A model generated the notes under the pieces. That model ran no database searches. It was not told the origin of the DNA and saw only the letters and a list, made by a program, of their open reading frames with translations. Positions 1-27,759 of a stretch of DNA of 27,759 bases are shown here, piece after piece (within the stretch, counting starts at the first letter, position 1; each line of letters begins with the position of its first letter). Location: positions 1 to 27,759 of the IMG/VR virus record IMGVR_UViG_3300042553_000328. One strand, written 5' to 3'. Source of the DNA: a virus. The position numbers were made by a program, and so were the translations under genes.

Positions 1-182
1 TTATAGGTGAACTGCGTTTCTGATATTCGACCACCTTGCGCATCAACAAATACCCACATAAGTACACCATCAATGTCTTTCTCATTGTCAATAGATGCGT
101 TATTTCCAAAGATATAATGCTTAACTTGTAAGTGATTCTCTTGGAATGCTTTTAAGTGGTCTATTATCTGATTTAAGGTCAT
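1..182 (-). CDS. Partial small phage protein, probably virion-associated (runs off left edge)
   Basis: The first 60 codons of a gene that continues beyond base 1. The protein begins MTLNQIIDHL and has a helical start followed by a segment with IFGNNASID and VLMWVFVDAQGGRI, a pattern (helix, then 'FG', then a hydrophobic strand) that I associate with small structural proteins downstream of the connector gene in Bacteroidota phages. ATG at 182 is chosen because the frame upstream of it overlaps other genes and this start fits the length and composition. It is the last gene of the visible late operon and lies 59 bases after the stop of the connector gene. The role is inferred from position only; no catalytic motif is visible. 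Confidence 0.6.
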   Translation of the reverse strand, partial: MTLNQIIDHLKAFQENHLQVKHYIFGNNASIDNEKDIDGVLMWVFVDAQGGRISETQFTY

Positions 183-276
183 GTTTTTCTAAGTATATTT
201 TTAACTTTTCAAGGTTCTTTTTTCCCGTACCCCTTAGCTTATCAGTATTTCTTGCTTCTTCTGAATGGTTCATCAT
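121..276 (-). CDS. Possible small overlapping basic ORF
   Basis: A 51-residue reading frame (MMNHSEEARNTDKLRG...) that starts inside the 3' end of the connector gene and ends inside the next gene, overlapping both in other frames. It is lysine-rich, with a LRGTGKKNLEKLK stretch that could be a short amphipathic helix. It bridges an otherwise empty 59-base gap, which is the main argument for it. The heavy overlap on both sides and the serine/proline-rich C-terminus read through the neighbouring gene argue against it. ATG at 273 is an equally good start. I do not recognise the family. Confidence 0.3.
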   Translation of the reverse strand: MMNHSEEARNTDKLRGTGKKNLEKLKIYLEKHDLKSDNRPLKSIPRESLTS

Positions 277-820
277 AGGTAAGTAGATTTGTATTTTTCT
301 TTCCACGTACACCCCCTAAAAATATAGCGGTTGTGTAGTTGTTTTGATTCGGTACTATTGTATCAACTCCGTCACCAGGATTCAAAAACAATGGGTAGTC
401 ATCTGAATATTCACAAAGATACTTAGTGCATTGTTCGGCATACCACTCGGCACGATTACGGTAATGGTTTTCAGTTTCCGCAATAGTCTTTTCAGATATT
501 GGATTTGATACCTCTGTTCTTTTTTGCTCAACCCCCACATTCATATAACGCAATGAAATCGGTCTGATTATTTCTGCCATTATCCAATAACGCATTGCAG
601 GTTGTAAGTAGTCATTTAACAAGGTCGTATTCAAGTTAGTCAGCGTTGATGCTGATACTTGTGTTTTAATTTGTAAGTAAATACCCGTACCTATGATGTT
701 TTGCACGAATATGTCTTGACAAGCTAATATAGATTGCCTAATTAATTTTTCATCTACATTACCATGTACGGGTGTAGCTTCCTTAAATTCGTCTGGTGAT
801 ATTAACAGTACTTGTGGCAT
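242..820 (-). CDS. Head-tail connector/adaptor-like protein
   Basis: A 192-residue protein placed five bases downstream of the portal gene. It is largely alpha-helical in appearance: an N-terminal 'LLISPDEFKEATPVHGNVDEKLIRQSI' type segment, then a helical core (residues about 35-140) with LQPAMRYWIMAEIIRPISLR and a second helix around the NHYRNRAEWYAEQ stretch. This resembles connector proteins of the gp6/gp15 type, which sit under the portal ring and are made of a helical bundle. The C-terminal 35 residues carry 'IFLGGVRGKKN', probably a tail that contacts neighbours. The family call rests on position and overall pattern rather than on a catalytic motif. Confidence 0.6.
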   Translation of the reverse strand: MPQVLLISPDEFKEATPVHGNVDEKLIRQSILACQDIFVQNIIGTGIYLQIKTQVSASTLTNLNTTLLNDYLQPAMRYWIMAEIIRPISLRYMNVGVEQKRTEVSNPISEKTIAETENHYRNRAEWYAEQCTKYLCEYSDDYPLFLNPGDGVDTIVPNQNNYTTAIFLGGVRGKKNTNLLTYDEPFRRSKKY

Positions 821-824
821 GATT

Positions 825-2759
825 TTAACGCTTTGATTTAACTACTACTTGACGCCAAATATGTCGGCAAAATGGCACACTTACATCCGTTCCTTTTCTT
901 CTATACCATCCACCTCGTGCCATCCATACATTTGTTATATATGGCAAGAAACTAACTTCCATGTCATTTCTCATGCCTTCTATTTCTTCTTTGGTGTATA
1001 GCTTATTTGATGCAACCAACTCACGGCAGAATTGCCTTGTCTTTTGAATTACCAAAGGTTGACCACTCATGTCATTTCTAATACCGTATTGATATTTAAC
1101 TAATAGTACTTCATCAGGGTTAGGTAGCTTCATGATTAAAGGCAATGCAGACTGTGTGACATTCATATTACCGTTATCTGCCCTAACTATCATCTTCTTA
1201 TTAATCAACGCTTGTACGGCACTTTCTATCGTTGCCACATCGACTTTCATCACCTTTGCTACTTCGGCTATGGTTATGCCTTTGTTAGCACGAACAATCT
1301 TAGCTATCTCCGCTAATTGCTTTTCGGTTGGGTCAGCAAATTCAAAGTCATTTTCATTGATTTCAAACTTCACACTTTCGTTATCTGCATTAACTTGAAA
1401 GTCACCAACTATCTCGTAATCATCTGCCTTGACACCTTTGTTTTTGAAGTAGTTTAAAATGGCATCATCAAATTGCTCTTCAAACTTTATACTTAATTGA
1501 GTTTCTTCGGTTGTGTTTTGCTCATCACTTGGCGAAATTCCATACACTTCTGATACTCTTTCCTTCAATTTCTCACGGTCAAATAGACTTATCATTGTGA
1601 CTGGGTCTATAACTGGCAATTCAGTTGTAATAGGTCTTAATTCTTCAACTGATATTGGTCTGCCTAAACCTTTGTAATCAAACACATCATTGACTACATT
1701 TAATAAGATTCTCTGTCTTCCTTGTATGTAGGTTTCTTTGAATAGTTCGTAAGCATTTAACATCTCTGTTCTGCCACCTAATTGACCTTCTGTTTTTACA
1801 CCGAATAACATTGGTGATGTTACCTTATGACCAATGAAGATTGAATCTGTCACACGCTTTTCAAGTTGTGCAAATCTATCGGGCAAGTCGTTGCCCATTA
1901 AGTTCAATATCTCCGCACCTGATGTATCTTTTGAATCAGCAAAGTTGATTAGGATTCTATTACCATTTGAACTTCCTGCTGCCTTGTCATATATCTGTTG
2001 TTCAATAGCGTTCTTTTGCTCTTCTTCGGGTGGCATTCCGTTGTAAAGATTTATCATCGTACCACCTGCAAAACCGTTTACAATCGTGTTCAAATCAAAA
2101 TTACTTATCTCTATTTGCGTTCTGATTTGTTGTAAAGCACCGATGTAGTCAGGTAATGGATATTCTTTCATGTTTGGTCGGTATTCACGGTGATAAATTA
2201 CCGACCTGCTTTGTGTTTTGTTAGGATTGAATAAAGGAAGTAAAGTTGTTTTGGGTCTGAAATTACGGTTGTAAGTAAAGTCATCCATTCCCCATTGAAG
2301 ATTCAACCACTCATCAGAATACATCACGTTGTTACGGTCATCTATTGGTACTCTCAACCGACCAAAGTCCATGTGATATACTTCGCTTATCTTGCCGTTT
2401 TTATCGTTTAAAACCTCTATTGCAAATCCATTGTAAATCTCATAATCTGCTGCTATCTTTTTAAAGATGTCATTCCATGTTTCGTATGGATTTGGTGAAA
2501 AGACAAATGCTTCAACCATTGCTCTTTTAAGCGTGTTCATGTCGTTTGGTACTGTCAGTCCACGACCAACAATATAGTTTACCTTGCCCGTTACAATAGC
2601 GTTATGAACGCTGCTACCATTAAATAGGTCAACCAAGTAAAATGGGAATGCGTTATCTTCACCATACTCAACATATTTGCCCCTTTTGTTTTCAATGAAG
2701 TTAGGTGCATTGTATGCCGTGAAGTCTAAACTGTATAATCCGTTGCTAATCTGCTTCAT
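825..2759 (-). CDS. Phage portal protein with extra C-terminal domains
   Basis: A 644-residue portal. Residues 1-400 have the portal pattern: an N-terminal strand-rich part with 'YGEDNAFPFYLVDLFNGSS' and 'GKVNYIVGRGL', a wing (100-210), the segment 'NFDLNTIVNGFAGG' and a stem/crown region with 'FIGHKVTSPMLFGV', 'GGRTEMLNAYELF' and 'QRILLNVVNDVF'. The portal forms the dodecameric DNA entry ring at one vertex of the head. Beyond residue 400 come two extra parts: residues about 478-535 look like a winged helix (KIVRANKGITIAEVAKVMKV, then IESAVQALINKKMIVR) and residues about 560-644 carry 'RQFCRELVASNKLYTKEEI' and 'RGGWYRRKGTD' plus 'PFCRHIWRQ'. The gene overlaps the upstream gene by 14 bases and is followed by the connector gene. 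Confidence 0.85.
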   Translation of the reverse strand: MKQISNGLYSLDFTAYNAPNFIENKRGKYVEYGEDNAFPFYLVDLFNGSSVHNAIVTGKVNYIVGRGLTVPNDMNTLKRAMVEAFVFSPNPYETWNDIFKKIAADYEIYNGFAIEVLNDKNGKISEVYHMDFGRLRVPIDDRNNVMYSDEWLNLQWGMDDFTYNRNFRPKTTLLPLFNPNKTQSRSVIYHREYRPNMKEYPLPDYIGALQQIRTQIEISNFDLNTIVNGFAGGTMINLYNGMPPEEEQKNAIEQQIYDKAAGSSNGNRILINFADSKDTSGAEILNLMGNDLPDRFAQLEKRVTDSIFIGHKVTSPMLFGVKTEGQLGGRTEMLNAYELFKETYIQGRQRILLNVVNDVFDYKGLGRPISVEELRPITTELPVIDPVTMISLFDREKLKERVSEVYGISPSDEQNTTEETQLSIKFEEQFDDAILNYFKNKGVKADDYEIVGDFQVNADNESVKFEINENDFEFADPTEKQLAEIAKIVRANKGITIAEVAKVMKVDVATIESAVQALINKKMIVRADNGNMNVTQSALPLIMKLPNPDEVLLVKYQYGIRNDMSGQPLVIQKTRQFCRELVASNKLYTKEEIEGMRNDMEVSFLPYITNVWMARGGWYRRKGTDVSVPFCRHIWRQVVVKSKR

Positions 2760-3120
2760 AAATTACTGTTGTTGTTGTGTTAGAATGCTCTACATACGTT
2801 GCATCATCACCCTCTACACGCATTATTCCTTGCTCTATTAAATCATTAGGGTCTGTTGGAATGATTGTGTTTGCTGCTGCCTTCTGATAAACCTTATATA
2901 TGTAATCACCTTTGAATGGAATAGTAGCAGTCACACCCTCTTCAAATTGAAATTTATTAAATCTTTCAGGGTATGCCGAAATGTCTGTCATCAACCATTT
3001 AACGATAGCTTGACCTGACTTGCCCGTTACTGTCATAAGGTAATACGGTGCAGCTATTGTGACCTTTTCGGTTAATGTCAATGCAAATGTGTTTACTACG
3101 CCCTTTTCTATGACTATCAT
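2746..3120 (-). CDS. Small virion structural protein, beta-rich
   Basis: A 124-residue protein between the tail-tube-like gene and the portal gene, overlapping the portal start by 14 bases. It is strand-rich, with 'FALTLTEKVTIAAPYYLMTVTG', 'ISAYPERFNKFQFEEG', 'ATIPFKGDYIYKVYQ' and a final 'GIMRVEGDD'. The pattern (hydrophobic strand start, 'S.YPERFN.F', then 'GDYIYKVYQ') is one I associate with small structural proteins of Bacteroidota phages, probably a single beta-sandwich. It follows a strong terminator, so it may be expressed less than the capsid and tube genes. The exact role (head decoration, neck or tail) cannot be read from the sequence. Confidence 0.6.
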   Translation of the reverse strand: MIVIEKGVVNTFALTLTEKVTIAAPYYLMTVTGKSGQAIVKWLMTDISAYPERFNKFQFEEGVTATIPFKGDYIYKVYQKAAANTIIPTDPNDLIEQGIMRVEGDDATYVEHSNTTTTVIYEAD

Positions 3121-3158
3121 ATACCTATATATAAACTAACGGTCTTTTGTTTAAAACG

Positions 3159-3186
3159 AAAAAAGCCACCCCTTTCGGAATGGCTT
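3159..3186 (-). terminator. Rho-independent terminator with GAAA tetraloop
   Basis: On the minus strand the bases from 3186 to 3163 form a 10-bp stem (AAGCCATTCC with GGGGTGGCTT, two of the pairs being G-U) closed by a GAAA loop, followed directly by a run of six T counting the two that end the stem. It lies 38 bases downstream of the tail-tube-like gene and before the 124-residue gene. The G-U pairs exist only in the minus-strand RNA, which matches the direction of transcription. It probably trims or attenuates the abundant capsid/tube transcript before portal and connector. Confidence 0.85.
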
Positions 3187-3224
3187 CAATTCAAAAATAA
3201 TTATGACAAATCGAAAAGAAAATG

Positions 3225-3749
3225 CTATAATGTAGTTACGCTAATAAGTGATGAAAAACCTGCATAGTTAACTTCGGGTGCTGCTTCTGGCTCTCCACCT
3301 TCAAAGTTAAGTTCATACCCATTTCTATCTCCATAGTCAGTACCCGAACCTGCTCTACTGTTGGCGAGTGTGATTCCGTTATCTTGACCTAATAGCCAAT
3401 ACTTATCATTTTGGTCTTTGACAATTACTGTCATGTTTGCTTTTGCGAGTAGCATAACCTCGTTACGCTTTGCTTGTTCCATTTTTGACAATGGAATTAA
3501 AGCAGTCTGTGCATAGAATACAGTTCCGTTTTGGTCGTTTACTGTAATGGCTTCATCCCACATACCAGTTTTTTTTCTTGGCACATATTTGAAGAAGGTA
3601 GCACCTGCTGCAATAGCAGTTACCATACCCGAACCATTCTGTGTAACTCCCAATCCCGTTGATGGGATATTGGCGATGTAAAATTCTTTAACACCGCCTG
3701 AATTATCCCTGCATCCTAAACTGACACCCGTTGTTAGTTCACACGCCAT
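3225..3749 (-). CDS. Tail tube-like major structural protein
   Basis: A 174-residue protein two bases downstream of the major capsid gene. It starts MACELTTGVSLGCRDNSGG and contains 'VFYAQTALIPLSKM', 'MTVIVKDQNDKYWLLGQDNG' and 'GYELNFEGGEPEAAPEV'. The scheme of an N-terminal 'AC.L..G..L.C.D..GG', a central strand pair and 'D.NG/K..LLG...G', ending in an 'F.G.E' segment, is what I recognise as a tail tube-type protein of Bacteroidota phages; tube proteins polymerise as hexamer rings around the tape measure. Position right after the capsid gene and before a strong terminator suggests high expression. A head accessory role cannot be excluded. Confidence 0.55.
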   Translation of the reverse strand: MACELTTGVSLGCRDNSGGVKEFYIANIPSTGLGVTQNGSGMVTAIAAGATFFKYVPRKKTGMWDEAITVNDQNGTVFYAQTALIPLSKMEQAKRNEVMLLAKANMTVIVKDQNDKYWLLGQDNGITLANSRAGSGTDYGDRNGYELNFEGGEPEAAPEVNYAGFSSLISVTTL

Positions 3750-3751
3750 AA

Positions 3752-4693
3752 TTAATCGAATGTAAATTCAACGATTTCTGATGGATAAGCGACTTGTACA
3801 CCACGCTTGAATTTGATGCTATACTTGATGTTGTCATCATCCATAGAATACCACATTTTAAATTCTTCTTCTTCACCTTCAAGGTCAACACCTAAGAAGA
3901 AATTGTCAGCAACTCCTAAGAATGCACGACCCGTTGCATCTAATCCATGAACACCTACTACTTTTACATTCTTTCCTGGTACGTTTAATACGTAATCAGC
4001 ATAAGCAGTTGCATCAAAGTTGAACAAGTTAGCAGCCATTAAACCGTTAACGTAAGTGTCAAACCAATCAGTACCAACGAACAATACCTTATTTGCTTTG
4101 GTTTTAATCTTAGCAGGTGCAGTATCACAAATGCCGTTGATGATAGCGATTGCATTTGTAGAAATAAATCCAGTTGCGGATGTTACGTTGCCCGTGTTGC
4201 CATCAAGTGCAGTACCAGCAGCATCAATGATTTTAATTAAACCATCGTACTTGCTCAAATACTCATTACCTGATACGGTATCACCTTGCCAATCCAAAAC
4301 TTCAACGTGTTCTTTTACCAAAGATACAAGTTGGTCAGCAATAGATGCTTCAAATGTAAGGCTTTCGTTTTCTGCGTTTGAACCTTGCTTTAATAGAATT
4401 TGTGTCCATTTAGCACGAAGGTCTTTAGGACATAATGTGTCCTGATACTTAATAGCACCAACTGTGATGTTGCGTTGTGTGAATGTGGTAGTACCTGATG
4501 CAGCAAAACTACAAGCACTATCTGCTTGTGGTACTGCGGTAACTGCCAAAAGTTGCAATGCAGATGATGTCTTAATCCCCGTTTGTAATCCGCCAAAATA
4601 TTCGGCAGAACGGTTTTCAAAATAACTACGAGCAATCAAGTCCTTGCTTGACTGGTCAATGTAGTTGGTTAATGTTCCTACTGAAAATCCCAT
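3752..4693 (-). CDS. Major capsid protein (HK97-like fold expected)
   Basis: A 313-residue protein starting MGFSVGTLTNYIDQSSKDLI, directly downstream of the protease/scaffold gene, which is the usual place for the major head protein. The sequence shows an N-terminal arm, 'LQLLAVTAVPQADSAC', a middle region 'VLDWQGDTVSGNEYLSKYDG', a region with 'KVLFVGTDWFDTYVNGLMA' that resembles the P-domain spine helix, and the C-terminal 'FFLGVDLEGEEEEFKMWY' followed by 'IKYSIKFKRGVQVAYPSEIVEF', typical of the A-domain end of HK97-like capsid proteins in Bacteroidota phages. There is no sign of a long N-terminal delta domain, consistent with a scaffold in the upstream gene. Confidence 0.8.
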   Translation of the reverse strand: MGFSVGTLTNYIDQSSKDLIARSYFENRSAEYFGGLQTGIKTSSALQLLAVTAVPQADSACSFAASGTTTFTQRNITVGAIKYQDTLCPKDLRAKWTQILLKQGSNAENESLTFEASIADQLVSLVKEHVEVLDWQGDTVSGNEYLSKYDGLIKIIDAAGTALDGNTGNVTSATGFISTNAIAIINGICDTAPAKIKTKANKVLFVGTDWFDTYVNGLMAANLFNFDATAYADYVLNVPGKNVKVVGVHGLDATGRAFLGVADNFFLGVDLEGEEEEFKMWYSMDDDNIKYSIKFKRGVQVAYPSEIVEFTFD

Positions 4694-4712
4694 GTTGTTT
4701 TTTATTTAAATG

Positions 4713-5831
4713 TTAGAGTTTGATTATTTTATTAGAGTGTAAGATTTGCGCCATTCTAACGGCTCTATCTTTTGCAGTTTCTTTTTCTACTGCTGATTTC
4801 GGTGTGCTTGTTGGTTCTTCTTTTGGTGCAGATTCAAATGCTCTAACCGCTTCCAAAAGTTCTTTGTTGAATGCTTCAAGTTCAATGTTCTTTTCTTTGA
4901 TAGCTTCAAACTCAATTCTTTGCGCTTCAAATTTGGCAGATAGTTCTGCTCTCATCTCATCAAGCAATGTGTTGAGTTTAGTTTCCATTTCTTCGGTTGG
5001 CTCTTCTTCTTCAATTTTAGCTTTGATTTCTGTAATCATTCCTGATACAGTAGTTACCAATGTGCCATCACTTAATTCATGTGTAGCATCGGGTGCAGGT
5101 ACATCGCCATCAGGTGTGATAACCATAACAACCGCACCTTCTTCAAGTGCAGGTTCAACTTTGATTGCAGTACCATCCATTAGAGTAGCATCAATGAAAT
5201 ACTGTTCTTTTTGTTCAGTTTTTTCATCCATGTCTTTGCCAAAATACTTGGCAAATAGTTCATCCATTTTTTCAACTAAGTTCATATTTTCTGTTATTAA
5301 TATTTGCTTGAAATTACCTTCAACACTAAACCCTTTGAATAAACCCGTTTTCACGAAGTCATTCCATACTTGGTCATTGTCAACTTTGAATGCACCAAAC
5401 CAAGTACCATCAGGAAGGTCTTGAAATTGTTCTGGTGGCATAACACCACGCTGCGAATCTTTGATAAAGGTTTCAACCATGTACACATCATCAAATGCTA
5501 TTGATGCTATGTGCTGCGCATTGGTTTCTGCGGTTCTTTTCTCACGCATAAACCTCTCACGAATCTGATAGATGGTGTCCTTTGAGAATACCACGTTAAA
5601 TTCGTAGCCATCTTGATTCCTTCTGTATATCTGTAAGTCAGGTATCATTAACGCACCGAACACAATGCGCTTTTCTTCTGATTCAGTAATGAAATTGAAT
5701 TTGTTATTGTCGGATTCGTTGAATGCAATCCAATCTACTTCAATCGCAGGGTTGTCAACCAATGCAACCGCCTTAACACCTGCTTCTGCTGATTCATCAA
5801 TTACCAATTCAAATAATGGTAGTCCATTCAT
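4713..5831 (-). CDS. Prohead protease (XkdF type) fused to scaffold-like C-terminus
   Basis: A 372-residue protein. Residues 1-180 match the XkdF-like phage serine protease pattern: 'VALVDNPAIEVDWIAF', 'EKRIVFGALMIPDLQIYRR', 'FMREKRTAETNAQHIAS' with a candidate catalytic His107, 'VYMVETFIKDSQRG', 'DGTWFGAFKV' and 'GLFKGFSVEG' with a candidate catalytic Ser169. Residues 215-255 are acidic and strand-like; residues about 260-330 are charged, helical and probably coiled-coil (ELSAKFEAQRIEFEAIKEKN), as expected of an internal scaffold; the C-terminus is basic. The protease would process the prohead after assembly. It lies 19 bases upstream of the capsid gene. Fusion of protease and scaffold is known in other phages. 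Confidence 0.8.
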   Translation of the reverse strand: MNGLPLFELVIDESAEAGVKAVALVDNPAIEVDWIAFNESDNNKFNFITESEEKRIVFGALMIPDLQIYRRNQDGYEFNVVFSKDTIYQIRERFMREKRTAETNAQHIASIAFDDVYMVETFIKDSQRGVMPPEQFQDLPDGTWFGAFKVDNDQVWNDFVKTGLFKGFSVEGNFKQILITENMNLVEKMDELFAKYFGKDMDEKTEQKEQYFIDATLMDGTAIKVEPALEEGAVVMVITPDGDVPAPDATHELSDGTLVTTVSGMITEIKAKIEEEEPTEEMETKLNTLLDEMRAELSAKFEAQRIEFEAIKEKNIELEAFNKELLEAVRAFESAPKEEPTSTPKSAVEKETAKDRAVRMAQILHSNKIIKL

Positions 5832-5871
5832 ATAAGCATATATAATAGACTACGGTAATTGTTTAAATTGA

Positions 5872-7671
5872 TTATTTTACAACTGCCTTAGATTGAATGT
5901 CACTTACTCTACCTGATGCTGCTCTGATGTCTGTTTCGGTGACATACACCTTAACTGGTTCTGCATCTTTTCTGCTTCGCACAGATTGTGGTGTAAGTAC
6001 TGTAAGTCCCGTTGATTGTGATTGTGTTCCGCCACTCAAACCTGATACACCACCACTACTATCCATAGATGATGATGCACTATCATATTTCATTGATTTA
6101 ATTTTAGCAACTCTTGATAAACCACTTACAATCGCTACACCTGCTGCTATTTGCGCACGAACTATTGATGTAGGGTCTAATGGTATAATTTGTGATGCGT
6201 ATGCTTTTTGTGCTGCAAAATATGTTGACACTAACGCTTCCGCAATTTGTATTTTCTTATTATTTTCAAATGCCTTTTTAGCGTTTTCTTCTGATTTATT
6301 AGCAAACACCTCATTCATGCTACTGATTATACCTAATCCTTGCATGGTCAAATCCTCATAAAATTGTAGATTTTCTTGCTTCTTTCGTGCTATCTCTACT
6401 AATTTATCGGCATGGTCTTGTCTAACTTTTAAGTCATAAGCCAATTCATTTTCTCTGCGTTTCTGCGCTTCAAATTCGCCAGTTTCTTCTATCTCTCCTA
6501 ATTCAATAATTATTTCATCTGCTTCTTTTTGTAATTTTAATCTCTGTTCAGTTAATTGTTTTTGTCGTGCAAATATTTCATCCATATGTTTTTCAGACTC
6601 TTCAGCACCTTTTTTAAATTCTTGTTGCAAATCTTCATTTATTTGCTTAATAGTTTCAAACCACTCCTTTTCTTTTTCTTCTTTTTCTTTTGCTGCTGCC
6701 AATAGGTCTGCATTAACTTTGTCACGCTTTGCCTTCTCATCATCAAGTAATTGGTTGCGTTTGATTACGTTCTTTTCAAGATTTGTGGTAGCTTCATCCT
6801 CAAGTTCAATTCCTTTTAATATAGCATTTTTTAGATTTAAATATAACTCATCTTGCGCACCACCTTTTTTTTCGCTATACTGTTGGTATGCAACCCCCAA
6901 TTCTTCAAAATCTTCTAACTCTTTTCCTTTTAATCCTGCCTTTATAATTATGGCTTCTTTAGCTTGTTTTAATTCCTTATCTGCTATTTTCTTTCTTTCA
7001 TTATAATCTAACTCTTCTAAGATTGATGCTTGTCTTAATAGTTCAATTCTTTCTTTTTCACTTTTTGTTCTATCTTTAGCAGCTACATTCAATGAATTGA
7101 TTAAAGCCCTTGATTTTGCGGTTGACACTTCTTGTATTTTCATTTCATTATTTAACTCTTGTTGCGCCTTCTTTAATTCACTTGCTCTTTTAGCTGCTTC
7201 CGACATATCGCCACCTAAACCACGAAACGCTTCCCCAACCGATTTACTGCCAGTTACCATTGCAACAAAAGCATTACGAACAACTCCTATAACTCCACTT
7301 ATTGCAGCAAAACCTTGTTCTATTTTGTCAAGTAATGGCTGAAATGTTTTGAATGCTTGATATACTAACAAACCTGCTGCTGCTATGGCTGCTAATACAA
7401 TACCTAATGGTGTAGATATGAATGAAAATGATGCTTTGGTAGCCATGTTTATTCCACTAATTAACTGACCTAACATTGGATTTGCTCTACCTATTGCATC
7501 GCCTACCATTTTAAAGCCATTTGACATATCGGTTGTAACCTTTTTGGATTGCTTACCAGTCTGCTCGGTTGCTTCTACCGTACCTCTTAACTCTTCATTT
7601 AGGTTCTCTACATTTGCCGTACCCGTTGCCGTATCTACAACGACCTTAAGACTTACTACTTTATCTGCCAT
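5872..7671 (-). CDS. Tape measure protein
   Basis: A 599-residue protein with the classic tape-measure make-up: an N-terminal part (MADKVVSLKVVVDTATG), a hydrophobic segment at residues about 88-106 (TPLGIVLAAIAAAGLLVYQ), a second glycine/alanine-rich stretch, then a long charged helical, coiled-coil region (about 160-450) rich in K and E, and a C-terminal part with 'GLGIISSMNEVFANKS' and a serine/glycine-rich end. Tape measure proteins set tail length and take part in DNA ejection; about 600 residues would suit a fairly short siphovirus-type tail. The gene is three bases downstream of the large tail gene and 40 bases upstream of the protease gene. Confidence 0.8.
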   Translation of the reverse strand: MADKVVSLKVVVDTATGTANVENLNEELRGTVEATEQTGKQSKKVTTDMSNGFKMVGDAIGRANPMLGQLISGINMATKASFSFISTPLGIVLAAIAAAGLLVYQAFKTFQPLLDKIEQGFAAISGVIGVVRNAFVAMVTGSKSVGEAFRGLGGDMSEAAKRASELKKAQQELNNEMKIQEVSTAKSRALINSLNVAAKDRTKSEKERIELLRQASILEELDYNERKKIADKELKQAKEAIIIKAGLKGKELEDFEELGVAYQQYSEKKGGAQDELYLNLKNAILKGIELEDEATTNLEKNVIKRNQLLDDEKAKRDKVNADLLAAAKEKEEKEKEWFETIKQINEDLQQEFKKGAEESEKHMDEIFARQKQLTEQRLKLQKEADEIIIELGEIEETGEFEAQKRRENELAYDLKVRQDHADKLVEIARKKQENLQFYEDLTMQGLGIISSMNEVFANKSEENAKKAFENNKKIQIAEALVSTYFAAQKAYASQIIPLDPTSIVRAQIAAGVAIVSGLSRVAKIKSMKYDSASSSMDSSGGVSGLSGGTQSQSTGLTVLTPQSVRSRKDAEPVKVYVTETDIRAASGRVSDIQSKAVVK

Positions 7672-7674
7672 GAC

Positions 7675-10551
7675 TTATATTCTGTTAATTCTATAATATA
7701 CAACCACTTTAACGGTGTTGGTCGTTCCTGCACCTGCATTAACTGATGTACTCAATTCGATAGCTTCACCCATGTCAAGTACTTCCGTTCCTACCGTACC
7801 CTTTAAATACGCATCTGCAACTTGACTGAATAGATTAGTAATTGCATTCAAACTGTTGTTACTTGTTGCGGTCTGTACGTTTAATGTTACTGATGTTGTA
7901 GTCCACCCCTCGTTATAATCTAATTCATACAATGCCTTGTCAATCTGATAATATTCATTCGATGCACATGGTGGTAGTATCTCTATTGGTGATGTATTCA
8001 ATGATGCTGCTTCTGTGCCAGTCAAAGTCAATTCTAATTTAGTCCACGCAAATATGTCGTTGATGATAGTTGCACCTTCACGATACTCGTAGTAATTTGA
8101 TGAACCAATGAATGTCACTTTGTCAGCACCTGCAATGTTACCGTTGCCCCCAAAATTATTTACATTTGTAAAAACTAAAGCACCTCGAATATTATCACCA
8201 ACACTAACACCGCCACCAGTTGTATTACCGTTTCCAAATGTGCTACCACCATACTTATTGACTTGACTTCCACCACGACCTAATGTATTATCAAATGTCG
8301 GGTATGGGCTATCATCAGGAAATAGTTTCTCGCCACCTCTCCATGTTTGTGGTGTTGGTGCAAATGATGGTGATTCTTGCACTTTTAAAAAGATACACTT
8401 AGCCGTTTCGCTGCCGTTGACATTATAGTCAGACACTTCCAATAAACGATAGTAGGCATCTTTAATGTAATATGACTTGCGAAATGATAGCGTGGTGTAT
8501 ACTGCTTTCAAATCCATGTAACAAGTCACTAACTTACTATTGCGGTCTGTTATCTCTTTTATGTACTTTGACCAATATGCGTTGTAAAGGTTGTTATCTG
8601 TATACGACTGTTCAAATAGTTCACCGAATGATGCCTTATAGTATAACACTTGTGGCACTCCATAGGATAAATCAATAGTAGGTGCGTATGGGTCGTTTAA
8701 GTGACCTGCGTATGGATATTGGGTCTTAGATGTTGTAGTGGGTAGTGTTTGATAAATATACCATGTCTTTGCCGTATTTTTTAACCCACCCCAATATAAG
8801 ATTCTTATGTTTGATTGACCCGTTTTAACCACTCCATTTTGGTCAATAAATGACATATCAGGTATTACTCTATCGTTTCCGCTATTGCCTGATGATGGTG
8901 TTGCGCTGAATATAGGCTGAATAGTGTAAGTATCAATCAAAAAATCATTCAGTATATCAGCGTTCTTCTGTCCGTAAACCTCACCGTATGCTTGTTCATA
9001 ACGTTCATTCAAGTAGTCCTTATCTGACTTATACTTCATCTCATAACGTTTGCCCTTGAGCATTCCCATTGGTGTTATTTCAAATGGCTTTGAAGTATCT
9101 AAATAAGGTGTTAAATCTTCTGAACCCGTGAAGAAGTCTTCATACGGTTCTATGATTAGATTTGTCGGATTGTCAGGGTCAATGTCAATAAACAAATTGA
9201 ACATCTTAAATATGCCCATGATAAAATCACGCTGACTAATGTCAATAGGCAATGATTTATTCATTAGCCATGTGTCACCAATTATTGTATTAGGGTCAAC
9301 ATTGATAGTAAATATAGCACCAACAGAAATGATATAATCAAACCGATTATTTGTATTCCACTTATTCCAAATGTAATAAGTTTCTGCACCCATGACCGCC
9401 AAGAACACCTCATCCGTTGATTTAAGGTAGTGTTCGTTTGTTTCAAATTGAAAGGAATGCGGTGCGCTATTTGTTCCGACTGTAACTACACCAACGGAAT
9501 ACCCATCCCACTCGGTCATAATAGTTTCAAGAACGGTGTATGTGCCATCATACTTAACAACTGCAACCTTAAAGCGTGTATTCGTGTTACTGGGTGTGTC
9601 ATTAATTAAGACTGCTGATACTGTTTTGTCTAACTCAACAGTCATTGAACCTCTAAAAATATACCGCCCTTCATTTGCCACATTCCACACTCCCGTAGTA
9701 GTGTTGTAATCTGTGCCTATTGTGTTGAAGTTATTACCACTACTGTCATCGTTATAAATCAATTTAGGATAGCTACTGACATTGTTTTGATTTGTTGGTA
9801 AACTGCCAGTCATTGTCGTTGTAGCACGTGACAAATAGAATATTCTGTCGGCTATCTCTGATTCGCTTAGTTTAGGTTTAGTTCCCGAAAATGGAATGAT
9901 AAGCCGTTTAAATAAATCAGATGTAAGAAATGATGATGTGTAACTGAAACCCGATGCGTTAAATATCTTATCCCAATATTCTTTAGCGAAAATGGCAGGG
10001 TAGAATTGTGATGCATTCCATAGGTCGTATGTCGGTGATTCGCCATAATCAATCATTGGGTATACATAGCCACTTCCTAAAGTAGGTGTCCATGAATTGA
10101 CTATATTGGTCTGATTCCAAGTGTGGTTGTATTCGCTGAAATCTAATTCAGCTAACTTTTTATTTGCAACTACATTAAACAGATTTAATACACTTCCGTA
10201 AATTGTAAGTGTGTAACTGATTTGATTGAAGTCATCTATCTTGATTCCAGTCAATTGCGCATAGCCATCTATCAGCGTTCTGCTATAATAATCAATCCTT
10301 GCTGATGCTTTTAAGTTTGGATTAAAGTCAGGGTTGAAGTTAGTTTGTGATGTGTTCTGAATGTCGATGTTGACATTGAACAAATACCCAAATAAAATAT
10401 TGACCTCTGATGTTCCTGCTACTTCAATAGTTTTTGAATAGTCAGACCAAAGTTGGGATGGATTGTCAATGTCGTAACTCTTTTTGGTTAGCTTGGGTGC
10501 GACATCTTCTGAAAATTGAATGAGTTGATTGTTGATGTATAAACCTACCAT
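7675..10551 (-). CDS. Large tail protein, probably tail tip/baseplate
   Basis: A 958-residue protein starting MVGLYINNQLIQFSEDVAP. The N-terminal 'INNQ.I.FSEDVAPKLTKKSYDIDNP' with 'SDYSKTIEVAGT' is a strand-rich opening that I associate with large tail-tip proteins of Bacteroidota phages. The body is rich in aromatic residues, N, T and S, with few charged helices, as in beta-rich fibre or tip proteins. Around residues 780-810 there is a glycine/asparagine/serine-rich flexible linker (GGSTFGNGNTTGGGVSVGDN), followed by a distinct C-terminal domain of about 145 residues. It overlaps the upstream tail gene by 7 bases and precedes the tape measure gene. No enzymatic motif is seen; host recognition is possible but not shown. 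Confidence 0.6.
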   Translation of the reverse strand: MVGLYINNQLIQFSEDVAPKLTKKSYDIDNPSQLWSDYSKTIEVAGTSEVNILFGYLFNVNIDIQNTSQTNFNPDFNPNLKASARIDYYSRTLIDGYAQLTGIKIDDFNQISYTLTIYGSVLNLFNVVANKKLAELDFSEYNHTWNQTNIVNSWTPTLGSGYVYPMIDYGESPTYDLWNASQFYPAIFAKEYWDKIFNASGFSYTSSFLTSDLFKRLIIPFSGTKPKLSESEIADRIFYLSRATTTMTGSLPTNQNNVSSYPKLIYNDDSSGNNFNTIGTDYNTTTGVWNVANEGRYIFRGSMTVELDKTVSAVLINDTPSNTNTRFKVAVVKYDGTYTVLETIMTEWDGYSVGVVTVGTNSAPHSFQFETNEHYLKSTDEVFLAVMGAETYYIWNKWNTNNRFDYIISVGAIFTINVDPNTIIGDTWLMNKSLPIDISQRDFIMGIFKMFNLFIDIDPDNPTNLIIEPYEDFFTGSEDLTPYLDTSKPFEITPMGMLKGKRYEMKYKSDKDYLNERYEQAYGEVYGQKNADILNDFLIDTYTIQPIFSATPSSGNSGNDRVIPDMSFIDQNGVVKTGQSNIRILYWGGLKNTAKTWYIYQTLPTTTSKTQYPYAGHLNDPYAPTIDLSYGVPQVLYYKASFGELFEQSYTDNNLYNAYWSKYIKEITDRNSKLVTCYMDLKAVYTTLSFRKSYYIKDAYYRLLEVSDYNVNGSETAKCIFLKVQESPSFAPTPQTWRGGEKLFPDDSPYPTFDNTLGRGGSQVNKYGGSTFGNGNTTGGGVSVGDNIRGALVFTNVNNFGGNGNIAGADKVTFIGSSNYYEYREGATIINDIFAWTKLELTLTGTEAASLNTSPIEILPPCASNEYYQIDKALYELDYNEGWTTTSVTLNVQTATSNNSLNAITNLFSQVADAYLKGTVGTEVLDMGEAIELSTSVNAGAGTTNTVKVVVYYRINRI

Positions 10552-11813
10552 GCTTGTAATGTATTATTCATATCAACTTCAAATGTCACTTGTAAATTTA
10601 ACTGCTTATCAATCCTACCTACCTTACCTTCATAGTCTGATTCAAGTATGTTGACTGCTCTCCATACACCACCATCGTTCCATAGCACGTTGGGTGAATG
10701 TATCAAGTCTTCTATGCCGTTGTAATCGGTTGCCGACATACTACCTTCGCTGATTGTAAAGCGTTCTGTTACACCCGTGTGAAATTGTTTCTTTCGCCTT
10801 GCATACGCATCATTCACTATTGATGTGCCTGATATTCTTCGTGTGATGTCGTTCTTTAAGAATTGTTTTTCTGATGTGCTAAATCGTTTATACTTACCCG
10901 TAAAAATATGGCTATCCCAACCACCTTCACGATTGAGCCACATTAATTCATAAGTTGAACCCCATTTTGGAAGTGTGCAGTTATCAATCTCAAATATAAA
11001 TTCCTCACTCAATACATAGTTAGTCGGCACATAAAAGTAAATACTCATGTACTTAGCATCCAATACCTCTTGAGCAGTAAATGAATAGTCTGTTACCAAT
11101 GCACTCGGTTTAATTCTAAAGTCAACACGATGTGGGTTGTTTGCCAATGCTGAACTTGTTAGAGTTTTATAATCTATTAGGGTGTAACTGCTATCCCATA
11201 AACCAACACAAATCGAACCTGATGCGCTATCATCTGTGATGCCACATACATACACACTCTGACTGCTTCTAATCTTTCTGAATGGTGATGATGCGCTTAT
11301 CTGTTGGAAGTCACCTACTGCATCAAAAATATTGCGAGTTAAATAGTTTTCGTAATTGGTTAGAAACTTCTTATTTTGACCTGCAATAAATATGTAATCT
11401 CGCCAGTCATTTGATGCCCATTCTTTGTATCTAAAATCACCTTGAAATGTGCTGAATGCCGTACCTGATGCAGCCGTTCCCGTTAACGCAGGTGTAGTGC
11501 CGTAGTATTCTTGAAAGACACAATTCCATTCTTTGAGTTGGGTAATGGTTGATGCCGTGCCTGATGTTAAGAAATACGGATACGCTTCATAGTTCTTATT
11601 GCGTACAATGTCACCGATGTCGATGATACATTTTGTTGTGCCAAATTCAACGGGTTTCTTTATCGTTGCTATTACACTTCCATCATACACGACTTTACAA
11701 TTCAATTTAAAGTTAGTCTGTGCAGTTTGTGTTGAATCGACCAAATATTCAATGCTATTCTGTGCAGGTTGAATCTTGAATGCACTTGGTTGTTGGTTAA
11801 TAGTTAATGCCAT
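10545..11813 (-). CDS. Minor tail protein
   Basis: A 422-residue protein. The ATG at 11813 is preferred to the TTG nine bases upstream. The N-terminus (MALTINQQPSAFKIQPAQN) leads into a beta-rich, N/S/T/Y-rich body, with 'FQEYYGTTPALTGTAASGTA', 'YIFIAGQNKKFLTNYE' and near the C-terminus 'WLNREGGWDSHIFTGKYKRF' and 'VLWNDGGVWRAVNI'. Such composition and the location immediately upstream of the large tip protein suggest a tail tip or fibre component. No catalytic residues can be assigned. It starts 35 bases after the end of the neck-like gene. Confidence 0.5.
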   Translation of the reverse strand: MALTINQQPSAFKIQPAQNSIEYLVDSTQTAQTNFKLNCKVVYDGSVIATIKKPVEFGTTKCIIDIGDIVRNKNYEAYPYFLTSGTASTITQLKEWNCVFQEYYGTTPALTGTAASGTAFSTFQGDFRYKEWASNDWRDYIFIAGQNKKFLTNYENYLTRNIFDAVGDFQQISASSPFRKIRSSQSVYVCGITDDSASGSICVGLWDSSYTLIDYKTLTSSALANNPHRVDFRIKPSALVTDYSFTAQEVLDAKYMSIYFYVPTNYVLSEEFIFEIDNCTLPKWGSTYELMWLNREGGWDSHIFTGKYKRFSTSEKQFLKNDITRRISGTSIVNDAYARRKKQFHTGVTERFTISEGSMSATDYNGIEDLIHSPNVLWNDGGVWRAVNILESDYEGKVGRIDKQLNLQVTFEVDMNNTLQAW

Positions 11814-11847
11814 ACAACCCAAAATATAATTTGATTGTACTGTGTTT

Positions 11848-12411
11848 TTACTTCGGCTGATTGGTAAATACTATGTCCCATTTTTTAACGATGTCTTCAC
11901 CAAATGTGTCACCCATTAATGCAATCAGTTCTTGTTCCCATTTTGCATTGATGACATTTGAATAAAATGGCACACCCTCAATTCCATTCAGTTTAATCTT
12001 ACGACCTATCGCATAAGCTAAACCATTCAATGCCTTGTCGTAGTTCTTAGGTCGTGTTCTTTTACCGCTTGAATCTCTCGGAACTATTCCCCTATTAATC
12101 ATAAATTGACGCATTGCTGCAAGTGGTGGTGGTGATACCTTACGAAATGAATACGGACTATTCCTACTATTCTGCAAACCATTGACACCCTTATCTATGA
12201 AATCATAGTAGTATGGCATATAGATGCGTATGGTTATTTCTCTTTCATTCTGCACAACCTCATAGACTGGTTGACTACTTCCAACAGATTGGGCGGTGTT
12301 ACCTGATGCGTAACGATTGCGACCTTTACTGTCAACCATTGATGCCATATTGTTGGCAATGTTGTCAATAGATGACTGAATGAAATTTTGAATACCCGTT
12401 AAATCACTCAT
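11848..12411 (-). CDS. Neck/tail completion-like protein (gp10-like)
   Basis: A 187-residue protein whose start overlaps the end of the frameshifted tail chaperone by 8 bases. It shows an amphipathic N-terminal helix (LTGIQNFIQSSIDNIANNM), then 'GNTAQSVGSSQ', a strand 'EITIRIYMPYYYDFIDKGVNG', 'SPYSFRK', a helix with 'LAAMRQFMINRGI', and 'LAYAIGRKIKLNGIEGVPFYSNVI'. This layout, with the 'Y..FID.G..G' and 'AYAIGRKI...G' elements, resembles HK97 gp10-type neck or tail-completion proteins. The call rests on this pattern and on the surrounding tail genes; a direct structural role in the tail end is the likeliest. Confidence 0.55.
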   Translation of the reverse strand: MSDLTGIQNFIQSSIDNIANNMASMVDSKGRNRYASGNTAQSVGSSQPVYEVVQNEREITIRIYMPYYYDFIDKGVNGLQNSRNSPYSFRKVSPPPLAAMRQFMINRGIVPRDSSGKRTRPKNYDKALNGLAYAIGRKIKLNGIEGVPFYSNVINAKWEQELIALMGDTFGEDIVKKWDIVFTNQPK

Positions 12412-13086
12412 AGCGTTTTATTTTACTTTGTCTTTTATCGTACTCATCTCGTGCTATTATGTACGTCATAACGTTCAATGCTCGGTAGGTTGTCATCGCT
12501 TCCACTTCATGCCACTTAAGCGGTTCGTTATTCGCAATTTTATCAATCCAAAGAATCCAACCAAACGATTTGATGAATGTATCTTCATTTCCTTCTCCAT
12601 CTTGCGTATCTTCTTGTTTAAAGATTGCAGGATGAGTGGTTGTAAGCGTTCCCAATAGTCGAAAAAAAAAGCAGACAACCCCATCGCAAGTGGTACAGTC
12701 ATCTTCTCTCGTATTACTTTTGCTGATGCTTCCAATGTCATGCCACTCTGCCATAACTTAGCAATGATTAAATCTATTCGTTCTGGTGTTGTCTTGATGA
12801 TTTCCATTAAGTCAACAAAGTCACCATACGGCAAAGTCTTAAAATCTAAATTAAATGGTTTGCCTTCAAATGTAGTAGCCATGATTGTGCGTGGTGCGTA
12901 CATCAAGAAGTCATACTTGCTTTGAATCTTGCCGTACTTATTCAATGGCATACTAATCAAATCATCTACATCGTGACCGCTTAAAACGCTAATCTTCGCT
13001 GCTGCTTGGTAGTAGTCATTGTCATAATCTTTGGCTGCTTCTTCCATTTGTAGCCATTGCCCTAATGTAATATCATCGTATGTCAT
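12404..13086 (-). CDS. Tail assembly chaperone, -1 frameshift fusion product
   Basis: If ribosomes slip back one base on the T9 run at 12662-12670, residues 1-142 of the frame-0 protein are joined to 85 residues from the overlapping frame, giving about 227 residues. The second part (starting RLLGTLTTTH) carries 'FGWILWIDKIANNEPLKWHE' and 'ALNVMTYIIARDEYDKRQSK', which looks like a conserved folded end rather than random sequence; 'FGW..WID.IA' in particular recalls phage proteins of this class. It reaches exactly to the next gene (8-base overlap). Paired products with a shared start and a frameshifted extension are the well-known arrangement for lambda G/GT-type chaperones. A sequencing error in the homopolymer would also produce this picture. 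Confidence 0.65.
12493..13086 (-). CDS. Tail assembly chaperone, frame-0 product
   Basis: A 197-residue reading frame that starts inside the end of the large terminase gene (14-base overlap). Residues 1-138 look conserved and folded: 'ITLGQWLQMEEAAKDYDND', 'AKISVLSGHDVDDLISMP', 'GKPFNLDFKTLPYGDFVDLMEI' and 'LWQSGMTLEASAKVIREKM'. After the FFF at 140-142, written on a run of nine T, the frame-0 end becomes highly basic (LNKKIRKMEKEMK). Tail assembly chaperones help the tape measure assemble into the tail tube. This is the product when ribosomes do not shift frame. Confidence 0.6.
   Translation of the reverse strand: MTYDDITLGQWLQMEEAAKDYDNDYYQAAAKISVLSGHDVDDLISMPLNKYGKIQSKYDFLMYAPRTIMATTFEGKPFNLDFKTLPYGDFVDLMEIIKTTPERIDLIIAKLWQSGMTLEASAKVIREKMTVPLAMGLSAFFFDYWERLQPLILQSLNKKIRKMEKEMKIHSSNRLVGFFGLIKLRITNRLSGMKWKR
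12662..12670 (-). other. Slippery T9 run, likely -1 frameshift site
   Basis: Nine consecutive T on the coding strand, read GCT TTT TTT TTC in frame 0 and ending in TTT CGA after a one-base slip back. This fits an X XXY YYZ slippery heptamer (T TTT TTT or T TTT TTC). Frame 0 and frame -1 are both open across the site, and the -1 frame continues to the start of the next gene. Confidence 0.65.
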
Positions 13087-14218
13087 AATGTCCTGAACGT
13101 TTATTTGTTAAGTGAGTGTATATGTATCTCATTGCATCAATAGAGTGGTTGTTGTGTTCAATCGGTTTTGTCTTGCCTTCCATCCATACATAACCCCTGA
13201 CCTCTTTGATTAAGTTGGTGCTACTTGATGTGATGTAGAATTTATCCATCTGTTGTATTGACTGAATACCGAAATTCACACTATCCTTACCTTTGTCGCA
13301 TGGCATTGCTCTAACCCCCAATCGTTTTAATTCGGCTATACTCTTCGGTTCAGAACTATCACAAATGCAATGGGTGTTTAATGGTTTAACAGATTGTGCC
13401 ACATCACTATTGAGCATCTCTGTTTTGTATTCTACTTCATGGAAGATGTACACCCCGTTGTGGTAATAAGTAGCTATAATAGCAGTAGGGTCGTTGCTAT
13501 ACCCAAAGTCAATACCGATGCCCTTTAATGTCGCATCACTTGGCAAGTTGTCAATTTGCTGCCAGTTAGTGAAGATTGTACCTTGCACTTGTCCGACTTC
13601 TCCTAATCCGTATACTTTCCACCAATTAGCCCAATAGTCGGAAGTGTCTGCCTTCTCTCTTGCCTTTTCTATTTCTTTGACAATAGATTGGTCAAGTGCT
13701 TCATTATCTTTATAGGTCAACACAACCAATTCGCTATCCTCATCACCTATCAATTCCGCATCTACCCAAAACGCACTAACTGGGTTATAATCCAACCAAA
13801 TATCACCGTTTGTTCTAATAGCTAACTGATGATAGGATTCAAAGTTAACGTTATTACATTCGTTGATGTATAGTATATTCCTTCTTGCACCTCTTAGTTT
13901 CTGCTCTTGGTCGGCACTAAAGAACTCAATATATGACCGATTTGTGAAGTAGTAGGTTAATAGTGACTTGTTCCAATGGTCAGGATTAAACCTGCCAGTC
14001 CATTGCATGATTTTTAAGAAGTCTTTAATCGCACCCCTTCTAAGATGTGGTATTGATTCTGATACAATACTTATTTCTGTGTTAGGGTGTCGTGCTGCGT
14101 AATCAATTAAAATCGGAATGATTCCGAATGTCTTACCTGCACTTGTTCCACCACGAATAATCTTAACCCGTTTCGTTAACTTTCTTAGCTTTCGTATTGC
14201 GGTGGTGTATTTAAACAT
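13073..14218 (-). CDS. Terminase large subunit (ATPase and nuclease)
   Basis: A 381-residue TerL, which pumps DNA into the prohead and cuts it. The N-terminal ATPase shows a Walker A motif GGTSAGKT (residues 23-30) and a Walker B-like strand ILYINE (115-120), where an Asn stands at the place usually held by Asp, with Glu120 as the candidate catalytic residue. The C-terminal RNase H-like nuclease shows 'GIDFGYSNDPTAI' (Asp237), 'CDSSEPKSI' (Asp287) and 'HSIDAMRY' (Asp361), the expected three acidic metal-binding sites. It starts one base after the small terminase stop and overlaps the tail chaperone gene by 14 bases. Length is on the short side for the family but complete. Confidence 0.92.
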   Translation of the reverse strand: MFKYTTAIRKLRKLTKRVKIIRGGTSAGKTFGIIPILIDYAARHPNTEISIVSESIPHLRRGAIKDFLKIMQWTGRFNPDHWNKSLLTYYFTNRSYIEFFSADQEQKLRGARRNILYINECNNVNFESYHQLAIRTNGDIWLDYNPVSAFWVDAELIGDEDSELVVLTYKDNEALDQSIVKEIEKAREKADTSDYWANWWKVYGLGEVGQVQGTIFTNWQQIDNLPSDATLKGIGIDFGYSNDPTAIIATYYHNGVYIFHEVEYKTEMLNSDVAQSVKPLNTHCICDSSEPKSIAELKRLGVRAMPCDKGKDSVNFGIQSIQQMDKFYITSSSTNLIKEVRGYVWMEGKTKPIEHNNHSIDAMRYIYTHLTNKRSGHYDIR

Positions 14219-14629
14219 TTATTCTTTATCATCTGAAAAAAGCGGTTGCTCTGATACACTTACTTCTTGCTTGTCAACTAATCCGTTCAACCGTTGTGTT
14301 ATACTTGCATTGTACTGCCCAACCATACCGCCCGTGATTTGGTCTTGTCTGATTTCTTCCTTTATACGCGTACAGATAGGTAAAAATTCATCGTATGCGT
14401 TGTTTAAATTTTTAAAATACTGATGAATTGAACCCCACTTATCATAACAATAAACGCTAAATCCCTCTATTGTCAAAGGTACTTCAAGTGGTTCTTCTAC
14501 CATCTCTCCCGTGCGTTGTGATAATTGGTATCTGTATCTTGGATTGCGTTTTGTATAGTTTTTGTATTCTTCAAACGCTTCTAACATTTCATCAGGTGTT
14601 TCAAAGTTTCTTGGTCTTCCTCTTTTCAT
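14219..14629 (-). CDS. Terminase small subunit
   Basis: A 136-residue protein directly before TerL. It begins MKRGRPRNFETPDEMLEAFEEYKNY, has 'VPLTIEGFSVYCYDKWGSI' in the middle, which looks like a helix-turn-helix region for reading a packaging site, a helical oligomerisation part (ICTRIKEEIRQDQITGGM) and the C-terminal 'NASITQRLNGLVDKQEV', typical of gp3/DUF-type small terminases in Bacteroidota phages. TerS binds viral DNA and recruits TerL. It overlaps the upstream methyltransferase gene by 4 bases and abuts TerL. Confidence 0.82.
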   Translation of the reverse strand: MKRGRPRNFETPDEMLEAFEEYKNYTKRNPRYRYQLSQRTGEMVEEPLEVPLTIEGFSVYCYDKWGSIHQYFKNLNNAYDEFLPICTRIKEEIRQDQITGGMVGQYNASITQRLNGLVDKQEVSVSEQPLFSDDKE

Positions 14630-15189
14630 AACTTCTGTATTACAACTTCAATTTGATATTCACCATTTCCATGCTCATTTATTTTGTCCATGTTGGTGCA
14701 GGTGTTAATTGTTTGAGCATATTTGATTCTGTATTCATGCTTGTCAAGTGCATACGCAATCATTCCTAATAACGAGAATGTGCAGGGTGGTTCGTTATTG
14801 TTTAAGGTCAGGAAATACTTATGGTCTGCATTCCATTGACTTGGTAGCGTTTTCTTTCTTTCATAACTATCTCTGTCAGGTGCAGCAATGATGATGTGTC
14901 CATTTGGTTTACAAATCCTATACCAATTCTGAATTGCCGTGATTGGGTCATTAAGGTGTTCAATCAAATGACTATTGTAAACGGTCATGTATGTGTTGTC
15001 CTTTACTGATTTCATTAATTCAGCATTGCCATCATCTTTATCCCATGTGTCACAATCTGGTGTTAATGGGTCAGCACCATCATAAGTATCTATTCTTCCT
15101 ACTCCAATATCAATGATAGGTTCTTGAACGTATTTAACAAAGAAGCCTTCTTGTTCTCTTCTTGGTCTTGATTTACTTGTTTCTGCCAT
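14626..15189 (-). CDS. SAM-dependent methyltransferase (class I), substrate unknown
   Basis: A 187-residue protein with the look of a small class I methyltransferase: 'EPIIDIGVGRIDTYDGADPL' corresponds to the SAM-binding loop and acidic end of strand 2, although the usual GxGxG is reduced to IGVG; 'MTVYNSHLIEHLNDPITAIQNWYRICKPNGHIIIAAPD' matches the motif region 'S..LEH..DP...L....R..KPGG.....P' of Methyltransf_11-like enzymes. The C-terminal half has 'NADHKYFLT' and ends with a strand. It sits between a glycosyltransferase and the terminase genes, overlapping TerS by 4 bases. The acceptor could be a sugar or another small molecule; DNA is less likely as no target-recognition part is seen. 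Confidence 0.72.
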   Translation of the reverse strand: MAETSKSRPRREQEGFFVKYVQEPIIDIGVGRIDTYDGADPLTPDCDTWDKDDGNAELMKSVKDNTYMTVYNSHLIEHLNDPITAIQNWYRICKPNGHIIIAAPDRDSYERKKTLPSQWNADHKYFLTLNNNEPPCTFSLLGMIAYALDKHEYRIKYAQTINTCTNMDKINEHGNGEYQIEVVIQKL

Positions 15190-15212
15190 GTGTTTAAAAT
15201 ATAGTTGATTGG

Positions 15213-15959
15213 TTAAATGTTTATCAGGTCTATTGCCTTCTTAAGATTTGTTTCGTTAATGACTTCATAGAATTGACCGCCAGAAGGTATAACATTCGGT
15301 GCGTGTTTATACACCTCTAAGATTCTTGGCACTTGTAAAAGTTCGCTAATTGCAAACATCATGGATTGGTTGCCGATGAATAACGATGCACCCCTAATGA
15401 TTTCTGCTGCTTGTAAAAAGTCTGTGACTGGTGTGTGAATAGCTTTAGGTACTCTTAATTTAAAGTCATCAAATTCATCTTGTAATCCCATGAAGAGAAT
15501 TGGTATGTCGTAATCGTTTAGACACTTGTAGCGTAAATCAGGATTGCGATAACGGAATGTGCGATTAACTGCTATGTAAGGTGAACCAAAGTTAAAAGCA
15601 TTTATTCCTCGTAATGGGTTCAATGGTATGTGCGGTGTAAGTTCGGGATATAATAGATAGTACCAATGTTTAATATCTCCCCTTCCCAAATCAATCGGTG
15701 CGGTTCTAAATTTGTCAAGGTCATAATCAATCTCTTCGCCTTTATATTCTTTGACTTCTTTGATATACGGATTGTGCAGAAGCAACGGCACTATCATGTC
15801 AAACATCTTTCTATTCATCATTACGTTGCCTAATGGATGAACCCTACCACCATAGTCAGCAGGTTGGTCAAGGTGAATGTAATAGATGCAGTCTTGTGTG
15901 ATTGAATAGAGTGAATAGAGTATATCACCCGTGTTACCGCTATGCTTGAATGTTTGCAT
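15213..15959 (-). CDS. Glycosyltransferase-like protein (GT-B, family 9-like)
   Basis: A 248-residue protein starting MQTFKHSGNTGDILYSLYSI, which recalls the 'GxxGD....L' beginning of heptosyltransferase-like (GT9) proteins. The C-terminal half has 'IHTPVTDFLQAAEIIRGASL' followed by 'FIGNQSMMFAISELLQVPRI', the nucleotide-sugar domain pattern 'D......I..A..FIGN.S....A......P', and 'PNVIPSGG'. It would transfer a sugar from an activated donor; the acceptor cannot be deduced. It overlaps the small Cys-rich gene upstream by 20 bases and is followed by the methyltransferase after 23 bases. Confidence 0.65.
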   Translation of the reverse strand: MQTFKHSGNTGDILYSLYSITQDCIYYIHLDQPADYGGRVHPLGNVMMNRKMFDMIVPLLLHNPYIKEVKEYKGEEIDYDLDKFRTAPIDLGRGDIKHWYYLLYPELTPHIPLNPLRGINAFNFGSPYIAVNRTFRYRNPDLRYKCLNDYDIPILFMGLQDEFDDFKLRVPKAIHTPVTDFLQAAEIIRGASLFIGNQSMMFAISELLQVPRILEVYKHAPNVIPSGGQFYEVINETNLKKAIDLINI

Positions 15960-16137
15960 ATCTCGCTACTTTTTTAATACAACTTCCCGTACATAATCCG
16001 CAACTTAAATCAACATTGCTGCGGAATGTTTCTTGGTACAATTTTTTGAACTCTTTAGCTTCATCTAAAGTCCATCGCAATTCTCCTGATTTTAAGAACT
16101 GCGTGATGATTTCGGTCATTCTATCGCTTAAGGTCAT
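15940..16137 (-). CDS. Small Cys-rich protein of unknown function
   Basis: A 65-residue protein (MTLSDRMTEIITQFL...) overlapping the glycosyltransferase genes on both sides (17 and 20 bases). It is helical over residues 1-35 (TLDEAKEFKKLYQETF) and has a C-terminal 'VDLSCGLCTGSCIKKV' with three cysteines in CxxCxxxC spacing, suggesting a metal site or redox pair. Small proteins with 'LSCG.C' near the end are common in Bacteroidota phages upstream of terminase genes, but I know no function for them. Confidence 0.65.
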   Translation of the reverse strand: MTLSDRMTEIITQFLKSGELRWTLDEAKEFKKLYQETFRSNVDLSCGLCTGSCIKKVARYANIQA

Positions 16138-17164
16138 ATAGTAAGTTTAATCGTTGTTGATTTGCTCGTTCAATTAGGTAACGCTTGTGTACGGTTTCGT
16201 GCAGTTTCATTCTTAAATCATCCTGCCATTGGTGATTAGATAGTAAACCTTTTATCTTCGGTTTCCATTCGTGTGGTTTGTGAATGAATAGTCCATCAAC
16301 ATCATTGGTTATCATTCTTGTGTATGGGTGTGTGTACGATGCAATGACTGGCTTTTGAAACCACCCTGCTTCAATAGCCTTTAGTTCTGATTTCATGCGG
16401 TTGAATTTGTTGTCCTTCAACGGAATTAAACAGATACCTTTATTCATGTAGTTTCGTGCATATTGTCCTACAAATACCGCAGGTTCAAAGTCAATGTTAT
16501 TCTTGGCGAATAGTTCAAGATACTTCTTCCATATTGGTTCTTCTTCAATATACCCACCTAATGTTAATTTGTAATCTATTAACCCATCAAATGCACCTAC
16601 CATTAATTCAAGGTCGTGTAAGTGTGTTGGTGAACCTTGCCAATACAAATGCTCATAGTCGTATTCCAATCCCTCTAAGTTGAATTGCGGTTGGGTTGGG
16701 TCGATTGCGTTTGGTGCAATGTAGATTGTTTTTGATAGTCTGAATTTTGCTATCTCGTTGGCTAATACTCTATGGGTACAGATAACGGCATCGCACATTC
16801 TGATTTGGTCTTCTATACACTTGGATAGATTTGCATTCTTGTAGATTGTTGACATAACGTGATTCTTTGGCAAATACCAATAGTCATCAATGTCCATTAC
16901 TATCTTAACTTTTGCTGCCTTTAGTTTCGCAAATATTGGTGCAGGGTCAAACTTATAGGATATGTTTCTTGAAAATATACAAATCTCAATACCCCAATCT
17001 ATAATATCCTTAACGCTTGGTGCAGGTTTGCCTTCGTGTTCTTCAAGGTGATTAATTTGGAAGAACTCAATGTATGGGTATTCCTTTCCCATTGCTTGGA
17101 ATGGAACTATCAACCTATGATAATCTACACCCGATAACCCACTATGTACGATTAATATTTTCAT
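16121..17164 (-). CDS. Glycosyltransferase, GT4-like
   Basis: A 347-residue protein. The ATG at 17164 is chosen instead of the TTG one codon earlier. It has the GT-B plan: N-terminal Rossmann-like half with 'KILIVHSGLSGVDYHRLIVP', 'AKVKIVMDIDDYWYLP' and 'CDAVICTHRVLANEIAKF', the linker 'IYIAPNAIDP', and a C-terminal donor domain ending in 'RMKSELKAIEAGWFQKPVIA', the EX7E-like signature of GT4 retaining glycosyltransferases. It would transfer a sugar from a nucleotide donor. It is the first gene of a sugar cassette (two glycosyltransferases and a methyltransferase) placed between the sigma-like gene and the terminase genes, overlapping the former by 23 bases. Confidence 0.8.
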   Translation of the reverse strand: MKILIVHSGLSGVDYHRLIVPFQAMGKEYPYIEFFQINHLEEHEGKPAPSVKDIIDWGIEICIFSRNISYKFDPAPIFAKLKAAKVKIVMDIDDYWYLPKNHVMSTIYKNANLSKCIEDQIRMCDAVICTHRVLANEIAKFRLSKTIYIAPNAIDPTQPQFNLEGLEYDYEHLYWQGSPTHLHDLELMVGAFDGLIDYKLTLGGYIEEEPIWKKYLELFAKNNIDFEPAVFVGQYARNYMNKGICLIPLKDNKFNRMKSELKAIEAGWFQKPVIASYTHPYTRMITNDVDGLFIHKPHEWKPKIKGLLSNHQWQDDLRMKLHETVHKRYLIERANQQRLNLLYDLKR

Positions 17165-17657
17165 CAAATAATTTGTTTAAACCTTCGTAAACTTTGTTAA
17201 CAGTCCACCGTACCGATTGAAAATTAATACCAGTATCATCTTGAACTGCTCTGAATGAACCTTTTTCTAAATACAACTTGAACAAAGATGATTCATACCA
17301 ATGTATCTTTAATAAGTAACTTTCAATTTGCTCTAATTTGATGATTGCATCAATTTGTAATTCAATCTCGTAACATCCTCTTGCATCATCTTCAATCCGT
17401 ACGTTACCGTTTTCTTTGTGGTGTCTTAACTGTCTGCTTAATTGATGCTGCCTTGACATATTGGTGCAAACTCTGATTGCCCAAAACTTTAACCATCCAC
17501 CTTCAATAATTTGTTCAAGTTTAGTTTCGGGAAGTTCGCACAATGCCAGTTGCATCTCTTGATATACGTCGTCACCGAAATGGCACAAATTAGTGCAATA
17601 GTCTTTAATTGACTTGTCATCGTTAATTGTATTAATTGCCACCTCTATTAAGCGCAT
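17142..17657 (-). CDS. Sigma factor-like transcription regulator
   Basis: A 171-residue protein. I use ATG at 17657 rather than the TTG six bases upstream. The N-terminal half is helical with 'GDDVYQEMQLALCELPETKL' and 'GWLKFWAIRVCTNMSRQ', which recalls sigma region 2; the C-terminal half ends with 'YLEKGSFRAVQDDTGINFQS' followed by VRWTVNKVYEGL, a helix-turn-helix resembling sigma region 4 (attack on the -35-type element). Proteins of this size and shape occur in Bacteroidota phages just before the structural genes. Its place at the head of the sugar, packaging and virion genes suggests a late-gene switch acting with host RNA polymerase. It overlaps the preceding small gene by 26 bases. Confidence 0.65.
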   Translation of the reverse strand: MRLIEVAINTINDDKSIKDYCTNLCHFGDDVYQEMQLALCELPETKLEQIIEGGWLKFWAIRVCTNMSRQHQLSRQLRHHKENGNVRIEDDARGCYEIELQIDAIIKLEQIESYLLKIHWYESSLFKLYLEKGSFRAVQDDTGINFQSVRWTVNKVYEGLNKLFDENINRT

Positions 17658-17880
17658 CTTCAATCTCTGATAATGGTGTCAATGTTACCATGCTATCTTC
17701 TTGTGACTTGAAGTAAATAGTTGTAGTTCCATCGTTGCTGCTTATACAATGACTAATGTCATCAGAATTTATCATACATTCTGTTTCAAAGGTTTCTTCT
17801 TGCGTTTCGTTTAAAATTGAATCTATCTCACCTTCTATGCCTTTACTTATTGAAGCCTGAATAATTAGTTTTATAAACAT
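17632..17880 (-). CDS. Small acidic protein of unknown function
   Basis: An 82-residue acidic protein (MFIKLIIQASISKG...) with the middle segment 'EETFETECMINSDDISHC' and strand 'TTTIYFKSQEDSMVTLTPL'. It ends inside the sigma-like gene and may be translationally coupled to it. A TAATTTTG element ends just four bases upstream of its ATG, so it could start a transcript. I do not recognise the family. Confidence 0.6.
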   Translation of the reverse strand: MFIKLIIQASISKGIEGEIDSILNETQEETFETECMINSDDISHCISSNDGTTTIYFKSQEDSMVTLTPLSEIEDALNRGGN

Positions 17881-17884
17881 AAGG

Positions 17885-17892
17885 CAAAATTA
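17885..17892 (-). promoter_or_regulatory. Possible -7 element (TAATTTTG) before the sigma-like operon
   Basis: TAATTTTG on the minus strand matches the Bacteroidota -7 consensus TAnnTTTG and is followed by CCTT and the ATG at 17880. No TTG box is seen 17-23 bases upstream. If used, transcription would start at or near the A of the ATG, giving an almost leaderless message. Confidence 0.35.
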
Positions 17893-17906
17893 GTCATTTT
17901 ATTTTA

Positions 17907-18149
17907 CTAATGCTTATCCGCTATACTCTGCCCATACAATTCAAAATACTTCTTAGTCTGCTTTGCTTGGTCATTCACCGCTTTGATTAGTTCCTTGATG
18001 ACCTTGCCAGTTTCAATGTAGTGATTTGATGTGATGGTTATATTCACTTCTATCTCACCTTTCTTAATTGTGTACTTACTAATCCCTATTCTCATCTCCT
18101 TTAAGATTGATTCTGCTTGGTCTATTGTTCTTTGGTTTTGTTCGTTCAT
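17907..18149 (-). CDS. Small helical protein of unknown function
   Basis: An 80-residue protein (MNEQNQRTIDQAESILKEMR...) that is mostly charged helix with one strand pair in the middle (KGEIEVNITITSNHYI), then a helix (GKVIKELIKAVNDQAKQTKK). It starts one base after the stop of the two-helix membrane protein gene. I do not recognise it. Confidence 0.6.
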   Translation of the reverse strand: MNEQNQRTIDQAESILKEMRIGISKYTIKKGEIEVNITITSNHYIETGKVIKELIKAVNDQAKQTKKYFELYGQSIADKH

Positions 18150-18150
18150 G

Positions 18151-18327
18151 TTATTGTTTTATTTCTTTTATAGCTTCATAATACGCTGCTTTAATAGCGC
18201 AGTAAAAGTCAAAAATACTCTTTGTTAAAAACACATAGAATAACCACCACAGTTCAAACTCATAACAGAGCAATGCAATGATGATGGATAGAGATGCGAT
18301 TAGTTCTTCAAATTGATAGCGTTTCAT
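18151..18327 (-). CDS. Small membrane protein, two predicted hydrophobic segments
   Basis: A 58-residue protein, too short for a 60-residue cut-off, that starts with an ATGA overlap on the stop of the preceding gene and ends one base before the next start; this tight fit supports it. It reads MKRYQFEELIASLSIIIALL and then ELWWLFYVFLTKSIFDFYCA, giving two hydrophobic stretches (about 9-21 and 26-44) followed by a charged end (EAIKEIKQ). It probably inserts in the inner membrane. Roles such as superinfection exclusion or a holin accessory are possible but nothing in the sequence decides. Confidence 0.65.
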   Translation of the reverse strand: MKRYQFEELIASLSIIIALLCYEFELWWLFYVFLTKSIFDFYCAIKAAYYEAIKEIKQ

Positions 18328-18554
18328 AGTTTACATATTTGAGTGAAGTTAGTACATAGGTCATACAACCCTGATATGGTCAATTCTTCATCATCTCTAT
18401 TGGTTGTTACTACCCATGTAGATTCATAGTCATAGGTCAAAGATAGTTTATATTGTTGACCTTGTGTCAAATTAGGGTAATCGCTTCCGCAATAGATAGC
18501 ATTCACTCTGAATGATATTGGTGGTTCAGGTTCGGTTAATGGTATCCGTGTCAT
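18324..18554 (-). CDS. Small beta-rich protein of unknown function
   Basis: A 76-residue protein with 'ISFRVNAIYCGSDYPNLTQG', then 'QQYKLSLTYDYESTWVVTT' and 'ELTISGLYDLCTNF'. The 'Y.GSDYP.LT.G..Y.L' segment suggests a small beta-barrel (SH3-like) fold, and the end looks like 'GLY...TNF'. Four-base overlaps with both neighbours place it in a tight operon of small genes. No function can be assigned. Confidence 0.65.
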   Translation of the reverse strand: MTRIPLTEPEPPISFRVNAIYCGSDYPNLTQGQQYKLSLTYDYESTWVVTTNRDDEELTISGLYDLCTNFTQICKL

Positions 18555-18862
18555 AGTGTTTCAATATTAATGTTACGTTCTAATTCCGTTATTCTTTTCT
18601 CGTATCTTTCCTTATCAAACAACCTCATATCAAACTCATTTAGGTACATTGCCCTATATCTATTCATCTCCCATCTCAACTCATTGAAGGATTCTATGAT
18701 AGACCTAATCTTTCCCGTGTCTTGTTTGCCAGTTACTTGCTTAATATAAACCGCTTCAAGTTCTGTTTCAGCTATTACTGCTCTTTTCTCTATTTCAAAC
18801 ATCCGCTTTAAATCCAATTTATTTTGTATGTGTTTGATTGATTCTGTGTCTGATAGATTCAT
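18551..18862 (-). CDS. Coiled-coil protein of unknown function
   Basis: A 103-residue, highly charged, mainly helical protein (MNLSDTESIKHIQNKLDLKR..., with 'SFNELRWEMNRYRAMYLNEF' and 'ERYEKRITELERNI'). The heptad-like spacing suggests a coiled coil. It overlaps both neighbours by four bases. Not recognised. Confidence 0.65.
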   Translation of the reverse strand: MNLSDTESIKHIQNKLDLKRMFEIEKRAVIAETELEAVYIKQVTGKQDTGKIRSIIESFNELRWEMNRYRAMYLNEFDMRLFDKERYEKRITELERNINIETL

Positions 18863-19191
18863 ATTGATTGTTTAAATTCTTGTTCAAGTTCGTCTAAAAC
18901 TATATGTTGGTAGGCATCAGTTAATCTTTTATAAGTCCATGCCCATACACCAAAATCATTTGCTTTTGGGTAAACTTCTTTGTATTCTGTTTCGCTATAA
19001 ATTCTTTTTGCAAAGTCAATACAAATTGCCGATATTTTTCTTTCAAATAGTTCGTAGTGTATTTTGCCTTCATCGGTCACTTTGTAAATGTAATAAATAG
19101 GATGTTCTAACTCTAAATTGAATTGCATTCCTTTTACTTCACCTATACCAATAAATGAAGTTTGTAGTTTCTGTGTTGTTATATTGCTCAT
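18859..19191 (-). CDS. Conserved-looking phage protein of unknown function
   Basis: A 110-residue protein with 'LQTSFIGIGEVKGMQFNLEL', 'IYYIYKVTDEGKIHYELFER' and 'FGVWAWTYKRLTDAYQHI'. The pattern 'F..IGEVKG..F......Y.Y....G..HYE.F.RK' followed by 'FG.WAWT' is one I associate with a small protein near replication genes in Bacteroidota phages; its function is unknown. It starts after a 72-base gap and overlaps the coiled-coil gene by four bases. Confidence 0.7.
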   Translation of the reverse strand: MSNITTQKLQTSFIGIGEVKGMQFNLELEHPIYYIYKVTDEGKIHYELFERKISAICIDFAKRIYSETEYKEVYPKANDFGVWAWTYKRLTDAYQHIVLDELEQEFKQSI

Positions 19192-19263
19192 AATGTTTCG
19201 TTTTTTACTTTACAGTAGCGTTAAATTACGCACTTTCTTTTTGTTTTGATACGTTGATATACC

Positions 19264-19524
19264 TTAACCCTTTAAATCGCTTAATTTAGGTCTAAATGTA
19301 TTTACGGGTTCTAATCCCTTACCTATTCTTATTCTATCAACTTGTCGTGCTGCTTCAATTTCGGTGTCATGCCATGATTCTGATTTACCACCTACACGGG
19401 CGCAATACCATACATAACCATGTATAGGGTGAACGTAACGAGTAACGCCTTTGAATATGGTTACAAATTCGGAATCTTTAAATACACCTCGTGGTGGTGT
19501 TGCGGTTTTGGTTTCTCTTCTCAT
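19264..19524 (-). CDS. AP2-like DNA-binding protein
   Basis: An 86-residue protein. Residues about 25-78 follow the AP2/ERF layout: 'FKGVTRYVHPIHGYVWYCAR' (strands 1 and 2), 'VGGKSESWHDTEIEAARQVD' (strand 3 and the start of the helix) and 'RIGKGLEPVNTF' (end of the domain). AP2 domains occur in phage and mobile-element endonucleases and as standalone DNA-binding proteins; no HNH or other nuclease motif is present here. The first 20 residues are basic. A TTAGA-N5-TCTAA palindrome lies 39 bases upstream of its start, so it may be regulated through it or bind it itself. It follows the helicase gene. Confidence 0.7.
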   Translation of the reverse strand: MRRETKTATPPRGVFKDSEFVTIFKGVTRYVHPIHGYVWYCARVGGKSESWHDTEIEAARQVDRIRIGKGLEPVNTFRPKLSDLKG

Positions 19525-19529
19525 TTCTT

Positions 19530-19537
19530 CAAATTTA
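19530..19537 (-). promoter_or_regulatory. Possible -7 element (TAAATTTG) of the AP2-like gene
   Basis: TAAATTTG on the minus strand fits TAnnTTTG; it ends five bases before the ATG of the AP2-like gene. No TTG box is present at the usual distance, but a palindrome (19563-19577) lies upstream. Confidence 0.35.
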
Positions 19538-19562
19538 ATTTGTCGGTTTGGATTTATTGTGA

Positions 19563-19577
19563 TTAGAATGATTCTAA
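19563..19577. promoter_or_regulatory. Palindromic site TTAGA-N5-TCTAA (copy C)
   Basis: TTAGAATGATTCTAA, an inverted repeat with 7-bp arms around one base. It lies in the 54-base gap between the helicase stop and the AP2-like gene. Its centre is 33 bases from the T of the TAAATTTG element. The same motif occurs at 24714, 26173 and 27501. Confidence 0.55.
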
Positions 19578-19578
19578 A

Positions 19579-20490
19579 TTAAAAAGGTGGTTCTTCTTCA
19601 ACTTGTTCTGCATATCCGCCTTTGTGTAATCCGTTAAGGTTTGTTTCGTTTGCTAACGGTGATGCACCCCATTCTTTGTAACCTAATCCATTATTAAAAT
19701 CAAAGTCTAACGGTGCTGCAATATCGGTAGGGTCTCCACCCGTTTCAGTTTCTTTAATTTTCCTAATTCCTATTTGTGTTATCTTACCCAAAACTGGATG
19801 ACCTACATAACGGTGAACAACTATAAAATCATCTGCTCTATTAAAGAATCCTGCACCACCTTCTGCATGACTTGGCATTGGTGAATCTATATAACCACTA
19901 TATTCGCCCTTGTTTAAGATTCTACGTTGTCCTTCTGCATTTGGGTGCTGCGACAAATAAATCGTTTGATTTGTTTGGCTGCAATGGTTACGGCAATCAT
20001 TCAAAAAATCTATATTACTCGCCCATTCATGTTTCTTATTTAAACCAGTAAACGGGTCAATAAAACAGTTATGTGTCTTATTTGACCTAAATAAATCAAA
20101 TAACTGTTCGGGTGTATAAAATCCTTTGTTAGATACAAATTTGAAATACTGTTGAATTTCGGTGCTATGTCGGTAGACTTCTGACAATGGCATTTGGTTT
20201 ATGTATTTACCCGTTTTGTATTGAATCAATCGCCTTACCGATGTACCTGCCTTATTCTCACCAGTCCAGGCAATGTGTGTCAACCCGTGCTTTTGTGATA
20301 GTTTCCAAAAGTACCATATTGCCCAATCTGTTTTGCCTACGTTTGGTAATCCTAAAATGACATTGAATTGACCTTGTTTGTATCTTAATCTATTATCAAG
20401 ATATGGAACATCAATACCTAACCCCATACTGATTCTACCGTTGTAGAAATCATCAAGGTATTGGTTTATCTCATCGCTATGTACTATCAT
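19579..20490 (-). CDS. DnaB-like replicative helicase/ATPase
   Basis: A 303-residue RecA-fold ATPase. Walker A is GLPNVGKT (residues 47-54), a catalytic-type Glu lies in 'IAWTGENK' (Glu78), the Walker B strand is 'NCFIDPFTGL' (Asp145), then 'TIYLSQHPNAEG' and 'GAGFFNRADDFIVVHRY', matching the DnaB motif 4 region with a candidate arginine finger. The N-terminal domain of full DnaB is missing, so this is the C-terminal helicase core only, as in several phage helicases. It directly follows the DUF6291 gene with a 4-base overlap, which suggests that the latter delivers it to the origin. No primase is visible in this window. Confidence 0.82.
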   Translation of the reverse strand: MIVHSDEINQYLDDFYNGRISMGLGIDVPYLDNRLRYKQGQFNVILGLPNVGKTDWAIWYFWKLSQKHGLTHIAWTGENKAGTSVRRLIQYKTGKYINQMPLSEVYRHSTEIQQYFKFVSNKGFYTPEQLFDLFRSNKTHNCFIDPFTGLNKKHEWASNIDFLNDCRNHCSQTNQTIYLSQHPNAEGQRRILNKGEYSGYIDSPMPSHAEGGAGFFNRADDFIVVHRYVGHPVLGKITQIGIRKIKETETGGDPTDIAAPLDFDFNNGLGYKEWGASPLANETNLNGLHKGGYAEQVEEEPPF

Positions 20491-21284
20491 AAGAAATAGC
20501 GTTTAATTTCTTGGTTCTGATGTGCCTTGATAAAATAAGACCGTGAAGGTATCTCGTATTCGTTCCAATCTAAAGGCAACCCAAACTTATCATGAAGAAA
20601 TTGAATTGATTGTTGTGGTAATTCTGATGATATTGCTTTAGGTTGAAATTTATATTCTGCTTTTTCTATTATTTTTTGAACACTACCACGTTGCGCCCAA
20701 CTTCTAAAGGTTTTATTTGCTGATGTTTTTTTCTTTAAATCACCCCAATTATCCATTTCGTTAAATAGCTTGGCTATATCTGTCTTTGAATATTCGTTTA
20801 CTAACCTTTCTGATTCTTCAAGTGTTAAAGGATATTTCATTTTAGCGACTTGAGGGCATTTGTCTTTTATGAATTTAATAAGTGCGTGTGCGCTTTCACT
20901 TACACTTATATTCTTTTCATTATCATTATCACTATCATTATCACTATCATTATCGGTATGTTTCGTATTCGGTTGAATACGTTTGTATTCGTTCGTATTC
21001 GGTTGAACCTTATCAGTTACGTTTGTATTCGATTCATTCCATCGTTTTTCTACACTCTCTTTGTTCTTGTCACACCTTGCCTCATACGCTTTTAAGTCAC
21101 GTTTTAAGGTCTGTTTAATAGGTTCAAAAAGTAGAGTAATTAACCTATCATCCGATTCGGGATTAAGGTCGTTAATGTACTGGAAAAAGTGTTTAATTAG
21201 TTTACCTGCTTCATCATCCGATAATTTGTCGAAGGTTGAAATCCAATCTTTGTAAACAATGACTTTGTTTTTTTTGTCAGCCAT
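20487..21284 (-). CDS. DUF6291-type replication protein, probable initiator/helicase loader
   Basis: A 265-residue protein. Residues 1-80 match the DUF6291 pattern: 'VIVYKDWISTFDKLSDDEAG', 'KLIKHFFQYINDLNPESDD', 'LLFEPIKQTLKRDLKAYEAR'. Residues about 80-125 are a low-complexity linker with QPNTNEYKR and QPNTK, then a D/N/S repeat (DNDSDNDSDNDNE). The C-terminal part (about 130-265) is helical with 'LTLEESERLVNEYSKTDIAK' and 'SANKTFRSWAQRG', like helical domains in phage replication proteins. Position just before the helicase, with a 4-base overlap, and the iteron-like repeats in the linker DNA resemble lambda O. Translation may be controlled by the structured RNA upstream. The initiator role is inference. 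Confidence 0.7.
   Translation of the reverse strand: MADKKNKVIVYKDWISTFDKLSDDEAGKLIKHFFQYINDLNPESDDRLITLLFEPIKQTLKRDLKAYEARCDKNKESVEKRWNESNTNVTDKVQPNTNEYKRIQPNTKHTDNDSDNDSDNDNEKNISVSESAHALIKFIKDKCPQVAKMKYPLTLEESERLVNEYSKTDIAKLFNEMDNWGDLKKKTSANKTFRSWAQRGSVQKIIEKAEYKFQPKAISSELPQQSIQFLHDKFGLPLDWNEYEIPSRSYFIKAHQNQEIKRYFL
20917..21031 (-). repeat. Iteron-like array with adjacent AT-rich repeat, candidate origin
   Basis: On the plus strand four copies of TT[T/C]GTATTCG start at 20962, 20982, 20992 and 21022, so the spacings are 20, 10 and 30 bases. An inverted copy (GAATACG at 20975-20981) forms a 7-bp palindrome with CGTATTC at 20964-20970. Next to it, at about 20918-20954, is an AT-rich repeat of alternating TATCAT and TATCAC. 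Three copies are in the same reading frame (30-base steps) but the one at 20982 is in another frame, so protein repetition alone does not explain all of them. The layout, four iterons plus an AT-rich stretch inside an initiator-like gene before the helicase, is that of the lambda origin. Confidence 0.5.
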
Positions 21285-21384
21285 GATGTAGTGTTTTTAA
21301 AATATAAAAGGGGTGGCGCACACTACTACACCATTGAGATGAATCCCAATTTTTAACCCCTTTAAGTTTGTGAATATTCTTCAT
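21277..21384 (-). CDS. Possible 35-codon leader ORF overlapping the DUF6291 start
   Basis: An open frame of 35 codons from ATG at 21384 (MKNIHKLKGVKNWDSSQWCS...) to a TGA that overlaps the first eight bases of the DUF6291 gene, an arrangement that would allow translational coupling. It runs right through the structured RNA, so ribosomes on it would unfold the structure. Its start context (CACTACATTATG) nearly repeats that of the real gene (CACTACATCATG). It may be an accidental frame; the peptide is not recognised. Confidence 0.3.
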   Translation of the reverse strand: MKNIHKLKGVKNWDSSQWCSSVRHPFYILKTLHHG

Positions 21385-21395
21385 AATGTAGTGTG
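21288..21395 (-). ncRNA. Structured 5' leader: three-way junction with switchable loop pairing
   Basis: In the minus-strand RNA: stem P1 pairs 21363-21356 (AAAGGGGU) with 21314-21307 (ACCCCUUU). Inside it, hairpin P3 is 21350-21333 (AUUGGGAUUCAUCUCAAU, 7 bp) and hairpin P2 is 21332-21315 (GGUG, 10-nt loop, CGCC), with no unpaired bases between P3, P2 and P1. The P2 loop contains GUAGUGUG (21326-21319), which can pair with CACACUAC at 21395-21388 upstream (8 bp) or with ACACUAC at 21294-21288, four bases before the start codon (7 bp); the two pairings exclude each other. One pair in P2 and one in P3 are G-U in this strand and would be A-C in the other, so the sense RNA is the structured one. 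Confidence 0.6.
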
Positions 21396-21405
21396 ATAAG
21401 TAATG

Positions 21406-21439
21406 CAAATATAGTGATTAGGTTAACTCGGATGCCAAA
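21406..21439 (-). promoter_or_regulatory. Bacteroidota-type promoter for the DUF6291-helicase transcript
   Basis: TTTG at 21439-21436 and TATATTTG at 21413-21406 on the minus strand, 22 bases apart, fit the TTTG / TAnnTTTG promoter of Bacteroidota. It overlaps the last codons of the DnaA-like gene. Transcription would begin close to base 21400, just before the structured leader. Confidence 0.6.
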
Positions 21440-21909
21440 TGGTTTGATATTGTTGATAGATTGTCAAACTCCATTACTTCCAACCTATTCAATTCCGCTT
21501 GTAAATGCTGCATCGTTGTTTTAAGATACTGAACCGATTTAACCCTACTAACTCCTTCCGTAAAAATACAGTTTGAAATGATGTGGTTAAATATGTTCAT
21601 TTGTTCTGGGTAGTGCTTAGACATTTCAATCCAATTATCTACCGACCTCACCGCATGAATTACCGTTGAATGGTCACGACCTAACTGCCTTCCAATACTT
21701 GATTGGGTCATCTTCAATTTACGTCTGCAAATCCACATTATACTATGTCTGATTGCCACGATTTCAATTAGTCTTAATTGACTGTAAATTGTCTGTGGTG
21801 TGATAGTGAATAATTCAGCGCAATGTGGTATTAACTGGGCTGCATCGGTTATAATTTTCGGCACTACCTCGTGATTAACTTTGTGCGTTCTGATTCTTTG
21901 TACTTTCAT
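21418..21909 (-). CDS. Standalone DnaA domain IV-like DNA-binding protein
   Basis: A 163-residue protein. Residues about 45-95 match the DNA-binding domain IV of DnaA: 'IEIVAIRHSIMWICRRKLKM', 'TQSSIGRQLGRDHSTVIHAV', containing the signature GRDHSTVIHA (residues 77-86). There is no AAA+ ATPase domain, so it could bind DnaA-box-like DNA without ATP-driven melting. It might recruit or block host DnaA, or act as a regulator of the phage origin. The C-terminal 60 residues are helical (VQYLKTTMQHLQAELNRLEV), maybe for dimerisation. It follows the winged-helix gene after 6 bases and precedes the replication genes; a one-mismatch DnaA box (ATATTCACA, 21377-21369 on the minus strand) lies downstream. 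Confidence 0.78.
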   Translation of the reverse strand: MKVQRIRTHKVNHEVVPKIITDAAQLIPHCAELFTITPQTIYSQLRLIEIVAIRHSIMWICRRKLKMTQSSIGRQLGRDHSTVIHAVRSVDNWIEMSKHYPEQMNIFNHIISNCIFTEGVSRVKSVQYLKTTMQHLQAELNRLEVMEFDNLSTISNHLASELT

Positions 21910-21915
21910 TTTTTT

Positions 21916-22272
21916 TTATTTGATTAATTTGTAATAATGTTCATTCTTGCCATACATTCCCATTCGTGTTTCGCTTTCTTTTTCAAGATAACCTGCACGT
22001 TGCAGATTCGATATGGCACGTCTGATTGATGTTAACGGTGTCAGTTGATGAATCTTGTCGGTAGATAGTAACTGTTCCCAAACAAGTGATGCAGTCCATT
22101 TGTGATAACTGGTTTGAAATAGGTTTAACACAATATGTTGCTGACATTGTGCCGTTTCATTCTCTTTCGGCAAGTCGTGTTTCAATGTGTTATTCGTGTT
22201 AAAAAAGCCTTCAATTTCTTTACTTGGGTTGAAAGCAGCACCCAATACGCTGAATAAGTCAAATGTTTTCAT
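21916..22272 (-). CDS. Winged-helix DNA-binding protein
   Basis: A 118-residue protein. The N-terminal 40 residues (MKTFDLFSVLGAAFNPSKEI...) look flexible; residues about 43-118 form a winged helix: 'QQHIVLNLFQTSYHKWTASL' (helix 1), 'VWEQLLS' and 'LTPLTSIRRAISNLQRAGYL' (recognition helix) and the wing 'RMGMYGKNEHYYKL'. Such MarR-like domains regulate transcription. It lies between the ParB-like gene and the DnaA-like gene, so it may control replication genes or the TTAGA-N5-TCTAA sites; this is inference. Confidence 0.65.
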   Translation of the reverse strand: MKTFDLFSVLGAAFNPSKEIEGFFNTNNTLKHDLPKENETAQCQQHIVLNLFQTSYHKWTASLVWEQLLSTDKIHQLTPLTSIRRAISNLQRAGYLEKESETRMGMYGKNEHYYKLIK

Positions 22273-22277
22273 TTTTG

Positions 22278-23054
22278 TTAGTATCTTAAATTTACCTTAT
22301 CTCTCCTTCTAAAATTGTATATTTCTTCAATAATGAGTTTGTATTGAGTTACATTTGTGCAATGTGTAAGTGATGTTGGCTGATTTGCTAATTTACTTAT
22401 CATTTCTGCATGGCTATAATTTTCGTTCTGGAATATACCAATCAATGCAGCAACAAATACAGACCTATTAAAACCATCATAGTACGGTTTAAACATTAAC
22501 ACCTTTTCTGCATTGTCGTATGATTGTACTAAATTTGGTATAATAAGCCTACCTTCTTCAAAATTCTTCAATCGACCTCTACCTTTGTCAACATGACCTG
22601 TATTATTTGAACCACCTACCCTATTTGTAAGTAACTGTTCAGAAACGGCAATGCCAAAATCAGGGTAATCATTCATAAATTGTTTCATTTGTAAATAACT
22701 GGAAATGCCTAAATCGCAATAAGCCTTTAAATAGTCCTCTTTCTTCCAATTAGCCGAATTAGTATTCAATATTTGAACTTCATTAAGACCATACCCATCT
22801 ACTACAATGTAGTTAATGGGAAGACCTAACTCTTTTGCAGCTAAATACCTGTGCTGCCCGTCTATTATTTGCCACTTCTCATTAACCAATATTGGGCTAA
22901 ATAAATAACGTTTTTCAAATGAATTAGTAAGCCTTTTAACGTGCAATTCGTTTGGTTTTCTGTTTCCTACAAGCGTTCTAAATCTTGTGTAATCTGATGT
23001 ACTGTGAACTTGGTTACTGTGCTTCACCATTGGTTCTAATTTTGATTGATTCAT
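22278..23054 (-). CDS. ParB-like nuclease-domain protein
   Basis: A 258-residue protein with a ParB/Srx-like domain: 'NELHVKRLTNSFEKRYLFSP', 'ILVNEKWQIIDGQHRYLAAK' with the GxxR-type box (DGQHR), then 'ELGLPINYIVVDGYGLNEVQ' and 'LNTNSANWKKEDYLKAYCDL'. The C-terminal half is helical with no clear motif. Phage ParB-like proteins often act as DNA-binding or nuclease proteins rather than in partition; no ParA is present. ATG at 23054 follows an A-rich stretch and leaves a 10-base gap after the previous gene, so I prefer it over ATG at 23087, which would overlap it. Confidence 0.75.
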   Translation of the reverse strand: MNQSKLEPMVKHSNQVHSTSDYTRFRTLVGNRKPNELHVKRLTNSFEKRYLFSPILVNEKWQIIDGQHRYLAAKELGLPINYIVVDGYGLNEVQILNTNSANWKKEDYLKAYCDLGISSYLQMKQFMNDYPDFGIAVSEQLLTNRVGGSNNTGHVDKGRGRLKNFEEGRLIIPNLVQSYDNAEKVLMFKPYYDGFNRSVFVAALIGIFQNENYSHAEMISKLANQPTSLTHCTNVTQYKLIIEEIYNFRRRDKVNLRY

Positions 23055-23064
23055 TTTTTTTTGT

Positions 23065-23226
23065 TTAAAGTTGTGGTAAATTTTCATAAAGACTGATAAT
23101 GTTCAATTTAGCCCGATTTTCAGGCATTGTAACACGACATGACATTGGTTCTGATACATCCTGCCCTATTGGTTCAATAGTGCCGTACAAGATGCGTAAT
23201 AATGCGGTTTTAAGTTTGTTTTTCAT
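23065..23226 (-). CDS. Small protein of unknown function
   Basis: A 53-residue frame (MKNKLKTALLRILYGTIEPI...) that starts with an ATGA overlap on the stop of the exonuclease gene and ends ten bases before the ParB-like gene. The tight fit and the lack of any other gene in this 168-base gap support it. The N-terminus is basic and amphipathic; nothing else is recognisable. Confidence 0.6.
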   Translation of the reverse strand: MKNKLKTALLRILYGTIEPIGQDVSEPMSCRVTMPENRAKLNIISLYENLPQL

Positions 23227-23864
23227 TTCTCTCCAAAGGTTTTAATTAATAGTTCATAATAATAATCTCGCCACCCGATAACATACGGTGCGGTTTCTTT
23301 TAATTTCACTTCCCATTCAGGGTCTTTGTCAACTGTTGTGATGATGCACCTTTGGTTGTAATCAACTGGATACTGCTCACCATTGTTGCTCATTCGGTCG
23401 GTTTCCATCAAGAATGCAACGACCTTCCATTGCTCACGGTTATACAACATCATGTACATTTGTGCCTGGTGGTATTGCTCTTTGCTAATTCCTTCGTGTA
23501 AGTAGTCTAACCAACCTTTTAATGTGGTAGGGCATTTAAAGTCTACGCCATACGATTCGCAAATACAATCTGCTTGACCACCGAAATCATCTACACACAT
23601 AAAAGGTGGTTGATAGGTTGCGGTGCTATCGTATTTAGATTGGTAGTATTCAAATGCAGTAGATTCGCATAAATTACCATGTTCAGTCTGCCAAGTACTT
23701 TGGTTGTCATAGAATCGGAAATACATATTATTCGCCAATTCTTTTGCGTATTGCTTTTGACCTACTTCGGCTGAACGTATTGGGAATAGAACGGATACTC
23801 TACTGCCTGTAATTAACCCGTATCGTTTAGGGTCAAAGATGTCGTTTGGATTGTGGCTACTCAT
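23223..23864 (-). CDS. YqaJ-type recombination exonuclease
   Basis: A 213-residue nuclease of the PD-(D/E)XK class related to lambda Exo. It shows 'RYGLITGSRVSVLFP' at the start, 'TEHGNLCESTAFEYYQSKY' (Glu67), 'GGQADCICESYGVDFKCP' with Asp99 and the Asp108-x-Lys110 pair, and 'KEQYHQAQMYMMLYNREQW', which matches the Q.QM helix. Lambda Exo-like enzymes digest one strand of duplex DNA ends to give single strands for annealing. The immediately preceding gene overlaps by four bases and probably works with it; a NinG-like protein is encoded further upstream. No RecT/Erf/Redbeta-type annealing protein was recognised. Confidence 0.85.
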   Translation of the reverse strand: MSSHNPNDIFDPKRYGLITGSRVSVLFPIRSAEVGQKQYAKELANNMYFRFYDNQSTWQTEHGNLCESTAFEYYQSKYDSTATYQPPFMCVDDFGGQADCICESYGVDFKCPTTLKGWLDYLHEGISKEQYHQAQMYMMLYNREQWKVVAFLMETDRMSNNGEQYPVDYNQRCIITTVDKDPEWEVKLKETAPYVIGWRDYYYELLIKTFGEK

Positions 23865-24214
23865 TTCGTTTCAGATTTAACTCGTACTGCATCAACTACA
23901 CTCCCGAATGCACGAACCTTCACTACATACAATATGATTGATTTGCCTGCCCATTGCTCAACGAATGGAGTAGATAGGTTCTTTTCAATTATTTTGCAGT
24001 TGGTGTTGTTCAATAACAATGGTTTCTTAGCACCTTTGAAACGAGCAACGATGCATGATTTGGTTTCGTTTTTCGTTCCGTTAAATAGTTCAATCATTTC
24101 ATTTGATACCGATTCAAAAATTACTTTTAGTTCCTGATTCGGTTGGAAGTCATGCGACCCAATGAATCTTGGGTCAGTAAACTTCTTCCAATGGTGTAGT
24201 TCGTTAGTTTCCAT
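23861..24214 (-). CDS. Conserved-looking phage protein next to the exonuclease
   Basis: A 117-residue protein (ATG at 24214; ATG at 24223 is an alternative) with 'ELHHWKKFTDPRFIGSHDFQ', 'PNQELKVIFESVSNEMIELF' and 'TPFVEQWAGKSIILYVVKVR' followed by AFGSVVDAVRV. The pattern 'HHWKK.T.P.FIG..D' with 'P.VE.W.GK.I.LYV.KVRAFG..VDA.R' is one I know as a small, single-domain protein commonly encoded beside recombination genes in Bacteroidota phages; it may be a DNA-binding partner of the exonuclease, but no function is established to my knowledge. It overlaps its neighbours by 11 and 4 bases. Confidence 0.75.
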   Translation of the reverse strand: METNELHHWKKFTDPRFIGSHDFQPNQELKVIFESVSNEMIELFNGTKNETKSCIVARFKGAKKPLLLNNTNCKIIEKNLSTPFVEQWAGKSIILYVVKVRAFGSVVDAVRVKSETK

Positions 24215-24380
24215 GTTCGTCATTAATACGGTTAATAATAGATTCGATTTCTTTGGCACATCTTAAATCTTGATTCATTGCGCCCAGTCGGTAGAAAAAT
24301 TCTGCCGTTTCTTTTTGAATTGGGTCTTTAAGTACAGAATACTTTTCCCACTCTTTGTTGAATTGTTCTTTGATTGTCAT
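24204..24380 (-). CDS. Small helical protein of unknown function
   Basis: A 58-residue protein (MTIKEQFNKEWEKYSVLKDP...) too short for a 60-residue cut-off. It is charged and helical throughout, with 'TAEFFYRLGAMNQDLRCAKE' and a final INRINDEHGN. It starts after a terminator hairpin and overlaps the next gene by 11 bases. Not recognised. Confidence 0.65.
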   Translation of the reverse strand: MTIKEQFNKEWEKYSVLKDPIQKETAEFFYRLGAMNQDLRCAKEIESIINRINDEHGN

Positions 24381-24408
24381 GATTTGTTTTTATTAAAGGT
24401 TAAATTAA

Positions 24409-24430
24409 GGGGCTGAAATTAATCAGCCCC
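24409..24430 (-). terminator. Terminator hairpin, perfect 8-bp stem
   Basis: GGGGCTGA and TCAGCCCC form a perfect 8-bp stem around a 6-base loop, followed on the minus strand by TTAATTTAA. It lies 13 bases after the stop of the 61-residue gene. The U-rich but interrupted tail suggests partial termination. A weaker hairpin on the plus strand would be equally stable, but no plus-strand gene ends here. Confidence 0.65.
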
Positions 24431-24443
24431 GATTTGATTTTAG

Positions 24444-24629
24444 TTAAATTTTATTCCCTAACTTGAAGGAACATAATACTTGACCATCTTCTTTGCTCAT
24501 AGATGTAATTAAACTGTTGTTTCTGTAAATTACATGAATAATGTTCAAATACTTCCATGATAATTCACGTGCCTCATCACAAGCCATTTGGAATGTTACT
24601 GTCTGTTGAATGTTGTTTAAAGTTGTCAT
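24444..24629 (-). CDS. Small protein of unknown function behind a strong promoter
   Basis: A 61-residue protein (MTTLNNIQQTVTFQMACDEA...) with a helix 'ACDEARELSWKYLNIIHVIY' and two strands at the end. It has its own good promoter and terminator, so it is effectively a single-gene unit, possibly with some read-through. Strong separate expression of so small a protein suggests an early function against the host or a regulator; nothing in its sequence identifies it. Confidence 0.6.
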   Translation of the reverse strand: MTTLNNIQQTVTFQMACDEARELSWKYLNIIHVIYRNNSLITSMSKEDGQVLCSFKLGNKI

Positions 24630-24649
24630 AATTGTTTCGATTTGTTAGG

Positions 24650-24679
24650 CAAAGATAAGAACGATATTGATAACTGCAA
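24650..24679 (-). promoter_or_regulatory. Good Bacteroidota promoter (TTG-N19-TATCTTTG)
   Basis: TTG at 24679-24677 and TATCTTTG at 24657-24650 on the minus strand, separated by 19 bases, is a full match to the Bacteroidota consensus. The start codon at 24629 follows after a short leader. A palindromic site (24714-24730) lies upstream. Confidence 0.7.
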
Positions 24680-24713
24680 TACCTTATTCACAAAAAGAAT
24701 GAAATTTTTGATA

Positions 24714-24730
24714 TTTAGACAGATTCTAAA
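24714..24730. promoter_or_regulatory. Palindromic site TTAGA-N5-TCTAA (copy D)
   Basis: TTTAGACAGATTCTAAA, arms TTTAGA/TCTAAA around five bases. It overlaps the stop codon of the NinG-like gene and lies 65 bases (centre) upstream of the T of the -7 element at 24657. Confidence 0.5.
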
Positions 24731-25347
24731 TAGATACCAATAGACTGATTGAGTTTTTTGCGAAGAATTAAACGCTGCTGAATTGTATACTTTGGCTCTA
24801 ATTTAGCCAATGTCTTAACGATGAATTTAGCCTTTAAGATAGCTTCTTTCAGTTCATGAATGGATAGGTTGATAGTAGGGTGTAATTGCCTTAAAGTATG
24901 AATGTAGTCAAAATGAGATTGACCAAATGTTTGTATCAAGCCATCAGCATATCGAATGTTATCTCCTGCCTTCCAACTGTTTGAATGTTCTGATTGAATG
25001 TAAATATTGAATAGGTTGAATCTAAGTGCAGGGAACGACCCAACGGAATAATAATGCCCTGCATTCATCTTACCTTTTAATGAACCAGTAGCTATACATG
25101 GATGACCTTTGTCGATGATGCGAACGATGTGATTGATTTCGGTTTGTAATTGCTTTTCATAGTCTGATTTGGTCATTAGTTTTTCAGATAGCACCTTCTT
25201 CTTTTCAGACCATTCCGATTTGGCTTTTTTTTCTTGCTTTGACCTACTATCCTTGATTGAGCATTGAACAGAACAAACGTATTGAAGTGGTTGTAGTTTT
25301 TGAAACTCAACCAAGCAGACTTTACATTTTCTCTTCCCTAATTTCAT
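24715..25347 (-). CDS. ninG: NinG-like recombination protein
   Basis: A 210-residue protein of the NinG (Rap) type. The N-terminus has a zinc-binding look: 'KRKCKVCLVEF' and 'YVCSVQCS' (Cys8, 11, 25, 29). It is followed by a charged helix, then 'LQTEINHIVRIIDKGHPCIA', 'NAGHYYSVGSFPALRFNLFN' and 'IYIQSEHSNSWKAGDNIRYA', which match the 'AGHY.S.GS.PALR.N..N...Q...N' core of the family. In lambda, NinG acts in branch migration or cleavage of recombination intermediates. Here the second pair of Cys clusters (CxxCG and QCxxCN in the lambda type) is absent. The gene would complement the exonuclease encoded downstream. Confidence 0.82.
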   Translation of the reverse strand: MKLGKRKCKVCLVEFQKLQPLQYVCSVQCSIKDSRSKQEKKAKSEWSEKKKVLSEKLMTKSDYEKQLQTEINHIVRIIDKGHPCIATGSLKGKMNAGHYYSVGSFPALRFNLFNIYIQSEHSNSWKAGDNIRYADGLIQTFGQSHFDYIHTLRQLHPTINLSIHELKEAILKAKFIVKTLAKLEPKYTIQQRLILRKKLNQSIGIYLESV

Positions 25348-25366
25348 TCAGATGCTATAATAGGTA

Positions 25367-25612
25367 TTATAGCCAATTTATAAAGTCATTAATTACATTC
25401 TTATTCGCCCCTTCCATAGCACGTTCATAATCAATTTCACCGTTATATTTTGGTATAAAATCATGCATCTTGTTTTCATTACAGTATTCACACCATAAAT
25501 CCCAATCAATTTTACGTGAATCCCAATCTACTTTGGCTGACAAATACGATATTCTTAAAAACGGGAAAGGGTTTGTTTCATCCCATACATCTTTAGATAA
25601 CAAATAGTTCAT
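25367..25612 (-). CDS. Small Trp/Asp-rich protein of unknown function
   Basis: An 81-residue acidic protein (MNYLLSKDVWDETNPFPFLR...) with 'KVDWDSRKIDWDLWCEYCNE' in the middle and a helical C-terminus. It overlaps the upstream gene by four bases and ends 19 bases before the NinG-like gene. Not recognised. Confidence 0.6.
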   Translation of the reverse strand: MNYLLSKDVWDETNPFPFLRISYLSAKVDWDSRKIDWDLWCEYCNENKMHDFIPKYNGEIDYERAMEGANKNVINDFINWL

Positions 25613-25896
25613 AATCTCAATTTACATTTACTACATATTTCGCCTACTTCTGTTTTAATTGGTTGATGACCAGTAAGGCAATCCAAATCATCATAAGCTA
25701 CAAATCCCGTTACTGTTCTATTTTTAAACTGAATCGCATGAATTAATGTAAGGTAGTTTCTATCAACCGAATCAGTATCAAATTGACAAACCACCTTGAA
25801 ACCGTTACGTTCTGTAACGTGTTCAATTTCTGTTACAATGCAGCCCATACGGTTTGATATTTCACGTGCTGCTCGTTTTGTGATTAGGTCTGTCAT
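25609..25896 (-). CDS. Small protein of unknown function with a terminal CxxC
   Basis: A 95-residue protein with an N-terminal helix (DLITKRAAREISNRMGCIV), two strands 'HVTERNGFKVVCQFDT' and 'TVTGFVAYDDLDCL', and the end 'GEICSKCKLRL' with a CxxC pair. It overlaps both neighbours by four bases. Not recognised. Confidence 0.62.
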   Translation of the reverse strand: MTDLITKRAAREISNRMGCIVTEIEHVTERNGFKVVCQFDTDSVDRNYLTLIHAIQFKNRTVTGFVAYDDLDCLTGHQPIKTEVGEICSKCKLRL

Positions 25897-26123
25897 AGTT
25901 GCAACAGTTCAGATAAACTTATTGGAATAGGCTGCTTTTCAAATCCTAACCAACTGATAGGACTTGTTCTAATAGCCTTAGTTCCGTTATTGATGAATAA
26001 GGATAGGCTTTCTACTTCACGAATAGTTTGACCGTGAATAGCCCAACGATACCCGTTTGCGAACAAGGTGTTTTGAACCGTTGAGCAATGTTGGTCGTTA
26101 TGGCATCTGATTTCGTATATCAT
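25893..26123 (-). CDS. Small protein of unknown function
   Basis: A 76-residue protein (MIYEIRCHNDQHCSTVQNTL...) with 'FANGYRWAIHGQTIREVESL' and a strand-like middle. The helix followed by 'NGY.W' recalls small phage proteins with a beta-alpha layout, but I do not recognise it. A possible -7 element ends five bases before its ATG. Confidence 0.6.
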   Translation of the reverse strand: MIYEIRCHNDQHCSTVQNTLFANGYRWAIHGQTIREVESLSLFINNGTKAIRTSPISWLGFEKQPIPISLSELLQL

Positions 26124-26128
26124 ATCGG

Positions 26129-26136
26129 CAAAATTA
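26129..26136 (-). promoter_or_regulatory. Possible -7 element (TAATTTTG)
   Basis: TAATTTTG on the minus strand, followed by CCGAT and the ATG at 26123. No TTG box at the usual distance. A palindrome (26173-26187) is centred 44 bases upstream of its first T. Confidence 0.4.
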
Positions 26137-26172
26137 AAGATTTAATCAATCTGTTCTTATGGTTTATTAAAT

Positions 26173-26187
26173 TTAGAATGAATCTAA
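26173..26187. promoter_or_regulatory. Palindromic site TTAGA-N5-TCTAA (copy B)
   Basis: TTAGAATGAATCTAA in the 125-base gap between two small genes. The surrounding 20 bases (26170-26189) are identical to those at 27498-27517. Confidence 0.6.
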
Positions 26188-26248
26188 TTTGTTCGTGTAA
26201 TTCGTGATTTGGTTGTATTTGCGTGTAAAATGTTCGCCAATATCTAAT

Positions 26249-26554
26249 TTAGCACCCATTTACTTGCTTGTCCACGCAATAAATCTTATGTGCAATTTCT
26301 AATATCTTTTCGTGCTGTAATGGATGTACTCCGCTAAAATCAAGTTCTGTCCTTACAGGCACTTTTACTTTTCCAACCCATAGTTCGTTTATAAATGTGA
26401 CTTTCGGTTCTAAATCGCAAGTAAACGAAGTGCTAACATCGGATATATTCAATTCATTAACCTTGTATTGTGCGTACTCGATTAATATTTGCTCTACATC
26501 GGACTTGTGTCGTGAACACCATATCCTGTCTACATAACTTTTGATATTTTCCAT
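26249..26554 (-). CDS. Protein of unknown function
   Basis: A 101-residue protein (MENIKSYVDRIWCSRHKSDV...) with a helical start, a middle strand region 'STSFTCDLEPKVTFINELWV' and 'VPVRTELDFSGVHPLQHEK', ending in a helix. It begins 12 bases after the methyltransferase stop, within a copy of the 19-base repeat. Not recognised. Confidence 0.6.
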   Translation of the reverse strand: MENIKSYVDRIWCSRHKSDVEQILIEYAQYKVNELNISDVSTSFTCDLEPKVTFINELWVGKVKVPVRTELDFSGVHPLQHEKILEIAHKIYCVDKQVNGC

Positions 26555-26556
26555 TT

Positions 26557-26575
26557 GTGCTTCGATTTAACATTT
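26557..26575. repeat. 19-bp direct repeat, copy 1 (downstream of methyltransferase)
   Basis: GTGCTTCGATTTAACATTT on the plus strand, overlapping the methyltransferase stop codon. It matches 27394-27412 in 18 of 19 positions, so the two copies bracket the gene. Confidence 0.7.
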
Positions 26576-27367
26576 CGGTTCAAAAGAATTTAAAAAAAGC
26601 CCACCGCACTCTGAAATACGATTTAAAGCAATTTCATAATACTCCTTTGATAATTCGCTTCCAATATAGTTTCTGTTATTTAGAATACTCATTTTGGCAG
26701 TTGTTCCGCTTCCTAAAAAGCAGTCATAAACCAAATCTCCTGCATTACTCCAACTCATTATTTGGTCGGCTGCTAATTGTTCAGGAAACATTGCAGGGTG
26801 TTTTATCTTACCTGTCTGTGTGCTTCCTACCAAATATTCAAATATCTTGCCTTTTATCTTTTCGTCATTAATAACAGTCTGTTTTACTTTTGTAAGTTCT
26901 CCGTTATTAGTTTTATACATATTTGGTTGTCCCCAAGTATTTTGCCCAGCATATTTACAAGGCACTTTTATTGGGTTAAATGCTTTCGGCTTTCCTTTGC
27001 TAAAACAAAACATATATTCCCATTCTTGCTCGTATCTGTTATGAGTAAGCGGTGTGTAGTTTTGTTTCCTGTAAATCATTGTGTCGTGTAAATTAAGCCC
27101 AAGTTCTTTAAAATAAAGTGCCTGTTTAAAACTTGTTCCGCTTTCACTTCCATCTTTTGTTTGGTCGCCAACTACCCAAATAATCACACCGCCTTGTTTG
27201 GTTATTCTCCATAGTTCTTTTGCCACATTTTCAAAATCAAAACTATATCCTTTGTATGTTCTCAAATTGTCATAAGGCGGTGAAGTAACCGTTAAGTCAA
27301 TGAAATTATCAGGCATTTTAGCCATTGTTTCAAGGCAATCTTCGTTGTATATTTTATTTATTTCCAT
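26567..27367 (-). CDS. DNA N4/N6 methyltransferase (PF01555-like)
   Basis: A 266-residue SAM-dependent DNA methyltransferase. The catalytic motif TSPPY is at residues 28-32, near the N-terminus, and the SAM-binding motif 'YDCFLGSGTTAKM' at about 214-226 follows it, so the motif order is IV then I (beta-type). 'FDFENVAKELWRITKQGGVI' and 'HDTMIYRKQNYTPLTHNRYE' are typical of this family. SPPY is most often seen in N4-cytosine enzymes but also in some N6-adenine ones. No restriction enzyme is adjacent, so protection against host restriction or regulation are likely roles. The 90-base leader contains a run of A/G just before the ATG. The gene is bracketed by 19-bp repeats and could be a moron. 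Confidence 0.88.
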   Translation of the reverse strand: MEINKIYNEDCLETMAKMPDNFIDLTVTSPPYDNLRTYKGYSFDFENVAKELWRITKQGGVIIWVVGDQTKDGSESGTSFKQALYFKELGLNLHDTMIYRKQNYTPLTHNRYEQEWEYMFCFSKGKPKAFNPIKVPCKYAGQNTWGQPNMYKTNNGELTKVKQTVINDEKIKGKIFEYLVGSTQTGKIKHPAMFPEQLAADQIMSWSNAGDLVYDCFLGSGTTAKMSILNNRNYIGSELSKEYYEIALNRISECGGLFLNSFEPKC

Positions 27368-27393
27368 CCCTCTTTTTTTCTTTTTTTTCTTTA

Positions 27394-27412
27394 GTGCTTC
27401 GATTAAACATTT
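27394..27412. repeat. 19-bp direct repeat, copy 2 (upstream of methyltransferase)
   Basis: GTGCTTCGATTAAACATTT on the plus strand, 27 bases before the methyltransferase start; one mismatch to 26557-26575. Confidence 0.7.
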
Positions 27413-27456
27413 GTGCTATAAATCCCCTACTGCTACAAGCCCCATACGTTATGCTG

Positions 27457-27464
27457 CAAAATTA
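27457..27464 (-). promoter_or_regulatory. Possible -7 element (TAATTTTG) of the methyltransferase gene
   Basis: TAATTTTG on the minus strand, 89 bases before the methyltransferase ATG. A second TAATTTTG is at 27480-27487. Neither has a clear TTG box at 17-23 bases; a palindrome (27501-27515) is centred 44 bases from the first T of this element. Confidence 0.4.
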
Positions 27465-27500
27465 ACCCAACAAACAACACAAAATTAAAAGTAAAATAAT

Positions 27501-27515
27501 TTAGAATGAATCTAA
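27501..27515. promoter_or_regulatory. Palindromic site TTAGA-N5-TCTAA (copy A)
   Basis: TTAGAATGAATCTAA in the 217-base gap before the methyltransferase gene. The 20 bases AATTTAGAATGAATCTAATT (27498-27517) recur exactly at 26170-26189. Confidence 0.6.
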
Positions 27516-27567
27516 TTAAAGAAATGGCTTGACCAATCGGTTTGAATAGTCTTGCTATGGCTTTACA

Positions 27568-27586
27568 AAATCGGTAATTCCGATTT
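27568..27586 (-). terminator. Weak terminator hairpin after the small membrane protein
   Basis: AAATCGG and CCGATTT form a 7-bp stem around AATTA, overlapping the stop codon and followed by one more T (TTTTG in total) on the minus strand. Short stem and short T run make it weak. Confidence 0.4.
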
Positions 27587-27759
27587 ATCTAACCAATCCA
27601 ACGAACACCCCACCAACAAACCCACCTAATCCTATTGCAGCTATTTTAAAGCCGTTTAAACGCTTTTTCTGCTTTGCCTTGTTAAGTTCTAACTTTACAT
27701 TAAATAGTTCATTAGATGCGTTCTGATATGCTTTATTCAAGGTGTTATTGTCTATAATT
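27585..27759 (-). CDS. Partial small protein with C-terminal membrane segment
   Basis: The last 57 codons of a gene whose start lies beyond the right edge. It has a charged helical part (LNKAYQNASNELFNVKLELN, then KAKQKKRL) and a C-terminal glycine-rich hydrophobic segment (FKIAAIGLGGFVGGVFVGLV). A coiled coil followed by one membrane anchor at the C-terminus occurs in phage lysis accessory proteins (spanin- or holin-like) and other small membrane proteins; the sequence alone does not decide. It is the most upstream gene in the visible transcription direction. Confidence 0.65.
   Translation of the reverse strand, partial: IIDNNTLNKAYQNASNELFNVKLELNKAKQKKRLNGFKIAAIGLGGFVGGVFVGLVR

Follow-up and report, generated by a model that had tools for sequence, protein, structure and literature searches.

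A phage DNA methyltransferase gene flanked by a putative cassette border motif and its probable integron-type origin

In a stretch of viral DNA of 27,759 nucleotides (IMG/VR record IMGVR_UViG_3300042553_000328, analysed whole and called the window here), a DNA methyltransferase gene is enclosed almost exactly by a 19-bp direct repeat. What is this repeat, and did it bring the gene into the phage? A first-pass annotation had proposed that the gene is a moron gained or lost by recombination between the two copies, or that a translation start region had been duplicated.

The repeat and the gene between its copies

The two copies, GTGCTTCGATTTAACATTT at 26557-26575 and GTGCTTCGATTAAACATTT at 27394-27412, are identical at 18 of 19 positions and start 837 bp apart, as the first-pass annotation had reported. 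They were the only matches of the repeat in the window at up to three mismatches. Shuffles of the window contained a mean of 0.06 matches, and none of 100 reached two copies. Both copies stand just ahead of a gene start, which had also been noticed before: the leader copy precedes the methyltransferase ATG by 26 nt, and the tail copy includes the stop codon of the methyltransferase, its end lying 2 nt ahead of the ATG of a 101-aa ORF (Table 1). The 18-codon frame that had been pointed out from 27410 is present, but relatives of the L002 type do not have its ATG in their leaders, so the frame is not a general feature and was rejected as a leader peptide.

Table 1. Features of the methyltransferase locus in the window
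Feature	Position	Strand	Basis or remark
Segment absent from L087	26188..27496	.	Promoter region, leader, methyltransferase and 101-aa ORF; blastn
Palindromic operator-like repeat TTAGATTCATTCTAA, upstream copy	27501..27515	-	Sequence
Palindromic operator-like repeat TTAGATTCATTCTAA, downstream copy	26173..26187	-	Together with the upstream copy, flanks the segment missing in L087
Possible Bacteroidota-type -7 element, TAATTTTG	27457..27464	-	Between palindrome and leader
Possible collapsed attC remnant, GCATAACG-TATGGGGC-TTGTAGC	27432..27454	-	R'' and R'-like box, no stem; placed by position only
Cassette leader, TTGTAGCAGTAGGGGATTTATAGCACAAATGTTTAATCGAAGCACTAAAG...GAGGG	27368..27438	-	Common to L099; less exactly to other DNA-modification cassettes
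19-bp border motif, leader copy	27394..27412	-	Coding strand AAATGTTTAATCGAAGCAC; ends 26 nt before methyltransferase ATG
N4/N6 amino-methyltransferase gene, 266 aa	26567..27367	-	PF01555 N6_N4_Mtase, E=1e-38
19-bp border motif, tail copy	26557..26575	-	Coding strand AAATGTTAAATCGAAGCAC
101-aa ORF	26249..26554	-	Absent from L087

The methyltransferase scored 133.9 bits against PF01555 (gathering score 26.7), which places it in the N4/N6 family; all NCBIfam profile matches were below cut-off. Judged from its gene family, the enzyme likely modifies the phage DNA against host restriction enzymes. No restriction gene was recognised by Pfam among the neighbours scanned, and GmrSD_N at 22278-23087 matched below cut-off only. 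The 101-aa ORF had no Pfam match and no relative in the viral contigs or in the loci examined, and it was rejected as a recognisable cassette gene. A DNA search of the phages collection returned matches of 66-74% identity covering at most 13% of the query, and the protein search returned 654 records, the best placed of them about 49-57% identical. In the replication block, the window encodes a protein with a DnaA C-terminal helix-turn-helix domain at 21418-21909 (PF08299, 5.5e-16).

The attC sites of integrons carry core boxes R'' and R' (RYYYAAC and GTTRRRY) around an imperfect hairpin. No attC-like site was found on the coding strand of the window; one weak match lay far away on the other strand. 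The order expected of an integron cassette, a single gene followed by attC, was not found here, there being no attC-like site near the gene. The 5' end of the unit resembles an R' boundary, and the 3' boundary is lost. With no intact attC, the cassette looks degraded. A possible collapsed attC remnant lies directly upstream of the leader and is present in the related contig L099 too. It is a guess from position, because its R'' box GCATAACG is no rarer than chance; GNNTAACG alone was found 8 times against 8.33 expected, and the region does not fold into a hairpin. The reading of TAATTTTG as a -7 element follows TAnnTTTG, which we take to be the Bacteroidota-type consensus.

Three states of one phage locus

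Sequence comparison revealed a single locus in three states within one phage lineage, with an N4/N6 gene in the window, a C5 gene in L099, and neither in L087, the last two being single contigs each. L087 shares about 92% nucleotide identity with the window and lacks the whole segment given in Table 1. By blastn, positions 2-263 of the window's reverse complement matched L087 3920-4181, and positions 1573-3162 matched L087 4163-5748. At the L087 junction the palindrome TTAGATTCATTCTAAATT stands once; in the window it stands twice, and these two copies, at a distance of 1,328 bp, enclose the methyltransferase and the 101-aa ORF. L087 contained no PF01555 gene at the corresponding place and no match of the 19-bp motif at up to four mismatches, and the 19-bp repeat was rejected as the boundary of this indel.

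These comparisons bear on gain and loss of the methyltransferase as an 837-bp cassette by crossover between the 19-bp copies. Two near-identical copies do enclose the gene, and repeats of such length can support deletion, but no product of this kind was found: the sole gene-less relative lacks both copies and is joined at the palindrome, and relatives with a single copy and no gene, which the first-pass annotation had proposed to look for, were absent among the loci fetched from viral contigs. Since the motif also stands at the borders of many other genes, we consider such a crossover improbable. The moron idea survives in so far as the methyltransferase is a moron-like cassette that one relative, L087, lacks; the single junction observed between presence and absence does not lie at the 19-bp repeat.

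The position of the junction in L087, exactly at a palindrome that recurs in the window, would fit another account, in which homologous recombination between duplicated operator palindromes exchanges the whole unit of operator, promoter, methyltransferase and ORF, after the manner of lambdoid mosaicism, and any integron history is irrelevant. It leaves unexplained the swap behind an identical leader in L099 and the cassette-like boundaries in unrelated contigs, and as a full account we regard it as unlikely. Exchange of this type is compatible with the cassette explanation given below, as its last step.

The leader of L099 is identical to that of the window and is followed by a C5 methyltransferase gene (PF00145). 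From the palindrome to ATGGAAA, the two differ by one mismatch, at reverse-complement position 264, and by none over 265-399. The L099 contig stops within the C5 gene and does not reach the 3' junction. A search for further relatives with the locus-specific remnant returned L099 only. A terminase search yielded L117, which matches the window at 100% identity over 17,042 bases; the methyltransferase locus had no match in its 24,477-base record or in the records of L118-L120.

The palindrome TTAGAWTCATTCTAA occurs between gene blocks of the window at 27501-27515, 26173-26187 and 19563-19577 and in a more diverged form at about 24715-24729, with TAATTTTG downstream in part of the copies; it looks like an operator common to early operons. 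Elsewhere in the same gene block, L087 carries a helicase-like gene and a methyltransferase-like gene of 338 aa, judged by eye, at 7851-10236. Two further indels against L087, at 3162-3376 and 4715-5477 of the window's reverse complement, show 20-35 bp of overlapping similarity at gene starts, and gene-start recombination may be common in this phage.

Cassette boundaries, attC-like sites and the common leader

A methyltransferase homology scan of viral contigs gave 67 loci. In the closest of them, blastn homology started near the window's leader repeat and stopped at its tail repeat. DNA homology among the loci runs from the boundary between G and TTATAAGCTGG to GCTTATAAC, with unrelated flanks; the 5' boundary pattern was present in 11 of 12 loci and the 3' pattern in 11 of 12 (the comparison comprises eleven loci, L003 being a duplicate of L002). 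Among 43 distinct relatives (48 of the 67 loci, with identical genes dropped), 10 had the motif at both leader and tail and 33 at neither; the tail motifs of the ten are weak one by one, with 5-7 mismatches in 19, and were judged by position. The tail copy of the window occupies the place at which relatives carry a tail motif before attC, which argues against a duplicated translation start region.

The core-box boundaries (R' ... R'') are sharp in the relatives, and many of these loci are surrounded by attC-like sites. An attC-like site directly follows the methyltransferase gene in L010 and L011, and in L035 an R'' start follows it. The sister phages L002 and L004 are 98-99.8% identical to the left of their cassettes. 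Beside the methyltransferase their cassettes differ, and immediately behind TAAC the two sequences become alike again. At 5842-6569, L002 has cassettes of 72 aa and 108 aa; the same place in L004 (5842-7600) holds an ORF of 63 aa, a second methyltransferase-like gene of 230 aa and an exonuclease-like gene of 187 aa. The L004 contig also encodes a terminase and a helicase-primase.

Over all loci used, 49 distinct attC-like sites, AACG/GTTA with a palindromic stem, were called by our own script rather than by IntegronFinder or HattCI, and several of them depart from the full 7-nt core-box consensus. On folding, their bottom strands gave hairpins in which single bases stay unpaired; a further hairpin, at L072:6822-6900, is no attC-like site and was left out of the count. 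The 169,658-base contig behind L011 and L047 (G003) has 22 such sites on one strand, from 81 to 115 kb, against none on its other strand and none in each of three mononucleotide shuffles. Methyltransferase genes stand in a row there with attC-like palindromes between them, and 10 large ORFs scanned included phage-type genes (HNH, RtcB and tail-fibre PHROGs), four having no match. At the downstream end of the array, at about 115.7-116.6 kb (L069:1183-2079; L072), lies a tyrosine recombinase gene, whose product scored 154.8 bits against TIGR02249 (cut-off 265) and 206 against the XerA-type NF040815 (cut-off 220). A complete integron would carry an integrase gene; the G003 recombinase is XerA/Xer-like and falls below the integron-integrase cut-offs. 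PF00589 had no match in the other 11 records searched.

The motif was located, at up to 5 mismatches in 19, around 59 distinct attC-like sites. It occurred in the tail at 5 sites, in the loop at 14 and in the leader at 11, against shuffle means of 0.08, 0.26 and 0.32, respectively; the leader count is inflated because some leader sites were found through the motif, which bears less on the counts for loop and tail, L111 excepted. Sampling leaned towards finding the motif, with L002-L068 obtained by methyltransferase homology and L093-L111 and L113-L115 through the motif or leader. Control stretches 300-360 nt upstream of attC-like sites contained it in 0 of 57 cases. Tail motifs lie 14-18 nt before R'' and leader motifs about 20 nt after R', and the two copies in the window fit the leader and tail places.

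The 19-bp repeat appears to be a border motif of an integron-type cassette family found in Bacteroidetes MAGs and in IMG/VR contigs classed as viral. The two copies in the window are best explained as the leader and tail border motifs of the cassette, rather than as a duplicated target site or as the ends of the indel observed. Repeats around unrelated genes had been named in the first-pass annotation as evidence against its proposal, and this was partly what we saw: the motif borders many unrelated genes, as the border motif of a cassette would. An element for regulation or translation, copied ahead of genes and with mobility irrelevant, would account for copies just ahead of start codons and for a leader that is nearly constant before unrelated genes, but not for motifs in attC-like loops or in tails before attC, with no gene start directly after them. 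We consider this very unlikely.

The exact leader pattern was present in 16 viral stretches and three genome contigs, namely two Bacteroidetes MAGs and one Flavobacteriaceae MAG, in which it lies in an attC loop. Pattern matching gave 22 leader cases, from which L111 (motif in an attC loop), L011 and the window had been left out, and in 19 of them the gene that follows matched a Pfam DNA-modification family; the exceptions were L096 (partial, no match), L098 (broken frame) and L115 (unknown protein). The families were N4/N6, MT-A70 (L094), C5 (L099) and Mom (L106, L113). In the leaderless control, 5 of 48 sites gave no ORF of 50 aa, and DNA-modification genes made up 21 of 43 ORFs (17 PF01555, 3 Dam and 1 MT-A70; family counts summed). 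The difference gave p=0.003 by Fisher's test, a value that is too small, since many of the genes are mutually homologous and it overstates their independence.

Proposed history and relation to known systems

Taken together, the methyltransferase probably entered the phage lineage as an integron-type cassette whose attC sites decayed, the gene or the whole unit having since been exchanged through the leader and the palindromes. On entry, the leader, a DNA-modification gene, the tail and an attC would have formed one gene cassette, and we infer a past role of an integrase at this step. The neighbouring attC sites would then have decayed in the window lineage, with nothing left of the 3' one and at most a stem-less remnant of the 5' one, so excision of the gene by an integrase has probably ceased. 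The gene behind the common leader would have been swapped, N4/N6 in the window and C5 in L099, the simplest route being recombination within the leader, either homologous or illegitimate. Finally, the whole transcription unit is present between two operator-like palindromes in the window and absent from L087, through either loss in the L087 line or gain in that of the window.

We also put forward, tentatively and with considerable doubt, a plug-in DNA-modification system of phages. A constant leader and the border motif would mark cassettes with unrelated modification genes (N4/N6, C5, MT-A70 and Mom); large phages would hold arrays, perhaps mobilised by an array-linked Xer-like recombinase, and smaller phages would swap genes behind the leader to follow host restriction. 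If the cassette reading is right, Bacteroidota phages draw on a common pool of DNA-modification cassettes whose border mark can be recognised, and modification genes can therefore be swapped like integron cassettes. The mark would also provide a sequence handle for phage anti-restriction genes of unknown family. How fast phage modification changes in response to hosts would become testable, and here one locus offers empty, N4/N6 and C5 states among close relatives.

Other phage genes resemble the one studied here. In lambdoid phages, morons and boundary sequences set a foreign gene apart as one unit with a short repeat on either side; the window gene, which lies close to a NinG gene, is enclosed likewise, but its border motif is common to attC-flanked cassettes in other phages and Bacteroidetes MAGs. 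Orphan phage DNA methyltransferases are single methyltransferase genes in a phage, and here too a single gene has no restriction gene recognised among its Pfam-scanned neighbours; unlike them, the window gene comes with the leader and tail of a cassette.

Phage-borne methyltransferase cassettes have already been published, in phage-borne CALINs such as that of Polaribacter phage P12002L (Qi et al., 2023; PMC9892861), and one of the two P12002L sites tested there with IntI1 recombined. The common leader, the allele swap and the empty site of the window lineage are not described in the accessible part of that paper. No literature on the border motif, the common leader or a swap of modification genes behind it was found in a search that lay mostly outside subscription journals. 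As in P12002L, methyltransferase genes occur in the phages studied here, no integrase occurs among the window genes scanned, and the window's relatives have attC-like sites of similar shape. In contrast, P12002L lacks the 19-bp motif at up to four mismatches, and the window, unlike phage CALINs, has no intact attC. Sites of similar look occur in P12002L between its methyltransferase and Mom genes. Its segment at 37305-38816 (L116), which the accessible part of PMC9892861 does not describe as a cassette, comprises a Mom-like gene, an attC-like site and a methyltransferase gene.
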